Shown: one piece after another, positions 1-64,000 of the stretch
How the letters are laid out: the number at the start of each line of letters is the position of its first letter
Numbering within the stretch: position 1 is the stretch's first letter
NCBI RefSeq assembly: GCF_000025325.1
Contig: NC_013743.1
Coordinates: forward strand, 2,294,001-2,358,000
Origin: Haloterrigena turkmenica DSM 5511
Lineage (GTDB): Archaea > Halobacteriota > Halobacteria > Halobacteriales > Natrialbaceae
Reading direction: 5' to 3'
Length of the DNA: 64,000 nt
Notes under the pieces: model-generated
Databases searched by the model: none
What the model saw: the letters and a program-made list of their open reading frames with translations, nothing else
What the model was told of the DNA's origin: nothing
Program-made: the position numbers and the translations under genes

Positions 1-1019
1 CCTCGTTGACCATCGTGAACCGGCCGTCCTCGCCTTTCACGTAGATCCCGTCGGACATCGTCTCGACGATCGTCTCGTACTTGGACAGCTCCCGGTCGCG
101 TTTCTTCCGCTCGGTGACGTCGCGGCCGATACCCGCCAGAACGCGCTTCCCTTCGGGATTCTCGAGTCCGACCGCGACGAACTCGTAAGGGATCCGCTCG
201 CCGCCTTTGGTCAGCAGCTCCACCTCGAGTCGCGCGCTTCCGGTTTCGAAGACCCCCTCAATCTCCGTGACGGTTCGCTCGCGGTCCTCCTCGACGATGA
301 ACTCCAGCGGGCGCATCGACTCGATCTCCGCGTCGGTGTAGCCCGGTGACCGCGTTCAGCGTCTCGTTCCACCGCTGGAAGTCGCCCGTCTCGTCGACGA
401 CGTAGAACACGTCGTCGACCGCGTCGAGGATGCCGTCGGTGTACTCCGTGTACCGCTCGAGTCGAGCCTCGCGCTCGCGCAGGCGTCGGTCCTTCTCTGT
501 GCGGTCGATCGCCCCCGCGATGACGTTCGCGACGCTGCGGAGGAACGTCGCATCGCGCTCGGAGAACGTCCGCCGGTCGCTCGAGTAGACCCCGAGAGCG
601 CCCCACGGCTCGTCCTCTGAGCCGACAGCGACGGTAATTCCGCTGGTAACGTCGTGACCGGCGAACAACTCGGCCTCGAAGACGGCCCCGTCGGACCGAC
701 GGTCCTCGACGATCACCGGGTCGTCGGTACGCAGCGTGACGCCGACCAGCGACTCTCGATCCGCGGGGACGGTCGCCGATCCGACGACCCCGGAACGCCA
801 GCCGACGCCCTCTCGCAACGAGGCCGCGTCCCCGCCCCAGGATTCCTCGAACACGCCGCAGTACTCGGCGCTCAGCGCGTTGGCGACGGCCGCGGCTGCG
901 TCGTCGATCAGCCGGTCGAGATCGGCCGTGTCCAGCGCCCGCTGGCCGAGCTCCGCGACCACCTCCTGTTGCCGAAGTCGGCTCTCGAGTTCCACCTCGG
1001 TCGGCGAGGGCGATTCCAT
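1..1019 (-). pseudogene. GAF/PAS sensor protein, frameshifted and cut by the window edge
   Basis: The N-terminal part (start codon at 1017-1019) reads as a GAF domain at about residues 30-170, followed by the beginning of a PAS domain. At 342-344 the three C's appear to be one base too many. After removing one, translation continues cleanly through the PAS domain (TGYTDAEIESMRPLEF), ends it with the typical GIGRDVTERK, and enters a second PAS domain at the left edge. As written, the first frame runs on into unrelated residues and stops at 258. The family is cytoplasmic signal input, usually ahead of a histidine kinase or bacterio-opsin-activator HTH output, but the output domain lies outside the window. 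The indel is either a true inactivation or a sequencing error. Confidence 0.75.
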
Positions 1020-1220
1020 TCTACCGTGACCGTCTGTGACATAGCGGTAAAATTCCTCGGTATGGTTCGCTCGGCCCGCCGCGGTAACGATCCGCTGCTC
1101 GCGAGCTCATAACGGCCGTCGGCGGCGTGTTGACGACGACCTATCACTGACAGTGAGTGTGTGCCCGCACGGCACGAATTCGGGGGTGTGAGCCCTTGTC
1201 AGCCGCAATCGAATCCGCTA

Positions 1221-1232
1221 TCCTTTTAAGAT
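1221..1232 (+). promoter_or_regulatory. Probable TATA box of the ribosomal protein operon
   Basis: An AT-rich block CCTTTTAAG stands out in the GC-rich spacer about 58 bases ahead of the first gene of the cluster. It is the only good TATA-like element between the divergent sensor gene and the methyltransferase gene, so a leader of roughly 30-35 bases is inferred. Confidence 0.45.
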
Positions 1233-1286
1233 CCCCTCCGCAAGACATCGCTACAGTCTAGTGACGCGGCGCCGAAGCGTTTCGGC

Positions 1287-2192
1287 ATGACCGTCAGCGT
1301 ACTCGTTCCGTCGTCACTCACCCGGGAAGCCGAGGACAAACGCGAGGCAACTCGCAAACTCGGATACGTCGCCCGCGCGGCGACGATCTTCCGGGCCGAT
1401 CGCCTGATCGTCTACCCAGACCGGGACGGCGAAACCGGGCGATTCGACGGCGGGTTCGTAAGCACCGTCTTGCGGTACGCCGCAACGCCCCCCTACCTTC
1501 GCAACGAGGCCTGGGGGATGCGGGACGAACTGGAGTACGCGGGCGTCTTGCCGCCGCTCCGCGCCATGTCACAGACCGGCTCCGAATCTACCGGTTCGGG
1601 GTCGTCAAGACAAGGGATCGTGACCGAGGTCGGACCTGAAGGGCGCGTCCGGGTCAATTGCGGATTGCAACACCCGATCTCCCTCAACGTACCGCCGAAA
1701 ATGGCGGTCGAGGAGGGGGAGCGCGTGACCGTCAGGATCTCTTCGCGACGACCGGTCCGGGCGAAACTCGTCGACGAGCCCCTCCCGGGGCTGTCGGTCG
1801 AGCGGACGGACCTGCAGACAGCACTCGGCCGTGAGGACGCCGGCGTCCGCATCGCGTCGTCCCGGTACGGTGAAGAACTCACCGTCGGGCGACTCGAGAC
1901 GCTGGCCGGACGCATCGAGGGCGACGGGATGACCGTCGCCTTCGGCGCGCCCGAGAGAGGGCTGCCTGCTATCCTCGGAATCGAGGCATCGGCCATCGAA
2001 GCGTCGTCGGGACAAGGCGACGCGATCGAATCGTCGTCCGACCGGGACGACGCAGCCGATGACGGAGTCGAACCCACAGCCGATCCGGGGTTCGACCTCT
2101 GGCTAAACACGGTTCCGGACCAAGGGAGCGAGGTCGTGCGAACGGAGGAGGCTCTGTTCGCTACCCTCGCGCCCCTCTCACTGAGAGAGTGA
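1287..2192 (+). CDS. SPOUT-class RNA methyltransferase (DUF171/SPOUT1 type)
   Basis: This is a 301-residue protein of the archaeal SPOUT methyltransferase family related to eukaryotic C9orf114/SPOUT1, predicted to methylate RNA with SAM as donor. The N-terminus begins with the beta strand VSVLVPSSL. An OB/TRAM-like insert covers about residues 109-155. The C-terminal knot is recognisable around residues 215-230 (VAFGAPERGLPAIL) and again at the C-terminus (about 270-300). Between these lies an acidic, low-complexity stretch of about 35 residues, probably a halophilic loop. It ends four bases before rpl3 and appears to lead the ribosomal operon, which fits a role in ribosomal RNA maturation; the exact substrate is unknown. 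Confidence 0.85.
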   Translation: MTVSVLVPSSLTREAEDKREATRKLGYVARAATIFRADRLIVYPDRDGETGRFDGGFVSTVLRYAATPPYLRNEAWGMRDELEYAGVLPPLRAMSQTGSESTGSGSSRQGIVTEVGPEGRVRVNCGLQHPISLNVPPKMAVEEGERVTVRISSRRPVRAKLVDEPLPGLSVERTDLQTALGREDAGVRIASSRYGEELTVGRLETLAGRIEGDGMTVAFGAPERGLPAILGIEASAIEASSGQGDAIESSSDRDDAADDGVEPTADPGFDLWLNTVPDQGSEVVRTEEALFATLAPLSLRE

Positions 2193-2196
2193 TAGA

Positions 2197-3216
2197 ATGC
2201 CACAAGCAAATTCACCACGCAAAGGCTCACTCGGGTTCGGCCCACGAAAGCGTGCGACCAGCGAGGTCCCGCGCTTCAACTCGTGGCCGGACGACGAAGG
2301 ACAGCCGACGCTCCAGGGTTTCGCGGGCTATAAGGCCGGCATGACCCACGTCGTCATGGTCGACGATAAAGCGAATTCGCCGACCGAGGGGATGGAACAG
2401 ACCGTCCCCGTGACGATCGTGGAGACGCCGCCCATGCGCGCCGTCGCTCTGCGAGCGTACGAAGAAACGCCGTACGGCATGAAGCCGGTCACCGAGGTAT
2501 GGACCGACGAGTTCGTCCCCGAACTCGATCGCGTCCTCGACATCCCCGGTGATGACTACGACACCGACGCCGCCGAAGACGAGCTTCGCGGCCTCCTCGA
2601 GCAGGGACGTGTCGACGACGTTCGCGTCATCACGCACACGGTTCCGTCCGAGATTCCCTCGGTCCCCAAGAAGAAACCGGACGTGATGGAGACGCGCGTC
2701 GGCGGCGGTTCCGTCGAGGACCGCATCGACTTCGCGCTCGAGACCGTCGCAGACGGTGGCGAGCACGTCATGAACGACGTCTTCCGCGCCGGCGAGTACG
2801 TCGACGCGAGCGGCGTCACGAAAGGGAAAGGGACGCAGGGTCCCGTCAAGCGATGGGGCGTCCAGAAACGAAAGGGCAAGCACGCCCGGCAGGGATGGCG
2901 CCGCCGCATCGGGAACCTCGGTCCCTGGAACCCGTCCCGCGTTCGGTCGACGGTCCCCCAGCAGGGGCAGACCGGCTACCACCAGCGGACGGAACTGAAC
3001 AAGCGCCTCGTCGACATCGGCGACGGCGCCGACGCGACGGTCGACGGCGGCTTCGTCAACTACGGCGAAGTCGACGGACCGCACGCGCTGATCAAGGGCT
3101 CGCTCCCCGGACCACAACAGCGCCTCGTGCGCTTCCGTCCGGCGATCCGACCCGGAGACCAGCCGCGCCTCGATCCCGAGGTCCGGTACGTCTCCACCGC
3201 ATCTAACCAGGGATAA
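2197..3216 (+). CDS. rpl3: Large subunit ribosomal protein uL3
   Basis: This 339-residue protein matches archaeal/eukaryotic L3, a primary 23S rRNA binder near the peptidyl transferase centre. It begins with the archaeal PRKGSLGFGPRKRA segment and contains the basic extension around residues 207-265 (GVTKGKGTQGPVKRWG, followed by GWRRRIGNLGPWNPSRV) that reaches into the ribosome core. The start follows the methyltransferase stop by four bases, and rpl4 begins three bases after its stop, so it lies within one transcript. Confidence 0.97.
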   Translation: MPQANSPRKGSLGFGPRKRATSEVPRFNSWPDDEGQPTLQGFAGYKAGMTHVVMVDDKANSPTEGMEQTVPVTIVETPPMRAVALRAYEETPYGMKPVTEVWTDEFVPELDRVLDIPGDDYDTDAAEDELRGLLEQGRVDDVRVITHTVPSEIPSVPKKKPDVMETRVGGGSVEDRIDFALETVADGGEHVMNDVFRAGEYVDASGVTKGKGTQGPVKRWGVQKRKGKHARQGWRRRIGNLGPWNPSRVRSTVPQQGQTGYHQRTELNKRLVDIGDGADATVDGGFVNYGEVDGPHALIKGSLPGPQQRLVRFRPAIRPGDQPRLDPEVRYVSTASNQG

Positions 3217-3219
3217 CAC

Positions 3220-3972
3220 ATGGAAGCAACAGTACGCGACCTGGACGGCGCCGAAGCGGGCTCGGTCGAGCTCCCGGCGGTCTTCGAGACCAACTACCGC
3301 CCGGACCTGATCGCCCGCGCCGTTCGCGTCGCCCAGGCAAACCGGAAACAGGACTACGGCGCCGACGAGTTCGCCGGCCTTCGAACGCCGGCCGAATCGT
3401 TCGGTAGCGGCCGCGGGATGGCCCACGTCCCCCGACAGGAAGGACGCGGTCGCCGCGTTCCCCAGACCGTCAAGGGACGCAAGGCCCACCCGCCGAAAGC
3501 CGAGAAGGACCAGTCCGAATCGATCAACACGAAAGCAAAGAAGCTGGCCGTCCGAAGCGCCATCGCCGCGACGACCGACGCCGAGATCGTCGCCGAGCGC
3601 GGCCACGAGTTCGACGGTGACCTCGAGCTGCCCGTCGTCGTCGACGACGAGTTCGAGGACCTCCAGAAGACCCGTGAGGTCGTCGACTTCCTCGAGGCAA
3701 CGGGCCTCGCGGACGACATCGAACGCGCAGACGAGGGTCGCAGCGTCCGTTCTGGCCAGGGGAAAGCCCGCGGCCGGAAGTACAAGACGCCGACGTCGAT
3801 CCTCTTCGTCACCTCCAGCGAGACCGGCCCGTCCCGCGCGGCCCGGAACCTCGCCGGTGCCGACGTGACGACGGCCGCGGAGGTCAACGCAGAGGATCTC
3901 GCACCCGGCGCACAGCCGGGTCGACTGACCGTCTGGACCGAGAGCGCACTCGAGGAGGTGGCCGACCGATGA
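3220..3972 (+). CDS. rpl4: Large subunit ribosomal protein uL4
   Basis: This 250-residue protein is archaeal L4, which lines the peptide exit tunnel with an extended loop. The loop is visible at about residues 60-95 (SFGSGRGMAHVPRQEGRGRR). The C-terminal part (SILFVTSSETGPSRAARNL, then GADVTTAAEVNAEDLAPG) is the typical archaeal L4 Rossmann-like end. Its stop overlaps the start of rpl23 by four bases (ATGA), a sign of translational coupling. Confidence 0.97.
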   Translation: MEATVRDLDGAEAGSVELPAVFETNYRPDLIARAVRVAQANRKQDYGADEFAGLRTPAESFGSGRGMAHVPRQEGRGRRVPQTVKGRKAHPPKAEKDQSESINTKAKKLAVRSAIAATTDAEIVAERGHEFDGDLELPVVVDDEFEDLQKTREVVDFLEATGLADDIERADEGRSVRSGQGKARGRKYKTPTSILFVTSSETGPSRAARNLAGADVTTAAEVNAEDLAPGAQPGRLTVWTESALEEVADR

Positions 3973-4223
3973 GTTCGATCATCGAACACCCCCTCGTGAC
4001 CGAGAAGGCGATGAACGACATGGACTTCGAGAACAAGCTCCAGTTCGTCGTCAACCCGGACGCGTCCAAGCCGGAGATCCGCGACGAGATCGAAGAGCGC
4101 TTCGAGATCTCGGTACAGGACATCAACACGCAGGTAACGATGAAGGGTAAAAAGAAAGCGGTCGTCCGCCTCGATGAGGAGGACGACGCACAGGAAGTCG
4201 CTTCGCGAATCGGGGTGTTCTGA
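3969..4223 (+). CDS. rpl23: Large subunit ribosomal protein uL23
   Basis: This 84-residue protein is L23, the protein at the tunnel exit where SRP docks. It carries the family opening IIEHPLVTEKAMNDMDFENK and the conserved middle section VQDINTQVTMKGKKKAVV. It overlaps rpl4 by four bases and is followed two bases later by rpl2. Confidence 0.96.
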   Translation: MSSIIEHPLVTEKAMNDMDFENKLQFVVNPDASKPEIRDEIEERFEISVQDINTQVTMKGKKKAVVRLDEEDDAQEVASRIGVF

Positions 4224-4225
4224 GA

Positions 4226-4948
4226 ATGGGACGACGCATTCAAGGACAGCGACGTGGCCGCGGGACCTCGACGTTCCGCGCCCCCTCGCACCGCTACAAG
4301 GCGAAACTCGATCACAAGAAGCCCGAGGACGACGACGTCGTTCGCGGGACGGTCGTGGACATTGAACACGACCCCGCGCGGTCGGCGCCCGTCGCCGCCG
4401 TCGAGTTCGAGGACGGCGAACAGCGCCTGATCCTCGTTCCCGAGGGCATCTCCGTCGGCGAGGAGATTCAGGTCGGCGTCTCCGCGGAGATCAAGCCCGG
4501 CAACACGCTGCCGCTCGCGGAGATCCCCGAAGGGGTTCCGGTCTGTAACGTCGAGGCCAACCAGGGCGACGGCGGTCGATTCGCCCGCGCTTCGGGGACC
4601 AACGCGGACCTGATCACCCACGACCGCAACGCTGCGGTCATCCAGCTTCCCAGCGGCGAGGTCAAGCGCCTCGATCCGCAGTGTCGAGCCACCATCGGCG
4701 TCGTCGCCGGCGGGGGCCGCACGGAGAAGCCGATGGTCAAGGCAGGGAACAAGCACCACAAAATGAAAGCTCGGGGCACCAAGTGGCCCCGCGTCCGCGG
4801 TGTCGCGATGAACGCCGTCGACCACCCGTTCGGTGGCGGCGGCCGACAGCACCCCGGCAAACCCAAGTCCGTCTCGCGGGACGCCCCGCCGGGACGGAAG
4901 GTGGGTGACATCTCCTCGCGTCGTACCGGCCGAGGTGGAAACAAATGA
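4226..4948 (+). CDS. rpl2: Large subunit ribosomal protein uL2
   Basis: This 240-residue protein is L2, required for subunit association and peptidyl transferase activity. It starts with the archaeal [19 protein letters not shown] and includes the C-terminal conserved segment [20 protein letters not shown], which holds the histidine equivalent to the functionally important His of bacterial L2. The length is normal for archaea. It overlaps rps19 by four bases. Confidence 0.97.
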
Positions 4949-5367
4949 GTCAGGAGTACCGAACCGGCCGCGAAGGTGAGTTCACCTACCGCGGTCACAC
5001 GCTCGAGGAGCTGCAGGCGATGGAGCTCGAGGAAGTCGCGGAACTGCTCCCCGCTCGCCAGCGGCGAAGTATCGAACGCGGTCTCTCCGTCGAGAAGCAG
5101 AAGCTGCTCGAGGAGGCCCGCGAGAAAGAAGAGGAGGAGACGGCGAACGCGCCGATCCGAACGCACCTGCGGGATATGCCGATCCTGCCGGAGTTCGTCG
5201 GGCTGACCTTCGAGGTCTACACCGGCCAGGCGTTCGAGCGCGTCCGCGTCGAGCCCGAGATGATCGGACACTATCTCGGCGAGTTCCAGCTGACCCGCAC
5301 GTCCGTCGAGCACGGACAGGCCGGGATCGGCGCGACTCGATCCTCGAAGTTCGTCCCACTGAAGTGA
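4945..5367 (+). CDS. rps19: Small subunit ribosomal protein uS19
   Basis: This 140-residue protein is archaeal S19, located in the head of the 30S subunit. It has the archaeal-type N-terminal helical region (residues 1-60, rich in E and R) followed by the core [20 protein letters not shown] and the C-terminal [11 protein letters not shown]. It is linked to rpl2 by an ATGA overlap and lies seven bases before rpl22. Confidence 0.96.
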
Positions 5368-5374
5368 TCATCGT

Positions 5375-5854
5375 ATGGGAATCAACTACTCAGTCGACGC
5401 GGACCCGGACAAGACCGCGAAAGCGATGCTCCGGGAGCGTCACATGAGCAACAAGCACAGCAAGGAGGTCGCTCGCGCGATCAAGGGTCGCACCGTCGAG
5501 GAGGCCCAGGAGTATCTCCAAAGCGTCATCGACGAAGAGCAGTCGGTTCCGTTCAAGTCCCACAACGCCGGTGCCGGTCACCGATCGGACATCGACGGCT
5601 GGGACGCCGGCAAGTACCCCGAGAAGGTCTCGGGGGAGTTCCTCGACCTCCTCGAGAACGTCGAGGCCAACGCCGACCACCAGGGATTCGACGGCGCCTC
5701 GATGGAGATCGTCCACGTCGCCGCCCACAAGGTCGGCGAGTCCGTCGGCCGCAAGCCCCGTGCGATGGGGCGGGCGTCCTCGTGGAACACGCCGGAGGTC
5801 GACGTCGAGATCGTCGTCGAAGAAGTCGACGAAACAACGGAGGACGATAGCTAA
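5375..5854 (+). CDS. rpl22: Large subunit ribosomal protein uL22
   Basis: This 159-residue protein is archaeal L22, whose hairpin contributes to the exit tunnel. Recognisable segments include [20 protein letters not shown] near residue 20 and the hairpin region [20 protein letters not shown] near residue 125. A short acidic tail follows. The last base of its stop codon is the first base of the rps3 start. Confidence 0.96.
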
Positions 5855-6807
5855 TGGCTGACGAACACCAATTCATCGAGAACGGCCTGCAGCGGTCCCA
5901 GATCGACGAGTTCTTCCAGGAAGAGCTCGGCCGCGCGGGCTACGGTGGCATGGACGTCGCCAAGACGCCGATGGGAACCCAGATCGTCCTCAAGGCCGAG
6001 AAGCCCGGGATGGTCATCGGCAAAGGTGGCGAGAACATCCGGAAGGTCACGACGGCCCTCGAGGAGAAGTTCAACCTCGAGGACCCCCAGATCGACGTCC
6101 AGGAGGTCGACGAACCTGACCTCAACGCACGGATCGTCGCGGACCGACTGGCCAACGCACTCGAGCGGGGCTGGTACTTCCGGAAGGCCGGTCACACGAC
6201 GATCGACCGGATCATGGAAGCCGGCGCACTCGGCGCCGAGATCGTCCTCTCCGGGAAGGTCACCGGCGCCCGATCGCGCGTCGAGAAGTTCAACCGCGGC
6301 TACATCAAGCACAACGGCGAGCCCGCCGAAGAGGTCGTCGACCACGGCCAGGGCGTCGCGGTCATGAAGCTCGGCACCATCGGTGTCGACGTCAAGATCA
6401 TCCCGCCGGGAGCCGAGCTCCCCGACGACTTCGAGATCCACGAAGAGATGGACCCCGAGGAACTCGTCCCCGATGCCGTCGAGGCCAACGAGGCCGAGGG
6501 CGTCGAGGAACTCCTCGAGGGCGAACCCGAGGACGCCGAGGCCAGCGCCGAAGGCGCCGAAGCCTCGGCCGACGAAGCCGCCGAGACCGAACCCGAGATC
6601 GACGAGGAATCCGTCGAGGAAGTCATCGAGGAAGAGGTCGCCGGCGAGGACGAGGAAGACGTCGAGGTCCCCGACGAGTCGCCGATTGAAGAGGACCTGG
6701 ACGAACTCGAAGAGGACGTCGAAGCCGAGGCCGAGGAACTCGTCGCCGAGATGGACGAGGAAGAGGCCGACGCTGACGCGGACGAAGACGAGGGAGGTGA
6801 CGCCTGA
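5854..6807 (+). CDS. rps3: Small subunit ribosomal protein uS3 with long acidic tail
   Basis: This 317-residue protein is S3, which sits at the mRNA entry side of the 30S head. Residues 1-200 are the ordinary archaeal S3, with the KH-domain GKGG loop at 56-59 and the C-terminal domain ending near [12 protein letters not shown]. From about residue 205 to the end the sequence is almost entirely Asp, Glu, Ala, Ser and Val, an unusually long acidic extension compared with S3 of non-halophiles. It is joined to rpl22 and rpl29 by one-base overlaps. Confidence 0.95.
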
Positions 6808-7031
6808 TGGCGATCCTCCACGTCGAAGAGATCCGCGACATGACGCCCGCCGAACGCGAAGAGGAGCTCGAGGAACTCGAGACCGAACTGCTGAACCAGA
6901 AGTCCGTCCTCGCCGCCGGTGGCGCCCCGGAGAATCCGGGCCGCATCGGCGAGCTCGGTCGCACCATCGCGCGGATCAAGACGATCCAGCGTGAAGAGGG
7001 CGACCTCGAGGGCGAAGCGGACGACGAATAA
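6807..7031 (+). CDS. rpl29: Large subunit ribosomal protein uL29
   Basis: This 74-residue, mainly helical protein is L29, located next to L23 at the exit tunnel. It has the family pattern [20 protein letters not shown] followed by [17 protein letters not shown]-like residues (here [15 protein letters not shown]). The start overlaps the last base of rps3. Confidence 0.94.
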
Positions 7032-7040
7032 CGACACACA

Positions 7041-7505
7041 ATGGCACTGACACCCGAGACACTGCCGCGACACGAACTCAACGGACTCCCCGTGCGAGTC
7101 GTCGAGAGCGACGACTCCTCGCGGGTGGGTCTGGAGGGTCGAGTCGTCATCGAGACGACTAACACCCTCTCCATAGAAATCCGTGAGAGCGGCGAGTCTC
7201 GGGTAGTGATGGTGCCGAAATCGGGCTCGACGTTCGAGTTCGCGATCACAGATGACGCCGCCGACCTCGAGAAGGGGTCGGGGACCGCGTCCAAACTGGC
7301 CAACACTCAACCTGTGGAGACCGAGCAATCGGACACCGCAGACGGAGCTGTCGGTGATACCGACAGCTGTCGTGGCGATGGTCCCTCGCGAGACCACCGC
7401 CACGCTGCTGGCGAGGACGTGGCCTACGTTACGGTCGATGGATCGCGACTGCTCTCACGACCCGCCCGACGCACGGAAACGAATGGTGACTCACCATGGC
7501 AATAG
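7041..7505 (+). CDS. rnp1: Ribonuclease P protein component 1 (Rpp29/Pop4)
   Basis: This 154-residue protein corresponds to archaeal Rpp29, a protein subunit of RNase P that matures tRNA 5' ends. The conserved Sm-like barrel covers about residues 10-80 ([44 protein letters not shown]). The C-terminal half is poorly conserved and rather low in complexity. Its position between rpl29 and rps17 is the classical archaeal location. It overlaps rps17 by ten bases. Confidence 0.88.
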
Positions 7506-7930
7506 GACTAGACGTTGAAACCCCTCCGGAACCAGAAAACCCGGAGGAATACGACTACGAGAAGTGTCCGTTCTACGGCGACCTTCCCGTTCGAGGGCAG
7601 ATCCTCGAGGGAACCGTCGTCTCGACGGACATGGACAAGACCGTAGTCGTCGAACGAGAGTACGACGTAGCGGTTCCGAAGTACGACCGCTACATGAAGC
7701 GACGCTCGCGCATCCCGGCTCACGTGCCGGGCGTGCTCGAGCCGCTCTCGGTCGGTGACACGGTCAAGATCGCAGAGACCCGACCACTGTCGAAGACCAA
7801 ATCGCACGTGGTCGTCGAAGTAACCAAAGAAGCGACCGCGGAGGACGTCGCCGACCTCACCGGCCAGGCCGAACCTGAGCCGGAGCTGTCGGCCGAGGAC
7901 TTCGCGGGCGACGACGAGGGTGATCAGTGA
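7496..7930 (+). CDS. rps17: Small subunit ribosomal protein uS17
   Basis: This 144-residue protein is archaeal S17, an OB-fold rRNA binder. The core reads [20 protein letters not shown] and includes the conserved [17 protein letters not shown], and the protein ends in an acidic tail. The start inside the end of rnp1 is chosen because it gives the usual N-terminus [14 protein letters not shown]. Its stop overlaps the rpl14 start by one base. Confidence 0.95.
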
Positions 7931-8328
7931 TGGAGGCGATGAAAGCCGACGTCACCCAGGGTCTGAAGAAGGGATCCCTGATCACGTGCGCCGACAACAC
8001 TGGCGCGCGTGAACTGAAGGTCATCAGCGTCTCGGGCTACCACGGCACCAAGAACCGCCAGCCGAAGGCGGGACTCGGTGACAAGGTGACCGTCTCGGTC
8101 ACGAAGGGTACCCCCGAGATGCGCCGCCAGGTCCTCGAGGCAGTGATCGTCCGCCAGCGGAAGTCGATCCGCCGGCCCGACGGCACCCGCCTCAAGTTCG
8201 AGGACAACGCGGCCGTCATCATCGACGAGAACGAGGAGCCCCGCGGGACGGAGATCAAGGGGCCGATCGCCCGCGAAGTCGCAGAACGCTTCGGAGCAAT
8301 CGCCTCTACGGCGACGATGATCGTATAG
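7930..8328 (+). CDS. rpl14: Large subunit ribosomal protein uL14
   Basis: This 132-residue protein is L14, at the subunit interface. It contains the family signature around [18 protein letters not shown] and the C-terminal [16 protein letters not shown] three bases upstream is in frame, but the ATG at 7930 gives the usual MEAM N-terminus and a one-base TGATG overlap with rps17, so that start is preferred. Confidence 0.95.
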
Positions 8329-8330
8329 AT

Positions 8331-8687
8331 ATGAGCGAACAACCATCCAAACAGCGAAATCAGACGGAGCGTGCACCGCTGCACAAGCGACAGAAGCAGC
8401 TCCACGCGACGCTGTCCGACGAGCTCCGAGAGGAGTACGACACCCGTCGAACCCGCGTCAACGCGGGCGACACGGTCGAGGTCCTGCGCGGCGACCACGC
8501 CGGCGACGAAGGCGAGGTCCTGCGCGCGATCCTCGAGGACGGAACGATTCACGTCGAAGACGTGACGGTCGAGACGGCCGACGGCGAAGAGGTGCCGCGA
8601 CCGCTCGACCCGTCGAACGTCCGTATCACGGAGCTCGACCTCGAGGACGAGCGTCGCGAGGCACGCCTCGAAGGTGATAGCGAATGA
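8331..8687 (+). CDS. rpl24: Large subunit ribosomal protein uL24
   Basis: This 118-residue protein is archaeal L24, an assembly initiator of the large subunit. It shows the N-terminal archaeal stretch [20 protein letters not shown] and the KOW motif at about residues 44-70 ([20 protein letters not shown]). Its last four bases overlap rps4e. Confidence 0.95.
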
Positions 8688-9385
8688 CGAAACACCAGAA
8701 ACGACTGTCAGTACCGAAGTCCTGGCCGGTCGAACGCAAGACGGAGACGTTCACGGTCAAGGCCGGCGCCGGCCCGCACGGCGAAGAGGGCGTTCCCCTC
8801 GTCGTCTTGCTGCGGGACGTCCTCGGCTACGTCGACTCGAAGAAGGAAGCGCGATACGCCCTGAGCGAGGACGCGATCCTCGTCAACGGGGAGCCGATCA
8901 ACGACGAGAAGCGACCGATCGGCATCTTCGACATCGTCGCGTTCCCCGGTCGTGAGGAGTACTTCCGCGTCTTCCCCGACGAGGGCGGTCGGCTCGCGCT
9001 GACCGAGATCGACGAGGACGCCGCCGGAAGCCGCCTCGGCAAGATCGAGGGCAAGCAGCAGGTCCCCGGCGGGGACACGCAGCTGACCCTCCACGACGGG
9101 ACCAACGTCCTCGTCGAGGACGGCAGCGAGTACGACACGACCGACTCGATCGTCGTCGACAACGACGACAAATCGATCGTCGCCCACTTCCCGTTCGAGG
9201 AGGGCGCGCTCGTGACGGCCGTCCGTGGCAACCACGGCGGCAAGATCGGCGAGATCGACGCGATCGACATCACGCCGGGCAGCGGTCCGAACACCGTCGG
9301 CGTCTCGACGGACGACGACGGGTTCGAGACGATTCAGGAGTACATCGTCGTGATCGACGAGAACTTCACGGGTGATGACGAATGA
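8684..9385 (+). CDS. rps4e: Small subunit ribosomal protein eS4
   Basis: This 233-residue protein is the archaeal/eukaryotic S4e, with an S4-type RNA-binding segment ([20 protein letters not shown]) at about residues 30-55 and a C-terminal KOW-like region ([15 protein letters not shown]). It has no bacterial counterpart, which supports an archaeal origin for the window. It overlaps both rpl24 and rpl5 by four bases. Confidence 0.95.
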
Positions 9386-9921
9386 GCGAAGCTGACGCCG
9401 GCGAGTTCCACGAGATGCGCGAACCGCGCGTCGAGAAGGTCGTCGTCCACATGGGCGTCGGTCAGGGCGGTCGAGAACTCGGCAAGGCCGAGGACATCAT
9501 CGAAGAGGTCACGGGTCAGGAGAGCGTCCGGACCCAGGCGAAACGGACCGAACCCGACTTCGGCATTCGCCAGGGCGACCCGATCGGCACGAAGGTTACC
9601 CTTCGCGACGACGACGCCTACGACTTCCTCGAGACGGCACTGCCGCTCGCGAACATCTCGGCTAAACAGTTCGACGACACGGGCAACTTCAGCTTCGGCG
9701 TCGAGGAACACACCGAGTTCCCGAGCCAGGAGTACGACCCGAACGTCGGGATCTACGGGCTGGACGTCACCGTCAACATGGTGCGCCCGGGCTACCGCGT
9801 CTCCAAGCGCGACAAAGCCACCCGCTCGATCCCGTCGCGACACCGACTGACCCCCGAGGACGCCATCGCGTTCCTCGAGGCGAACTTCGACGTGACCGTC
9901 GAGGAGGCAGACGATGAGTGA
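9382..9921 (+). CDS. rpl5: Large subunit ribosomal protein uL5
   Basis: This 179-residue protein is L5, which binds 5S rRNA in the central protuberance. The pattern [20 protein letters not shown] at the start and the later [20 protein letters not shown] are characteristic. The ATGA junction with rps4e and an eight-base overlap with rps14 keep it in the operon. Confidence 0.95.
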
Positions 9922-10108
9922 AAGCGAAACCGAAAGCGACGTAGAAAACGAGCGCACGGGCGAGCACGCCGCAAAGCGCACGGGGCAGGAAGAGGCCTGC
10001 CAGCGCTGTGGTCGCAAGCAGGGGTTGGTCGGCAAGTACGACATCAACCTCTGTCGGCAGTGCTTCCGTGAGATCGCTCGCGACATGGGATTCAAGAAGT
10101 ATCGATAA
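9914..10108 (+). CDS. rps14: Small subunit ribosomal protein uS14, zinc-binding form
   Basis: This 64-residue protein is archaeal S14. Four cysteines at about 29, 32, 47 and 50 (CQRC and CRQC) form the zinc site typical of archaeal S14, and the C-terminus [11 protein letters not shown] is conserved. An acidic 20-residue N-terminal extension, absent from most S14 proteins, is probably a halophilic feature. It overlaps rpl5 by eight bases. Confidence 0.95.
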
Positions 10109-10109
10109 C

Positions 10110-10502
10110 ATGACTGGAAACGATCCACTCAGTAACGCGCTCTCGGGGCTCGACAACGCCGAGAGCGTGGGACATCTCACCCACGAGGTAACGCCCGCCT
10201 CGAACGAGATCGGCAGCGTGCTCGAGGTCTTCTACGACCGCGGGTACATCGACGGCTTCGAGTACGTCGACGACGGTAAAGCCGGTCAGTTCGAGGTCGA
10301 ATTGAAAGGAGCGATCAACGAGTGTGGCCCCGTCAAGCCCCGCTACAGCGCCGGTGCCGAGGACTTCGAGAAGTGGGAGAAGCGCTATCTCCCCGCTCGA
10401 GACTTCGGTGCGCTCGTCGTCACGACGAGCAGTGGCATCATGAGCCACTACGAGGCGCGTGAGCAGGGAATCGGCGGCCAGGTGATCGCATACGTCTACT
10501 AA
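10110..10502 (+). CDS. rps8: Small subunit ribosomal protein uS8
   Basis: This 130-residue protein is S8, a central-domain 16S rRNA binder. It has the C-terminal signature region [20 protein letters not shown] and ends GGQVIAYVY. The reading frame is open further upstream, but the ATG at 10110, one base after the rps14 stop, gives the expected N-terminus [18 protein letters not shown]. Confidence 0.95.
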
Positions 10503-10504
10503 CA

Positions 10505-11038
10505 ATGCGAGTTGAACTGGAAACCCCTGACAACGTAACCGTCGAGATCGACCACCTCGACGTAACCGTCGAGGGACCGGAGGGGAGCGTCACGCGACGC
10601 CTCTGGTACCCCGACGTGACCGTCGACGTCGAAGGCGACAGCGTGGTTATCGAAAGCGAGTCCGAGGACGCGAAGACGAACGCGACCGTCGGCACCTTCG
10701 AGAGCCACCTCACCAACGCCTTCCACGGCGTGACCGAGGGCTGGGAGTACAAGATGGAAGTCTTCTACTCTCACTTCCCGATGCAGGTCCGCGTGGAGGG
10801 CGACGAGGTCGTCATCGAGAACTTCCTCGGCGAAAAGGCAGCGCGACGAACGACTATCCACGGTGACACCGAAGTCTCCGTCGACGACGAGGCGCTGACG
10901 CTCTCCGGTCCGAACAAGGAGGACGTCGGCCAGACGGCGGCAGACATCGAGCAGCTGACACGCGTCAGCGGCAAGGACACCCGCGTCTTCCAGGACGGGG
11001 TCTACATCACCGAGAAACCCGCGACCGGAGGTGCCTGA
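10505..11038 (+). CDS. rpl6: Large subunit ribosomal protein uL6
   Basis: This 177-residue protein is archaeal L6, located near the sarcin-ricin loop. Two similar beta-rich halves are visible, the first with VTVEGPEGSVTRRLWYPDV and the second with VRVEGDEVVIENFLGEKAAR, consistent with the family's internal duplication. Two bases separate it from rps8 and three from rpl32e. Confidence 0.95.
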   Translation: MRVELETPDNVTVEIDHLDVTVEGPEGSVTRRLWYPDVTVDVEGDSVVIESESEDAKTNATVGTFESHLTNAFHGVTEGWEYKMEVFYSHFPMQVRVEGDEVVIENFLGEKAARRTTIHGDTEVSVDDEALTLSGPNKEDVGQTAADIEQLTRVSGKDTRVFQDGVYITEKPATGGA

Positions 11039-11041
11039 TAG

Positions 11042-11752
11042 ATGGCAGACGAAGAACCACAGGAACTCGAGGACATCAGCGGCGTCGGCGCGAGCAAGGC
11101 CGACGCGCTGCGCGATGCCGGTTTCGAGTCCATCGAGGACATCAAAGAGGCCGACCAGGACGACCTGGCCGAGGCCGAGGGCATCGGGAACGCACTCGCT
11201 GCACGTATCAAGGCCGACGTCGGTGACCTCGAGGTCACCGAGGAGACCGAGGCCGAGATCGAAGACGAGGGCGCCGAGGAAGAAGAGCCGGAGGAGGACG
11301 TCGAAACGGAGCTGCAGCCCCGTGGGCTGACCGAGAAGACGCCCGATCTCTCCGAGGAAGAACAACGGCTGCTCAACCGCCGCAAGAGCGAGGGCAAGCC
11401 GCAGTTCAACCGACAGGACTACCACAAGAAAAAGCGGACGCCCGAATCCTGGCGTCGACCCCGCGGCCAGCTATCGAAGCAGCGCCGCGGCATCAAGGGC
11501 AAGGGTCCGAAGGTCCAGGCCGGCTACCGCACGCCGAAGACCGTTCGGGGCAAACACCCCAGCGGCTTCGAGGAAGTCTACGTCGAGAACACGGACGACC
11601 TCGAGGGCGTCGACGGCGACACCGAGGCGGTCCGAATCTCCTCCTCGGTCGGCGCGCGCAAGCGCGAACGGATCGAGGAACAGGCCGAGGAGCAGGGCGT
11701 TCGCGTCCTGAACCCGACCTACGAGGAAGTCGAGGTGGAATCCAATGACTGA
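11042..11752 (+). CDS. rpl32e: Large subunit ribosomal protein eL32 with N-terminal helix-hairpin-helix domain
   Basis: The C-terminal 130 residues of this 236-residue protein are archaeal L32e ([19 protein letters not shown], then [20 protein letters not shown]). The first 60 residues form a helix-hairpin-helix-like domain ([20 protein letters not shown], then [19 protein letters not shown]) and are followed by a strongly acidic linker. The extension makes the protein nearly twice the length of L32e in non-halophiles. It overlaps rpl19e by eight bases. Confidence 0.94.
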
Positions 11753-12194
11753 TCTCTCCGCACAGAAGCGACTCGCAGCCGACGTCCTGGACGTCGGAGA
11801 GAACCGCGTCTGGCTCGACCCCGAAGCCCAGAGCGACATCGCCGAAGCGATCACTCGCGACGAAATCCGCGAACTCGTCGACGAGGGTCGCATTCAGGCC
11901 GACGACGCCAAGGGCAACTCCCGCGGCCGCGCTCGAGAACGCAACGAGAAGCGCGCCTACGGCCACCGCAAGGGCCCGGGCAAGCGCCGCGGCAAGAAGG
12001 GCGCCCGCCAGAACGAGAAGGAAGAGTGGCAGGACAAGATTCGCGCACAGCGACGGAAGCTGCGTGACCTCCGCGACAAGGGCGAACTTACGCCCACGCA
12101 GTACCGCGAGCTCTACAAGAAGGCTGGCGGCGGGGAGTTCCGTAGCGTCCGGTACCTGATGAACTACATCGACGAAAACTACGGTGACCAATAA
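11745..12194 (+). CDS. rpl19e: Large subunit ribosomal protein eL19
   Basis: This 149-residue basic helical protein is L19e, restricted to archaea and eukaryotes. It contains [20 protein letters not shown] and the arginine-rich [17 protein letters not shown]. It overlaps rpl32e by eight bases and rpl18 by one base. Confidence 0.95.
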
Positions 12195-12742
12195 TGGCGA
12201 CAGGACCACGATACAAAGTTCCGATGCGGCGTCGCCGTGAGGTCCGGACGGACTACCATCAGAGGTTGCGCCTGCTGAAATCGGGCAAACCGCGCCTCGT
12301 CGCTCGCAAGAGCAACAAGCACACTACGGCGCAGCTGATAACCCCCGGACCACAGGGCGACGAGACGCTCGCGAGCGCACACTCGAGCGATCTCGAGGAG
12401 TACGGTTGGGAAGCCCCCACGAGTAACATTTCCGCGGCGTACCTGACCGGCCTGCTGGCCGGCCAGCGAGCCGTCGAGGCCGGCGTCGAGGAAGCGGTAC
12501 TCGACATCGGTCTCAACACCGCGACACCCGGCAACAAGGTGTTCGCGGTGCAGGAGGGGGCCATCGACGCCGGCCTCGAGATCCCGCACAACGACAGCGT
12601 GCTCGCGGACTGGTCGCGTACCCGCGGCGAACACATCGCCGAGTACGCCGAGCAGCGAGACGAGCCGCTCTACAGCGGCGATTTCGACGCAACGGACCTA
12701 CCAGAACACTTCGACGAGGTACGAGAGGCGATTCTCGAATGA
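12194..12742 (+). CDS. rpl18: Large subunit ribosomal protein uL18
   Basis: This 182-residue protein is archaeal L18, a 5S rRNA binder. It opens with [20 protein letters not shown] and carries [19 protein letters not shown] in the RNA-binding region. The C-terminal part is acidic. Its end overlaps rps5 by four bases. Confidence 0.95.
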
Positions 12743-13395
12743 GTGGAAACAACTACAACGACAGCGGATGGGAACCCGTCACCCGTCTCGGTCGGATGGT
12801 CCAAGAGGGCGACATCGACACGATGGACGACGCCCTCGCCTCGGGTCTCCCGCTGAAGGAGCCCGAGATCGTCGACCAGCTCCTGCCGGGACTGGACGAC
12901 GAGGTGCTGGACATCAACATGGTCCAGCGCATGACCGACTCCGGACGCCGCGTGAAGTTCCGATGTGTCGTCGTCGTGGGCAACCGCGACGGCTACGTCG
13001 GCTACGCGGAAGGCCGAGACGATCAGGTCGGCTCCGCCATCCAGAAGGCGATCGGTATCGCGAAGCTGAACATGATCAAGGTTCCCCGCGGCTCCGGGTC
13101 GTGGGAGGATCGTTCGGACCGGCCCCACTCGCTGACTCGACGGACGACCGGCAAGGCCGGCTCCGTCGAGGTCGAGGTCATTCCCGCCCCCGAAGGGCTG
13201 GGCCTGGCCGCCAGCGACACGGTTCGACACGTCCTCGAGCTGGCCGGCATCGAGAACGCCTGGACCAAGAGCCACGGCAACACTCGAACGACGGTCAACC
13301 TCGCGAAAGCGACGTTCAACGCACTCGAGAACGCGTCCCAGTCGCGCCACCCGCGACGGCGTCCCAACCGAGAGGAAGCCGAGGTGGGTGAGTAA
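12739..13395 (+). CDS. rps5: Small subunit ribosomal protein uS5
   Basis: This 218-residue protein is archaeal S5, important for mRNA unwinding and accuracy. It has the double-stranded-RNA-binding-like N-terminal domain ([20 protein letters not shown], then [12 protein letters not shown]) and the C-terminal [20 protein letters not shown] segment. It is coupled to rpl18 (ATGA) and overlaps rpl30 by one base. Confidence 0.96.
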
Positions 13396-13862
13396 TGAAG
13401 GCTGTCGTGCAGGTACGCGGTGAGGTGAACCGCCAGGAAGACGTCGAGGACACGCTGCAGATGCTCAACATCCACAGCGTCAACCACTGTGCACTCGTCC
13501 CCGAGACCGACACCTACACGGGGATGATCCACAAGGTCAACGACTACGTCGCACACGGCGAACCCGACGCCGAGGTGCTCGAGACCGTGCTCGAAAAGCG
13601 CGCCGAGCCCCTCGAGGGTCGACAGTCCGACGTCGACGAGGAGTGGCTGGCCGACAACACCGACTACGATGACTTCGGTGCACTGGCCGACGCGCTGCTC
13701 GCCGAGGAGACGACGCTTCGCGAGCAGGGGCTGTCGCCGACGCTGCGACTCCACCCCCCGCGTGGCGGCCACGAGGGAATCAAGAAACCGACGGCCGAGG
13801 GCGGCCAACTCGGAAAGCATACAACGGGTCAGATTAACGACCTGCTAGAATCGATGCGATAA
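13395..13862 (+). CDS. rpl30: Large subunit ribosomal protein uL30
   Basis: This 155-residue protein is the archaeal, longer form of L30. The N-terminal ferredoxin-like core (VVQVRGEVNRQEDVEDTLQM, LNIHSVNHCALV) is followed by the archaeal helical extension and the conserved LRLHPPRGGHEGIKKPTAEG. It lies two bases ahead of rpl15. Confidence 0.95.
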   Translation: MKAVVQVRGEVNRQEDVEDTLQMLNIHSVNHCALVPETDTYTGMIHKVNDYVAHGEPDAEVLETVLEKRAEPLEGRQSDVDEEWLADNTDYDDFGALADALLAEETTLREQGLSPTLRLHPPRGGHEGIKKPTAEGGQLGKHTTGQINDLLESMR

Positions 13863-13864
13863 CC

Positions 13865-14365
13865 ATGACGAGTAAAAAACGACGCCAACGCGGATCGCGC
13901 ACCCACAGCGGTGGTTCCCACAAGAACCGACGCGGTGCGGGCCACCGCGGTGGCCGCGGCCGTGCCGGACGCAGCAAACACGAATTCCACAACTACGAAC
14001 CGAAGGGGAAACACGGCTTCAAGCGCCCCCACGACATCCGCGAAGAGGTCGCGGAGATCGACGTCCAGAAACTCGACGAGGACGCGATCCTCTACGTCGC
14101 CGAGGGGCAGGCCGAAGAGACCGACGACGGCTACGCGATCGACGCACGCGATGTCGTCGAGGACGGCCACGAGGTCGACAAGGTGAAAGTCCTCGGTTCG
14201 GGCCAGGTCCGCAACGCCCTCGAGGTGACGGCGGACGCCTTCTCGGATGCAGCCGAGGAGAAACTCGAGGCCGCCGGCGGCGAGGCGCTGCTGACGGAAC
14301 GAGCGCAGGACGACGCCGAGGACGACTCCGAAGCGGACGCTGACGCTGAACAGGACGAGGAATAA
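13865..14365 (+). CDS. rpl15: Large subunit ribosomal protein uL15
   Basis: This 166-residue protein is archaeal L15. It begins with the basic, glycine-rich stretch GSRTHSGGSHKNRRGAGHRG that penetrates the 23S rRNA and ends in an acidic tail. It is the last ribosomal protein of the cluster and is followed three bases later by secY, the usual order in archaea and bacteria. Confidence 0.95.
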   Translation: MTSKKRRQRGSRTHSGGSHKNRRGAGHRGGRGRAGRSKHEFHNYEPKGKHGFKRPHDIREEVAEIDVQKLDEDAILYVAEGQAEETDDGYAIDARDVVEDGHEVDKVKVLGSGQVRNALEVTADAFSDAAEEKLEAAGGEALLTERAQDDAEDDSEADADAEQDEE

Positions 14366-14368
14366 CAT

Positions 14369-15871
14369 ATGGGATGGAAGGAAGCCGCCGAACCGGTCTT
14401 GACGCGGATGCCCACAGTGCGCCGTCCAGAGGGACACGTTCCCTTCAAGCGCAAGCTCATGTGGTCGGCCGGCATCCTCGTGTTGTACTTCTTCCTGACG
14501 AACATCGCCCTGCTCGGGGTCCAAACCGGAGGCGCCAACGACCTCTTCGGTCAGTTCCGTTCCGTGCTGGCCGGCGAGATGGGCTCGATCCTGCAGGTCG
14601 GTATCGGACCGATCGTCACCGCGAGCATCGTCTTGCAGTTGCTCGGTGGAGCGAACCTGCTCGGGCTCGATACCGACGACCCCCGAGATCAGGTGCTCTA
14701 CCAGGGGCTGCAGAAGCTGCTCGTCGTCATCATGACGGCGCTGACCGCGCTCCCGATGGTGTTCGCCGGCGACTTCCTTCCGGCTATGCAGTCGCTGAGT
14801 CTCGGCGGTCTCGAATTCAATCAGACGCAGGTCCAGGTGCTGATCTTCGCCCAAATCTTCGCCGGCGGGATTCTCCTGCTGTACATGGACGAAGTCGTCA
14901 GCAAATGGGGCGTCGGTAGCGGGATCGGCCTGTTCATCATCGCCAGCGTGAGCCAGAGCCTCGTCACCGGGTTCCTGCAGCCGACCCAGGGCGGGTTCTT
15001 CTACAACTGGTACCTGATCTTCACCGGTGAAATTCAGGTCGGTTCGCTGGTCTCCAGCGACGGGCTGATGACGCTGCTGGTCACCGACCAGGGCGGACAG
15101 CTCATCGCGCTGCTGACGACGCTGCTGATCTTCGGGATCGTCGTCTACGCGGAGTCCGTGCGGGTCGAGATCCCGCTCAGTCACGCCCGCGTCAAGGGTG
15201 CTCGCGGTCGCTTCCCCGTGAAGCTCATCTACGCGAGCGTCCTGCCGATGATCCTCGTTCGCGCGCTGCAGGCGAACGTGCAGTTCATCGGACAGATCCT
15301 CGCCACGCAAGGTGGCGCTAACGGCGAAGGGCCGATCCAGCTGTTCGGCCAGGAACTCGCGTGGCTCGGCACGTACTCCAACGGCCAGCCTGTTAGCGGG
15401 TTCTTCTACTACGTCGCGCCGATCTACTCGCCACAGGACTGGATGTGGTTCATGGGAGGCGTCACGCAAGACGCCTGGCAGGTGTTGATCCGGATGTCCA
15501 TCGACGTGACGTTCATGGTCGTCGGCGGCGCAGTGTTCGCTATCTTCTGGGTCGAGACGACCAACATGGGCCCCGAGGCCACCGCGAAACAGATCCAGAA
15601 CTCCGGGATGCAGATCCCCGGTTTCCGACAGAACGTCGGCGTCATCGAGAAGGTCATGGAGCGGTACATCCCGCAGGTGACCGTTATCGGCGGCGCACTG
15701 GTCGGCCTGCTGGCCGTCTGGGCGAACATGCTCGGTACCATCGGCGGCGTCTCCGGGACCGGCCTGCTGCTGGCCGTCTCCATCACCTACAAGCTCTACG
15801 AAGAGATCGCTGAAGAGCAGATGATGGAGATGCACCCGATGATGCGCGAGATGTTCGGCGGCGGCGACTAA
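14369..15871 (+). CDS. secY: Protein translocase subunit SecY
   Basis: This 500-residue, ten-TM protein is the central subunit of the Sec translocon. It opens with the archaeal MGWKEAAEPVLTRMPTVRRP and has a plug-like segment after TM1 (GGANDLFGQFRSVLAGEMGS) and the conserved cytoplasmic loop VRVEIPLSHARVKGARGRFP. The C-terminus is short. As final gene of the ribosomal operon it is co-expressed with the translation machinery. The next genes at 16093 start from their own promoter. Confidence 0.97.
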   Translation: MGWKEAAEPVLTRMPTVRRPEGHVPFKRKLMWSAGILVLYFFLTNIALLGVQTGGANDLFGQFRSVLAGEMGSILQVGIGPIVTASIVLQLLGGANLLGLDTDDPRDQVLYQGLQKLLVVIMTALTALPMVFAGDFLPAMQSLSLGGLEFNQTQVQVLIFAQIFAGGILLLYMDEVVSKWGVGSGIGLFIIASVSQSLVTGFLQPTQGGFFYNWYLIFTGEIQVGSLVSSDGLMTLLVTDQGGQLIALLTTLLIFGIVVYAESVRVEIPLSHARVKGARGRFPVKLIYASVLPMILVRALQANVQFIGQILATQGGANGEGPIQLFGQELAWLGTYSNGQPVSGFFYYVAPIYSPQDWMWFMGGVTQDAWQVLIRMSIDVTFMVVGGAVFAIFWVETTNMGPEATAKQIQNSGMQIPGFRQNVGVIEKVMERYIPQVTVIGGALVGLLAVWANMLGTIGGVSGTGLLLAVSITYKLYEEIAEEQMMEMHPMMREMFGGGD

Positions 15872-16051
15872 CGGACTCCATTTCTTCTCGCTGTTCGTCA
15901 ACTCACCAGCGACGGCGCTCGAGTCAATGCGGTTCGCACGCCCCGAGTGCCAGCGTTCCGCCTCGAGGTGATTGTCGGCAGAGCAGTCGGTTCGATCGGT
16001 ACCGAAACGGCAGTAAATAGCTGCCGAGGCGTCTCACCTGTTGTCGCAAGG

Positions 16052-16066
16052 CCGTGTTTTTACACC
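16052..16066 (+). promoter_or_regulatory. Probable TATA box of the thiolase-like gene
   Basis: The run GTTTTTACACC lies about 30-35 bases before the ATG at 16093. This spacing would place transcription start only a few bases before the start codon, a near-leaderless arrangement common in haloarchaea. Confidence 0.4.
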
Positions 16067-16092
16067 GAACTTCGTCTTACTCGGTTCACGGG

Positions 16093-17262
16093 ATGACAAC
16101 AGCGCAAGATGTAGCAATCATCGGCGCATCGATGACGAAGTTCGGGCAACGCGAGGATGAGTGGGTGCTCGACCTCCTCGCGGAAGCCGGCCTGAAGTGT
16201 CTCGCGGACGCGGGTGCCGACGCCGGCGACGTCGACCACCTGTACGTCTCGAACATGGCCAGCGGCGAGTTCGAGGGGATGACGGGCGTGATGAACGCCC
16301 TCGCTCACGACCTCGGCGCGATGCCGGCGTACACGCAGCGGATCGATCAGACGAGTTCCAGCGGCGGCGCGGGCATCTACGCCGCCTGGCAGTCGATCGC
16401 CAGCGGCGCCAGCGACGTGACCCTGCTCGTCGGCGGGGAGAAGATGACCCATCGGACGACCGGCGAGTCGACCGACATCATCGCCTCGGTCACTCACCCC
16501 GCCGAGTACAAACACGGCGTCACGCTGCCCTCCTTCGCCGGGCTAACGGCACGCAACTACCTCGAGCGGTTCGACGCGCCCCGAGAGAGCCTCGCGTGGG
16601 TCGCCGCCAAAAACCACAAGAACGGCGTCGATAACCCTCACGCGCAGTTCCAAAAAGAAGTCGACGTCGAGACGATCCTCGAGTCGCCGATCATCGCGGA
16701 TCCGCTGCGGCTGTACGACTTCTGTCCGGTCACCGACGGCTCGGCGGCCCTCCTGCTCTGTTCCGAGGAGACGGCCCAGGAGTACACGGACGACTACGTC
16801 GTCATTGCGGGCGTCGACGGCGCCACCGACACCCACGTCGTCCACGAGCGGGAGGATCCAACCGTGATGGGCGGCGTCGTCGAGAGCGGCAAGGGCGCCT
16901 ACGAGATGAGCGGCTACGGTCCCGACGACATCGACGTCGCCGAACTCCACGACATGTTCACTATCCTCGAGTTCCTCCAGATGGAGGGGCTGGGCTTCGC
17001 CGAACAGGGCGAAGCCTGGAAACTCATCGAGGAGGGGTACACCGAGCGCGACACGGGCGAACTGCCGATCAACACCTCGGGCGGACTCAAGTCGAAGGGC
17101 CACCCGCTGGGTGCCAGCGGGATCGCACAGGGCGTCGAGATCTACGAACAGCTCGTCGGCGAGGCCGGCCCGCGGCAGGTCGACGCCGACGTCGGCCTCT
17201 GCTGCAATGTCGGCGGCTTCGGCAACTGCGTTATCACCACCATCATGGAGGCAACACAATGA
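16093..17262 (+). CDS. Thiolase-family protein lacking the usual nucleophilic cysteine
   Basis: This 389-residue protein has the archaeal/SCP2-type thiolase fold. The N-terminal half begins DVAIIGASMTKFG. The C-terminal catalytic His block NTSGGLKSKGHPLGASG and the glycine-rich end GLCCNVGGFGNC are present. The position normally occupied by the acyl-accepting Cys (pattern CASGGAA) reads DQTSSSGGAG, so Ser replaces Cys. The ATG at 16093 is preferred over an upstream in-frame start because of promoter spacing and a normal N-terminus. It overlaps the following OB-fold gene by four bases, the standard archaeal thiolase-DUF35 pairing. Condensing or cleaving beta-ketoacyl-CoA is the family role, but the Ser substitution leaves the actual reaction open. 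Confidence 0.85.
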   Translation: MTTAQDVAIIGASMTKFGQREDEWVLDLLAEAGLKCLADAGADAGDVDHLYVSNMASGEFEGMTGVMNALAHDLGAMPAYTQRIDQTSSSGGAGIYAAWQSIASGASDVTLLVGGEKMTHRTTGESTDIIASVTHPAEYKHGVTLPSFAGLTARNYLERFDAPRESLAWVAAKNHKNGVDNPHAQFQKEVDVETILESPIIADPLRLYDFCPVTDGSAALLLCSEETAQEYTDDYVVIAGVDGATDTHVVHEREDPTVMGGVVESGKGAYEMSGYGPDDIDVAELHDMFTILEFLQMEGLGFAEQGEAWKLIEEGYTERDTGELPINTSGGLKSKGHPLGASGIAQGVEIYEQLVGEAGPRQVDADVGLCCNVGGFGNCVITTIMEATQ

Positions 17263-17663
17263 GCATGGACGCCTACGAGTACGAGGACGGCTCGATCAGC
17301 TACCCCGGTCACCCGCGCAGTCGCGGCGGCGCGGAGCCCGTCGGAACGATCGATCTCAGCGAGTACACCGGTGAAGTCGTCACCTGGACGACGAGCACGG
17401 CGACGCCGCCCGGCGTCCGCGAACCGAACACGCTCGCCGTCGTCGAATTCGACGTTAGCGAGGCGTCTGACGTCGCCTCGAGTAGTCGGACGCAGTCCGG
17501 CGACGGCGAGTCGGTCCGCGCGATCGGTCAGGTGACGACCGACGATATCGAGACCGGCGACGAAGTCGAACCCGTCTACGTCGAGGAACTCCGCGAACCC
17601 GGCGCCGGCATCCGCGAACCGGAGAGTCAGGACTGGGACGGCTACCGATTCGAACCGGTCTGA
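17259..17663 (+). CDS. OB-fold (DUF35-type) partner of the thiolase-like protein, without zinc ribbon
   Basis: The protein has 134 residues with the layout of DUF35 acyl-CoA-binding partners: a short N-terminal region with ISYPGHPRSRGGAEPVG, then an OB-like section (GEVVTWTTSTATPPGVREPN, AVVEFD) and a C-terminal strand (GDEVEPVYVEELRE). DUF35 proteins of archaeal thiolase/HMG-CoA synthase complexes usually carry a four-cysteine zinc ribbon, but this one has no cysteine at all. The start overlaps the thiolase stop (ATGA), so the two are probably translated together and bind each other. Confidence 0.75.
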   Translation: MSMDAYEYEDGSISYPGHPRSRGGAEPVGTIDLSEYTGEVVTWTTSTATPPGVREPNTLAVVEFDVSEASDVASSSRTQSGDGESVRAIGQVTTDDIETGDEVEPVYVEELREPGAGIREPESQDWDGYRFEPV

Positions 17664-17805
17664 GGACCGGCGTTCCTCGAGGATTTAGAGAACACGCATG
17701 GCTCGAGACGATCGAAGCTGAATGGATCTCGAGCCGAACAGAATTAAACGCTGATAGCGGACGATACTGGGATTCCAGGACCGTCGTCGGTAACGGCGAA
17801 CGCGA

Positions 17806-18069
17806 TTACTGGATGGAGTAGCCCGCCGCGATGGTCAGCAGGAAGACCATGAATACGGCGGTGGCCATCATGTAGCTGATCGACCGCGGCTCTTCCTTCA
17901 GGTGTTGGAAGTAGCCGGCGATCAGTCCGACCTTGATGATCGCCAGAATGATCGTTCCGATCAGCGCCATCTGGTAGCTGAACGCGTCGAAGTGGAAGAA
18001 GACGAACTTCCCCGTAGCCAGCGCCACCAGTGCGATGTATATGAGGGTGTACGTCCGAATATCAGCCAT
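17806..18069 (-). CDS. coxD: Cytochrome c oxidase subunit IV-type membrane protein
   Basis: This 87-residue protein has three predicted TM helices. The motif KVGLIAGYFQHLKEE between helices two and three is typical of the prokaryotic cytochrome oxidase subunit IV family. Translation upstream is open, but the ATG at 18069 fits the family length and follows a TATA-like GGTATAAG around 18097-18104. It probably joins the haem-copper oxidase formed by the CoxAC and CoxB products encoded at 22070-25566, though it is separated from them by three genes. Confidence 0.8.
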   Translation of the reverse strand: MADIRTYTLIYIALVALATGKFVFFHFDAFSYQMALIGTIILAIIKVGLIAGYFQHLKEEPRSISYMMATAVFMVFLLTIAAGYSIQ

Positions 18070-18185
18070 TGGTGTACAATGCGGATGACGGCCACTTATA
18101 CCTTCCTCAAACGATCGACGGCGGCGAGTCACGGTCCCCTTTCGACGTAGCTTCGCAGCCGGTTCTCGAGGGAAGCGACACGTAG

Positions 18186-19616
18186 ATGGGAGCCCAGTCC
18201 AACTGGTTACTAATGAGTGAACGTTCGGTGTTCGCCCGCCGGGTCGGGATCGCCTGTGCGCTCGCAGTACTGGCCGTCGGCGCCGGCGCCGGCGTCGTCG
18301 CGGCGAGTAACGTCGCGGCGGGACTCGGGGGCAGCCGGGGAGATACGTCGGTGCCGACGTGGCTGTACCTCGCGACCGGCGGCGGCGTCATCGGCGCGTC
18401 GGCGGTGCTGACGATGCTCGTGACCGACCGGCGGACCATCGGCCGGTACCACGACGATACGCTCTCCCTGCCGCTCGAGCGGCTCCGAACGGCCGGGTCG
18501 TTGCTCCTGGGAACGATCGGCGTCGGAGCGCTCGCGTTCGTCATCGTCGTCGGACTCTTCGGGCCGCCGAACGGCAGTTTCAGCGCGGCCGTGCTGGTGA
18601 CGTTCGTCGGCGGCCGTGCGCTGTTGACGCTCTTCACGTACGCCGTCGGTAACCCGTGGCCCGTGCTCAACCCGTGGCGCCGAATTGCGACTGTGCTCCC
18701 CAACGGCTACGCGACGTATCCCGACCGGCTCGGATCCTGGCCCGCCGTCGGCGCGTTGCTCGCGCTCGTCTGGGTCGAGCTCGTCGCGCCCCTGAGTAGC
18801 TCGCCGCGCGCGCTCGTGGCCGTCGTGGTCGCCTACTCGACGTTCACGATCGGTGGTGCGGTCGCCTTTACCCCCGAGATATGGTTTCGGAAGGGAGATC
18901 CGCTCTCGGTCTGGTTCCGGCTCTACGGCGCCGTCGCACCGATCCAGCGGACCGACGACGGCCTCGAGTTGCGGTATCCTGGCTCGAGGCTGGGCGAGGA
19001 CGACGTGGTGACCGACGTCTCCCTGGTCGCGTTCGTGCTCGCGTTGGTCTGGGAGCTGACCTACAGCGGCTTCGTCGTGACCGCCCCCGGCGCCCGAACG
19101 GTCGAGGCGCTGGTCGGACTCGGCTTCCCGCCGCGGCTCGTCTACCTCGTGTTGTTGCTGGCCGGGTTCGGCGTCTTCTGGGCGGTCTACTGGTTCGCCG
19201 CGGAACGCACTCGGGAGCGCGCCGAGACGTACCTCTCGCGGCGATACCTCGGACTCCGGTTCGCGGCGCCGCTGCTCGCGATCGCCGCGGGCTATCACTT
19301 CGCCCACTACGCCGGTTTCTCGATCTCGCTGTGGCCGTCGCTGATCGACACCGTCGCCGCGCCGCTGAACCCGCCCGAGAACCCGACGGAGTACGCCCTG
19401 ACGTCGTGGTTCGGCTACGTCGAAATCGCCGGAATCCTGATCGGCCACATCCTCGCGGTCTGGCTCTCTCACACCGTCTCGTTCGACCTGTTCCCCGGCA
19501 AACTGCAGGCGATCCGGAGTCAGTACCCCTTCATCGTCGTCATGGTCTTCTTTACGATGATCAGCCTGTATCTGGTCTCGGTACCCGGTGCGGAAGCGGT
19601 GTACGTGCCGAGCTAA
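18186..19616 (+). CDS. Polytopic membrane protein of unknown function next to oxidase genes
   Basis: This 476-residue protein has about 11-12 hydrophobic helices and almost no soluble domain. Distinct motifs include GNPWPVLNPWRRIA after the third or fourth helix and the histidine-containing AAGYHFAHYAGFSISLWPSL near residue 375. Several His residues in membrane context could bind haem or metal, but this is speculation. A second in-frame ATG at 18213 (MSERSVFARR) may be the true start. It is divergent from coxD and in the oxidase neighbourhood. I recognise it only as a conserved-looking haloarchaeal membrane protein. Confidence 0.75.
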   Translation: MGAQSNWLLMSERSVFARRVGIACALAVLAVGAGAGVVAASNVAAGLGGSRGDTSVPTWLYLATGGGVIGASAVLTMLVTDRRTIGRYHDDTLSLPLERLRTAGSLLLGTIGVGALAFVIVVGLFGPPNGSFSAAVLVTFVGGRALLTLFTYAVGNPWPVLNPWRRIATVLPNGYATYPDRLGSWPAVGALLALVWVELVAPLSSSPRALVAVVVAYSTFTIGGAVAFTPEIWFRKGDPLSVWFRLYGAVAPIQRTDDGLELRYPGSRLGEDDVVTDVSLVAFVLALVWELTYSGFVVTAPGARTVEALVGLGFPPRLVYLVLLLAGFGVFWAVYWFAAERTRERAETYLSRRYLGLRFAAPLLAIAAGYHFAHYAGFSISLWPSLIDTVAAPLNPPENPTEYALTSWFGYVEIAGILIGHILAVWLSHTVSFDLFPGKLQAIRSQYPFIVVMVFFTMISLYLVSVPGAEAVYVPS

Positions 19617-19714
19617 GCGGTCTCGTCTCCGACGCGTCCCACAGCGATCGCGCTCCACGCCGTATCGAACACCGGTAGACACTTCTTCGCGTGCTCCCAA
19701 CGCGAGGCCAACGA

Positions 19715-20032
19715 ATGACCGCCGGGCAACTCACCGACGTCGATCTGCACCCCGAGCCGGTGACGGAGTACGAGTACGACGTTCCGAGCGACGAGGAGCC
19801 CGAAACGACTTGTCCCTACTGCGGGCGACCGTTTCGCGTCCAGCGGTACGCGACGTACCATCTCGACGTCGCCCACCCCGACGAACTGAGCGACGAGGAA
19901 CGGGCGGCCGTCGAGGACGTCCGCGACGACGAGGAGCACGAACTCTTCACGTTCCACGTCAAGGCGGCCGTCTCCGTCTTCCTCACGTATTTCCTGTTCA
20001 CCTTCATCTACGCGCTCGTCTGGGCCGGCTGA
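19715..20032 (+). CDS. Small C2H2-type zinc-finger membrane protein (DUF7410-like)
   Basis: The 105-residue protein has a zinc-finger motif CPYCGRPF...YHLDVAH (two Cys, then two His) at about residues 32-54, an acidic linker, and a single C-terminal TM helix (AAVSVFLTYFLFTFIYALVW). Comparable proteins accompany haloarchaeal oxidase genes, so a membrane assembly or regulatory role is possible but unproven. The start at 19715 is chosen because the upstream in-frame extension has no family features. Confidence 0.7.
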   Translation: MTAGQLTDVDLHPEPVTEYEYDVPSDEEPETTCPYCGRPFRVQRYATYHLDVAHPDELSDEERAAVEDVRDDEEHELFTFHVKAAVSVFLTYFLFTFIYALVWAG

Positions 20033-20135
20033 CCGATTCAAACGCTGACTCACGACGTCGTCCGCCGATCGGTCCGATTCGAAGACAGTCGGTTCTCCAG
20101 AACATTGTTATTCGACGGCTGCCTCTGACGGTATC

Positions 20136-21824
20136 ATGGCGCCTTCTCTCCCGGACTCGAGTCCGGGCTCCGATCGGCTTCGATCCGTCGTTCTCGTCTG
20201 TCTGGTACTGACGATGACGCTCTCGGCACCCGTTCTCGCCAGTGGTGGCGCTCTCGCCGGCGGTGTCGGCGCGTCGTCGGTCGACGGACACGCCGGCAAC
20301 GAGACGACGGCCGACGAGTCGATCAGAATCGACGACTCCCTCGAGTCGTCCGACGGGACGGTCGAGATCGTGGTTCGACTCGAGGAGCCGGCAGTTCCCG
20401 ACGCGGTCCCGACCGACGATGCCGACGCGCACCTCGCGGACCACGCCGAAGAGAGCCAGGAACCGCTGCTCGACTACGCCGACCGAACCGCGGGGATCAG
20501 CGTCGAGACCGAGTTCTGGGTGGCCAACGCCGTGTTGCTCACCGTCGACACCGAGCGGGTCGACCTCGAGACGTTCGCTCGGTTCCCCGCGGTCGAGGCG
20601 GTCCACGAGAACTTCGAACTCTCCATCCCCGAGCGGCCGCCGTCGAATGCGACCGCACTGGGGGCGACGAACGGAGGGGAATCCACGACAACAGACGTCA
20701 CCACGACCGCTACCGATCCGCAACCGACCGCTGGACTCGAGTTACTGAACGCGCCCGCCGTCTGGGAGGAGTACGGAACGCGGGGCGAGGGGGTCCGCGT
20801 CGCCGTCCTCGATACCGGAATCGACGCGACGCACCCGGACCTCGACCTCTACACCGACGATCCGTCGGATCCGACGTACCCGGGCGGCTGGGCCGAGTTC
20901 GACGGCAACGGGAACCGCATCGAAGGATCGACGCCCTACGATTCCGGAACGCACGGCACGCACGTCAGCGGCACCATCGCCGGCGGAACCGCGAGCGGCG
21001 CTCGAATCGGCGTCGCTCCGGAGGCGGAGCTGCTCCACGGGCTCGTCCTGCGCGAGACCAGCGGCTCGTTCGCACAGATCGTCGCCGGCATGGAGTGGGC
21101 GCTCGCGTCCGAGGCCGACGTAATCAGTATGAGCCTCGGATCGAACGGCAGACACGACGCGTTGATCGATCCGGTTCGAAACGCCAGGGACAGCGGCGCC
21201 GTCGTCGTCGCGGCGGTCGGAAACGAGGGCGTCGAGACGTCAAACTCGCCCGGGAACGTCTACGACGCCGTCAGCGTCGGCGCCGTCGACGAGAGCGGTG
21301 TCGTCCCCGCGTTTTCCGACGGCGAACGGATCAACCGATCCGAATGGCAAACGTCGCTGCAATCGTGGCCGTCGTCGTACACCGCTCCCGACGTCGTGGC
21401 CCCAGGCGTCCGGGTTACGAGCACCGTTCCCGGCGGCTATCAGTCGCTGCCGGGGACGTCGATGGCGACCCCGCACGTCTCCGGAGCGGTCGCCTTGCTC
21501 CGCTCGATCGATCCGACTGCAACGCCCGACGACCTCAAGGACGCGCTGTACGGGACGGCCTGGATACCCGAGACGGCACAGGCACGGTCGGAGACGGAGA
21601 TCCGCTACGGCCACGGGATCGTCGACGCTGAGACGGCGGCGGACGCGCTCGTCGCGAGCGATCGGCGCCCCGTCAGAACGACCGCCGGCGAATCCGCGGA
21701 GACGCCCACCGATGAGACGTCGGCGGGGCTCGTTACACACTTCGGCGGTGTGGTGATCGTCGTCGTCACGGTCGGCCTCTGGACCCTCCGTTCCGGGTTC
21801 TCGTTCCCTCGCGATGACCCGTGA
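20136..21824 (+). CDS. Secreted, membrane-anchored subtilisin-like serine protease
   Basis: This 562-residue S8-family protease has a signal peptide at about residues 15-40 and an I9-like propeptide region (about 75-165). In the catalytic domain Asp226 lies in VAVLDTGID, His273 in HGTHVSGT, the oxyanion Asn363 in AAVGNEG, and Ser442 in GTSMATPH. A C-terminal hydrophobic helix (VVIVVVTVGLWTL) precedes a short basic tail, so the enzyme is probably anchored on the outside of the cell. A Thr-rich linker (about 180-197) joins propeptide and protease. A TATA-like TTGTTATTC lies shortly before the start. Substrates are unknown. Confidence 0.92.
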   Translation: MAPSLPDSSPGSDRLRSVVLVCLVLTMTLSAPVLASGGALAGGVGASSVDGHAGNETTADESIRIDDSLESSDGTVEIVVRLEEPAVPDAVPTDDADAHLADHAEESQEPLLDYADRTAGISVETEFWVANAVLLTVDTERVDLETFARFPAVEAVHENFELSIPERPPSNATALGATNGGESTTTDVTTTATDPQPTAGLELLNAPAVWEEYGTRGEGVRVAVLDTGIDATHPDLDLYTDDPSDPTYPGGWAEFDGNGNRIEGSTPYDSGTHGTHVSGTIAGGTASGARIGVAPEAELLHGLVLRETSGSFAQIVAGMEWALASEADVISMSLGSNGRHDALIDPVRNARDSGAVVVAAVGNEGVETSNSPGNVYDAVSVGAVDESGVVPAFSDGERINRSEWQTSLQSWPSSYTAPDVVAPGVRVTSTVPGGYQSLPGTSMATPHVSGAVALLRSIDPTATPDDLKDALYGTAWIPETAQARSETEIRYGHGIVDAETAADALVASDRRPVRTTAGESAETPTDETSAGLVTHFGGVVIVVVTVGLWTLRSGFSFPRDDP

Positions 21825-22029
21825 TCGCGCCGATCGGTTTCGGCTGACGGTCCGACGGCGGCGAGAACTGTGACACCCTGGCTCCGCTCACTCGAGTGAC
21901 AGCCCTTGCTGGTATGCTGAACGCTTCCTTCCTTCGGCCGCAGTCGAACGGAGACGAGACGGCCAATGACGAGATAGTGAACTGGGCGAGACGGTCGCCA
22001 CTCGCGATGGTGATATCCGATTAGCGCCT

Positions 22030-22040
22030 CGAAAAAATCA
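22030..22040 (-). terminator. T-run terminator after coxAC
   Basis: On the minus strand six consecutive T residues (the A-run at 22032-22037) occur about 30 bases after the coxAC stop codon. Oligo-T is the usual archaeal intrinsic termination signal. No strong hairpin precedes it. Confidence 0.4.
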
Positions 22041-22069
22041 ACCGAATCGGGTAGCGGGCCGCGGAGCCG

Positions 22070-24547
22070 CTACATCAGGTAGAACAGTGGGAAGAGGAAG
22101 ACCCAGACGATGTCGACGAAGTGCCAGTAGAGCCCGAAGAACTCCACCGGTCGGTGGTCCTCGAGGTAGGCATCGACGGTGACGATCCGGTAGATCATGA
22201 ACAGCGCGACGAGCACGCCGAGGATCACGTGGAGTGCGTGCAGCCCGGTCGTGACGAAGTAGATCGAGTAATCGATCCCGCTGAACCAGTAGTGACCGTC
22301 GGCGAACTTGCTGCTGTACTCGAAGGCCTTGACGCCCATGAAGACGAACGCCAACAGGACCGTCGCGACCATCGAGCCGAGCATGGCCTTCTTGTTCTGC
22401 CGCTCAGCGAAGGCCAGCGCAAGGATCACCGTGAAGCTCGAGGTGAGCAGGACGTAGGTGTTGAACAGCCCCGCCATGGTGATCGTATCGAGGTGCCAGT
22501 TACCCCAGCCGCTGTGGAGGCGCATGAAGACGTACGCCCCGATCGCGCCGCCGAAGACGACGACGTCAGACGCCAGGAAGACCCAGACGCCGAGTTTCGT
22601 GTTGCCGACGCCGCCGAACGGCCAGCGTTCGGCGACCGCCATCTCGGGCACGTTGAACTCCTCGACGCCGAACTTGAACAGCGTGACACCGAGAATTCCG
22701 ACGCCGAGAAGCGACAGAATCGGATACGTGATACTCGGTTCGGCCGCGGCGCTGGCGAGGTGTTCCGGCGGGTGCTCGGTTCCCTGAATGAATTCGTGGA
22801 CGTACGGCGTCATTCCGGACAGACCGAGGAAGAGGACGAACGTGCCGATCCCGATGCCGAAGGGCCAGATGCTGGCGTGGTCGGCGTGTTCCTCGTGGGT
22901 CGTGTCCGCGGCCGTTGCTTCGCCATGTCCGGTCGCAACGCCGCCGTCGGTCGCCGCCGCGGCGTCGTCGACGAACTCGAGGCGGCCGCTGGCGTAGCTT
23001 GGCCGGTCGGTCCAGTTCTCTAGCGGCGGCGGCGAGGGGATCGCCCACTCGGCGGTGCGGGAGTACTCCCATGGGTTGTCGGGTGCGTCGGGACCCGTGA
23101 GCAGACTCTTCCCGAGCGTGAAGAACATGATCAGGAACGACGCGCCGAGGACGAAGGCCCCGACGGTCGCCGCCTGGTGGTAGATCTGTGCACCCTCGCT
23201 GTAGTGGAAGACGCGTCGCGGCGTCTCCCAGGCGAGGAACATCGGGAAGTACAGCAGGTTGAACCCGATGAAGTAGACCGCGAAGTTGAGCTTTCCGAGG
23301 GCCTCGGAGTACATCTTCCCGGTGATCTTCGGCCACCAGTAGTAGATCCCGGCGACCAGCGCGGTGACGCCCGAGACCATCACGTAGTGGAAGTGAGCGA
23401 CGACCCAGTAGGTGCCCCGGAACTCGTAATCCAGCACGACGGCGCCGAGGAAGACCCCAGTGATACCGCCGAGGATGAACAGGACGAGTGCCCCGAGACT
23501 GAACAGGAACGGCGTGGTAAACCGCACGCGTCCCTTGACCATCGTGTAGATCAGCGCGAAGACCATCAGGTCGAACGGCAGCGAGATCCCGATCGTCGTC
23601 GCCATGAACAGCGTCTTGATCTCGAGGTTGATCGCCGTCAGGAACATGTGGTGCATCCAGACGAGGAACGACTGGACCGCGACGAGGACCATCGCGATGA
23701 TGACCCACTTGCGGCCGACGAGTCGTCGTCCCGTGAACGTCTGGAACGTCTCGAACATGATCCCCAGCGCGGGGAAGAAGACGATGTACACCTCCGGATG
23801 CCCGAAGAACCAGAACAGGTGCGCCCACAGCAGACTCGAGCCCTGATCGGTCGCGAAGTACTGCGTGAGCATGATCCGATCGATCGAGAGCAACAGGAGC
23901 GCGGCCAGCAGCGCCGCGAACGCGAACAGCATCATCCAGATCGTCAGCAGCCACGACCAGGTGAACATCGGCATGTTCCACAGGCCGAGGCCCTCCGCGC
24001 GCGAGCGGTGGATCGTGACGAGGAAGTTCACCGTCCCGATCGTGATCGAGATGACGAACAGCAAGAGCGCGAGCACCGTCGCGTTCCCGCCGGCCGTCGC
24101 CTCCATTACCGTGTTGAACGACGGCACGTTCAACGGCGCGTACATCGTCCAGCCGCCGGCGAACGCTCGGCCCTGGAAGAAGGAGACGCCCATCAGAACG
24201 CCCGAGAACAGGTAGAACCAGTAACTCAGGGCGTTCAGTCGCGGGAACGCCAGATCCTTCGCGCCGATCTGGAGCGGGACGAAGTAGTTCGCGAACCCGG
24301 ACGCGATCGGCGAGAGGAACCAGAAGACCATCAACAGCCCGTGGGCCGTGACGGCCTGGTTGAACTCGACGTTCTCGAGCAGTCCCGTTCCGCCGGGCAC
24401 CCACAGGTGCGCACGGAAGAGCAGCGCGAGAACGCCGCCGAGCAGGAGGAAGAACAGGGACGTCGCGATATAGAGGATCCCGACGTCCTTGTGGTTGGTC
24501 GTCACTAGCCACCGCTTGACCGACGTCATCGGCGGTAGATCACTCAT
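22070..24547 (-). CDS. coxA: Cytochrome c oxidase, fused subunits I and III
   Basis: The first about 560 residues of this 825-residue protein are subunit I. The low-spin haem histidine is His69 in TAHGLLMVFW, the CuB site has FFGHPEVYIVFFPALG (with the His and Tyr that become cross-linked) plus the WMHHMF histidines, and HFHYVMV holds the remaining haem ligands. The last about 200 residues form subunit III (KLGVWVFLASDVVVFGG ... GLHALHVILG). The two parts are separated by a His- and Asp-rich loop. Such I+III fusions are known in several archaea and bacteria. It reduces O2 to water and pumps protons. Its start overlaps the coxB stop by four bases, so coxB and coxAC form one minus-strand unit. 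Confidence 0.95.
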   Translation of the reverse strand: MSDLPPMTSVKRWLVTTNHKDVGILYIATSLFFLLLGGVLALLFRAHLWVPGGTGLLENVEFNQAVTAHGLLMVFWFLSPIASGFANYFVPLQIGAKDLAFPRLNALSYWFYLFSGVLMGVSFFQGRAFAGGWTMYAPLNVPSFNTVMEATAGGNATVLALLLFVISITIGTVNFLVTIHRSRAEGLGLWNMPMFTWSWLLTIWMMLFAFAALLAALLLLSIDRIMLTQYFATDQGSSLLWAHLFWFFGHPEVYIVFFPALGIMFETFQTFTGRRLVGRKWVIIAMVLVAVQSFLVWMHHMFLTAINLEIKTLFMATTIGISLPFDLMVFALIYTMVKGRVRFTTPFLFSLGALVLFILGGITGVFLGAVVLDYEFRGTYWVVAHFHYVMVSGVTALVAGIYYWWPKITGKMYSEALGKLNFAVYFIGFNLLYFPMFLAWETPRRVFHYSEGAQIYHQAATVGAFVLGASFLIMFFTLGKSLLTGPDAPDNPWEYSRTAEWAIPSPPPLENWTDRPSYASGRLEFVDDAAAATDGGVATGHGEATAADTTHEEHADHASIWPFGIGIGTFVLFLGLSGMTPYVHEFIQGTEHPPEHLASAAAEPSITYPILSLLGVGILGVTLFKFGVEEFNVPEMAVAERWPFGGVGNTKLGVWVFLASDVVVFGGAIGAYVFMRLHSGWGNWHLDTITMAGLFNTYVLLTSSFTVILALAFAERQNKKAMLGSMVATVLLAFVFMGVKAFEYSSKFADGHYWFSGIDYSIYFVTTGLHALHVILGVLVALFMIYRIVTVDAYLEDHRPVEFFGLYWHFVDIVWVFLFPLFYLM

Positions 24548-25566
24548 TCGCCGTCACCTCCATCGTCGCTCTCGTTGGTTCCGTTTCCATTATCCGATTC
24601 GTTGGCGCTTCCCACCGTGAAGGTCTCGCTCGAGGGACCACTGATATCGATCGTCTCCTCGATCGTCTCGTACTGGTCGTCCTCGAACGTGATCGTCACG
24701 TTGTACTCACCGCCCTGCTGGAGATCCTCGTGATCGAGACTGATCGTCCCGTTCTCGTCGAAATCGTCGGCGGTGTACGTGTGCACGAGGTCCTCCTCGT
24801 ACTGGTCGTTCTGAGTGTGCTCGAGGGTCATCTCGTAGCCTTCGGTGACCGGCTCTTCGTTCTGGTCGACGATCTCGACGTCGAGCGTCAGTTGACCGTT
24901 GAGCCACTCGTTGAACGCCTCTTCTTCCATGACCTGCACGTTGCCGGTCATAGCCGTGTGTGACTCACCACAGAGTTCGAAACACTTAATTTCGTGTTCG
25001 CCGGGTTCGTCAGCCATGAACCACGTCTCGTCGTACTCACCCGGAATTGCGTCGGCTTTCACCCGTAAATCGGGTATGCCGAACGTGTGCCAGACGTCTC
25101 CTGACGTCGCCTCGATTGCGACCGGGTGATCAGCCGGAATGCGCATCGTACTGATCGATTCGACGCCGTTCGCGTACTCGAAGTACCAGGCGAAGCCCTG
25201 GCCGGTGACTTCGATTTCGACCGGCTCCTCGTCGAACTCGTCCTGGGGATCCTCGACGTACAGGAGCATCCCGTACGTCCAGATCACCAGCGAAATGACG
25301 ATGACGGCGCTGATACCGAACGATAGGAACAGCTTCTTTCCACCCTTTCCACCTGTCGGTAGTTCCCCGAGCGTGGGCAGCGACTCGTCGTCTTTCGGCT
25401 CGCCGTCGTCTCGATACTTGTACGCGTTGTACAAGACATACGAGACCACGACGACGCCGACGAGCGTCCCGAGTCCGAGAAACACCAGGAAGATGTCACT
25501 GAACACGTCGACGCGTGTCTGCTGCAATGGCATCGGGGTCGTTAGTGCGCTGTAAATTGTGTTCAC
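24544..25566 (-). CDS. coxB: Cytochrome c oxidase subunit II with extra C-terminal beta domain
   Basis: This 340-residue protein has two N-terminal TM helices (about 20-48 and 80-103). The cupredoxin domain has complete CuA ligands: His160, Cys195, Glu197, Cys199, His203 and Met206 (CFELCGESHTAM). After the CuA domain about 90 residues (225-315) look like an Ig/carboxypeptidase-regulatory-type beta sandwich not found in ordinary subunit II, followed by a Ser/Gly/Asn-rich tail. Translation is shown from the GTG at 25566; an ATG at 25533 (MPLQQTRVDV) is an alternative. The electron donor is probably a blue copper protein such as halocyanin (inference from haloarchaeal biology). Confidence 0.93.
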   Translation of the reverse strand: MNTIYSALTTPMPLQQTRVDVFSDIFLVFLGLGTLVGVVVVSYVLYNAYKYRDDGEPKDDESLPTLGELPTGGKGGKKLFLSFGISAVIVISLVIWTYGMLLYVEDPQDEFDEEPVEIEVTGQGFAWYFEYANGVESISTMRIPADHPVAIEATSGDVWHTFGIPDLRVKADAIPGEYDETWFMADEPGEHEIKCFELCGESHTAMTGNVQVMEEEAFNEWLNGQLTLDVEIVDQNEEPVTEGYEMTLEHTQNDQYEEDLVHTYTADDFDENGTISLDHEDLQQGGEYNVTITFEDDQYETIEETIDISGPSSETFTVGSANESDNGNGTNESDDGGDGE

Positions 25567-25966
25567 CTCGTTTGAAGACCGCTTATATGTCGGAGGATGA
25601 TGGCCGGGTGCACTTATCTATTTGGAAACGGCCCGGTTGTCGCCGCTCTCCGGTCGTCCGTCCAGCGAATCCAATCGTCTCGTCTCCGTTGCATCGTGCC
25701 ATCTCCTCTCAGTCCCTCAACATTCGGTTAGAGTCGAGGGTCTTTTTTCTGTCGTTGTCCGTCGAAATCGTGTTCTTGCGCGGACAGCTTATCGACCGAT
25801 TTCCCGCTCGAGAGCGAACGTGTTCGGCCCTCAGACATCGTGGCCTGCCGTGACAAATTCCGCGGTCGGAGAACGGTCGCATATTGGCACTGATCGACGA
25901 ACCGGTTCGTGCACGCGCGACCTGTACGTGCGGAATACTCTATAGCGTTCGAACCATAGGTCACCT
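25567..25966. other. Intergenic region between coxB and the amphi-Trp gene
   Basis: No convincing coding sequence is seen in these 400 bases. The left end carries a minus-strand TATA-like element (GACATATAAGC, 25580-25592) for coxB. The right end carries a plus-strand TATA-like CTCTATAGC about 30 bases before the next gene. The middle is a mixed-composition spacer with a TTTTTTCTG run near 25742. Confidence 0.6.
25580..25592 (-). promoter_or_regulatory. TATA box of coxB-coxAC
   Basis: Reading the minus strand, ACATATAAGC is centred about 20 bases before the GTG start and 53 bases before the alternative ATG of coxB. With the usual 22-27 base spacing, initiation would fall at or just inside the GTG, which slightly favours the downstream ATG start at 25533 or a leaderless message. 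Confidence 0.45.
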
Positions 25967-26257
25967 ATGCCGGAAGACGTCCTCTTCAAGTTCGAACGGC
26001 GGATGGATCGAACCGAGATCGCCGACTACCTGCGAACGGTTGCCGACAGCCTCGAGCGCGGCGAGCCGATCAATCTCGAGGCCGGCGGGGACTCGGTGAC
26101 GATGACGCCGCCGTCGCGCCCCACCTTCGAGATCAAGGCCGAACGCGAGACCTCGAGCTCGGCGCCCGAGGGCCCGGGTGAACTCGGACTCGAGTTCGAA
26201 CTCGAGTGGGAGGAAGGCGAGGATCGATCCGACGACGGAACGCTGACGATCGAGTAG
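25967..26257 (+). CDS. Amphi-Trp domain-containing protein
   Basis: This 96-residue protein has the amphi-Trp layout: the N-terminal VLFKFERRMDRTEIADYLRT, the helix with LERGEPINLEAGG, and the C-terminal ELGLEFELEWEE strand. The family is small, frequent in halophilic archaea, and of undefined biochemical function. An ATG directly after a TATA-like CTCTATAG suggests a short-leader transcript. Confidence 0.8.
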   Translation: MPEDVLFKFERRMDRTEIADYLRTVADSLERGEPINLEAGGDSVTMTPPSRPTFEIKAERETSSSAPEGPGELGLEFELEWEEGEDRSDDGTLTIE

Positions 26258-26304
26258 CGATCGGGCCGACCGACGTGCGACGCGGGGACGCGACGAGCCC
26301 CGGA

Positions 26305-26727
26305 TTAGAGGTCGACCACCCAGACCCGCACGTCTTCGGGGAGTTCGTACACGCGCTGGAAGATCGCGTCGAGACACTGGGCGATCCGGTTCGGGTCGGC
26401 CTTCGCGCTCACCCGAACGTTGACGCCCTCGGCGTCCTCCGGCCGATTGATCTCGTCGATCTTGAACGCCGGAAACTCTCCGAGGACGGATTTGAGTGTG
26501 TCCAGTTCGTCGTCCGTACAGTCGACGTTGATCGTGCCGTCGGCGAACTGGATCCAGGGGGCGCCGAGTTCCGAATCGGCCGTCTCGGCATCGTCACCCT
26601 CGCTCTCGAAGCCGGCCGCGTCGGCTTCGAAGGTCAGGAAGCCACGTCCGCGCTCGCGGTGGGCGGTGATAGCGTCGACGTACAGTTTTCGTCGGTCGGT
26701 CGCCTCCGTTGCGTCGAAACGGGTCAT
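26305..26727 (-). CDS. Conserved haloarchaeal hypothetical protein
   Basis: This 140-residue acidic soluble protein has no named domain that I recognise. It has regular alternation of strands and helices ([54 protein letters not shown]) that looks like a compact alpha/beta fold, possibly with a pair of related halves. It is divergent from adk with only 59 bases between starts, so the two share a promoter region that contains TATA-like sequences on both strands. Confidence 0.7.
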
Positions 26728-26786
26728 ACCGGAACAGACGTGGTCGTTTCTTTAAGCCTTTATGTGACGCCGGTGAACGAGCGAAT

Positions 26787-27434
26787 ATGGCACAGCCACG
26801 AATTCTGATCCTGGGTGCGCCCGGGGCAGGCAAGGGAACTCAGAGTGCACGGATCACCGAGGAGTTCGACGTCGACCACATCACCACCGGCGACGCCCTC
26901 CGCGGGAACAAGGATATGGACATCTCCGATATGGACACGGAGTACGACACCCCGCGAGAGTACATGGATCGGGGCGAACTCGTCCCCGACGCGGTCGTCA
27001 ACGCCATCGTCGAGGAAGCCCTCTCCCAGGCCGACGGCTTCGTCCTCGACGGCTACCCGCGGAACCTAGAGCAGGCCGAGGAACTCGAGGGGATGACCGA
27101 TCTCGACCTCGCGCTCATGCTCGATGTCAGTCAGGAGGAACTGGTCGACCGACTCACCGGTCGCCGCGTCTGCTCGGAGTGTGGCACCAACTATCACGTC
27201 GAGTACGACCAGCCCGAAGAGGAGGGCGTCTGCGACGAGTGCGGCGGCGAACTGATCCAGCGCGACGACGACACCGAGGAGACCGTCCGCGAACGCCTCG
27301 AGGTCTACCGCGAGAACACCGAACCGGTCATTGAACACTATGAGGAACAGGGCGACCTCGAGCGCGTCGACGGCGAGCGAGCGCCCGACGAGGTCTGGGC
27401 GGACGTGAAGGCGACGATCGAAGACGCGGCCTAG
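26787..27434 (+). CDS. adk: Adenylate kinase with zinc-binding LID
   Basis: The 215-residue enzyme interconverts ATP+AMP and 2 ADP. The P-loop GAPGAGKGT is at residues 10-18, the AMP-binding segment follows (TGDALRG), DGYPRN lies near residue 88, and the LID holds Cys129, 132, 149 and 152 as a zinc-type site. The ATG at 26787 is used because the upstream in-frame stretch carries promoter sequence (CCTTTATG). In many archaea adk follows secY directly; here about 11 kb lie between. Confidence 0.96.
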
Positions 27435-27446
27435 GTCGGTCGGTAG

Positions 27447-28934
27447 TCAGTCGTTTTTGATCTCGATTTCGTATTCGGTGAGGTTGAGATAGGTCAACTG
27501 TGGCGCGGGTTCATATCCCTCAGGGATGACGTCGACCTCGGAGTCTTCTAATCCCGCCATCTCTACGTAGTTCGTGTTTGATTTGAAGTAGATCGAATTA
27601 GCGATGATCGCTCCCTCGAAGGTCATTCCGCCACCACCCTTGAAATTGATCTGATAATCTCCGTTGTCGGGATTGAATTTGTCGCTTGCTACGTAGAGCA
27701 GGCCGCGGAACGTGCTACTCGAGTCGTGAAAGTCTACACTAGACGTCGACGTACCGTACAGTTGAATGGTTTCGATGGGTGCGTCCTCACAGTCGCCGAT
27801 CGGCTTCACGTCGTCGTGGAGCGAAAAGTCACCCGTTGCGTAGATGCTGAGTGTGTACTCTCCGTTACCACAACCAGAGACTGTTATTCCGTCGCCATCA
27901 GTCGTCACGCTGCCGTTAACGACGACAGTCGCGTTCTCATTCTGTAGGTCGAAATCGTACGAGCCGTCGAGTTCCTCGGCATAGTATTCACCGCCTGAGT
28001 TAGAACTCGTCGTGCTCAGATTCTCGGACGCATTCCCGTCGTACTCGGTTACCATCTGTTGGATGGTTTCGTCCAGCGGTGTGTACTCCGCTTCTTCGAT
28101 ATCATCAATTGGGTGACCATTACCGGTACCCGATTCGATGTTGTCTTCGCTCGGTACCGCTGCACCCGACGAGAAGGCATTGGTGACATCATTGTATCCG
28201 AGTCTCACTTTCACCGTCCCTTCTTCGTTCCCGCCACCGTAACACGGCTCCTGAAGGGTCGTATCGCCCGCTTGCTCTACGAAGTACTGCTGCCATCCAC
28301 GACAGTACTCGCTGTGGATTTCGACGAACACGTGATCGTTCTGAATGTAATTAGTCGGTTCGCGATCGACGTTGGTCTGTTTGATCGTGATATCCCCGGA
28401 GTTGATCGTTTTGTCCTCGGTGAGTCCGAAGACGGAGAACGATAGCGTACTCGTCTCGTGATTGTAATCAATCCAGGGAGACGAAAGGACTCGCGTTTGT
28501 CTCCCCGTTTCGCGGAAGACGGCACCACCCTCGTACGCGATCTTCGTCCCGTCGTCGTCCTTGTACTCGATAGTCCCGATCGAACCGTTTGCGACTATCG
28601 TACTGTTTGTTTTGTTATAGTTCTGCGTCCAGACTTTATATGTCGCCGAGTCGTGGTGGGCGATCGCTCCCTGATCGCCAGCGTGTAATTCCATCGACTG
28701 CGAGACGTCTCCGGACCCCGCAGACGATGAGATGCTGTTGCTCAACTCGACGAAGGCCTGTTCGATTCGCTCCTGCTCGGACTGCTGTTCCGCATCGGTG
28801 ATCGCGTCGCCGGCAACCAGAAAGATCCCGAGGCTTCCGGCTGCGACCATCCCGATCAACAACACGACCCCCATCAGCGTCGATTGGCCCCGCTCTCTCG
28901 ATGTTGTCGTCCCGACCCCACGCGACGCACTCAT
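27447..28934 (-). CDS. Large pilin-like surface protein (DUF7289-like)
   Basis: The 495-residue protein opens with RERGQSTLMGVVLLIGMVAA, a hydrophobic helix after a basic segment that resembles the N-terminus of archaeal pilin-like proteins. The rest is a beta-rich, Asn/Thr/Ser/Asp-rich ectodomain with many N-glycosylation sequons (NKTNST, NASENLS, NGSVT) and a few cysteines. The late segment YGTSTSSVDFHDSSSTFRG, then LLYVASDKF, suggests a repeated beta-helix-like edge. Base composition is clearly AT-richer than the neighbours, and the spacer before the start is AT-rich with a TATA-like element, consistent with lateral acquisition or a variable surface gene. Confidence 0.75.
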   Translation of the reverse strand: MSASRGVGTTTSRERGQSTLMGVVLLIGMVAAGSLGIFLVAGDAITDAEQQSEQERIEQAFVELSNSISSSAGSGDVSQSMELHAGDQGAIAHHDSATYKVWTQNYNKTNSTIVANGSIGTIEYKDDDGTKIAYEGGAVFRETGRQTRVLSSPWIDYNHETSTLSFSVFGLTEDKTINSGDITIKQTNVDREPTNYIQNDHVFVEIHSEYCRGWQQYFVEQAGDTTLQEPCYGGGNEEGTVKVRLGYNDVTNAFSSGAAVPSEDNIESGTGNGHPIDDIEEAEYTPLDETIQQMVTEYDGNASENLSTTSSNSGGEYYAEELDGSYDFDLQNENATVVVNGSVTTDGDGITVSGCGNGEYTLSIYATGDFSLHDDVKPIGDCEDAPIETIQLYGTSTSSVDFHDSSSTFRGLLYVASDKFNPDNGDYQINFKGGGGMTFEGAIIANSIYFKSNTNYVEMAGLEDSEVDVIPEGYEPAPQLTYLNLTEYEIEIKND

Positions 28935-29167
28935 ATACCCTTAGTTGACTGTCACCCTCATAATACAATCGATCGAACATACATTTCAAAACAGTTTATA
29001 TTATGCGTTATGATGGTGTTTTTATCCGGTTATGGCTGGACGATAGGGGTGGTCGTACCGTAGCCGGCGCATTCGCCCGGGCACGGTCCGCGTTCTATCA
29101 AGTAGAGGATCAATCGGCCTACCGAAGATAAACACTTGTATACCGAACGGGACCTAGTCCAAAGCAG

Positions 29168-30127
29168 ATGACGCGTACAGCGGAGAAAATCAACGACCTC
29201 GTCCGGGAGGACTCCTCCATGACGGCGGCCCTCGAGGCCATTCGCGAGGCTGCCGACCGGAACGGGGGCGAGGTCCACTGGGCCGACGTCAACGACGACT
29301 TGACGAGCGGTCAATGGGGCCGATTGATCGAGAAAGGAGTACTGGTCGACGGCGACGACGGGTTCGAGATCGCCGACCGCGAGGCGTACGACAGAGCCCT
29401 CGACGGAGACGGCGACGGTGGAAGCGCCGCCGCCGACGCCGACGTCGACATCGATGACGAACAGTCCAAGTGGTCGCAGTGGGACAAACTGGCCGGCATG
29501 GGCTCGCTGCTGTTGATGTTCGGGTACTGGATCGATTCCGTCCAGCAGACCGTCGGTAGTACGATCAATATCGTGCTCGGTCCCCTGGACGCGGCGCTGC
29601 CGTTTTACGCCGTGATCCTTTCGGTCGCCCTGCTGACGGGACTGTACTCGACGCTGCTGCAGGCCAACCTGATGAATCCCGAAGTGATGGGCAAGTACCA
29701 GGAGCGCATGCAGGCCATGCAGGAGAAACAGAAGGACGTCCGCGAGCGCAAGCAGGAAGCCGAGGAGCGCGGCGCCAGCGAGGCCGAAATCGAGCGCCTC
29801 GAGGACGAGCTCGAGGAGGTTCGCGAGGAGCAGATGGAGGCCATGGCCCAAAACCTCGGGATGTTCAAAGAGCAGATCCGACCGATGGTCTGGATCATGC
29901 TGTTGACCATCCCGCTGTTCCTCTGGATGTACTGGAAGGTCCAGAGCGGCGGGCTTGAGGGCAGCGACGCGTCGGTTATCATGCCGCTGGCCGGTGAGGT
30001 CAAGTGGAACTCGACCCTGTTCGGTCCGCTGCGGGCCTGGATCGTCTGGTACTTCCTGTGCTCGATGGGCTTCTCCCAGCTGCTGCGCAAGGCCCTGAAC
30101 ATCGATATGTCGCCCTCGAGCGCCTGA
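29168..30127 (+). CDS. DUF106 membrane protein, Oxa1/YidC/Get1/EMC3 superfamily
   Basis: This 319-residue protein has a soluble N-terminal segment (residues 1-80, helical, HTH-like appearance), then TM helices near residues 110-125 and 140-160, a long cytoplasmic coiled coil (about 175-235, EKQKDVRERKQEAEERGASE), and two further TM helices (WIMLLTIPLFLWMYW, LRAWIVWYFLCSMGFSQLL). Archaeal DUF106 proteins are Oxa1-superfamily insertase relatives (established knowledge), so help with membrane protein insertion is likely. Its usual partners adk, cmk and truB flank it. Confidence 0.88.
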   Translation: MTRTAEKINDLVREDSSMTAALEAIREAADRNGGEVHWADVNDDLTSGQWGRLIEKGVLVDGDDGFEIADREAYDRALDGDGDGGSAAADADVDIDDEQSKWSQWDKLAGMGSLLLMFGYWIDSVQQTVGSTINIVLGPLDAALPFYAVILSVALLTGLYSTLLQANLMNPEVMGKYQERMQAMQEKQKDVRERKQEAEERGASEAEIERLEDELEEVREEQMEAMAQNLGMFKEQIRPMVWIMLLTIPLFLWMYWKVQSGGLEGSDASVIMPLAGEVKWNSTLFGPLRAWIVWYFLCSMGFSQLLRKALNIDMSPSSA

Positions 30128-30286
30128 CGCGATCCGGCCTGAAACCGACCGGGAATCGCCTCGGGCGATCGATGTAACCTCGTTTTCGATCCGATTCTCG
30201 ATTCGGCATCCGCCGGAAACGCGTCCGCCACGCCGGATCGTCGAACGATTCAAAACCCATTTTACCCGGCCCCGCGCAGATGGAAT

Positions 30287-30862
30287 ATGTTACTGACCGT
30301 CTCCGGTCCACCGGGAAGCGGCAAGAGCACCACAGCGGAGCTGCTTGCCGATCGATTCGATCTCGAGCACGTCAGCGGCGGCGACATCTTCCGCGAGCTC
30401 GCCGAGGAACGCGGCTACACGCCCCTCGAGTTCAACAAGCTCGCCGAGGAGAACGACCAGATCGACCGCGACCTCGACCGTCGGCTCTACGAGATCGCCG
30501 TCGAACGCGACGGTCTCGTCCTCGAGTCCCGGCTGGCGGGCTGGCTGGCCGGCGAGCAGGCTGACTTCCGGTTCTGGCTGGACGCCCCGCCTCGGGTCCG
30601 CGGCGAGCGGATCGCCGAACGCGAGGAGAAAGATCCCGCGCGGGCGACCGAGGAGACGCAGGCGCGAGAGGCCAGCGAGGCCAAACGCTATCAGGAGTAC
30701 TACGGGATCGACATCCGCGATCTGACGATCTACGATCTCTCGGTGAACACGGCCCGCTGGGGACCCGACGCCGTCCTGGACATGCTCGTCACCGCCGTCG
30801 AGGTGTACGAGGCCGACGCCGACGAGGGCCAGGCCTACGTCGAGATCGACGACGAGTTCTGA
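30287..30862 (+). CDS. cmk: Cytidylate kinase, archaeal type
   Basis: This 191-residue P-loop kinase has GPPGSGKST at residues 7-15, followed by [20 protein letters not shown] and [10 protein letters not shown], both typical of archaeal CMP kinases. It phosphorylates CMP or dCMP with ATP. A TATA-like CATTTTACC lies about 28 bases before the ATG. It precedes truB by three bases, the classical archaeal pair. Confidence 0.94.
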
Positions 30863-30865
30863 TCG

Positions 30866-31780
30866 ATGGCCGATCGCTCTCGCCTCCGCGGTCCGCCCGA
30901 GGACCGCACGCCCGCGGAACTGCTCACGTTCGGCGTCGTCAACCTCGACAAGCCGCCGGGACCCTCTTCGCACCAGGTCAGCGGCTGGTTGCGCGACGCG
31001 GTCGACGAAACGCTGGCCGACCGCGCCCCCGACGCGACGATCGAGCAGGCAGCCCACGCCGGGACGCTCGATCCCAAGGTCACCGGCTGTCTCCCGGTCA
31101 TGCTCGGCGAGGCGACCCGACTGGCCCAAGTCTTCCTTGAGGGCCACAAGGAGTACGTCGCCGTCCTCGAGTGTCACGCGCCGGTGCCGGCTGACGCCGA
31201 ATCGGTCGTCGCCGAGTTCGAGGGACCGATCTACCAGAAGCCCCCACGCAAGAGCGCGGTGGCCCGACGCCTGCGCGTGCGCGAGATTTACGACCTCGAG
31301 GTCCTCGAGACCGACGAGCGTCGGCTCCTGTTGCGCATCCGGTGTGAGAGCGGGACCTACGTTCGGAAGCTCTGTCACGATCTGGGGCTGGCGCTGGGCA
31401 CCGGCGGCCACATGGGCCACCTGCGGCGGACGGCGACCTCGCCGTTCGACGACCGGGACCTGCACTCGGCCCACGACTTCCTCGACGCGCTGGCGTACTG
31501 GCGCGAGGACGGCGATCCCGAGGTACTGCTCGACGTGGTCGACCCCGCCGAACGCATCCTCGAGGGGCTCCCCGGCGTGGTGATCGCCCCAAGCGCGGCC
31601 CGGGAGGTCGCCAACGGCGCGCCGGTGTACGATCCCGGCGTGCTCGAGGTCGACGACGAGGCTCGTGCGGGTGAGCTGGTTGCCTGCTACACGCCCAACG
31701 GGGCCGCGGTGTGTCTCGGCGAGTTCGTCGACGATGCGAGTCGCGACGTGACGGTGGACCTCGAGCGCGTGCTGGTCTGA
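30866..31780 (+). CDS. truB: tRNA/rRNA pseudouridine synthase TruB/Cbf5
   Basis: The 304-residue protein is the archaeal TruB/Cbf5-type pseudouridine synthase. The catalytic Asp69 is in AHAGTLDPKVTG. Other family segments are VVNLDKPPGPSSHQVS and RIRCESGTYVRKLCHDLG. A PUA domain occupies the last about 75 residues. In archaea this enzyme acts with guide H/ACA RNPs and also on tRNA U55. It is translated together with cmk (three-base spacing). Confidence 0.95.
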   Translation: MADRSRLRGPPEDRTPAELLTFGVVNLDKPPGPSSHQVSGWLRDAVDETLADRAPDATIEQAAHAGTLDPKVTGCLPVMLGEATRLAQVFLEGHKEYVAVLECHAPVPADAESVVAEFEGPIYQKPPRKSAVARRLRVREIYDLEVLETDERRLLLRIRCESGTYVRKLCHDLGLALGTGGHMGHLRRTATSPFDDRDLHSAHDFLDALAYWREDGDPEVLLDVVDPAERILEGLPGVVIAPSAAREVANGAPVYDPGVLEVDDEARAGELVACYTPNGAAVCLGEFVDDASRDVTVDLERVLV

Positions 31781-31826
31781 CTCGAGCGGATCCACGTAAC
31801 TTCATGACGCACTCGACTCGAAACGA

Positions 31827-31838
31827 CACCCTTAAACG
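31827..31838 (+). promoter_or_regulatory. TATA-like element ahead of tRNA-Pro
   Basis: ACCCTTAAACGG lies about 30 bases before the mature 5' end of the tRNA and has the spacing expected of an archaeal promoter that starts transcription a few bases upstream of the tRNA. Confidence 0.4.
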
Positions 31839-31862
31839 GCAGACGGGCTTCGGTCTACATGC

Positions 31863-31933
31863 GGGACCGTGGGGTAGTGGTATCCTCTGCGGATGGGGTC
31901 CGTAGGACCCGAGTTCAATTCTCGGCGGTCCCA
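31863..31933 (+). tRNA. tRNA-Pro (anticodon GGG)
   Basis: A full cloverleaf can be drawn. The acceptor GGGACCG pairs with CGGTCCC. The D-arm has the loop AGTGGTA. The anticodon stem is TGCGG/CCGTA with loop ATGGGGT, giving anticodon GGG. The variable loop is GGAC. The T-arm is CCGAG-TTCAATT-CTCGG, and the discriminator is A. CCA is not encoded and no intron is visible. The gene directly follows truB. Confidence 0.93.
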
Positions 31934-32022
31934 CTTCTTCGACGTCGCGAACAACGGAGCGGAGCGACTGTTGTGAGCGAGGAGCAGGCGTGGGAGCAGG
32001 GAGCAGCCTCGCTGCGACCGTA

Positions 32023-32032
32023 GTCCCACTTC
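32023..32032 (+). repeat. Short copy of the tRNA-Pro 3' end
   Basis: GTCCCACTTC occurs at the end of tRNA-Pro (31928-31937) and again at 32023-32032. Duplicated tRNA 3' ends are the hallmark of integrated elements, but ten bases is short and no integrase is seen, so this is at best a remnant attachment site. Confidence 0.3.
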
Positions 32033-32146
32033 GAATTCTCCAAGTGTTCAACTCTTAGCCGCTCGTACCCTCGAGCCGGCCGAAAATCCAATTCTCGGAT
32101 TTGGTATATTACCACGTAGCCGACAGACTGCCCGGAGGTGGTCCGC

Positions 32147-32293
32147 GTGACGGTCGCTCCGTGGCCAGCGGTCGGTAGCGAGTTGACGTGCGAGCACTGC
32201 GGAGAACACGTTTCGGATCGGTTCTGCCGGGTTTTCGGCGACAATCAGAACCGCGCTCATCGCTGTGGCGAGTGTGACACTTACGCCGCCTGA
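32147..32293 (+). CDS. 48-residue zinc-finger microprotein (DUF7563-like)
   Basis: A GTG-initiated reading frame encodes 48 residues with two Cys pairs, CEHC and CGEC, separated by EHVSDRFCRVFGDNQNRAHR. The RVFGDN core is like that of the short haloarchaeal zinc-finger family annotated DUF7563. A strong Shine-Dalgarno-like GGAGGTG lies eight bases before the GTG, and a TATA-like GGTATATTACC lies near 32103. These support a real gene despite its size. Function unknown; nucleic-acid or protein binding is guessed from the zinc finger. Confidence 0.65.
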   Translation: MTVAPWPAVGSELTCEHCGEHVSDRFCRVFGDNQNRAHRCGECDTYAA

Positions 32294-32480
32294 GTCGCGG
32301 CTCCGCCGCAGGCGAAGATGTCACGATTCCTGATCCGGAGACATCGCCCGGCCGGCCCATCAAGCGACCGATGACGATGTTCGCTGTGTGCTCGAGGATC
32401 ACGAGAGTCAAGCCGACGGTGGTAACGCCTCAAGCGATATTTGCTGGTTCGATAACGATGTCTCTGACCGCAAGAAAGTA

Positions 32481-32636
32481 CTACTGGCGGGGGTGAATTT
32501 TCTCTCTCGATTCAATAGCGTCGAGATAGCGGTCGATGATCTCGAATTTCTGGTGCTCTACATGGAGATGAGAGCGGACGTGATCGTGATGCTCACATCT
32601 CTTTCGACAGAGCGGGCAGATGCTTTCGGTGTTCAT
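32481..32636 (-). CDS. 51-residue C2H2 zinc-finger microprotein
   Basis: The minus strand encodes MNTESICPLCRKRCEHHDHV and continues through RSHLHVEHQKFE to a 51-residue end at IHPRQ. Two Cys in CPLC and two His in HLHVEH give a C2H2 finger with the classical spacing, followed by a helix. GAGG a few bases before the ATG is a possible ribosome binding site. It lies near two other small zinc proteins. No function can be assigned beyond probable nucleic-acid binding. Confidence 0.55.
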   Translation of the reverse strand: MNTESICPLCRKRCEHHDHVRSHLHVEHQKFEIIDRYLDAIESREKIHPRQ

Positions 32637-32780
32637 TGAACCTCTGTACTGGGCAACTGGATTTTACTATCTCGCCTAAACAGGTTGGAGCAGACGGAGA
32701 GCGTGCTGCAGGAGTTGATACTGAGCAGTCTAGGCGGTGTTCGGTCTCTCTCTGGTGGATTCTGTTCCGAACTCAACGGG

Positions 32781-32924
32781 TCATACGTATTTCCCAGGTT
32801 GTTCTTCGAACTCATCTCGATGGTCGGTCGAACAGAAGTGGTAGTTCTTCCCCTGATAGAGAGTTACGATCTGTTCTTCCCGACCCTCATAGAGCTTCTC
32901 GCCACAGACGGGACACTTATCCAT
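32781..32924 (-). CDS. YHS/TRASH-type small metal-binding protein
   Basis: The 47-residue protein MDKCPVCGEKLYEGREEQIV continues with TLYQGKNYHFCSTDHRDEFE and ends EQPGKYV, a complete YHS domain: a CxxC pair, then the YHFCS..HRDEFE block and the terminal P.KYV. Such domains bind metals, often copper or zinc, in sensors and transport-associated proteins. The start at 32924 is chosen because AGAGGA sits at the right distance before it and it begins exactly at the domain; an in-frame start 84 bases upstream adds only unrelated residues. Confidence 0.7.
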   Translation of the reverse strand: MDKCPVCGEKLYEGREEQIVTLYQGKNYHFCSTDHRDEFEEQPGKYV

Positions 32925-33007
32925 GTGAATTCCTCTGTCAATGGATTTGCGAACCGTGAGCAGGAACACTTTCCCTGCAACCACAAGGTGTCCGTAACGA
33001 TCGGTCA

Positions 33008-33169
33008 CTACATGCGGCTACTGAACGCGAGCGGGGTGACCGATGAGTCGCTCGGGTCAGTCACGCTGCCTCGAGAGAAACCGGCGATCGATCCGAGACG
33101 GTTGTTCTCGTCGACATCTGCGAGATCGTCGCTCTCGCCATATGCGTCCTCGATGTATGACCTTGCCAT
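33008..33169 (-). CDS. Possible 53-residue hypothetical protein
   Basis: A short minus-strand frame begins MARSYIEDAYGESDDLADVD and ends FSSRM. The acidic N-terminal half has haloarchaeal character but the C-terminal half is Ser/Arg-rich and unlike a folded protein. No domain is recognised. It may be a truncated remnant. Confidence 0.25.
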   Translation of the reverse strand: MARSYIEDAYGESDDLADVDENNRLGSIAGFSRGSVTDPSDSSVTPLAFSSRM

Positions 33170-33202
33170 GGGCGATGGGCCGTGCGGGATCGCGTCGGTC
33201 CG

Positions 33203-33454
33203 CTACTCGTTGGTCGCCCAGTCCCACTCGACACTCGAGACGGCGTACTCCGAATCGCCGTCGTTCATGATGACGGAGACGTCGCCCTCGTCGGCCAGCG
33301 TCTCGTCGGCGTCGAGGGTCATGCTGTCGCCGGAGTCGTCGAGCGGCCCGAGCAGGACCTCCTCGCCGTCGCCGATCTCCTCGACGGTGAACGTCACCGT
33401 TCGGTTGTGATCGTCGACGGTCGTATTCACGGTCGCCATCGCCGTGATGGGCAC
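33203..33454 (-). CDS. Small acidic hypothetical protein, beta-rich
   Basis: This 83-residue protein starts at a GTG (33454), or an ATG at 33439, with a GGAGGA about 11 bases upstream of the GTG. The sequence (RTVTFTVEEIGDGEEVLLGP, then DVSVIMNDGDSEYAVSSVEW) looks like a compact beta sandwich such as the C-terminal part of haloarchaeal pilin-like proteins, but no hydrophobic N-terminal helix is present in frame because a stop codon lies 36 bases upstream. It could be a stand-alone soluble protein or a truncated gene. Confidence 0.5.
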   Translation of the reverse strand: MPITAMATVNTTVDDHNRTVTFTVEEIGDGEEVLLGPLDDSGDSMTLDADETLADEGDVSVIMNDGDSEYAVSSVEWDWATNE

Positions 33455-33547
33455 CCTGTTTCTCGTCCTCCTGATTCCGCTGTTTTACACCTCGCGGTCG
33501 TCGTCCCGATAGCGACCGCGCTCGCGGCCGAGACGGACGACCCGACG

Positions 33548-33781
33548 TTACGGACGTGGATACGCCGATTCGTCGTCGCTGTCGGCTGTGTCCTCGGCGA
33601 CCGCACTGCTATCCGCCGTTTCGGACGGTCGGTCCCCGATCACGTCGAACGACTCTCCCCCACAGGAACACGCGGTCCCCGTTCCGATCGGCCGAATCGA
33701 TCCGTCGGTCTGGATCCGTACCGCGAGGGCGGTGCCGCACTGCTGACAGATCGCGACCGATCGGTCTCCCCTGACAGGCAT
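33548..33781 (-). CDS. Small zinc-ribbon protein
   Basis: This 77-residue protein has CQQCGTALAVRIQTDGSIRP followed by IGTGTACSCGGESFDVIGD: four cysteines (CxxC...CxC) that can make a zinc ribbon. A disordered acidic C-terminus (about 27 residues) follows. It is divergent from the Nmad3-like gene across 160 bases. Function unknown. Confidence 0.65.
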   Translation of the reverse strand: MPVRGDRSVAICQQCGTALAVRIQTDGSIRPIGTGTACSCGGESFDVIGDRPSETADSSAVAEDTADSDDESAYPRP

Positions 33782-33941
33782 GTCCCGCCGTATTCCGAGG
33801 CGTTATTTCAACATTTCGAAGGGGAGCGACCGTCGAATCCGTCGAATTCGGCTGTGCGTCCGATATCGATCACCGCCTCGACGGCTCCGATCCGCCGGGC
33901 GATCGGTGCGGTTAGGGTCGTCCGGCGCACACTCACGCGTG

Positions 33942-34781
33942 ATGACGGTCGTCCTCGCCGGCGTCGGTGCCGACACCACGAACCTGGGCGCGCTCGCCCC
34001 CCTGTACGACGATGGGCGCTTCGAGTACGTGCCGATTCCCGAGAAGATCCCTGACACCGACGAGGCCGAAACGCTCGGCTCGTGGGACCTACACGGGACC
34101 GACGGCACCGCCGCGGACCTCACGAACCGGATCGCTCCCCAGCCGATCGGCGACGCCGACCGGACCGTCGCCGGCGACGCCCTCGAGTCGTGGCCCCTCC
34201 ACCGCGACCCGAACTTCGCGGCGCTGACCTACGGCGAGCACCGAACCAGCGGCTACGTCGAGCGCCTTCGGGCCCTCGAGCCCGGCGACGTCGTCGGGTT
34301 CTATACCGGTCTGCGACGTCCCGGTGGCGACCGCGCTCACCGCTATCTGATCGGCTATTTCACCGTTGATCGGGTCGACGTCGCCGACCCCGACCAGCCC
34401 CGGGCCGACCGCGAGGCGATGCTGGCGGCCCACTCAGACAACGCCCATGCGAAACGCGCTCAGGACGGCGAGCTCTACCTCGAGAAACCGGTCGTTCTGA
34501 TCGACGGCCGCGAACCCGGCGGCCTGTTCGACCGCCACCCGATCCGGCTCAGCGACTACTACACCAAACCGGGGAACGAACGATCGCAGTATTACCTGCG
34601 CGAGGAGATCGCGACCAAGTGGGCCGTCCGCGCCGGCGGCGAGAACATGATGTACAAGCCCGCCTACCGGTGTGCGCTCTCGGGAGCGGCGTTTCGTCGC
34701 CGCGTCGGCCCGCTGAGCGGTCGAACGGCCGAAGACGCCGACCCCCTCGCCGACGAAGCCGCCGTCGAGACGACCGACTGA
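33942..34781 (+). CDS. Nmad3-like protein (nucleotide modification associated domain 3)
   Basis: The 279-residue protein begins MTVVLAGVGADTTNLGALAP and continues LYDDGRFEYVPIPE, a pattern that matches the Nmad3 family proposed to act in nucleotide or DNA-base modification systems. Later segments include EHRTSGYVERLRALEPGDVV, GFYTGLRR and the C-terminal LSDYYTKPGNERSQYYLREE. The ATG at 33942 is preferred because the longer frame adds an Arg-rich, non-conserved leader. No phage genes or other modification enzymes lie next to it, so its substrate here is unknown. Family assignment is from remembered sequence pattern only. Confidence 0.65.
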   Translation: MTVVLAGVGADTTNLGALAPLYDDGRFEYVPIPEKIPDTDEAETLGSWDLHGTDGTAADLTNRIAPQPIGDADRTVAGDALESWPLHRDPNFAALTYGEHRTSGYVERLRALEPGDVVGFYTGLRRPGGDRAHRYLIGYFTVDRVDVADPDQPRADREAMLAAHSDNAHAKRAQDGELYLEKPVVLIDGREPGGLFDRHPIRLSDYYTKPGNERSQYYLREEIATKWAVRAGGENMMYKPAYRCALSGAAFRRRVGPLSGRTAEDADPLADEAAVETTD

Positions 34782-34821
34782 CCGCCGTCCAACAGAGACG
34801 ATCGATGGACTGTCGCCCGAC

Positions 34822-35154
34822 CTAAACGCGTGGCGGCTCGATCGGTTCGACGTAGGGCTCGAGGTCCGCGAAGTTCGGTCCGGTGGTCACGACGTCGCTC
34901 GAGCGATCATAGACGATGACGTCGTACTCGGCGAGTCGCGGGAGGTGGTTGTGAACCAGTTGGACGGTAATCCTGTCCCGTTCGCGCGTGGCCAGTTCTG
35001 CCGCCTCCCAACTCCAGGCTGCGAGCCGCTCTGCGGCATCGTGGACCGTCGTTCGGTCGACGGTCGAGAGATGACACAGCAGGTACTCGCGAGTCCGATC
35101 GGCGAGCAGTGAGTGGACGGTCTCCCGCTCGAGTGACGCAGGCTGGGCCGGCAT
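34822..35154 (-). CDS. DUF7344-type HTH regulator
   Basis: The 110-residue protein has the small winged-helix layout common in haloarchaea: VHSLLADRTREYLLCHLSTV, then DAAERLAAWSWEAAE and VQLVHNHLPRLAEYDVIVYD. This DUF7344-like family is ArsR-like and presumed to bind DNA. The ATG at 35154 (MPAQPASLE) is preferred; an in-frame start 36 bases upstream would add a hydrophobic leader that is not typical. It is divergent from the acyltransferase gene. Confidence 0.72.
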   Translation of the reverse strand: MPAQPASLERETVHSLLADRTREYLLCHLSTVDRTTVHDAAERLAAWSWEAAELATRERDRITVQLVHNHLPRLAEYDVIVYDRSSDVVTTGPNFADLEPYVEPIEPPRV

Positions 35155-35393
35155 GATAACTGCCACAATGGAACGACTCAGAACAATCATTGTGCCTCAC
35201 TGGTTAGGGATCGAACAGTTGTACTAGGAACCGAACAGTGTCGGAAACGGATCGGTCAGTGAGTCGTCTCGACTCCCCCGCCACGAGACGAGTCGGAGTC
35301 GGCCACCGGCGGGATGGTCGGCACCGAAGACGACCGGCTCTGCGCCGCGTCGATCGATCGGTTTCATGTAGTGATACCGCATACGGTTCGGCA

Positions 35394-36026
35394 GTGACTG
35401 ACGAGACGGACTCGCGCCACGACCGCATCCGGCACCATCCGACCGCGGGGCCGGGCAACTCGCTCGCCGACTGGACTCGGGCGCGCCATCCGCTCCGGGT
35501 CGCCGTTTCCTACGTCGCCGTCTGGCTGATCCGAATCTCGCCGAGCCTCCGCCTCAAGCGGTGGCTGTTGCGCCGACTCGGCGCCACCGTAGGTCCCGGC
35601 GTCTCCTGGGGGCTCGAGGCCACGCCGGACGTCTTCTGGCCCGAGTTGATCACCGTCGAACGCGAGGCGATCGTCGGCTACGACGCGACGATCCTCTGTC
35701 ACGAATTCCTTCAGGACGAGTACCGCACGGGCGAGGTCGTGATCGGCGAACGCGCGATGATCGGCGCCGGCGCGATCGTCCTCCCGGGCGTCGAGATCGG
35801 CGCGAACGCGCGGGTCGCCGCCAACTCGCTTGTCACCCGAGACGTGCCGCCGGGAACGACCGTGGCCGGCGTCCCGGCCGAACCGGTCGGCTCGAGCGCC
35901 GCGAGCGACGCGAGCGCCGAAGCGGCTGCCGATTCCGATCCCGGAGCCGACGATAGCGAACCGGGAGACGACGCGACCGGTTCCGGAAACGTCGATGCCG
36001 GATCCGCCGACGGGACCGACGCCTGA
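35394..36026 (+). CDS. Hexapeptide-repeat acyltransferase
   Basis: From the GTG at 35394 the protein has 210 residues. A basic amphipathic region (RVAVSYVAVWLIRISPSLRL, KRWLLRRLGA) precedes a left-handed beta-helix with hexapeptide repeats (VGPGVSWG, IVGYDATILCHEF, VVIGERAMIGAGAIVLPGVE, IGANARVAANSLVTRDVPPG), typical of maltose/galactoside O-acetyltransferase-like enzymes that acetylate sugars or lipids. A disordered Ala/Asp/Ser-rich tail of about 50 residues ends the protein. An upstream in-frame extension is Arg-rich and judged non-coding. Confidence 0.8.
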   Translation: MTDETDSRHDRIRHHPTAGPGNSLADWTRARHPLRVAVSYVAVWLIRISPSLRLKRWLLRRLGATVGPGVSWGLEATPDVFWPELITVEREAIVGYDATILCHEFLQDEYRTGEVVIGERAMIGAGAIVLPGVEIGANARVAANSLVTRDVPPGTTVAGVPAEPVGSSAASDASAEAAADSDPGADDSEPGDDATGSGNVDAGSADGTDA

Positions 36027-36161
36027 CCGACGACGGAGACCGACCGCGAGTCGGAGCAGAAGACGTACGCTGGTCGCTCGCAGCCACGCAACGATGGCGA
36101 CGGTGACGACCGGTGGAAAAAGCAGGGGTCGAGATCTGAGTCGAGACGTCGATCGAGTCGC

Positions 36162-37331
36162 CTACAGCGACGACCAGGACTTGCGGGCCTCGTTCCAGGA
36201 GGTGATGTCCGCGATCCAGCGGGCCGCGATCATCTTTTTGAGGTTCTTCGCGGGGGCGCCGCCGAACGTGTCGACGGGCAGGGAGATGCCGAAGGCCGGC
36301 TTGACCTCGTGGGCGACGGCCTCGTCGCCGACGGAGATGACGGTCCCCTTGTCCTCGTGTTCCCAGGTCCGCAGCGGGCGGTTCTCGATGGCACGGGAGA
36401 TGTTCTCGCCGGCGACCTCGGCGGCCTGCCAGGCGGCCTGGGCGGTCGGCGGCGCGGGCTGGTCGCCCTGGTTGATGATCGCCGAGTCGCCGATGGCGAA
36501 GACGCGCTCGTCGGAGGTCTGGAAGTTGGCCTCGGTGTTGACGCGGTTGTGTTCCTTCTCGAGGTCGGCGTTTTCCATCGCGTCGCGGCCGGTGATGCCG
36601 CCGGTCCAGACGAGGACGTCGTGATCGAGGGGTTCGCCCTCGTCGAACTCGATGTGGTCCTCGGTGGCCTCGGTGATCGGGTCGTCCGTGTGGATCTGGA
36701 CGCCGGCGTCCTCGAGTAAGTCGCGCAGCGCCTGCTGGATCTCGGGGTCGTTACCGGGGAAGATCTCCTCTAAGGCCTCGACGAGGTGGATCTCGATGGG
36801 GGCGCGGTGGTTGTCGCGGAACTCCGCGATCTCGCCGGCGGTCTGGATGCCCGAGAGTCCGGCGCCGCCGATGACGACCTGTGCGGGTTCGCCGCGGGTC
36901 GCTTCCTGGCTGGCTTCCTTGACGGCGTCGTGGATCTCGAGGGCGTCGTCGAGACTCTTCAGCGTCAGCGAGTGTTCCTCGAGGCCGGGAATGCCGTAGT
37001 AGGCGGTCTGGCTGCCCAGGCCGACGAGAACGTAGTCGTAGTCGACGTCCTCACTGTCGGCGAGTTCGACGACCCGTTCGTCGACGTCGAGGCCGACGAC
37101 CTCGTCCTGGATGAACCGGGTCGACGGGTCGGCGATCTGGGTGACCGGGAACGTGATGTCCGAGCGGACGTCCGGGTCTCGAATGACGCGGTGGGACTCG
37201 TGAAGAACCAGATGATAGTCGACGTCAGCGATCCAGGTCAGCCGTGCATTACCCCCGAGCTCCGACTGGAGTTTGTTGATCGCACCGGCACCGGCGTAGC
37301 CGGCTCCGAGTACGACGACGTTCTCAGTCAT
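36162..37331 (-). CDS. NAD(P)H dehydrogenase-like FAD protein (type II NDH)
   Basis: The 389-residue flavoprotein starts MTENVVVLGAGYAGAGAINK, an FAD-binding Rossmann motif. A second dinucleotide motif is VVIGGAGLSGIQTAGEIAEF near residue 150, and the FAD-closing motif is ERVFAIGDSAIIN near residue 290. This is the pattern of single-subunit type II NADH:quinone oxidoreductases, peripheral membrane enzymes that feed electrons to menaquinone without pumping protons. The frame is open far upstream, but only the start at 37331 yields the proper N-terminal Rossmann fold. Confidence 0.88.
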   Translation of the reverse strand: MTENVVVLGAGYAGAGAINKLQSELGGNARLTWIADVDYHLVLHESHRVIRDPDVRSDITFPVTQIADPSTRFIQDEVVGLDVDERVVELADSEDVDYDYVLVGLGSQTAYYGIPGLEEHSLTLKSLDDALEIHDAVKEASQEATRGEPAQVVIGGAGLSGIQTAGEIAEFRDNHRAPIEIHLVEALEEIFPGNDPEIQQALRDLLEDAGVQIHTDDPITEATEDHIEFDEGEPLDHDVLVWTGGITGRDAMENADLEKEHNRVNTEANFQTSDERVFAIGDSAIINQGDQPAPPTAQAAWQAAEVAGENISRAIENRPLRTWEHEDKGTVISVGDEAVAHEVKPAFGISLPVDTFGGAPAKNLKKMIAARWIADITSWNEARKSWSSL

Positions 37332-37444
37332 ATCTCCTACTGCGAAACCCTCCGATACAAAGGTGTTGGAACGTTCACGCACGTGGTAGGTATTCTCACG
37401 CAACGTATAGTTGCCGGACACTGTCTCCGGGACGATAATTGATC

Positions 37445-38365
37445 TCAGAGGATCCGGTTCCCGAACGCGCTCGCGGTGAGTTCGGCCGCGATGGTCGCCG
37501 TCTCGTTGCCCTCGTCCAGGATCGGGTTGACCTCGACGACGTCCATCGATCGGAGGATCCCCTCGGCCGCGTGACGTTCGGAAACCGTCTCGAGTGCGGC
37601 GTGGGCCTCCCGGTAGGTGACGCCCCCCCGGACGGGCGTGCCGACCCCCGGCGCGGTCTTGGGATCGACCCAGTCTAGGTCGAGACTGACGTGGACGCCG
37701 TCGGTGCCGTCGGTCGCGACATCGAGGGCGTCCTCGACGACGGCGGTCATCCCGCGCTCGTCGATGTCGGCCATCGTGTACGCCGTCATCTCGCTGTCGC
37801 GGACCAGTTCGCGCTCGTGCTCGTCGATGCTCCGGAGTCCGACGTAGGCGATCGACCCCTCGCGGACGCGCGGCGCGCGGGCCCACGACAGGTCGCCGAA
37901 GGCGCCCCGCCCCAGCGTCGCGGCCAGCGGCATCCCGTGGACGTTGCCGCTGGGCGAGGTCTCGGGCGTGTTGAGGTCCGCGTGGGCGTCGAACCAAATC
38001 GCGCCGAGGTCCGCTTCGCGGGCCGAACCGCGCATCGAGCCGATCGCGACCGAGTGGTCCCCGCCTAGGACGAGCGGAAACTCGCCGTCTGCCAGGGCGT
38101 TCGCGACGCGCTCTTCGAGTCGCGTACTGACGTCCTCGACCTCGCGGAGGAACTTCGCCGTCCCCTCGATCGGCCCGTCGGTGTTCGGATCGCGCTCTTC
38201 GGCCCGCGGAATCAGGAGGTCGCCGTCGTCGACGGCGGTGACGCCGGCGTCCGAGAGCCGATCGGCCACCTCGGCGTATCTGATCGCCGACGGTCCCATG
38301 TCCACGCCGCGACGATCCGCCCCGTAGTCCATCGGCGCGCCGATGATTCTGACGGTCGTAGTCAT
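37445..38365 (-). CDS. rocF: Arginase
   Basis: The 306-residue ureohydrolase hydrolyses arginine to ornithine and urea. The manganese-binding motifs are complete: GGDHS near residue 99, DAHADLNTP near 125, and the late Asp pair in SLDLDWVDP near 225. The overall pattern (PMDYGADRRGVDMGPSAIRY at the start) is closer to arginase than to agmatinase. It is encoded after the NDH-2-like gene on the same strand but with its own 5' region. Confidence 0.9.
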   Translation of the reverse strand: MTTTVRIIGAPMDYGADRRGVDMGPSAIRYAEVADRLSDAGVTAVDDGDLLIPRAEERDPNTDGPIEGTAKFLREVEDVSTRLEERVANALADGEFPLVLGGDHSVAIGSMRGSAREADLGAIWFDAHADLNTPETSPSGNVHGMPLAATLGRGAFGDLSWARAPRVREGSIAYVGLRSIDEHERELVRDSEMTAYTMADIDERGMTAVVEDALDVATDGTDGVHVSLDLDWVDPKTAPGVGTPVRGGVTYREAHAALETVSERHAAEGILRSMDVVEVNPILDEGNETATIAAELTASAFGNRIL

Positions 38366-38425
38366 ACGTCGCCTTCGTTTCCCGGCGATTTGACAGTGGC
38401 GATAGAGACGGCGACAGCTTTAGGG

Positions 38426-38439
38426 TTAGACCCGTCTAA
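38426..38439. promoter_or_regulatory. Inverted repeat before the metalloregulator gene, probable operator
   Basis: TTAGAC-CC-GTCTAA is a perfect six-base inverted repeat twelve bases before the ATG of the DtxR/SirR-type gene and adjacent to the TATA-like CTTTAGGG. A very similar repeat stands in front of the ZIP transporter gene. Position and symmetry fit autoregulation by this dimeric repressor. Confidence 0.55.
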
Positions 38440-38450
38440 ATCCGACCACG

Positions 38451-39131
38451 ATGATGCTGAGCGACGTGATGGAGGACTACCTCAAGACGATCTATCAGCT
38501 CCAGCGCGAGACCGACGACCGGATCAAGACGTCAGCCATCGCCGACGAGCTGGACGTCACGTCGCCGACCGTCACCAGCATGCTCGACAAACTCGAGGAG
38601 CGCGGGCTCGTCGACCGCGAAAAGTACAAGGGCGTCACCCTGACCGACGAGGGCGTGACCGTCGCGCTCGAGGTCGTCCGCCACCACCGGCTGCTCGAGG
38701 CCTATCTCACCGAACACCTCGACTACGACTGGGCAGAGGTCCACGAGGAGGCCGATCGACTCGAGCACCACATCAGCGAGGACTTCGAGGCCCGCGTCGC
38801 GGACGTCCTCGGCGAGCCGTCGGTCGACCCCCACGGAGCGCCGATCCCCGGCGCCGACCTCGAGCCGCCCGAACGTCCCGAGGGCGAATCCGTCACCTCG
38901 TTCTCGGCGGGCGACACCGTGATCGTCGAGGAGGTCGCCGACCGCGACGCCGACGTCCTCTCTTATCTCGCCGAGCACGGGGTCAGACCCGGCGTCGAAC
39001 TCGAGATCGTCGAGGTCGCTCCCTTCGGGATGATCACCGCCCGCTCGAGCGACCACGACGCCGACGTCTCCCTCCCCGAGTCCATCGCCCACCATGTCCG
39101 CGTTACCGAGCCTCCGGAAGTCGAGCAATAG
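38451..39131 (+). CDS. sirR: DtxR/SirR-family metal-dependent transcriptional regulator
   Basis: The 226-residue regulator has an N-terminal winged helix (MEDYLKTIYQLQRETDDRIK, recognition helix DVTSPTVTSMLDKLEERGLV), a dimerisation/metal domain (VVRHHRLLEAYLTEHLDYDW, then EEADRLEHHISEDFEARV) that includes His and Glu ligands seen in MntR/DtxR proteins, and a C-terminal FeoA/SH3-like domain (DTVIVEEVADRDADVLSYLA). At the second N-terminal metal position Lys replaces the Glu of MntR, closer to SirR/IdeR. It probably senses Mn or Fe. Neighbouring ZIP transporter and matching operators suggest a regulon. Confidence 0.9.
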   Translation: MMLSDVMEDYLKTIYQLQRETDDRIKTSAIADELDVTSPTVTSMLDKLEERGLVDREKYKGVTLTDEGVTVALEVVRHHRLLEAYLTEHLDYDWAEVHEEADRLEHHISEDFEARVADVLGEPSVDPHGAPIPGADLEPPERPEGESVTSFSAGDTVIVEEVADRDADVLSYLAEHGVRPGVELEIVEVAPFGMITARSSDHDADVSLPESIAHHVRVTEPPEVEQ

Positions 39132-39180
39132 TCTACTGTTGTGGATGCACGTACACTAGAACCACCGTTCTCTCCCTCGA

Positions 39181-39195
39181 TTAGATTGGATCTAA
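39181..39195. promoter_or_regulatory. Inverted repeat before the ZIP gene, probable metalloregulator operator
   Basis: TTAGAT-TGG-ATCTAA is a perfect six-base inverted repeat with three-base spacer located about 20 bases before the TATA-like CTATAATC at 39215-39222. It closely matches the repeat in front of the sirR-like gene and probably binds the same regulator. Confidence 0.55.
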
Positions 39196-39296
39196 CGGAT
39201 ATTTCGTGGAAAAGCTATAATCTTAGCCTTCTCTAATCGTCTTTCGATGAGGCGTCGAGTTCGCGACGACGGCGCCGGCAGAGGTGACCTCGAGTC

Positions 39297-40226
39297 GTGA
39301 CTCGGCCATCGCCATTGACGGTGCCGAAATGGCTGCAGGCGGTCGGGCCGGTGGCGGTTCTCGGCGCGATCGTCACCCTTCTCGCGACCACCTCGCCGTT
39401 CGAGATGCTCGCCGTCAGCGACGGCGCGACGACCCTCGAGATCCTCTGGACCGTCACGATCATCGGCACGATCGCGGGCATCGTTCCGGTCCTGATCGGG
39501 ATGTGCTGGTTCCCGATCATCCGGGAGCTCGACCCCCGGTATCTCCACGGCTTCATGACGCTCGCCGCCGGCGTCCTCGCGTTCATCGCCCTCGAGATGT
39601 TCGAGGGGATCGTCGGCTACGGCGCCGCCGCCGACCGGACGGCACTCGCCGCCGCGCTGGTGGTCGTCGGGCTCGGCGGAACGTTCCTCGCGATGTCCGC
39701 CGCCGGCGAGTGGCGACAGCGGGAGCTGGCCAGTCACGAGAATCGCGGCCTCCGGATCGCCTACCTCGTGGCGCTCGCGCTCGGCCTCCACAGCCTCGGG
39801 GAGGGGCTCGGAATCGGCGTCGCGTTCGTCCAGGGGAACGCGACCCGGGTCACGCTGCTCGTGCTGGCGTTCGTGATCCACAACGTGACGGAGGGACCGA
39901 CGATCGTCGGCGCGGTCGTCCGAGACCGATCGACGCCGCTGCGGCGTCACTTCGCCCTCATGGGCGTCCTCGCCGGCGGCCCGGTCGTGCTCGGCGGCTG
40001 GCTCGGGAGCTTCGTCAGCTCGCCGCTGCTGGCCGTGCTCTGCTATGCGGTCGCCGTCGGCGCCATCGCCCAGGTGCTCATCGAGGTGGCGGACCTCATC
40101 CGGTTCGACGCCGAGGCCGTCTTTACGCGAACCAACACCGCGACGTTCGCCGTCGGATTCGCCCTCATGTTCCTCCTCGAGGACGTCTTCGTCGGCCTCC
40201 TCGAGTCGTGGCTCGTCGCGGGCTGA
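39297..40226 (+). CDS. ZIP-family divalent metal transporter
   Basis: This 309-residue membrane protein has about eight TM helices. The metal-site motifs in the two central helices are HSLGEG (near residue 167) and HNVTEG (near residue 199), diagnostic for ZIP permeases that import Zn, Fe or Mn. The GTG start at 39297 is supported by GAGGTGA nine bases upstream. A 17-codon reading frame (39247-39300) ends exactly over this start codon (GTGA), suggesting possible translational coupling. It is located next to a DtxR-type regulator with matching operator repeats. Confidence 0.88.
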   Translation: MTRPSPLTVPKWLQAVGPVAVLGAIVTLLATTSPFEMLAVSDGATTLEILWTVTIIGTIAGIVPVLIGMCWFPIIRELDPRYLHGFMTLAAGVLAFIALEMFEGIVGYGAAADRTALAAALVVVGLGGTFLAMSAAGEWRQRELASHENRGLRIAYLVALALGLHSLGEGLGIGVAFVQGNATRVTLLVLAFVIHNVTEGPTIVGAVVRDRSTPLRRHFALMGVLAGGPVVLGGWLGSFVSSPLLAVLCYAVAVGAIAQVLIEVADLIRFDAEAVFTRTNTATFAVGFALMFLLEDVFVGLLESWLVAG

Positions 40227-40369
40227 ACGGCCGGACGGACCGGCGAACGCGTCCGGCCGTCGATCGGCGAAACAAAACACCTTACTAGGGCGCGTTCGAA
40301 CGACGGAATCACCGCGTTACTCCCGGCTCACCCGTCGGGTTTAAGGAAATCAATTACGAACAACTCAGT

Positions 40370-40903
40370 ATGTCATCCATCGAACTCACCCCCAGCCAGA
40401 AGAAAATCCTCCGTGCACTGACGAATCTGCACAAGGAGTCCGAAGCCGCGATTAAAGGCGAGGATATCGCCGAACAGGTCGACCGCAACCCCGGGACGAT
40501 CCGTAACCAGATGCAGAGTCTCAAAGCCCTCCAACTCGTAGAGGGCGTCCCCGGCCCCAAAGGAGGGTACAAACCCACCGCTTCCGCCTACGAGGCTCTC
40601 GAGATCCAGCAGATGGACGACCCGGCCTCGGTCCCGATCGAACACGAGGGCGAACCCATCGACGACGTCATCGTCGAGGAGATCGACCTCTCGAGCGTCC
40701 ACCACCCCGAACTCTGCCGCGCCGAGATCCACATGCAGGGTTCGATGGGCGAGATCCACGAGGACGACGCCGTCACCGTCGGCCCGACCCCGCTGTCGAA
40801 ACTCCTCATCGAGGGCCGCGTCGACGGCAAGGACGACACGAACAACATCCTCATCCTGCGGATCGAAGACATGGTCGCCCCGGCCGAAGAGCCGTCCCAC
40901 TAA
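40370..40903 (+). CDS. Winged-helix transcriptional regulator, haloarchaeal family
   Basis: The 177-residue protein has an N-terminal winged helix (LTPSQKKILRALTNLHKESE, then QVDRNPGTIRNQMQSLKALQ, LVEGVPGPKGGYKPT) in the Rrf2/MarR style and a C-terminal domain (VHHPELCRAEIHMQGSMGEI, VTVGPTPLSKLLIEGRVDG) not assigned to a known ligand. The family is widespread in haloarchaea as far as I recall. A TATA-like TTTAAGG lies about 30 bases upstream, so the transcript is nearly leaderless. Confidence 0.8.
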   Translation: MSSIELTPSQKKILRALTNLHKESEAAIKGEDIAEQVDRNPGTIRNQMQSLKALQLVEGVPGPKGGYKPTASAYEALEIQQMDDPASVPIEHEGEPIDDVIVEEIDLSSVHHPELCRAEIHMQGSMGEIHEDDAVTVGPTPLSKLLIEGRVDGKDDTNNILILRIEDMVAPAEEPSH

Positions 40904-40925
40904 CGGCGACCGACGATCGCTCTCG

Positions 40926-40935
40926 ATATTTTTCG
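40926..40935 (+). terminator. T-run after the winged-helix regulator gene
   Basis: Five consecutive T residues (40929-40933) occur 26 bases after the stop codon, in an otherwise GC-rich spacer between convergent genes. A matching run on the other strand at 41030-41034 would serve gyrA. Confidence 0.35.
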
Positions 40936-41027
40936 CTCTCTTCGCGTTCCAGCGACCCGCCCGCTCGCGTGATGTTCTGTCGCACGACGGCGCATCGAGT
41001 CGCGACTCGCGACGGTCGCTCGAGCGA

Positions 41028-41036
41028 CGAAAAATA
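41028..41036 (-). terminator. T-run after gyrA
   Basis: On the minus strand TTTTT (the A-run at 41030-41034) lies about 60 bases past the gyrA stop codon. Confidence 0.35.
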
Positions 41037-41095
41037 GCGACGGTCCTATCGCGTTCGACGGGGTCGATACCCGGCCGGGCTACCGGCTGCGGCTG

Positions 41096-43612
41096 TCAGT
41101 TCTCTTCGGCGTCAGTGGGAACGTCAGCGTCGGCATCGGCGTCCGCATCGACGTCGCCCGTCGCGGCCGCCGGGATGTCGTCGACGCTGGCGACCGCGTC
41201 GCCGTCCTCGACGTCCATGACGATCACGCCCATCGTGTTGCGCCCGACCGTCGAAATTTCGTCGACGCGCGTCCGGACGATCTGCCCGTCCTCGCTCATC
41301 ATCACCAGCTGATCGTCGTCGTCGACCGCCTTGACGGCCGTCACGGGCCCGTTTCGGTCGCCCGTCTTGATGTCGATCAGTCCCTTGCCGTACCGCGACT
41401 GGGTGCGATACTCCGAGAGTCGGGTCCGCTTGCCGTACCCGTTCCGGGTGACGGTCAACAGGGCCTGGCCGTCCGCTTCGTCGGTCGCGACCAGTCCGGC
41501 GACCGCGTCGTCGTCCTGGAGCTTGATCCCGTTGACTCCGCGGGCGTTGCGGCCCATCGCGCGGACCTCGTCCTCGTCAAAGCGGATCGTCATGCCGCCC
41601 TCGGTGGCGATGACCAGATCCTGCGAGCCGTCGGTGACCTCGACGTCGACGAGTTCGTCGCCCTCCTCGAGATCGGCCGCGATAATCCCCGTCGAGCGAA
41701 TGTTGTCGAACTCCTCGCCGCCGGTTCGTTTGACGTAGCCGTGGTGAGTGGCCATCGTCACGAACTCGCCGTCGCCGAAGGCGTCGGTGTCGACGATGGC
41801 CGTGATGTCCTCGCCGGGGTCGAGATCGAGGATGTTGACCGCCGACTTACCGCGGGCGGTCCGGCCCATCTCAGGGATCTCGTAGGTCTTGAGCTGGTAG
41901 ACCTTCCCCTGGTTGGTAAAGCACAGGAGATAGTCGTGGGTGTTCGCGCGGAACACCGTCGAGACGCGGTCGCCCTCCTTGACGTCCGCGCCGATGATGC
42001 CCTTGCCGCCTCGACCCTGGGGGTCGAACTGGTCGATGGGCATCCGCTTGACGTAGTCGTCCTCGGTCATGACGACGAAGACCTCCTCTTCGGGGATGAG
42101 GTCCTCGTGGGTAACCGTCCCCTGGTCCTCGATGATCGAGGTACGCCGCTCGTCGCCGTACTCCTCCTTGATCCCGCGGAGTTCGTCCTTGATGACCGAG
42201 AGCAACTCTTCCTCGCTCTCGAGGATGGCGTTCAGGCGTTCGATCTCGGCCTGGACCTCCTCGTACTCCTCTTCGATCTCGGTGGTCTCCATCGAGGTGA
42301 GGCTCCCGAGTTGCATCCGGACGATGTGATCGGCCTGATCCTGCGAGAAGTCGTAAGCGTCCTGCAGGTTCTCCTTCGCGTCCGATCGAGTCTCGCTGTT
42401 GCGGATCAGTTCGACGACGTCGTCGGCGTTCTCGACGGCGGTCAGCCGTCCCTCGAGGATGTGGGCTCGATCCTCGGCCTCCTCGAGGTCGTACTCGCTG
42501 CGCCGGCGAACGACCTCGCGGCGGTGGGCGACGTACTCCTCTAGGGTCTCCTTCAGGGAGAGCACCCGCGGCTGGCCGTCGACCAGCGCGAGATTGATGA
42601 CGCCGAAGGTTCGCTCTAAGTGATTCTCGAGCAGGCGGTTCTTGACGACCTCGGTGTTCGCGCCGCGTTTGAGTTCGATAACGATGCGGACGCCGTCGCG
42701 ATCGGACTCGTCGCGCAGGTCCGAGATGCCCTCGATCTCGCCCTCGTTTACGTCCTCAGCGATGCGCTCGACGAGGCGAGCCTTGTTGGCCTGGAAGGGC
42801 AGTTCGGTGACGACGATCCGTTCGCGACCCGACTTCCACTCCTCGACCTCGAACTCGGCGCGGACGCGGATGCGACCGCGGCCGGTCTTGTAGGCGGAGT
42901 ATATGGCGTCACGGCCGACGATGTTCGCGCCGGTCGGGAAGTCGGGGCCCTTGACGTGGTCCATCAGGTCCTCGACCGTCGCGTCGGGATCGTCGATCAG
43001 TTCGATCGTCGCGTCGATCACCTCGCCCAAGTTGTGTGGCGGGATGTTCGTCGACATCCCGACCGCGATCCCCGAGGAGCCGTTCACGAGGAGGTTCGGA
43101 AACGCCGCGGGGAGCACGTCGGGCTCCTGCAGGCGGTCGTCGTAGTTCGCCGAGAAGTCGACGGTGTCCTTGTCGATGTCGGAGAGCAGTTCTTCCGAGA
43201 TCGAGGACATCCGGGCCTCGGTGTACCGTTGGGCGGCGGCCGGGTCGCCGTCCATCGAGCCGAAGTTCCCCTGGCCGTCGACCAGCGGATAGCGCATCGA
43301 GAAGTCCTGGGCCATGCGGACCAAGGTGTCATAGATCGCGCTGTCGCCGTGAGGGTGGTAGTCACCCATCGTCTCCCCGACAATCGAGGAGGACTTGCGG
43401 TGGGAGGAGCCGCTCGAGACGCCCATTTCGTGCATCGCGTAGAGGATGCGCCGGTGGACGGGTTTCAGGCCGTCCTCGACGCGCGGGAGCGCGCGACCCG
43501 CGATGACGGACATCGCGTAGTCGATATACGACTGCTCCATCTCGTCCTCGATGCGGACGTTCTCTACCGCTCGTGCCTGTACGTCAGTCGGATCGGGTAC
43601 GTCTGAGCTCAT
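41096..43612 (-). CDS. gyrA: DNA gyrase subunit A
   Basis: The 838-residue protein cleaves and rejoins DNA for negative supercoiling. The active-site Tyr is Tyr130 in [10 protein letters not shown]. The quinolone-resistance region reads [20 protein letters not shown] with the wild-type Ser91 and Asp95. The C-terminal beta-pinwheel contains a GyrA-box-like QGRGGKG near residue 531. The C-terminus ends in an acidic Asp/Ala tail. It is encoded downstream of gyrB on the same strand with a 184-base spacer. Haloarchaea acquired gyrase from bacteria (established knowledge). Confidence 0.97.
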
Positions 43613-43673
43613 GTGTCATTGGATTCCGTGTGTTCCTTGGTTGTGGGTTGGTTGTCAAGCACTGCATCCGTGA

Positions 43674-43776
43674 GCGAGTTCGCTGCGCGAACTCGCGAGC
43701 GGGCCGACGAGCGACCATCGGGAGCGAGGAGTGCTTTTCATCGACGTTTTGCCGAGGGCGCGCCTCCGGCGCGCCC
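43674..43776. repeat. Two strong hairpins in the gyrB-gyrA spacer
   Basis: GCGAGTTCGC-TGC-GCGAACTCGC (43674-43696) is a perfect ten-base-pair hairpin. GGGCGCGCC-TCC-GGCGCGCCC (43756-43776) is a perfect nine-base-pair hairpin, itself flanked by TTTTGC and GCAAAA that can pair at the base. Both would form in RNA running from gyrB into gyrA. Confidence 0.7.
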
Positions 43777-43796
43777 GCAGAGCAAAAGGTCGGTCG

Positions 43797-45731
43797 TTAG
43801 ATGTCAATCCACTCGGCCTCCGGCGCGTTGTCCTTGATGAACTGCTTTCGGGGTTCGACGGCGTCGCCCATCAGGACGGAGAACATCTTGTCCGCCGCCG
43901 CGGCGTCCTCGATGGTGATCTGTTTCAAAATCCGGTTGTCCGGGTCCATCGTCGTATCCCAGAGCTGTTGGGGATTCATCTCACCCAGTCCCTTGAACCG
44001 CTGGACCTGCGACGGGTTGCCGTCGCATTTCTCCGCGACAATCTCGTCGCGTTCGGCCTCCGTCATCGCGTCGTAGGTCTCGCCGCGGTACCGGATGCGG
44101 TACAGCGGCGGCTGGGTCGCGTAGACGTAGCCGCCCTCGAGCAGCGGGCGCATGTGCCGGTAGAAGAACGTCAACAGCAGCGTCCGGATGTGGGCGCCGT
44201 CGACGTCGGCGTCGGTCGCCATGATGATCTTCTTGTAGCGGACGTCCTCGACGTCGAACTCGTCGCCGATCCCCGCGCCGATGGCGGTGATCATGTTCCG
44301 GATCTCGTCGTTCTCTAAGATGCGATCCAGTCGGTGTTTCTCGACGTTGAGGATCTTTCCCTTGATGGGGAGGATGGCCTGGAAGTCGGGGTTGCGGGCC
44401 TGTTTGGCGCTGCCGCCGGCGGAGTCACCCTCCGCGATGAACAGTTCCGCCTCGTCGGGGTCCTTGGTCTGGCAGTCGGCCAGCTTTCCGGGCAGCGACG
44501 TGGACTCGAGGGCAGACTTCCGCCGCGTGAGCTCCTCGGCCTTCTGGGCGGCCTTGCGGGCCTTCGCGGCCTCGACGGCCTTCGTGACGATGGCCTGAGC
44601 GGTGTCGGGGTGTTCCTCGAAGTAGGTGCCCAGCCCCTCGTGCATCGAGCTCTCGACGATGCCCCGCACTTCCGAGTTACCGAGTTTCGTCTTCGTCTGC
44701 CCCTCGAACTGCGGATCAGGGTGTTTGACCGAGATGACGGCGGTGAGGCCCTCGCGGATGTCCTCGCCCTTGAGGTTGTCCTCTAAGTCGCCGAGCATGT
44801 CGTTGTCCTTCGCGTAGTCGTTGACCGTCCGGGTCAGCGCGGTCTTGAAGCCGGTGAGGTGGGTCCCGCCCTCGCGGGTGTTGATGTTGTTCGCGAAGGC
44901 GTGGATCGACCCCTGCAGTTCCTCGGTGGCCTGCATCGCGACTTCGACCTGGATGTTCTGTTCCTCGGCCTCGAAGTAGATGACGTCGTCGTGCATCGCC
45001 GAGCGCGTCTCGTTTAGGTACTCGACGAACTCGCGGATGCCACCTTGATACTCGTAGGTCTCCTCGACGAGGTCGTCTCCTTCGGTCGCCTCCTCGCGTT
45101 CGTCGCGGAGCGTGATGTGGACGCCCGAGTTGAGGAAGGCGAGTTCGCGAAGCCGGTTCGAGAGCGTCGAGAAGGAGAACTCGCCGGACTCGAAGATGCC
45201 CGTGTCGGGCCAGAATCGGATCTGCGTGCCGGTTTCCTCGTCGGGCTCCATGTCGCGGACGCGCTCCATGTCGCCGACGGGCTCGCCCGCCTCGAAGGCG
45301 TGGCGGAAGACGGAACCGTCGCGTTTCACCTCGGCCTCGAGTCGCTCGGAGAGGGCGTTGACCACGCTCACGCCGACGCCGTGGAGTCCACCGGAGACCT
45401 GGTAGGACTTGTTGTCGAACTTGCCGCCGGCGTGGAGGACCGTGAGAATTACCTCGAGGGCGGGGCGGTCGTACTCGTCGTGTGTGTCGACGGGGATGCC
45501 ACGGCCGTCGTCGGCGACGCTCACCGATCCGTCGTCGTTGATGGAGACGGTGATGTCGTCGCAGTGACCGGCCAGTGCCTCGTCGATCGAGTTGTCCACC
45601 ACCTCGTAGACTAGATGGTGAAGACCTCGAGAATCCGTAGAGCCGATGTACATCGCCGGCCGTTTCCGCACGGCCTCCAGGCCTTCTAAGACCTGGATTT
45701 GGCCTGCGCCGTACTCGCTTTCCTGGGACAT
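43797..45731 (-). CDS. gyrB: DNA gyrase subunit B
   Basis: The 644-residue ATPase subunit begins with the GHKL domain (RPAMYIGSTDSRGLHHLVYE, VVDNSIDEALAGH). The TOPRIM domain has LFIAEGDSAGGSAKQARNP and MATDADVDGAHIR, and the C-terminus has QRFKGLGEMNPQQLWDTTMD. The ATG at 45731 is selected because the extension upstream contains the TATA-like TTTTATTA promoter. It is transcribed toward gyrA. Confidence 0.97.
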   Translation of the reverse strand: MSQESEYGAGQIQVLEGLEAVRKRPAMYIGSTDSRGLHHLVYEVVDNSIDEALAGHCDDITVSINDDGSVSVADDGRGIPVDTHDEYDRPALEVILTVLHAGGKFDNKSYQVSGGLHGVGVSVVNALSERLEAEVKRDGSVFRHAFEAGEPVGDMERVRDMEPDEETGTQIRFWPDTGIFESGEFSFSTLSNRLRELAFLNSGVHITLRDEREEATEGDDLVEETYEYQGGIREFVEYLNETRSAMHDDVIYFEAEEQNIQVEVAMQATEELQGSIHAFANNINTREGGTHLTGFKTALTRTVNDYAKDNDMLGDLEDNLKGEDIREGLTAVISVKHPDPQFEGQTKTKLGNSEVRGIVESSMHEGLGTYFEEHPDTAQAIVTKAVEAAKARKAAQKAEELTRRKSALESTSLPGKLADCQTKDPDEAELFIAEGDSAGGSAKQARNPDFQAILPIKGKILNVEKHRLDRILENDEIRNMITAIGAGIGDEFDVEDVRYKKIIMATDADVDGAHIRTLLLTFFYRHMRPLLEGGYVYATQPPLYRIRYRGETYDAMTEAERDEIVAEKCDGNPSQVQRFKGLGEMNPQQLWDTTMDPDNRILKQITIEDAAAADKMFSVLMGDAVEPRKQFIKDNAPEAEWIDI

Positions 45732-45854
45732 GTAAAACCTGCTTTCGGATAGCCGCCCGGCACTAATAAAAGTCACGTGTACGCGCTCGCGCGCGAGGCG
45801 ATTGGCGGGGCGAATAGCGAACCGCGACGACGAGAGAAACCGCCGCGGTCGTCC

Positions 45855-46568
45855 CTAGATGACCGCGTCGAAGTCGTTGTGGCCCTGAATGTCGACGCCC
45901 TCGCCCGTGACCGCGGCGAGGAAGACGCCGTTCCCGGAGCCGGTGTCGCGCTCGACGGCGCTCTCGATCGCGCGGGCCGCGACCGACTGCGCCTCCTCGA
46001 GCGAGAGACCCTCCTCGTACTCCTGTTCCAGGAGCCCGTAGGCCAGTTGCATCCCGCTGCCGGTGACCGTGTAGTCGTCGGCCATCACGCCGCCGGCGGG
46101 GTCGATGCTGTAGACGTGGCTTCCCTCCTCATCGACGCCGCCGAGGATGGGGTTGATCGCCCGGAACGGGCCGCCGCGGGCGAAGTTGCCCGCGAGCGTC
46201 GCCAGCGCCTCGATAGGCATCGGCTCGCCGCGCCGGGATTCATAAAGGTTGACCTCGGCGCGCAGCGTTCGGATGAACGACTGAGCGCCGCCGACCGAGC
46301 CGACGAGCGTGAGCGCGCCGGTCGGGTGGATCTGCTCGACCTTCTGGACGTTCTTGTTCGAGACGAACCGGCCACCGAGGCTGGCGCGCATGTCCGTCGC
46401 GATGACGACGCCCTCGTCGGTCGTGATGCCGATCGTCGTCGTTCCGGTCTTGTTGACGGTGTCGCCGTGGTCGTCGCTCTGACTGCCGTCGGGGAGCGAG
46501 CCCAGTTCGGGCGCGTACGGCGACGGATCGGAGCCCTGCGGGGTCGATCCCTGACTCCAGTTATTCAT
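45855..46568 (-). CDS. psmB: Proteasome subunit beta
   Basis: The 237-residue precursor has a 42-residue propeptide ending in KTG before the catalytic Thr43 of TTTIG. Asp17 and Arg19 of the mature numbering are in TDMR, and a Lys follows in VQKVE. Such Ntn-hydrolase beta subunits form the inner rings of the archaeal 20S proteasome. Its start overlaps the end of psmA by eight bases, giving an unusual head-to-tail alpha-beta operon. Confidence 0.96.
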   Translation of the reverse strand: MNNWSQGSTPQGSDPSPYAPELGSLPDGSQSDDHGDTVNKTGTTTIGITTDEGVVIATDMRASLGGRFVSNKNVQKVEQIHPTGALTLVGSVGGAQSFIRTLRAEVNLYESRRGEPMPIEALATLAGNFARGGPFRAINPILGGVDEEGSHVYSIDPAGGVMADDYTVTGSGMQLAYGLLEQEYEEGLSLEEAQSVAARAIESAVERDTGSGNGVFLAAVTGEGVDIQGHNDFDAVI

Positions 46569-47310
46569 CGCTCTCCTCCGCGTCCGGCTGGTCGATCTCC
46601 GCGACGATCGACTCGAGTCGCTCCTGGGAGACCGTCTGGAACGTCTCGTCGTCCGTATCGATCGTCGCGAGGTCGACGTTTTCGGCGTCGACCGGCTCGT
46701 CGTCGGCCGCGCCGAGCGCGCGGAGCGCGAGCTCGATGCCCGACTCGAGGTCGGCGTCGGGGCGGTAGTTCTCCTCGAGGAACTCCTGAATCTCGTTGCG
46801 GTTGCTGCCGATGGCGGCGGCCTGCCACTCGTAGTCCGTCCCCGAGGGGTCGGTCTCGAACAGGCGCGGCTCGCCGTCGTCGATACCGCCGACGAGCAAG
46901 GCGACGCCGAACGGGCGCGCGCCGCCGGTCTGGGTGTACTCCTGAATGTGATCGGTGACGGCCCGCGTCAGCGTCTCGACGCCGATCGTCTGACCGTATC
47001 GGAGCTGTTCGCCCTGCGCGCGTCGTCGCGCGAGGTCGACGAGCTGGCGCGCGTCGGCCACGTGGCCGGCGCTCGCGATACCGACGTGGTTGTCGGCCTT
47101 GTGGATCTTTTCGACGCTCGAGGGCTCCATGAGCGACGAACTGACCTGACGGTCTGCTGCGAGCACGACGCCGTCCGGCGTGCGAATACCGACGCTCGCG
47201 GTGCCGCGTTTGACGGCCTCGCGAGCGTACTCGACTTGGTAGAGGCGTCCGTCCGGGGAGAAAATCGTGATCCCGCGGTCGTAGGCCTGCTGTTGGGATT
47301 GCCCTTGCAT
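46561..47310 (-). CDS. psmA: Proteasome subunit alpha
   Basis: The 249-residue alpha subunit has the N-terminal gate sequence QAYDRGITIFSPDGRLYQVE and EYAREAVKRGTASVGIRTPD, diagnostic of archaeal alpha rings that receive substrate from PAN/Cdc48-type ATPases. The C-terminus is acidic. A strong TATA-like sequence lies about 50 bases upstream, so psmA leads a two-gene operon with psmB. Confidence 0.96.
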   Translation of the reverse strand: MQGQSQQQAYDRGITIFSPDGRLYQVEYAREAVKRGTASVGIRTPDGVVLAADRQVSSSLMEPSSVEKIHKADNHVGIASAGHVADARQLVDLARRRAQGEQLRYGQTIGVETLTRAVTDHIQEYTQTGGARPFGVALLVGGIDDGEPRLFETDPSGTDYEWQAAAIGSNRNEIQEFLEENYRPDADLESGIELALRALGAADDEPVDAENVDLATIDTDDETFQTVSQERLESIVAEIDQPDAEESDE

Positions 47311-47353
47311 TGGTTCTCTGGTCGTGGGAGACCTTCACCTCGGGTAAGGGGCC

Positions 47354-47366
47354 CCCATATATAAGA
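47354..47366 (-). promoter_or_regulatory. TATA box of psmA-psmB
   Basis: The minus strand reads CTTATATATGG about 47 bases before the psmA start codon. It is the strongest AT-rich element in the spacer and predicts a leader of about 20 bases. Confidence 0.6.
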
Positions 47367-47524
47367 ATTCTTGACACACGGCTTGGAGGTGGCAATTGTC
47401 TCTGGTTTCGAGCGAAGCGACGCGGCGGACGACTCGCGGAGCCGCGATTCCGTCGCCGATTCAACGAGCGAACCGGAAAGATTCGCCGACGACGACCGCC
47501 TCGAAACTGGGACGCGGCCGGCGG

Positions 47525-48325
47525 TCAGTAATCCCCGAGGACGCCCAGCCGTCGCGCGCGCCTCGTCGCCAGTCCGAACACGGCGTAGCCGAGCGCCAGG
47601 TAGCCGACGGCCGTGGCGACCAGGACAGCGAGCGCCGCGGGGTCGAACTCCCAGAGCCGAGCCCCGCTTCGCATCGCCGACTGGAGCAGCGCACTCCCCT
47701 GAACCAGGGGCAGCGCGGCCAGCCACGGGACGTCGAAGACGGGCGCCGAGATCAGCCCGACGAACGCGAAGCCGAGGAGGTTGACCACGCTGGAGATCCG
47801 CTTGTACAGGACGCTCAGCCCGCCCATGGCCAGTCCGAGGCCGAGCGTCGAGGCGATCGCCAGCGTCGCCACGGGGACGACGGTCAGCAGGTGTACGTCG
47901 AGTCGCGTTCCGGTCGCCAACAACATCGCCGCGAGGACGACCGCCGACGTGAGAAACGTTCGGAAGACGATTGCCACCGCTTTGGCGAGGACCACCGGTC
48001 CGAAGCCGAAGGGCGTAACGAAGTGGCGCTCGAGGGTCCCCCAGCCGGCCTCGGCCTGAATATCGTTGACGATCCCCGAGTACGCGCCGGTCGCCAGCGT
48101 CCACAGGAAGTAGCCGACGATCAGCCCCTCGAGAGAGTCGGCCATCGCCTGGCCCGCCAGCAGCGTCCCGCCGTAGAACAGCATCCCGAAGAACAGCAGG
48201 TTCATGAACAGCTGGAGTCCCGCGTTGACGGGATAGCGGACCCAGATCAGTAGATCGCGGACGACCACGGCCCGCAGCAGGTGGTAGTAGCCGCCCGTCC
48301 GCCCGGGCCGAGAATCGACGCTCAT
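47525..48325 (-). CDS. ABC-2 type transporter permease
   Basis: The 266-residue membrane protein has six TM helices and the ABC-2 pattern (RAVVVRDLLIWVRYPVNAGL at the start, LIVGYFLWTLATGAYSGIVN in the middle). ABC-2 permeases export lipids, polysaccharides or drugs; the substrate here is not apparent. It overlaps the ATPase gene by four bases. Confidence 0.88.
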   Translation of the reverse strand: MSVDSRPGRTGGYYHLLRAVVVRDLLIWVRYPVNAGLQLFMNLLFFGMLFYGGTLLAGQAMADSLEGLIVGYFLWTLATGAYSGIVNDIQAEAGWGTLERHFVTPFGFGPVVLAKAVAIVFRTFLTSAVVLAAMLLATGTRLDVHLLTVVPVATLAIASTLGLGLAMGGLSVLYKRISSVVNLLGFAFVGLISAPVFDVPWLAALPLVQGSALLQSAMRSGARLWEFDPAALAVLVATAVGYLALGYAVFGLATRRARRLGVLGDY

Positions 48326-49437
48326 CGCGTTGCACCCTCGTGAGGCTCGTCGCTCTCGCGGTTCGGTTCGGCGTTTCCGTTTCCACCGGTCAGTTCGACG
48401 AACGCGTCCTCGAGATCGGGCTGGACGGTGTCGACCGCCACCAGTTCGAGCCCGTGGTCCTCCAGCGCGTCGGTCAGCCGGTAGAACGTCTCGGAGTCGG
48501 CCGCCACCGCGAACCGCGTCCGATCCTCGAGGCGCTCGACGTCGGTCACGTCGAAGCGCTCGCGGAGGGCGGCGAGGGTCGACTCGTCGGCGCCGCGAAC
48601 GGTGAGTCGGTACCCCTGAGTCTCGAAGGCCGCCAACAGGTTCTCGACGGTGTCGTCGACGACGACCCGCCCCTCGTTCATGATGACCACGCGGTCGCAG
48701 ACGGCCTCGATGACGTCCATGTCGTGACTCGAGACCACGAGCGTCAGGCCCCGCTCGTCGGCGAGCCGGACGAGTTCGCGCCGGAGCGTCAGCGAACTCT
48801 CGACGTCGAGCCCCAGCGTCGGTTCGTCGAGGAAGGCCACGGAGACGTCCCCCGCGAGGACGCTCGCGAGGGACACCTTCTGTTTCATCCCGCGCGAGAG
48901 TTCTCGAACCGGCGTGTCGGCCCTGTCGGCGAGGTCGAGTCGCTCCAGCAGTTCCTCGTGGCGGTCGGCGAGGGCGTCGGGGTTCCGGCCCCGAATCGCC
49001 GCGAAGTACCGCAGGTTCTCCCGGACGGTGAGTCGCCAGTAGTCGTTGCGCGCCCCCTCGAGCATGGCGTCGACGTGATCGTAGGCCGCTCTGGGGCGGT
49101 CGTAGACGTCGATTCCGTGGATCCGAACCGCGCCCTCGTCCGGGAGGAGCAGTCCCAGAATCGACTTGATCGTGGTCGTCTTGCCGGCGCCGTTAGGGCC
49201 GAGCAGTCCGATCACCTCGCCCGGCGCGACGGAGAAGGAGACGTCCTCGACGGCCGTAACGGCCTCGTCCCCGCTCCCGAACGTCTTCGAGAGCCCCTCG
49301 ACGGCCAGCGCGGGTTCCTCTCGGTCGCGCGTCGCGGAGTCGTCCGCCGCTCCCGACTCGAGGTCGGCATCGCTTCCGACGGCGTCGCTGCGGTCGGCCC
49401 CGCGTACGCCCTCGAGATCCGTCGACTCACTCGTCAT
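48322..49437 (-). CDS. ABC transporter ATP-binding protein
   Basis: The 371-residue ATPase has Walker A GPNGAGKTT near residue 80, signature LSRGMKQKVSLA near 183, Walker B VAFLDEPTLGLD near 200, and the H-loop VVSSHDMD. The N-terminal about 45 residues are acidic and disordered; the last about 100 residues form a ferredoxin-like accessory domain seen in many ABC-2 exporter ATPases. The ATG at 49437 is used; an upstream in-frame start at 49500 adds a basic leader with no conserved pattern. Confidence 0.88.
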   Translation of the reverse strand: MTSESTDLEGVRGADRSDAVGSDADLESGAADDSATRDREEPALAVEGLSKTFGSGDEAVTAVEDVSFSVAPGEVIGLLGPNGAGKTTTIKSILGLLLPDEGAVRIHGIDVYDRPRAAYDHVDAMLEGARNDYWRLTVRENLRYFAAIRGRNPDALADRHEELLERLDLADRADTPVRELSRGMKQKVSLASVLAGDVSVAFLDEPTLGLDVESSLTLRRELVRLADERGLTLVVSSHDMDVIEAVCDRVVIMNEGRVVVDDTVENLLAAFETQGYRLTVRGADESTLAALRERFDVTDVERLEDRTRFAVAADSETFYRLTDALEDHGLELVAVDTVQPDLEDAFVELTGGNGNAEPNRESDEPHEGATR

Positions 49438-49994
49438 TGGCGTGTTGACACGTTTCGTAGCTCCGCCGGAGGCAAGACGTTTGTGGTCCGCTCGAGGCAC
49501 GCCACCGTCTCGGCACGAACAGTTGCTATTGCGCTGTGCGGTTTATCACCCGCTCGAGGCGGGCGACGCGACGGCGTCTCGAGTTCCGTAGACAGGGTCG
49601 CTCGAGCGCGATGAACTGGCGGTGTACGAGTTCGCGGAGATAGTCTTCTCGCGCCAGCGACCCTGGCCGGCTCCACGCAGCGGCGTGATATGCCGCCTTC
49701 ATCTGCCGGCTGGCGACTCTCCTTGCTGGACGCTCCCAGATAGAGTGAGGCGAATCACGCGACGCGTTCGTCGAATCGGCGCATGCGATCGCGCTCGGTT
49801 CCGACGGGAGACGACAGGTGCGTCTCTCGCGTACTGACACATGAAACGTGCATCCGTTCGAACGACGGCATCGTGTACGAGTACCCCTTTTCGATCACGC
49901 CGGCCTGACCGGCCGGCCGTCGGGAGTCCGCAGTCGACGTCGGATCGTTGTCCGCTCGAGGCGACAATGACCGGGACTGCGGAGGTGGTCGCGA
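49438..49994. other. Spacer between the ABC transporter and Nramp-like genes
   Basis: No convincing gene is visible in about 550 bases. A perfect inverted repeat GAGACG-ACAGGTG-CGTCTC stands at 49808-49826. The right end carries a Shine-Dalgarno GGAGGTG for the next gene. A minus-strand frame at 49526-49840 is Arg-rich and considered a shadow. Confidence 0.55.
49981..49987 (+). promoter_or_regulatory. Ribosome binding site of the Nramp-like gene
   Basis: GGAGGTG lies seven bases before the ATG at 49995. A full Shine-Dalgarno sequence is less common in haloarchaeal genomes, where many transcripts are leaderless, and it fixes this start. Confidence 0.6.
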
Positions 49995-51257
49995 ATGAGT
50001 GAGAAGTCGGCGTCGTCCTCGACGTCCGCGGTCGTCGACGCCGTTCCCGGCGGCGAGGCGATCCACGGCGCCCTCTATCGGTACGGGCTGGGCGTACTAT
50101 TCGCTGCGAACGTCTTCGGTGCAGGATCGGTCTATATCCTCGCCGACGCCGGAGCGAACTTCGCCTTCTCCCTGCTGTGGGTGCTCCCGCTGGCCTTCCT
50201 CATCGACATCGCACTCCACGACATGAGCGCCCGCCTCGCGGTGGCCGACGAACCGCTGGCGGACTACATCGTCGACGCGGTCCCGATCGGCGGGCGAGCG
50301 CTCGTGATCGCGATCTCGCTGATGTCGGCGCTGTGGGCCGTCTCGAACTACGCCGTCGCGGGCGCGGCGCTGGCGTGGCTCCTGCCGGGACTGGACAACG
50401 TCATCGTCGGCATCGTCCTCGCCGGCGGCACAGGGATCGCGATCGTCCAGCTGAAGGTCTACGACCGCATCGAGGCGGCGATCGCGGCCGCCGTCTTCGC
50501 GGTCTTCGGCTCGTACGGCCTCCTACTGGCCGGCCTCGACGTGCCGTGGCAGTCGGTCGCCGCCGGGCTACAGCCCGCGCTGAACAGCGACATCGGCTAC
50601 CTCACGACGGTCATCGCGCTGCTGGGAACGACCGTCTACTGGCCGAATTTCTTCATCCAGTCGAGCATCCAGCCGACCAAGGAGTGGACCGACGTCTGGA
50701 AGTACCGCCGGGACAACGCCGCCGGCATCGCGACGACGCTGCTGATCGGCAGTTTCGTGATGATCGTCTCGGCGGTTACCCTCGCCCAGGGCGATATGAC
50801 GCTGACCGGCCCCGGCCAGCCGCTGGCGGACATCATCGGCCAGGGCGCGCTCCTCGTGTTCATGATCGCCGTCTTCCTCGCGAGCATCACGTCCGCGACC
50901 GGGACGCTGTTCGGCGCCGGGTTCATGATCCCCCAATCGATGGGCGCCCACACCGTGTTCGGCGACTTCCGGTTCCGCCGCACGGTCATCGGACTGATCA
51001 CCGTCTCGGCGGCGACCGCTCTCCCGCTGCTGGTCTACACCGGCTTCGGCCCCGTCGAAATGGCCATCATCATGCCCGCGGTCAACGGCGCGATCGGGTT
51101 GCCGGTGACCGTCTTCGCGCTCATCGGCGCCGTCAACCGGTTCTACGATATCGAGTGGTACGAAAACGCCGCGTTCGTCGCGGCGGGACTCGTCTTGCTG
51201 ATCGGTAGCGCGACGACGATCCAGTCGCTCTACGAGACGATTGTGGGCATCCTCTGA
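49995..51257 (+). CDS. Nramp-related metal transporter with altered metal-site motifs
   Basis: The 420-residue protein has about eleven TM helices and the Nramp outline: the first helix runs into DAGANFAFSLLWVLPLAFLI as in Nramp proteins. The canonical DPGN of helix one is replaced by FGAGSV (residues 41-46), and the helix-six MPH motif by YWPN (215-218). Both motifs hold the metal ligands in true Nramp transporters. The protein may transport another ion (Mg-type Nramp relatives exist) or have lost metal specificity. It is encoded next to a TauE/SafE permease. Confidence 0.75.
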   Translation: MSEKSASSSTSAVVDAVPGGEAIHGALYRYGLGVLFAANVFGAGSVYILADAGANFAFSLLWVLPLAFLIDIALHDMSARLAVADEPLADYIVDAVPIGGRALVIAISLMSALWAVSNYAVAGAALAWLLPGLDNVIVGIVLAGGTGIAIVQLKVYDRIEAAIAAAVFAVFGSYGLLLAGLDVPWQSVAAGLQPALNSDIGYLTTVIALLGTTVYWPNFFIQSSIQPTKEWTDVWKYRRDNAAGIATTLLIGSFVMIVSAVTLAQGDMTLTGPGQPLADIIGQGALLVFMIAVFLASITSATGTLFGAGFMIPQSMGAHTVFGDFRFRRTVIGLITVSAATALPLLVYTGFGPVEMAIIMPAVNGAIGLPVTVFALIGAVNRFYDIEWYENAAFVAAGLVLLIGSATTIQSLYETIVGIL

Positions 51258-51463
51258 GAGACGGAACCGGATTCGAATCGAACTCGAGTTACATTCGAGT
51301 CGCCACTCAGTCCGACTCGAGTCCGACGTGAGACAGCGAACACCTCGACGGAGTACACTCGAGAGTTGCGTTCTCATCCGAACCGTTGGAAGCCACCGGT
51401 AGCCGTGCCATCCAAACAGAAGAGTCACAACCTCCGGCCGAATCGACCCGATAACGCCCCGCG

Positions 51464-52243
51464 ATGCTCGGACTTCCCTTCGACCTCTCCCTCGTCTTGT
51501 TGCTCGTGTCGATCGCCTTCTTCTCGGGGATCGGCATCACGACCATCGGTCCGGGCGGCATCTTCGTGACGATCGCGCTCTACTCGCTGACCCCGCTGGC
51601 CTCGAGCCAGGTCGCCGGTACCGCCCACGCGACGTTCGTCGTCACCGGCCTCGTCGGTAGCGCCGCCTACCTCCACTCCGGCGAGATGAGGACCGGCGAG
51701 AGCCGCGCCATCGCCGTCGTCCTGAGCGCCTCGAGCATCCTCGGGGCCCTCGTCGGCGCCTCCGTCAACGCGTTCGTCCCGCGGTCGCTGTTCGGCGTCC
51801 TGCTCGGCGGCGTCTCGACGACCGTCGGCGCGGTCATCCTCTACCGGGAGCGACGCGGGTTCAACCCCTTCTACGATCTCGAGCCGCTCGAGCGCCGGGG
51901 TCAGTTCGCGCTGGCCGGCCTCGGGTTCGCGCTCGGGATCTGCAGCGGGCTGCTGGGAATCGGCGGGCCGGTGCTCGCGGTGCCGGCGCTGGTGCTGGTC
52001 GGCGTCCCCATGCTGCTGGCCGTCGCCGTCGCGCAGGTCCAGTCGATCTTCATCGCGACCTTCGCCGCTGCGGGCTACGCCCTCCAGGGGAACGTGCTCC
52101 TCCCGCTGGCGGTCGTCATCGGAACGCCGCTGTTGCTGGGGGTCGTCACGGGCTGGAAGGTCGCCCACATGATCGACCCCGAGCGACTGAAGGTCGCGCT
52201 GGGCGTCGTGCTCCTCGGCGTCGGCCCGTACCTCGCGCTGTGA
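51464..52243 (+). CDS. TauE/SafE-family anion permease
   Basis: The 259-residue, eight-helix membrane protein has the two-repeat TauE/SafE arrangement: GIGITTIGPGGIFVTIALYS at the start of the first half and GFALGICSGLLGIGGPVLAV at the start of the second. Family members export sulfite, sulfoacetate or related organosulfur anions; the substrate cannot be read here. It lies about 200 bases after the Nramp-like gene and 80 bases before the stress protein gene. Confidence 0.88.
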   Translation: MLGLPFDLSLVLLLVSIAFFSGIGITTIGPGGIFVTIALYSLTPLASSQVAGTAHATFVVTGLVGSAAYLHSGEMRTGESRAIAVVLSASSILGALVGASVNAFVPRSLFGVLLGGVSTTVGAVILYRERRGFNPFYDLEPLERRGQFALAGLGFALGICSGLLGIGGPVLAVPALVLVGVPMLLAVAVAQVQSIFIATFAAAGYALQGNVLLPLAVVIGTPLLLGVVTGWKVAHMIDPERLKVALGVVLLGVGPYLAL

Positions 52244-52323
52244 GCGGGGAGGCCGGAGGTCGTCCGACCCTCCGTTCCGGTACAGGACTCAAGGCGTTGG
52301 GGCGCAATACCGTATCTACCCCA

Positions 52324-52755
52324 ATGTCGCGCATTCTGGTCCCCTTCGACGACTCCGAGCGTGCCCGCGAGGCCCTCGAGTACGCCGTCAACCTGTTTCC
52401 GGACGGCGAGTTCGTCGCGTTGACCGTCGTCGACACCTCGTCGGTGCCCGCGATTCCAAACACCGCGTCCGGCGACGAGGACGAGGTCTCGGAGACGGTC
52501 GAACGCGTCTTCGGCGACGTCGAGGAGCGCCTCGCGGTGCCGGAACGGATCGCTGCCGAACGCGGCGTACCGATCGAGACCCAGACACGACTCGGTGCTC
52601 CCACCCAGGAGATCGTCGAGTTCGCCGAGACCGAGGCCGTCGACCACATCGTCATGGGAAGCCACGGTCGCTCGGGGGTCAAACGGTTTCTGCTGGGCAG
52701 CGTCGCCGAGGTCGTCGTGCGCCACTCGCCGGTTCCGGTGACGGTGGTCCGCTGA
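52324..52755 (+). CDS. Universal stress protein
   Basis: The 143-residue UspA-family protein begins MSRILVPFDDSERAREALEY and has the ATP-binding signature MGSHGRSGVKRFLLGSVAEV near the C-terminus (G-x2-G-x9-G-S). Such proteins bind ATP as dimers and are induced by stress; the target is unknown. The ATG at 52324 fits the family start; a TATA-like ATACCGTATC stands just upstream. Confidence 0.9.
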   Translation: MSRILVPFDDSERAREALEYAVNLFPDGEFVALTVVDTSSVPAIPNTASGDEDEVSETVERVFGDVEERLAVPERIAAERGVPIETQTRLGAPTQEIVEFAETEAVDHIVMGSHGRSGVKRFLLGSVAEVVVRHSPVPVTVVR

Positions 52756-53145
52756 CGCCGTCGATATCGTCGACCGCCCTCAACGGCGGCCTCGAGGGCG
52801 AGCGACCCGACGAGTCGCGTCGGAACCTTGCATTGATGGGCCACAGCCTCTTCGAGCCGGGACGCGTAGCACCGGTGGAGAGACATGGGCGAACGGGCCG
52901 GGCGACCGGGGTCACGGCGCGCGAATCACGACGAGCGCTCCCCGGCGGGAGTCGCCCCTCCTCGGCGTCTGGCTGTTTGCTCAGCGGCTGTTGTTTGCTC
53001 GAGCGGTCCGACTCGGTTCGTGGGGTAGTTCTCGAGGAGACCTGTTGCCACGCAGTCGAATTCGCTGCTTACTGTCACCTTCGAGCGTCGAAACAGACGG
53101 TTACTCCATAATTGACTTACTGCCGGTGCTACTAGTCCCAGTTCA
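52756..53145. other. Spacer before the SGNH-like gene
   Basis: No convincing gene is seen in 390 bases. Frames here are Arg/Ser-rich shadows. The AT-rich segment CCATAATTGACTTAC (53105-53119) about 30-40 bases before the next ATG is the likely promoter. Confidence 0.5.
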
Positions 53146-54390
53146 ATGCTTCCGCTCGTCGCGTTCGCGTTCGTACTCATCGCACTCGCGGTCGCCCTCG
53201 AGATCGTGTCGTACGCGTCGCTCAAGCGCATTCCCGCAGTGGCGACCGAGGAGTTCCCGGAGATCGACCGGGAACTGCTGGGCAAGTTCAGCAGTTTCGA
53301 CCCCGAACTGGGCTGGGTGCCACAGCCCAATCAGGAGAAACAGAAGGACACCGGCGACCACCTCCCCGGCGAGGAGCTCCGGACGGTCGTCACCTACTCG
53401 ACCGACGAGTACGGGAGCCGGGTCTGCTACGCGGCTGATCGGGACGAAGACGCGGACGTCACCGTCTCCACATACGGCGACTCCTACTGTTTCTGCCGGG
53501 AGGTCAACGACGACGAGACCTTCCAGCACTACATGGCCCAGGAACTGGACACGCACGTCGCCAACTACGGCGGCGGCAACTACGGGCTCGATCAGGCACT
53601 GCTGCGCATGCAGCGCCAGTATCCCGAGGAGGAGACCGACTACGTCTTCGTCGTCGTCACCGCCTCCTCGATCGCCCGCATCCTCTCCGTCTGGAAACAC
53701 TACCAGGAGTTCGGCAACATCCTCGCCGTCAAACCCCGGTACGTCCTCGAGAACGGCGAGTTAGAGCGGATCGACAGCCCCGTCGACGAGAAGGAGGACC
53801 TGCTCGATCTCGAGTCCAAGGCCGACTTCCTCCGGGAGTACGACTTCCACTACGACCACTGGTTCAAACCCCACTTCGCGTCGGTGCCGTACACGAGCGA
53901 CTTCCTCGACGACCCCGAGTACCTCCGGTACGCCGCGATCACGGGCTGTAAGGAACTCGAGCGCCGAGTCGGCCGCTCGATTCCGGGCGTCGACTTCGAC
54001 GCCGCTCAGACCGAGTCGGTCCTCCGGATGGAACAGCCCCGCGTGCGCTACCACGAGCGGCTGTTCGAGACCCACGAGTACCTCTTCGACGCGCTGATCG
54101 AGGAGTTCGTCGACTACGCCGACGAACAGGACTTTCAGCCCGTCTTCGTGATGGTCCAACAGCTCCGGTACGCCAAGTACGAGTCCGAACACGGCCCGAT
54201 CTACGGCGACCTCGTGGATCGGTTGGGCGAGAAGTACGACGCCCTCGAGACCGTCGACATGGCTCGCCATCTCGATCCTGACGACGGCGTCGAGTCGCTG
54301 TACGTCGAGCGCGGCGAAGGCGGCCACTACAGCCCCGAGACGAATCAGGAGATCGCCGAAGTGCTGACCGACATCGTCGAGGAGGACTAG
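53146..54390 (+). CDS. Membrane-anchored SGNH/GDSL-hydrolase-like protein
   Basis: The 414-residue protein has one N-terminal TM helix (residues 2-24) and a large acidic globular domain. SGNH blocks can be recognised: the GDS at 111-113 in YGDSYCFC (nucleophile Ser), the glycine/Asn block GGGNYGLDQALL near 142-153, and a C-terminal histidine block GGHYSPETNQEIA near 392-404, as in AlgX/acetyltransferase-associated SGNH proteins. Orientation of the domain is not certain. Possible role: esterase or acyl transfer on surface glycans; not proven. Confidence 0.7.
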   Translation: MLPLVAFAFVLIALAVALEIVSYASLKRIPAVATEEFPEIDRELLGKFSSFDPELGWVPQPNQEKQKDTGDHLPGEELRTVVTYSTDEYGSRVCYAADRDEDADVTVSTYGDSYCFCREVNDDETFQHYMAQELDTHVANYGGGNYGLDQALLRMQRQYPEEETDYVFVVVTASSIARILSVWKHYQEFGNILAVKPRYVLENGELERIDSPVDEKEDLLDLESKADFLREYDFHYDHWFKPHFASVPYTSDFLDDPEYLRYAAITGCKELERRVGRSIPGVDFDAAQTESVLRMEQPRVRYHERLFETHEYLFDALIEEFVDYADEQDFQPVFVMVQQLRYAKYESEHGPIYGDLVDRLGEKYDALETVDMARHLDPDDGVESLYVERGEGGHYSPETNQEIAEVLTDIVEED

Positions 54391-54475
54391 GTTCGCCGGC
54401 TCTTTCTTCGTCGATCCGTTCTCAGCTCGCCACTCAGTGTATTCCGACGCTACCGACCCGTTAGTCTACGGGTGT

Positions 54476-54879
54476 GGTGGCGCGCGCTGTGTCGCGGTGA
54501 GTGGACTCGAACCGCGACACGAAGCCGTGCGAGGGATGAGCGAACGACCGCAGGGAGTAAGCGAATCGGTTGGGGAGGGAGTGGCGATCCCTCGCTGCCA
54601 GCATGAGCAGAACGCTCGTCTTCGTCATCAGTAGCTGTATAGAGAGTAGAGAAGCCCACTACTTGGGACCGAAACCACGCAACCGCGCTGCTATCGTGGC
54701 AACAGTGACTGCCACTCCCTCCCCAACCGATTCGCTCGTTACACTCGCTCATCCCTCGCACAGTGTCGTCGGTCGATCCTCGCTTTCGTTCACGGCTCAC
54801 TCCGTTCACCGTTCACTTTCGAGGTGCTCACTCCGTTCGCACCTCGCTTTCCTCGGATCGACCAACAGCGCGCGCCACC
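54476..54879. repeat. 404-bp nested inverted-repeat element
   Basis: The ends are a perfect 15-base inverted repeat, GGTGGCGCGCGCTGT at 54476-54490 and its complement at 54865-54879. Inside are further arms: a 17-base pair at 54527-54543 with 54745-54761 and a perfect 25-base pair at 54561-54585 with 54711-54735. The centre (54586-54710) is unpaired by eye. No transposase is encoded. CGGGTG occurs just outside both ends (54469-54474, 54886-54891), a weak candidate target duplication. The element lies between the 3' ends of two convergent genes, so it could be a MITE-like sequence or a bidirectional RNA structure. Confidence 0.75.
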
Positions 54880-54898
54880 GCATGCCGGGTGACCGAAA

Positions 54899-54906
54899 GT
54901 AAAAAC
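54899..54906 (-). terminator. T-run after the histidine kinase gene
   Basis: On the minus strand GGTTTTTACTT (A-run at 54901-54905) lies about 28 bases past the kinase stop codon. Confidence 0.35.
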
Positions 54907-54933
54907 CGAACGACAAGCGATCGAACGTGAGGA

Positions 54934-57399
54934 TCAGGCGTCGACGGCGGGCAGCGCAAAGGAGAACGTCGTCCCCTCGCCGGGTTCGGAGTCGATCCAG
55001 ATGGTCCCTTCGTGGCGCTCGATGATGCGCTGACAGAGCGCGAGCCCGATCCCGGTGCCGTCGTACTTGTCGCGGCTGTGCAGGCGCTCGAACACCTCGA
55101 AGACGCGGTCCTGATCGTCGGGATCGATGCCGATCCCGTTGTCCTCGACCGAGACGATCCACTTGGACCGCGCCCGCTCGGCCGTGATCTCCACCTGCGG
55201 CGGCTCGTCGCCGCTGTACTCGAGAGCGTTGCTCACCAAGTTTTGAAACACCTGCTGGATCTGGCTCTCGTCACCGCGAACGCGGGGCAGCGACTCGGCG
55301 GTGATCTCGGCGTCGGTCTCCTCGATTTTCATCTGCAGGTCCTCGCAGACGGCGTCGACGACGGTGTCCAGATCGACCGGCTCGAACGGCTCGCCCTGCG
55401 TGTCGACCCGGGAGTAGGCCAGCAGGCCGTCGATCATCTTGCGCATGCGCTCGGCGCCGTCGACGGCGAACTCGATGAACTCCTCGCCGTCGTCGTCGAG
55501 TTCGTCGCTGTACCGACTCTCGAGCAGTTGGAGGTAACTCGAGACCATCCGCAGGGGTTCCTGCAGGTCGTGGGAGGCGGCGTAGGCGAACTGCTCTAAG
55601 CGCTCGTTGGATTTCTCGAGTTTGCGCTGGTACTCCTTGCGCTCGGTGATGTCGTGGAAGTAGATCGACAGTCCCGACTCGGAGGGGTAGACGTTGTACT
55701 CGAGCCAGGTGTCGAGATCCTCGGCGTACACCTCGAAGTTGACGGGCTCTTGGGTCTCCATCGCCTGCTGGAACTGCTCCCGGTAGATCCCCTCCGCATC
55801 GTCGGGGAACGTCGTCCAGACCTTCCGCCCGAGGACGTCGTCCCGGGACTGCTGGAGGGTCTCGGCGGCCTGCTCGTTGAGGTGGGTAAAGCGCCACTCG
55901 TCGTCGAGCGCGTAGAACGCGTCGGAGATCCGGCCGAGGATATCGCTCAGTTCGGTCTCGAGTTCGCTCTTTCGCTGCTCGAGCTGGCGCTCGCGGCGTT
56001 TCAGCTCGGTGATGTCCTCGGCGGCCGTCACGACGCGTTCGACCCCGCCGTCGGGGCCGTGCAGCGGCGTCGCGTTCACGCGAAATTGGAGCAGCTCGTC
56101 GTCGGGGGGATCGACGACGAGTTCCTCGTTGAACACTGGGTTGCCGGTCTCTAGGACCCGCGCGGCCGGCATCTCGTTCGTCGGCAGCCGCTCGCCGTCC
56201 GAGTCGTAGATCTCCCACTCGCCGACGTCGTCGGATTCGCCGATGAACTCCTGGTCGGAGAGACCCAGCGACTCCTGTGCGCGCTGGTTCGTCAGTATCG
56301 TCTCGCCCTCGGCGTTCTGGACGGCGATCGCGATCGGCGCCGTCCGCAACAGCTTCTCGGTCTGGTTGTACTCCCGACGGAGGAGCCGTTCGCGCTCCTT
56401 CTGGTCGGTGATGTCGTCGATCGCGACGACGATCCGTCCGTCCTCGGCCTGATCGTCGTCGAGCGGTGCGGCGTTGAGCGAGAGCCAGCGGCGGCCGATT
56501 CCCGGGACTTCGACCTGCCGCTGGGCGTCGTACACCGGCTCGCCGCGCTCGCGGGCGCGGGCCCACGGCTGCTCGTCGGCCGGGATCGGCTCCCCGGCGG
56601 CGTCGTAGAGCTCCCACGACTCGAGGCTGTACGTCTCGATGGCCGAGTCCTCGATCGCGAAGTGCTCGAGCATCCGGCGGTTCGCGCGGACGAGCGCGTT
56701 GTCCTCGGTCACCACGCCGATCGTGATCGGCACGGTCTCTAAGATCCGTTCGGTGAGGTCCCGTTCCCGGCGGAGTTGCTGTTCGTACTCGCGGCGCTCG
56801 GTCATGTCGCGGGTGACTTTGGTAAAGCCCCGCAACTGACCGCCGTCGTCCCGAATGGCGGTGATGACGACGTTCGCCCAGAACCGCGTGCCGTCCGAGC
56901 GGACGCGCCAGCCTTCGTCCTCGGCTCGTCCCTCCGCCGCCGCGGTCTCGAGGTTCGTCTGGGGGACGTCGTCGGCCATGTCTTCGTCGGTGTAGAACGT
57001 CGAGAAGTGGTTGCCGACGATTGCGTCCTCCGAGTAGCCCTTGATTCGTTCGGCCCCTTCGTTCCAGCTGGCGACGGTGCCGTCGGGATCGAGCATGAAG
57101 ATGGCGTAGTCTCGGACGGCGCTGACGAAGGCGGCGAACTCCTCCTGTTCGGACCGCCGGTCGGGGTCCGCGTTCGCCATCTCGTCAGGCCACCAGATCC
57201 GGGTCGAGTCGTCGATCCGCTTGACGCGGAGTTCACCCCGATCGACGAGTTCCTCGAGTCCCTGGCGCGCGGGACCCGGGGAACAGTCCAACCGATCGGC
57301 GACCTCGACGGTCGTGAGGGGAGTGGGAGACCGCTCGGAGTGCGAAAAAGCTCGCCGGACGTCCTCCCCCGACACGCCCGCCGAATCTGAAGATCCCAT
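54934..57399 (-). CDS. Multi-PAS sensor histidine kinase with N-terminal HTH
   Basis: The 821-residue soluble kinase begins with a winged-helix-like domain (about 5-60, LTTVEVADRLDCSPGPARQG). Four PAS domains follow, each ended by motifs such as KVTRDMTERREYEQQL, IDDITDQKERERLLRR and HDITERKEYQRKL. A HisKA domain has the phosphoacceptor His in SHDLQEPLRMVSSYLQ, and a HATPase domain has NLVSNALEYSG, VEDNGIGIDP and GTGIGLALCQ. No TM helix is present and no response regulator gene is adjacent. The ATG at 57399 is used; longer in-frame starts exist upstream to 57462. Confidence 0.9.
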   Translation of the reverse strand: MGSSDSAGVSGEDVRRAFSHSERSPTPLTTVEVADRLDCSPGPARQGLEELVDRGELRVKRIDDSTRIWWPDEMANADPDRRSEQEEFAAFVSAVRDYAIFMLDPDGTVASWNEGAERIKGYSEDAIVGNHFSTFYTDEDMADDVPQTNLETAAAEGRAEDEGWRVRSDGTRFWANVVITAIRDDGGQLRGFTKVTRDMTERREYEQQLRRERDLTERILETVPITIGVVTEDNALVRANRRMLEHFAIEDSAIETYSLESWELYDAAGEPIPADEQPWARARERGEPVYDAQRQVEVPGIGRRWLSLNAAPLDDDQAEDGRIVVAIDDITDQKERERLLRREYNQTEKLLRTAPIAIAVQNAEGETILTNQRAQESLGLSDQEFIGESDDVGEWEIYDSDGERLPTNEMPAARVLETGNPVFNEELVVDPPDDELLQFRVNATPLHGPDGGVERVVTAAEDITELKRRERQLEQRKSELETELSDILGRISDAFYALDDEWRFTHLNEQAAETLQQSRDDVLGRKVWTTFPDDAEGIYREQFQQAMETQEPVNFEVYAEDLDTWLEYNVYPSESGLSIYFHDITERKEYQRKLEKSNERLEQFAYAASHDLQEPLRMVSSYLQLLESRYSDELDDDGEEFIEFAVDGAERMRKMIDGLLAYSRVDTQGEPFEPVDLDTVVDAVCEDLQMKIEETDAEITAESLPRVRGDESQIQQVFQNLVSNALEYSGDEPPQVEITAERARSKWIVSVEDNGIGIDPDDQDRVFEVFERLHSRDKYDGTGIGLALCQRIIERHEGTIWIDSEPGEGTTFSFALPAVDA

Positions 57400-57593
57400 A
57401 TATTCTACTATCGATACCGATCCATAAGACTTCGCTGTCCGGTCCGCCATACGTCGGGTCACGTGGGGTCGAAACCGACGGGAAAGTACTGGCGCCGATC
57501 GGGGAGAAACCGGCGTCGGTTGGCCGCGCCGTGAAAAAACCGCGTCAGTAACCGGGCCATCGTTGACGGGTGTCCTTCCGGTAGAGGGTGGTA

Positions 57594-58598
57594 ATGCAAC
57601 CGCTGTATCTCGTCGTCGGCATCGGCCTGTTGCTCGCCGCTTTCGTCGACATCCTCTGGACGACGCTGTGGGTCGACGGCGGCTCGGGCCCCCTCTCCGG
57701 ACGCCTCACGACCGGCGTCTGGTACGGACTTCGAACCCTGACTGGAGACCGAAATAAGGCGCTCAGCCTCGCCGGCCCGCTCATCCTCACTCTGACGCTC
57801 GCGATGTGGATCGGACTCATCTGGGTCGGCTGGACGTTCGTCTTCGCCAGCTACCCCCTCGCACTGGTCAACACCCGCACCGGCGGCACCGCCGACTGGG
57901 CGGGCCGGTTCTACTACGTCGCGTACACGATGTTCACCGACGGCAACGGCGATTACTCCCCCACCTACGGCGGCGACGTCTGGGAGATCGCCAGCGCGTT
58001 CACGACGGCCACCGGCATGGCGTTCGTCACCCTCGGTGTCTCCTACGTCCTCACCGTCCTCGGGGCCGTCGCCGACAAGCGCTCCTTCGCCAGCACCGTC
58101 ACGGGACTCGGCGACCGGAGCGAGGCGTTCGTCCGCGCCGGCTGGAACGGCGAGAACTTCGACGGCCTCGAGTTGACCCTCGAGTCGCTCAGTTCCGATC
58201 TGAGCAAACTCGCCGAGCAACACAAGTCCTACCCGATTCTGCACTACTACCACAGCGAACAGAGCGAACAGGCATCGGCCGTGGCCGTTGCCATCCTCGA
58301 CGAGTCGCTCACCCTCTTTCGGTACGCCGTCGACGACGAGCACGGCCCCGACCCCGCCATCGTCGAGAGCGCGCGCTCGAGCGCCCGGAGCTACATCGAC
58401 GCGCTCGACGAGTCGTTCATCGAAGCCCAACCGGCGGTCCCGCGCTCGCCGGATCTCGATCGCCTCCGCGAGGACGACATCCCGACCGGCTCGGACCAGG
58501 AGTTCGCCGAGGCCCTCGCGGAGTTGACCGACCGGCGGCGGCACCTGCTCGGCGTGGTCGAAGCCGACGCGTGGGAGTGGCCGCCCGTCGAGGAGTAG
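57594..58598 (+). CDS. Two-TM ion-channel-like protein with atypical filter
   Basis: The 334-residue protein has TM helices at about 4-25 and 58-86, a pore-like re-entrant segment with FYYVAYTMFTDGNGDYSPTY (residues 107-126), another TM helix (about 133-160) and a long soluble C-terminal domain. The arrangement resembles K+-channel-fold proteins, where the filter is T-V-G-Y-G-D; here it is TDGNGD (115-120), so K+ selectivity is doubtful. The ATG at 57594 follows GAGGGTGG; a GTG six bases upstream is in frame. Confidence 0.75.
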   Translation: MQPLYLVVGIGLLLAAFVDILWTTLWVDGGSGPLSGRLTTGVWYGLRTLTGDRNKALSLAGPLILTLTLAMWIGLIWVGWTFVFASYPLALVNTRTGGTADWAGRFYYVAYTMFTDGNGDYSPTYGGDVWEIASAFTTATGMAFVTLGVSYVLTVLGAVADKRSFASTVTGLGDRSEAFVRAGWNGENFDGLELTLESLSSDLSKLAEQHKSYPILHYYHSEQSEQASAVAVAILDESLTLFRYAVDDEHGPDPAIVESARSSARSYIDALDESFIEAQPAVPRSPDLDRLREDDIPTGSDQEFAEALAELTDRRRHLLGVVEADAWEWPPVEE

Positions 58599-58644
58599 CG
58601 GCCACACGTCGAGGAAGGGCGACCGCCATCCCGCTCGAGGCCGC

Positions 58645-58956
58645 TCACCGATCGATCTCGTCGTCCAGCCCGATCACGACCGAACCGTCGCTGACGACGG
58701 TCACCAGTGCGCCGCGGTACTCGAACGAGGCCGATCGCAAGCCGTGTCGGTCGCGTCCGGAATCAGCCTCGAGGAGGCGGTCGAGGGCCTCCGGATCGAC
58801 GACGTCGTAGAGCGGGCCGCGATCGCGTTCGTCGTCGAAGACGGTCTCGATGACGTCGACGACGGCGACGCTCGGCGCCGTCGTCTCGAAGTCGTACTGC
58901 GCTCGGTACCGCCGGGACTCCACGTCGAACTCGACCGGACCGCTCGCATTACTCAT
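58645..58956 (-). CDS. HalOD1-domain protein
   Basis: The 103-residue protein is a stand-alone HalOD1 output domain (RAQYDFETTAPSVAVVDVIE, then GPLYDVVDPEALDRLL and the C-terminal VTVVSDGSVVIG), a haloarchaeal domain found at the end of signalling proteins; its molecular function is not known. It overlaps the upstream Lrp-type gene by eight bases, so the two are probably translated together and may act in one pathway. Confidence 0.8.
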   Translation of the reverse strand: MSNASGPVEFDVESRRYRAQYDFETTAPSVAVVDVIETVFDDERDRGPLYDVVDPEALDRLLEADSGRDRHGLRSASFEYRGALVTVVSDGSVVIGLDDEIDR

Positions 58957-59431
58957 CGGTCTCGTTCTCGTCGACTAACTGCTGGCCGAAGTGGTCGAAC
59001 GGCTGTTTGTGGAAGCTCTTCAGGATTTTCGAGTTGACGACGTCGAACCCGAGCTCGCTGAGTTCGTCGCTCACGCGGGCGATGTCGTCGGTGTCGGTCC
59101 CGACGGCTTCGATCTGGACGTTATCCTTTCCGTTGAGCACCTCCTGTATCGTGACGACGCCGCTGACCTCGCGGGCCTCGCGGGCGAGTCGCTCGCGCTC
59201 CGGGTTCGGGGCCGAGCAGATGAAGAGAACGTGCAACTGGAGTCCCGCTTTGTCGTAGTCGACGTCGGGATGGTAGCCCCGGATGATTCCCTCCGATTCC
59301 AGTTGCTCGATACGGTTCCGAACGGTGCTGGCCGAGACGCCGATCTGCTCGGCCATCTCCTGGGTCGTGATCCGGCGTGCATCCTGTTGGAGAAGATACA
59401 GTACGGCCTTGTTCGTCGCGTCGAGATCCAT
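58949..59431 (-). CDS. Lrp/AsnC-family transcriptional regulator
   Basis: The 160-residue regulator has the N-terminal HTH (ATNKAVLYLLQQDARRITTQ, recognition helix VSASTVRNRIEQLESEGII) and an RAM-type ligand-binding domain (LHVLFICSAPNPERERLARE, VSGVVTIQEVLNGKDNVQIE). The C-terminal extension (SFHKQPFDHFGQQLVDENET) is longer than in typical Lrp proteins. It overlaps the HalOD1 gene and is divergent from top6B. Confidence 0.85.
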   Translation of the reverse strand: MDLDATNKAVLYLLQQDARRITTQEMAEQIGVSASTVRNRIEQLESEGIIRGYHPDVDYDKAGLQLHVLFICSAPNPERERLAREAREVSGVVTIQEVLNGKDNVQIEAVGTDTDDIARVSDELSELGFDVVNSKILKSFHKQPFDHFGQQLVDENETDE

Positions 59432-59677
59432 CTCTCAGTTCCGCAGATGTGTCCCACTACTTTGTTCTTTTTGCAACGCATTCCGATTGATACTGCTTAT
59501 TTAGCAATAGCTCAGATAAAACACAATCTCTTCCGCCCTCTCAGCTGTGGAAATAGCAACCCGTCTTCGACGCTATCAGAGCTCGAGGACGGTGGCTCGG
59601 CGAGACAATCGTTGACCACGTTCACTTCCGCTCCGGTAGCGCACACCTTTTAGCCCCGCCGTTAGTATGGAGGGACA

Positions 59678-62155
59678 ATGACGTCGTTTCAGTCGACACT
59701 CGGTGACGAGGCGGGGATCGCCGAGGAGCTGGCCGAGAACCAGCAAGCGATCTCCATCGCCGAGTTCTTCGAGAAGAACAAGCACATGCTCGGCTTCGAC
59801 AGCGGTGCTCGAGGCCTCGTCACGGCCGTCAAGGAGGCCGTCGACAACGCCTTAGACGCCGCCGAGGAGTCGGGTATTCTCCCGGATATCTACGTCGAGA
59901 TCGAGGAGGCCGGCGACTATTACCGGCTGATCGTCGAAGACAACGGGCCGGGTATCACGAAGGAGTCGCTCCCGAAGGTCTTCGGGAAACTGCTCTACGG
60001 CTCCCGGTTCCACGCCCGCGAACAGTCCCGTGGCCAGCAAGGGATCGGGATCTCCGCCGCCGTCCTCTACTCGCAACTGACGAGCGGGAAACCCGCCAAG
60101 ATCACCAGCCGCACCCAGGGCTCGAGCGAGGCCGAGTACTTCGAGCTCATCGTCGACACCGACAGCAACGAGCCCGAGATCAGCGTCGAGGAGACCACCT
60201 CCTGGGACCGCCCCCACGGGACCCGCATCGAACTCGAGATGGAGGCGAACATGCGCGCCCGCCAGCAACTGCACGACTACATCAAGCACACGGCGGTCGT
60301 CAACCCCCACGCGCGCCTCGAGCTCCGCGAACCGCAGGAACACTTCAAGTTCGAGCGCGCGACCGACCAGCTCCCCGAGGAGACCGAGGAGATCCGACCG
60401 CATCCCCACGGGGTCGAACTCGGGACCGTCATGAAGATGCTGACGTCGACGGACTCCCAGACCGTCTCCGGGTTCCTCCAGGAGGAGTTCACCCGCGTCG
60501 GAAAGAAGACGGCCGACTCAATCATCGACGAGTTCCGCGACCGCCACTACGGCCGCGAGATGCGCTGGCGGCCCCCAACGGCGCACGAGGACGTCGATCT
60601 CGAGGCCGCGGTTTCGGACGCCACGTCGAACAAGGGCGCCGACGCCACGGCCGCCTTCGCCGCCGCCATCGCCGCGGGCGTCGACGAGACGGACCGGATC
60701 GCCCACCACGAACTCCTCGAGGTCGTCGATTCGGCCGCCGACGAGGTCGAAGCCGAGCACGGCACGACGTTCGGCGACACCGTTCAGGAGAACGCCGTCG
60801 ACGTCGTCTGGCGCGCCCTGATCGACGCTCGAGAAGACGGGGCCGACGACGCGGAGCGCGGAGACGACGACGCGCCCGCGGAATCCCGACTCGTCGCCGA
60901 CTGCTACGACCTCGCCGACGAGGCGACGAGCACCCGTAAGGACGACGAGGTGATCCACGCCTTCGCCGACCGGCTCGCGGCGAAGTTCGACGACGAACTC
61001 GAGGGAGAAGAGGAGAACCACCGCCACCGGCTCACCCGCAAGCGACTCCGCGCACACGTCGACCGCGCTGCGGATCTCACTGAGGAGTACGACGACGTCT
61101 CCTTCGGCGATACCGCTCGTGAGAACATCACCGAGGCCATCTGGGACGTGATGGCGACCGTCCCCGACGATCCGCCGCTGGTCCGCGAACTCGCCGGCGA
61201 CCGGGACGCCGCCAGCGACCTCGTCGACGGGATGCGCGCGACCGACATCATGGCGCCGCCGACGCGGTGTCTCTCGCCGATCTCCGAGGAACTGATCAGC
61301 GCCGGCCTCGAGAAGGAGTTCGACGCCGACTTCTACGCTTCTGCGACCCGCGACGCCGAGGTCCACGGCGGCGATCCGTTCATCGTCGAGGCCGGCATCG
61401 CCTACGGCGGCGACTTAGAGAGCGAAGGAAGTGTCAACGTCATGCGCTTTGCCAACCGCGTCCCGCTGGTCTACCAGCGCGGCGCGTGTGCGACGACCGA
61501 CGTCGTCAAGTCGATCGGCTGGCGCAACTACGGACTCGACCAGCCCGGCGGCTCCGGTCTGCCGAAGGGACCGGCCGTGATCATGGTCCACGTCGCGTCG
61601 ACGAACGTTCCCTTCACCAGCGAGTCGAAGGACGCCGTCGCGAACGTCCCTGAGATCGAAGACGAGATCGAACTCGCGATCCGCGAGGCCGCGCGCGAAC
61701 TGAAGAGCTACCTCAACAAGCGCCGCTCGATGCAACAGCGCCGGAAGAAACAGAACGTCCTCGGGACGATCCTCCCCGAGATGGCCTCGAAAGTCGCCGA
61801 GGTCACCGGCCGCGACGAACCCGACATCGACGACGCCATCGCCCGAATCATGAACAACGTGCTCGTCGAGCGCAGCGTCAAGGAAAACGGCGACGGCCAG
61901 GCCGTTTCGGTCACCGTCGAGAACAACTCCGGGACGAACGAGTCCCTGGAGATCACCGACATCGTCTCCGCCGAGCCGACAAGCCTTCCCGACGACGCGA
62001 CCGTCGTCGAGATGGACGGCGAGTGGTTCGTCAAGTGGGAACCCGAGGTCTCGAGCGACGACGAGGCCACCCTCGAGTACGAGGTGGCCGACGGCGCGGA
62101 GTACGATCTGGACGTAAAGGGCGTCGAAACTGAGAAACTCACGGTGAAACAATGA
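59678..62155 (+). CDS. top6B: DNA topoisomerase VI subunit B
   Basis: The 825-residue ATPase subunit of topoisomerase VI has a GHKL domain with the N-box EAVDNALDA near residue 53 and the G1 box VEDNGPGI near residue 87, then [20 protein letters not shown]. An H2TH-like region lies near 245-300. Compared with the roughly 530-residue enzyme of crenarchaea it carries an acidic insert at about 305-515 that contains two related segments ([20 protein letters not shown] and [20 protein letters not shown]). The C-terminal transducer part is present. It overlaps top6A by four bases. GGAGGGA lies four bases before the ATG. Confidence 0.95.
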
Positions 62156-63246
62156 GCGCAGACAACGACAACGAGCAGGCCCGAAAGCAGTTGATCGATC
62201 TCGCCGCGCAGTTCTACGATCAGTTCGAACTGGGCGAGATCCCCCACATGTCCGTGCCGACGCGGACGAAGAACAACATCGAGTATGACGAGGACGAGGA
62301 GGTCTGGGTCTACGGCGACCGCGAGTCCACGCGATCGGCGAACTCGGTTCGGGGCGCCCGGAAGCTCCTCAAGGCCGTCTACACGATCGAGTTCCTCGCC
62401 GACCAACTGGAGGAGGACCGCTCGTCGACCCTGCGTGAACTCTACTACCTCTCCGAGAGCTGGGACAACGACGAGGCCCAGTTCAACGATCAGGACGAGT
62501 CTAACAGCATGGTCGAGGACTTAGAGATCGTCTCGGGGGTCACCCGCGAGGACTTCCACATGCGACCCGAGGAGTCGGGCGCGACGATCATGGGCCCGCT
62601 GCATCTGCGAGAGCAGACCCGGCGGGGCGAACGCGAGATCCACTGCCAGGAGGACGTCGGCGAGGGCGGCTACCAGATCCCGAACAATCCCGACACGATC
62701 GACTTCCTGGACTGCGACGCCGACTTCATTCTCGCCGTCGAGACCGGTGGGATGCGCGACCGCCTCGTCGAGAACGGCTTCGACGAGGAGTACAACGCCC
62801 TGATCGTTCACCTGAAGGGGCAGCCCGCACGCGCGACCCGACGGATCACCAAGCGCCTCCACGACGAACTCGACCTGCCGGTGACGGTGTTCACTGACGG
62901 CGACCCGTGGTCGTACCGCATCTACGGCTCCGTCGCCTACGGCTCGATCAAGTCGGCCCACCTCTCGGAGTACCTCGCGACGCCCGAAGCCAAATTCATC
63001 GGCATCCAGCCCGCCGACATCGTCGAGTACGAACTGCCGACCGACCCGCTCTCGGATTCGGACATCAACGCCTTAGAGAGCGAGCTCGAGGACCCGCGGT
63101 TCCAGACCGACTACTGGGAGGAACAGATCGAGCTCCAGCTCGACATCGAGAAGAAGTCCGAACAGCAGTCGCTGGCGTCCCACGGGCTCGACTTCGTGAC
63201 GGATACGTATCTGCCCGAGCGGCTCGACGATATGGGCGTCCTCTAG
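62152..63246 (+). CDS. top6A: DNA topoisomerase VI subunit A
   Basis: The 364-residue Spo11-type cleavage subunit has the catalytic Tyr in [13 protein letters not shown] (Tyr98 or Tyr99) and a TOPRIM domain ([33 protein letters not shown]). It makes the double-strand break while TopVI-B drives strand passage with ATP. It is translationally coupled to top6B by an ATGA overlap. The C-terminal [20 protein letters not shown] is conserved in archaea. Confidence 0.96.
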
Positions 63247-63386
63247 ACGCCCGTCGAACCGCCGTTCAGCGGAATCCGCTACCAGTAGTTGGAGAGACGA
63301 TTTCTTTGCTGAGAGTGGCTGCGGAACTCGAGTTCAGTAAAATCGAATCGTCGACACTCCTTCCTGCTCGTCAAAGAGGTATTACG

Positions 63387-64000
63387 ATGTCGCCACTTAC
63401 GCCACCCATGGTAGACGTAACGGAGGTGACGCTCCGGTTCGTGCAATTATACGGCCCGCTCGCACTGTGCCTGTTTACCTTCCTCGAGGCGTCGATGCTG
63501 TTTCCGTTTCTCCCGAGCGAAGCCGTGGTTCCGGCGGCAGCTGCACTGCTCATCAGCGATCCCGTCTCGTTTTTCGTGTTCGTGCTCGCGGCCGGCGTCG
63601 GCGGGACGGTCGGAGCGTTCGTTCCGTTCTACGTGTTTCGCGGCTCTCGAGTCCGTGAGAGTGACTGGATCCGGGATCGAATCGCCGTTTCAGACGAGCG
63701 CATTGCCCGAGGACAGGCATGGTTCCGGCGATGGGGACAGTCGTCGGTCCTTTGGGGACGGTTCTTCCCCGTGTTACGCTCTGTAATCTCTATTCCGGCT
63801 GGGTTCGCCGACATGACGCCCGTAAGATTCGGCGTCTACACGGTAATCGGAACGATCGGATTCTACGCTGCCGCCGGAGGTGTCGTCTACTACGGACGAC
63901 AACGTTCGCTCTTCGAAGCAGCGTTCACCGCCGCCACCGCCAGCCCGATCCTCACCGTCGGAGGGATACTCGCACTCCTCGGAATCGGACTGCTCGTTAA
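63387..64000 (+). CDS. DedA/SNARE-associated-type membrane protein, cut by window edge
   Basis: About 204 residues are visible up to the right edge. The pattern GPLALCLFTFLEASMLFPFL, then PSEAVVPAAAALL, and later GRFFPVLRSVISIPAGFADM matches the DedA/VTT family, which scrambles or flips membrane lipids. The F/Y-x-x-x-R and G-R-F-x-P-x-x-R motifs are present. The ATG at 63387 (MSPLTPPMVDV) is preferred over the ATG at 63408 because AGAGGT stands eight bases before it. The C-terminus is outside the window. Confidence 0.85.
   Translation, partial: MSPLTPPMVDVTEVTLRFVQLYGPLALCLFTFLEASMLFPFLPSEAVVPAAAALLISDPVSFFVFVLAAGVGGTVGAFVPFYVFRGSRVRESDWIRDRIAVSDERIARGQAWFRRWGQSSVLWGRFFPVLRSVISIPAGFADMTPVRFGVYTVIGTIGFYAAAGGVVYYGRQRSLFEAAFTAATASPILTVGGILALLGIGLLV

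Follow-up and report, generated by a model that had tools for sequence, protein, structure and literature searches.

Inverted repeats before an MntR/SirR-type regulator gene and a ZIP-fold transporter gene suggest an autoregulated metal-uptake regulon in Natrialbaceae

The comparisons reported here suggest that a haloarchaeal MntR/SirR-type regulator represses its own gene and genes for the uptake of a metal, probably manganese, by way of short inverted repeats with the half-sites TTAGAY and RTCTAA. We put the probability of this reading, which is drawn from sequence comparison, at roughly three in four. The locus lies in a window of 64,000 nt (positions 2294001 to 2358000 of contig C1, in a genome of 5.44 Mb), and the relatives searched were haloarchaea of the Natrialbaceae. 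As listed in Table 1, an arginase gene on the minus strand is followed by a putative operator, the gene of a DtxR-type regulator (mntR/sirR, hereafter mntR), an intergenic stretch and the gene of a ZIP-fold transporter. Arginase is a manganese enzyme, and in many relatives its gene is likewise divergent from mntR, with the same operator region.

Table 1. Features of the mntR-ZIP locus, in positions of the window.
Feature	Coordinates	Strand	Sequence	Basis
Arginase gene, divergent from mntR	37445..38365	-		Pfam; intergenic region with the operator common to both genes
TATA-like element of mntR/sirR	38416..38425	+	AGCTTTAGGG	Read from the sequence; presumed promoter function
mntR/sirR operator, 14 bp, TTAGAC-CC-GTCTAA, N2 spacer	38426..38439	.	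TTAGACCCGTCTAA	Exact site; putative
DtxR/MntR/SirR-type metalloregulator, 226 aa	38451..39131	+		Pfam, PDB relatives, alignment with MntR
Distal ZIP operator, 15 bp, TTAGAT-TGG-ATCTAA, N3 spacer	39181..39195	.	TTAGATTGGATCTAA	Exact site; putative
ZIP BRE/TATA-like element	39208..39222	+	GGAAAAGCTATAATC	Equivalent stretch in the same place in relatives; presumed function
Proximal ZIP operator, 14 bp, degenerate, 2 mismatches	39223..39236	.	TTAGCCTTCTCTAA	Kept in orthologs; putative
Mini-ORF, 17 codons, stop overlapping the ZIP start (GTGA)	39247..39300	+		Architecture kept in ZIP orthologs; predicted
ZIP-fold metal transporter, 309 aa, start GTG 39297	39297..40226	+		Weak Pfam Zip match; model compared with BbZIP

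The 14-bp repeat TTAGACCCGTCTAA lies directly 3' of a TTTAGGG TATA-like stretch and 11 nt upstream of the regulator ATG at 38451, and the 15-bp repeat TTAGATTGGATCTAA lies upstream of the ZIP BRE/TATA. Both positions agree with the original prediction, which had placed one repeat next to the TATA element of the regulator gene and the other upstream of that of the ZIP gene. The pattern TTAGAYN{1,4}RTCTAA occurs in exactly three places in the whole genome, against none for the reversed-pattern control, so the proposed repeats and half-sites are real. The third site (C2:263212) is found 66 nt upstream of an operon that encodes an MCO of 419 aa, a second ZIP protein of 416 aa and a cupredoxin of 140 aa. 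An Mn riboswitch or another known RNA was considered and rejected, as positions 38300-39400 gave no Rfam match.

Exact sites with a spacer of two or three bases (N2 or N3) numbered 184 in 117 genomes of the family, against 39 for the reversed control, and at least one was present in 103 of the 117. A script classified 172 distinct sites, the other 12 being left out, for example for identical flanks. It placed 142 of them within 450 nt upstream of metal-regulator, metal-transport or pyrophosphatase genes, namely mntR (38), ZIP (29), TroA/ZnuA-type binding protein (27), CDF (22), ArsP_2 (12), MCO (8), pyrophosphatase (4) and GDT1 (2), counts that are not independent events since the genomes are related. 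The other 30 are about as many as the control predicts, and two of these (L222/L131 and L235) lie, by inspection, upstream of further GDT1 genes. The expected gathering of the motif near metal genes was thus found, both across the family and at the MCO-ZIP operon of the genome itself. The regulon of regulator and ZIP gene that had been envisaged does contain both, but its scope was drawn too narrowly, as the putative targets extend to TroA, CDF, ArsP_2 and MCO genes. The four pyrophosphatase/PadR sites may lie outside the regulon; in several genomes (L157, L180, L181, L192) an exact N3 palindrome separates a PadR gene from that of an inorganic pyrophosphatase. Two candidates were set aside: TTAGATGGTATCTAG, near phasin-like genes (L225, L303), and TTTGACGAGTCTAA, of which the genome holds three exact copies, at least two of them (L226, L228) in near-identical context, which suggests a repeat element.

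A one-mismatch search of the genome itself was dropped as independent evidence, having given 7 matches against 7 in the control and 3 against 11. An ArsP_2 gene of this genome has TTAGAGATGTCTAA (C1:3811892, one mismatch) and a CDF gene has TTAGACTGGCTCTAG (C1:399791), and by mismatch count alone these two show no excess over the control. When five further members of the genus were searched, four had the ArsP_2 site TTAGAGATGTCTAA as well, and in L229 and L307 its position at the gene was confirmed; the fifth (G005) has the related TTAGAAATCTCTAA, matched by sequence alone.

Orthologs chosen without regard to the motif provided a further test, with the same caveat that related genomes do not give independent counts. 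In the 30 best-scoring mntR orthologs of 100 genomes searched, the 14-bp N2 site was present within two mismatches in all 30 and within one in 24, always at -23 to -26, against 0.44% within two mismatches and none within one in dinucleotide shuffles. Most of these promoters also contain the TTTAGGG stretch. At the level of the order, outside the family, 11 of 20 mntR homologs have the site (at most two mismatches, -19 to -28) and nine are without it. All 13 MCO loci examined have an N2 site within two mismatches in the 400 nt upstream, a count taken with no shuffle baseline. The regulator, bound to metal that is most likely Mn(II), would dimerise on the 14-bp TTAGAY-NN-RTCTAA. As this site fills the stretch between TATA and start codon of mntR, a regulator bound there would be expected to obstruct the pre-initiation complex, with autorepression as the result. 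A placement common to all 30 orthologs lends support to the autoregulation and control of metal uptake that had been put forward.

The ZIP promoter appears to carry two operators. Among the 30 best-scoring ZIP ortholog loci, an N3 site within two mismatches was found between -130 and -76 in 26 (an N2 site in one), and an N2 site between -75 and -31 in 29 (an N3 site in none); other spacers from 0 to 5 bases occurred in 0 or 1 of the 30. Shuffled sequences gave the distal N3 site in 4 of 600 cases and the proximal N2 site in 8 of 600, the overall range being 3 to 9 of 600. The two sites are 42 or 43 bp apart, start to start, in 23 of the 30 loci, which is about four helical turns. Exact sites follow the same arrangement, with 16 N2 sites at 47-57 nt and 13 N3 sites at 89-101 nt from the start. 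In the window itself the distal site has no mismatch, whereas TTAGCCTTCTCTAA, the proximal one, immediately 3' of the ZIP TATA, is degenerate. Taken alone, TTAGCCTTCTCTAA is not significant there (40 of 100 shuffles have at least two matches at 2-mismatch tolerance); the ZIP orthologs, however, keep a site in this place. The earlier reading of this promoter was right about the distal site and missed the proximal one, together with the mini-ORF that follows it.

It could be objected that such palindromes arise by chance in AT-rich promoter stretches, and the total of two-mismatch matches in the window is indeed near the shuffle mean. The enrichment of exact sites, their placement and their conservation in orthologs rule this out, the comparative counts leaving the objection practically no credence. 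A protein bound to both ZIP sites, which would lie on the same side of the double helix, with the N2 site between TATA and start and the 15-bp palindrome upstream of BRE/TATA, would bracket the BRE/TATA and turn uptake off when metal is plentiful. In the five further members of the genus, the ZIP gene next to mntR is missing or survives only as a remnant; the corresponding place in G004 is C1:872785-872940, a relic N3-like site follows mntR in G003 (C1:3052548), and G151 has an orphan site there (L239 1501).

The ATG of the mini-ORF (39247) is 10 nt downstream of the proximal operator, and its stop overlaps the ZIP start in a GTGA at 39297-39300. The distance from the proximal operator to an ATG is 9-10 nt in 29 of the 30 ZIP orthologs; in one it is 3 nt, with a second ATG at 10. 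The mini-ORFs are 11-17 codons long and their peptides are unconserved, and in most of them an SD-like stretch precedes the start of ZIP. Stop and start overlap by 4 nt in 21 of the 30 orthologs, by 8 nt in 5 and by 1 nt in 2, with ZIP starts picked by the analyst among in-frame candidates. The named relatives, many of which are the same genomes, have the same architecture. Transcription of ZIP probably begins a few nt upstream of the mini-ORF, which would thus be near-leaderless, and ZIP could then be translated only by termination-reinitiation at the GTGA. According to PMC6728339, haloarchaeal SD motifs are unused at 5'-UTRs but serve reinitiation where genes overlap, and the nine overlapping gene pairs tested were strictly coupled. 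With SD use restricted in this way, the mini-ORF is a plausible device for the translation of a leadered ZIP mRNA. The ATGA termination-reinitiation pairs described there likewise overlap by 4 nt and have an SD-like stretch within the first of the two ORFs, whereas the upstream partner here is a mini-ORF of 11-17 codons with an unconserved peptide (PMC6728339). Similar arrangements were seen at a GDT1 gene (L222 2567 region), where an operator is followed by a mini-ORF ending at the GDT1 start, and apparently at more distant ZIP paralogs (L355, L360), where by eye a longer ORF ends at the ZIP start.

The transporter protein scored 25.0 bits against Pfam Zip, below the cut-off of 35.1, and 29.7 against a cut-off of 252 for the ZupT profile, and a profile search against PDB sequences gave no hits. 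Its AlphaFold2 model (mean pLDDT 68) matches eight BbZIP/ZIP chains at E < 1e-3 and nothing else, with E values of 7e-7 to 8e-6 for BbZIP. Residues H165/E169 and H195/N196/E199, in two central helices, are invariant in 10 relatives. The annotation of Natronorubrum bangense lists its homolog as hypothetical.

The regulator has, by Pfam, an N-terminal DNA-binding domain, a metal/dimer domain and a FeoA domain, the scores of 73.0 bits for Fe_dep_repress and 98.8 bits for Fe_dep_repr_C both being above the cut-offs. Its residues D9, D102, E105 and H106 align with D8, E99, E102 and H103 of MntR and with M10, C102, E105 and H106 of IdeR, and Lys12 aligns with Glu11 of MntR. The aligned D9, D102, E105 and H106, which we take to be the regulatory metal ligands, are hard (Asp/Glu) ligands of the MntR type and favour manganese, unlike the Met and Cys of the IdeR/DtxR type. 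Because the cut-offs of the NCBIfam MntR equivalogs were missed (217.6 against 350 for NF047407 and 72.5 against 138 for NF003025), MntR is used here as a functional description and not as an equivalog label. It is rather improbable that the sensed metal is iron, or manganese together with iron, in place of manganese alone. The MCO coupled to a ZIP protein does recall yeast, where MCO-coupled uptake is typical of iron. Moreover, DtxR proteins often bind iron, and PMC11349517 discusses the Haloferax volcanii paralogs SirR, TroR and Idr in the role of iron regulators. Against iron stand the Asp/Glu ligands, and also a separate TTAGG...CCTAA site elsewhere in the genome, close to a second DtxR-like gene and a dpsA-like gene, so that iron control may reside there. 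The sequence at that place, TTAGGCTTACCTAA (C1, about 737107, near DtxR-like and Dps-like genes), looks iron-type.

The one-base difference between the two spacers, which had been singled out as worth attention, is systematic by class and position and is not noise. Exact sites are exclusively N2 for mntR (38/38), TroA/ZnuA (27/27) and ArsP_2 (12/12) and nearly so for MCO (7 of 8), and exclusively N3 for CDF (22/22) and pyrophosphatase (4/4). All 30 CDF orthologs match the N3 pattern within two mismatches, in the general form TTAGA-N5-TCTAR, and the element overlaps the TATA-like stretch and ends shortly upstream of the ATG.

How the two spacings are read bears directly on the model. CDF products are usually exporters, and it is hard to see why Mn-bound MntR should repress an exporter; the N3 site may therefore be that of a different protein. 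There could then be two regulators with common half-sites, MntR acting on the 14-bp sites only and a second metal-responsive protein acting on the 15-bp sites of CDF genes and as a second input at ZIP, a possibility that we take seriously while holding it to be the minority one. The clean division of spacers among target classes (mntR, TroA and ArsP_2 with N2, CDF and pyrophosphatase with N3) is in its favour, and so is the sixth half-site base, which is T in 18 of 26 for N3 ZIP sites and C in 63 of 76 for N2 mntR sites and 26 of 32 for N2 ZIP sites; the TTAGA-N5-TCTAR element of the CDF orthologs also dispenses with the inner Y/R. Yet N3 and N2 sites are paired at a set distance in ZIP promoters and adjacent in one MCO promoter (G132), which fits one protein or close partners, and an examination of the two other DtxR-like loci yielded no candidate second regulator whose own promoter carries an N3 site. 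Exporter is a frequent label for GDT1 and ArsP_2 genes too, and that these have N2 sites near the start counts against the proposed model. One could also imagine a spacer code, in which a single MntR in different metal states or dimer arrangements would repress uptake from 14-bp sites and produce the opposite output (CDF), or a second ZIP state, from 15-bp sites; both, on one face of the DNA round the TATA, would make a two-state switch to which the mini-ORF adds a translational layer. This is speculative and, in our estimation, quite improbable.

The distal ZIP site might, alternatively, activate the gene under metal scarcity instead of aiding repression. Positions upstream of BRE/TATA are common for activators in archaea; the distal ZIP site is at such a position, and TroA sites too lie upstream of their TATA-like stretch. 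A dual activator/repressor role is mentioned for one family member in PMC1779511. The distal site is, however, absent (within two mismatches) in 4 of 30 ZIP orthologs, and it is the proximal one that is kept in 29 of 30, so that we regard activation as an unlikely role.

Repression by an autoregulated MntR of itself and of uptake targets, the reading preferred here, is ordinary in kind and has good backing from the comparative counts, and it is the design of the ZIP promoter that is uncommon. The novelty seems to consist of the two-operator geometry and the mini-ORF, the rest following the logic of Halobacterium SirR. That protein belongs to the same DtxR family, is also haloarchaeal and reportedly combines autorepression with control of Mn uptake: it is described as an Mn(II)-dependent autorepressor whose deletion, with Mn present, raises zurA/zurM/ycdH mRNA (PMC3600143, PMC1779511). 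TroA/ZnuA-type ABC genes, comparable with these SirR targets, are the third-largest class of sites here (27). The present case differs in its ZIP and MCO-ZIP targets and in the defined 14-bp and 15-bp sites, such an operator not being described for SirR in the available portions of PMC3600143 and PMC1779511. In Halobacterium, moreover, the motif found for the target bicluster of SirR fitted the upstream region of sirR itself poorly (PMC1502140), which argues against a simple transfer of SirR logic.

Other systems share parts of the arrangement. The MntR of Bacillus subtilis has Mn-type ligands in common with the window protein by alignment, as well as, reportedly, the repression of uptake; the window protein differs in its additional FeoA domain and in Lys12 for Glu11. 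Leyn and Rodionov in 2015 are said to have found, by comparative genomics, palindromic DtxR-type sites before archaeal ZIP, NRAMP and TroA genes; if so, their archaeal MntR/DtxR regulons resemble the present one in the palindromes before ZIP and TroA genes. Martinez Pastor in 2024 reportedly described the TroR/Idr/SirR iron network of Haloferax volcanii. That network also places haloarchaeal DtxR paralogs on metal genes but is iron-centred (PMC11349517). Thaumarchaeal MCO1 likewise has an MCO beside a ZIP-like gene, an adjacent zinc/iron permease; it is discussed for copper (PMC7785015), whereas the operon here has a putative MntR operator and a cupredoxin gene downstream.

Taken together, these features develop a hunch about a single locus into the proposal of a haloarchaeal metal regulon that can be tested and whose targets, the MCO-ZIP-cupredoxin operon among them, are named. 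They tie a one-base change in operator spacing to promoter position and target class, and they suggest what a ZIP-like gene annotated as hypothetical in public records is likely to do. The paired putative operators round an archaeal TATA, together with the conserved mini-ORF, may offer a handle on combined transcriptional and translational control.

Follow-up and report, generated by a model that had tools for sequence, protein, structure and literature searches.

In the 64-kb stretch of the Haloterrigena turkmenica genome analysed here (the window), the intergenic region between two convergent genes is occupied by a large inverted repeat that holds no plausible gene, in agreement with the original prediction of a non-coding element at such a location. 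Three exact pairs of inverted arms were identified within it, of 15 nt (54476/54865), 17 nt (54527/54745) and 26 nt (54560/54712). The predicted 15-base perfect ends and the predicted 17-base inner arm were thus recovered exactly, while the second inner arm, given before as 25 bases, is 26 bases long. The folding energy of a strand of the inverted repeat lies 12.8 SD below that of 100 dinucleotide shuffles (z -12.8). The rest of the window contains a single exact inverted pair of at least 15 nt within 450 nt, at 12474/12565 inside a coding region; the repeat to which it belongs (12474-12580, at least 16 nt exact) is not part of the family described here.

Alignment of copies from the genome resolved the inverted repeat into two tail-to-tail copies of a ~150-nt unit, each with its own start, TGCGGTGGCGCGCGCTG, and its own end, GCCACGATAGCAGAACGC. 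The arms, which had been taken for a single nested set, are instead the conserved parts of these two separate units. A structure was drawn from 30 copies (alignment A1), on which a covariance model (R1) was also built. In this structure, one strand of the unit forms four helices: P1, which closes around a variable hairpin, P2, followed by P3 and a terminal hairpin, P4. The P2 hairpins lying between the conserved parts differ in the window pair, whose features are as follows.

53146..54390 (+): upstream gene of the convergent pair, encoding a 414-aa protein without a Pfam family.
54473..54621 (+): left repeat unit, full length (R1, 140 bits, E 1.3e-36 in the window; one of the 30 copies that built R1).
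54476..54490 (+): 5' end motif GGTGGCGCGCGCTGT of the left unit (15-nt end), containing the 5' strand of P1 (exact inverted match at 54865-54879; P1 columns in A1).
54490..54520 (+): variable hairpin P2 of the left unit (TGTCGCGGTGAGTGGACTCGAACCGCGACA; limits approximate), with a stem sequence that varies among copies (all nine P2 pairs changed on both sides).
54534..54567 (+): helix P3 of the left unit, GAT-GA-GC-GA-..-GA-GC-GA-ATC (limits approximate; covariation and GA columns in A1 columns 69-102).
54560..54585 (+): longest exact arm, 26 nt, comprising the end of P3, the G-rich GGTTGGGGAGGG core and the start of P4 (exact inverted match at 54712-54737).
54622..54676 (no strand): spacer between the two tails (gap between the two R1 matches).
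54677..54882 (-): full-length right repeat unit, its P2 longer and branched (R1, 116.6 bits, E 2.8e-30 in the window; a copy outside the R1 building set).
54712..54737 (-): conserved core of the right unit (exact inverted match).
54794..54866 (-): P2 of the right unit, a variable hairpin enlarged with nested GA-loop hairpins (limits approximate; from the sequence, direct repeats D1/D2 and the fold).
54865..54879 (-): 5' end motif GGTGGCGCGCGCTGT of the right unit (exact inverted match).
54934..57462 (-): downstream convergent gene, an 842-aa PAS/HisKA/HATPase_c sensor kinase.

In the 30-copy alignment 91.4% of cells were paired, and 17 of the 30 pairs had changed on both sides. The number of double-change cells, 124, was not reached by any of 500 shuffles (47.3 +/- 4.8), and the covariation signal was lost when the partner strand was slid. 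Similar values were obtained for 92 copies from other genomes (91.6% paired; 377 double-change cells versus 133 +/- 13 shuffled), a set that was aligned to the 30-copy model and is hence biased toward it. Within P3, covarying 2-bp Watson-Crick steps alternate with near-invariant tandem GA/GA mismatches. Because palindrome correction would erase such mismatches, this helix is more simply read as selected for its fold, and the retention of the mismatches speaks against conversion or palindrome correction there. For P2, conversion or palindrome correction, and not selection, may account for part of the covariation, since some P2 stems have been swapped whole between species. On the strand listed for the units, G-T mispairs outnumbered A-C mispairs by 218:40, an excess above that of each of 300 shuffles, which indicates that this is the folding strand; the same tolerance is expected of RNA as well. 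The tetraloops of P2 were GNRA in 4 of 19 cases, and this low share is a weak hint of DNA over RNA. The core GGTTGGGGAGGGNGTGG (54566-54582 in the window, and the same core in all units) was near-invariant across the alignment. Judged from the alignment, its pattern is compatible with a two-layer G-quadruplex, a fold that the molar KCl inside the cell would promote.

Haloterrigena turkmenica 4kT has one main chromosome and six circular plasmids (PMC3035258). In the 5,440,782-bp genome analysed here, the main chromosome (contig C1) accounts for 3,889,038 bp. A BLASTN search of the genome with a 416-nt stretch covering the element returned 105 partial matches on C1, many of which corresponded to one half of it, in either orientation. 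With the covariance model, 108 chromosomal matches were found at 78 sites, so that the further copies which the original prediction proposed to look for do exist, and the six plasmids together gave one weak match (contig C4). This bias toward the chromosome has a P of ~1e-10 (expected chromosome share 0.715), and TnpB genes of this genome are distributed the other way, with 8 of 13 on plasmid contigs C2-C4. Single units occupy 63 of the 78 sites; the remaining 15 are two-unit sites, arranged tail to tail in every case, and one head-to-head case was seen elsewhere (L195). Sites were evenly spread (7-12 per chromosome eighth) and balanced between strands, and the 78 sites showed no replication-strand bias.

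The repeat family was matched in 180 of 292 sampled haloarchaeal genomes, many of the matches being weak outside the host's own taxonomic family, and copy number among haloarchaea ranged from none to more than 100. A scan for the exact core identified at least 80 loci in many named haloarchaea; among the matches listed, those from complete genomes were all titled chromosome. Among plasmid records, only 10 matched a consensus; several copies lie on one of these, a Natrinema plasmid of 987 kb. The exact core was absent from IMG/VR contigs, and phage records gave no match. Rfam 15 contained no match to the window element under lax filters and at E values up to 1. In the haloarchaeal-repeat literature, the only relevant description found was that of PATE, SMR and MITE elements in one paper (PMC3119063). 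The family appears to be undescribed and to be present in most of the sampled haloarchaeal genomes.

Gene context was assessed at 72 sites from other genomes, with orientation and overlap counts that rest on our own simple codon-usage gene caller. None of the 72 sites overlapped a predicted gene. They fell between convergent genes in 29 cases, tandem genes in 35 and divergent genes in 8, versus 122, 306 and 113, respectively, among all gene pairs of the loci; convergent pairs were thus enriched (P 2e-4) and divergent pairs depleted (P 0.03). Single units between tandem genes were sense in 17 cases and antisense in 17 (5:8 in a separate count). This equality led us to reject, as a general rule, a sense 3'-UTR element with one unit for each convergent gene. 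The related proposal of an RNA acting on both convergent transcripts is not supported, given the same counts and the many units that lie between tandem genes. No conserved sequence was seen by eye in the 25 nt preceding 55 units.

Comparison with congeners revealed that units stay at the same intergenic sites across species, as singles or as tail-to-tail pairs, and gain or swap hairpins. For ~30 sites, congener G004 has a unit at the corresponding position; the flanks are 82-95% identical there, and single units keep their orientation. The arms are likewise conserved in relatives, a lack of which had been named beforehand as evidence against the element. Within the genome, the long match closest to the copy in the window reached only 84% over half the length, which gives no sign of a recent burst. 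At the 154.3-kb site (L266, G000:C1:154314-154731), ~270 nt of extra nested perfect hairpins were found where G004 (L056) has a plain unit. The hairpin modules of this unit recur in many other units, and may constitute a small mobile repeat in their own right. The unit at 3355702 differs by one hairpin between two species. At the shared site G000:C1:416776-416925, compared with L054, a different paired hairpin stands in place of the whole of P2 and the remainder of the unit has been kept, which suggests conversion between copies. The P4 loop at 3713607 is close to the reverse complement of itself in the other species.

Inversion was assessed for the pair in the window and for those at 3020080, 829539, 1610257 and 1481289. 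The window pair has been inverted in place between species, as seen against three congeners with the same flanking genes. Identity to G004 was 91% for the inverted and 70% for the unchanged orientation, and identity to G002 was 95% and 56%, respectively. Against G001 the outer hairpins were exchanged and the inner part was not, which places the inner breakpoint differently. An inverted fit was likewise the better one for the pair at 3020080 (76% versus 58%) and, by a modest margin in two genomes, for that at 829539 (75.5% versus 63%, and 77% versus 70%). The pair at 1610257 is not inverted.

Evidence of mobility was sought in flanks, in species-specific absences and at transposon loci. No target-site duplication was found: across 13 two-unit flanks, the mean longest shared k-mer was 3.0, versus 3.08 in shuffles, and the CGGGTG motif that had been put forward as a duplication overlaps the left end of the window element and does not flank the element in congeners. 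At four sites where the unit or pair is absent from a congener, the adjacent intergenic DNA differs too, the congeners being ~90% identical and so too distant for a clean comparison; no clean insertion or transposition event was seen at the species-specific absences examined. The genome contains 13 TnpB genes, and only one decayed Y1 transposase (TnpA) gene was found. None of these 14 loci carried the unit (best E 0.94 in an unfiltered covariance search; HMM and BLASTN results at chance level), and a search confined to these TnpB/TnpA loci found no transposase partner. A 38-nt partial match at L252, at the end of a TnpB reading frame, was judged to be due to chance, and no link to IS605/TnpB ends was found in this genome. 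Inverted ends of 15-18 nt belong to the two-unit form, single units, the majority, having one such end. A candidate gene-carrying version, from 1849719 (+) to 1853879 (-), was set aside on its translations, the listed part consisting of ordinary-looking genes with no evident transposase. A tRNA-derived origin had been suggested by the motif GGTTCGAGTCC on the reverse strand of one P2, and was rejected on the grounds that P2 varies among copies and that no tRNA gene lies there.

These observations bear on the proposal that the element is MITE-like: a cut-and-paste transposase would move it by its terminal inverted repeats, which would be the 15-nt ends. The high copy number and the two-unit form with its conserved inverted ends speak for such an element. 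Given the missing target-site duplications, the predominance of single units (63 of 78 sites), the lack of clean empty sites at the loci examined, the depletion on plasmids, the lack of the unit at the ends of the TnpB genes tested and the absence of a recent burst among copies at different sites (the best long match being 84% over half the window copy), we regard it as very improbable. From the original alternative of a MITE-like element or a structured RNA, what endures is that the repeat is dispersed and the nucleic acid structured; the MITE, and an RNA that serves two convergent transcripts, are not supported.

A structured RNA in a broader sense would be transcribed as part of a 3' UTR or as a small RNA, its fold being a terminator, a stability element or a protein-binding site. 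Strong strand-specific covariation, G-U tolerance and the location of units near gene 3' ends, with a convergent bias, are consistent with this. Against it stand the even division of tandem-gene units between sense and antisense (17:17 and 5:8), the lack of visible conservation in the 25 nt before 55 units and the lack of an Rfam family at the window locus, and we consider it unlikely. A site of chromosome architecture that benefits the host, its palindromes bound by a topoisomerase, an SMC or a nucleoid protein much as BIMEs are bound by gyrase, would explain the restriction to the chromosome. The even, strand-balanced spread of 78 sites, their near-absence from plasmids and the retention of the same sites between species would fit such a role, which is nevertheless doubtful to the point of being a minor contender: a copy number between none and over 100 among haloarchaea rules out a general requirement, several copies lie on the 987-kb Natrinema plasmid, and no binding protein is known.

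The window element is best explained as a pair of units from an ancient, non-coding, chromosome-bound family of dispersed haloarchaeal repeats. While the anatomy of the unit is well supported, the role of its fold is not. We favour, with a probability of roughly 55% for the account as a whole, a palindromic repeat that acts at the DNA level and persists at tolerated sites, because units show no sense preference, invert and turn over their hairpins. The grounds for preferring DNA to RNA are weak, and consist of the lack of a sense preference, the lack of upstream conservation by eye and a P2 that is not GNRA-rich. In this DNA-level account, the fold would work as that of a hairpin repeat like ERIC/BIME or PATE elements, in a strand-specific manner. 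The family would have spread in the past by a hairpin-recognising route with a transposase acting in trans, and would now be mostly static. Inversions would arise through exchange or template switching between inverted arms and not through a site-specific recombinase, as the breakpoints in the arms differ between species. Insertion would be tolerated chiefly where neither a gene nor a promoter is cut, which would explain the convergent bias. More tentatively, the units might represent a class of strand-specific covarying elements, built of 2-bp steps that alternate with tandem G-A mismatches and growing by nested hairpins, that is selected on haloarchaeal chromosomes and acts through its fold, as an architecture site or as RNA; inversion in place would then belong to its biology. 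The repeat nearly avoids plasmids in a genome with over a quarter of its DNA on them, and in its paired form it flips in place. Three questions thereby become testable: what ties a repeat to one replicon, how archaea handle palindromes of 400 bp, and which form is under selection, a folded DNA strand or an RNA.

Several known systems share parts of this architecture. HEARO/IscB and TnpB omega-RNA elements are structured stretches of ~150 nt that are dispersed, often without a gene of their own. The units resemble them in length, structure and dispersal, but have no Rfam match at the window locus up to E 1 and do not accompany the TnpB genes of this genome. The closest kinds are ERIC/BIME-type repeats and the haloarchaeal PATEs. 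ERIC/IRU sequences and BIMEs (paired REP) of enterobacteria are multicopy intergenic imperfect palindromes that lie near gene ends and form hairpin stems, and BIMEs contain opposed paired units and are bound by gyrase. In architecture, the family is like these in its many intergenic imperfect-palindrome copies outside genes (78 sites; 0 of 72 overlaps), and unlike them in that its units are modular multi-hairpin folds with tandem GA mismatches that accumulate nested hairpins.

PATEs are palindrome-associated transposable elements of Haloquadratum walsbyi; their mobility was inferred from strain-specific insertions, and the palindromes resemble the ends of IS605-type transposons (PMC3119063). 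Most sites examined here are common to a congener, strain-specific insertions were not found, and no match to IS605-type ends was seen at the 14 loci tested in this genome, 13 of TnpB and one of a decayed TnpA. PATEs share with the units the absence of a transposase, near-terminal palindromes (here P1/P2 at one end and P4 at the other), the lack of a target duplication and heterogeneous copies, and the hairpin additions seen here recall, by description, the insertions of SMR-A into PATEs (PMC3119063). A covarying helix with GA mismatches and invertible tail-to-tail pairs do not appear in the account of PATEs consulted here (PMC3119063).
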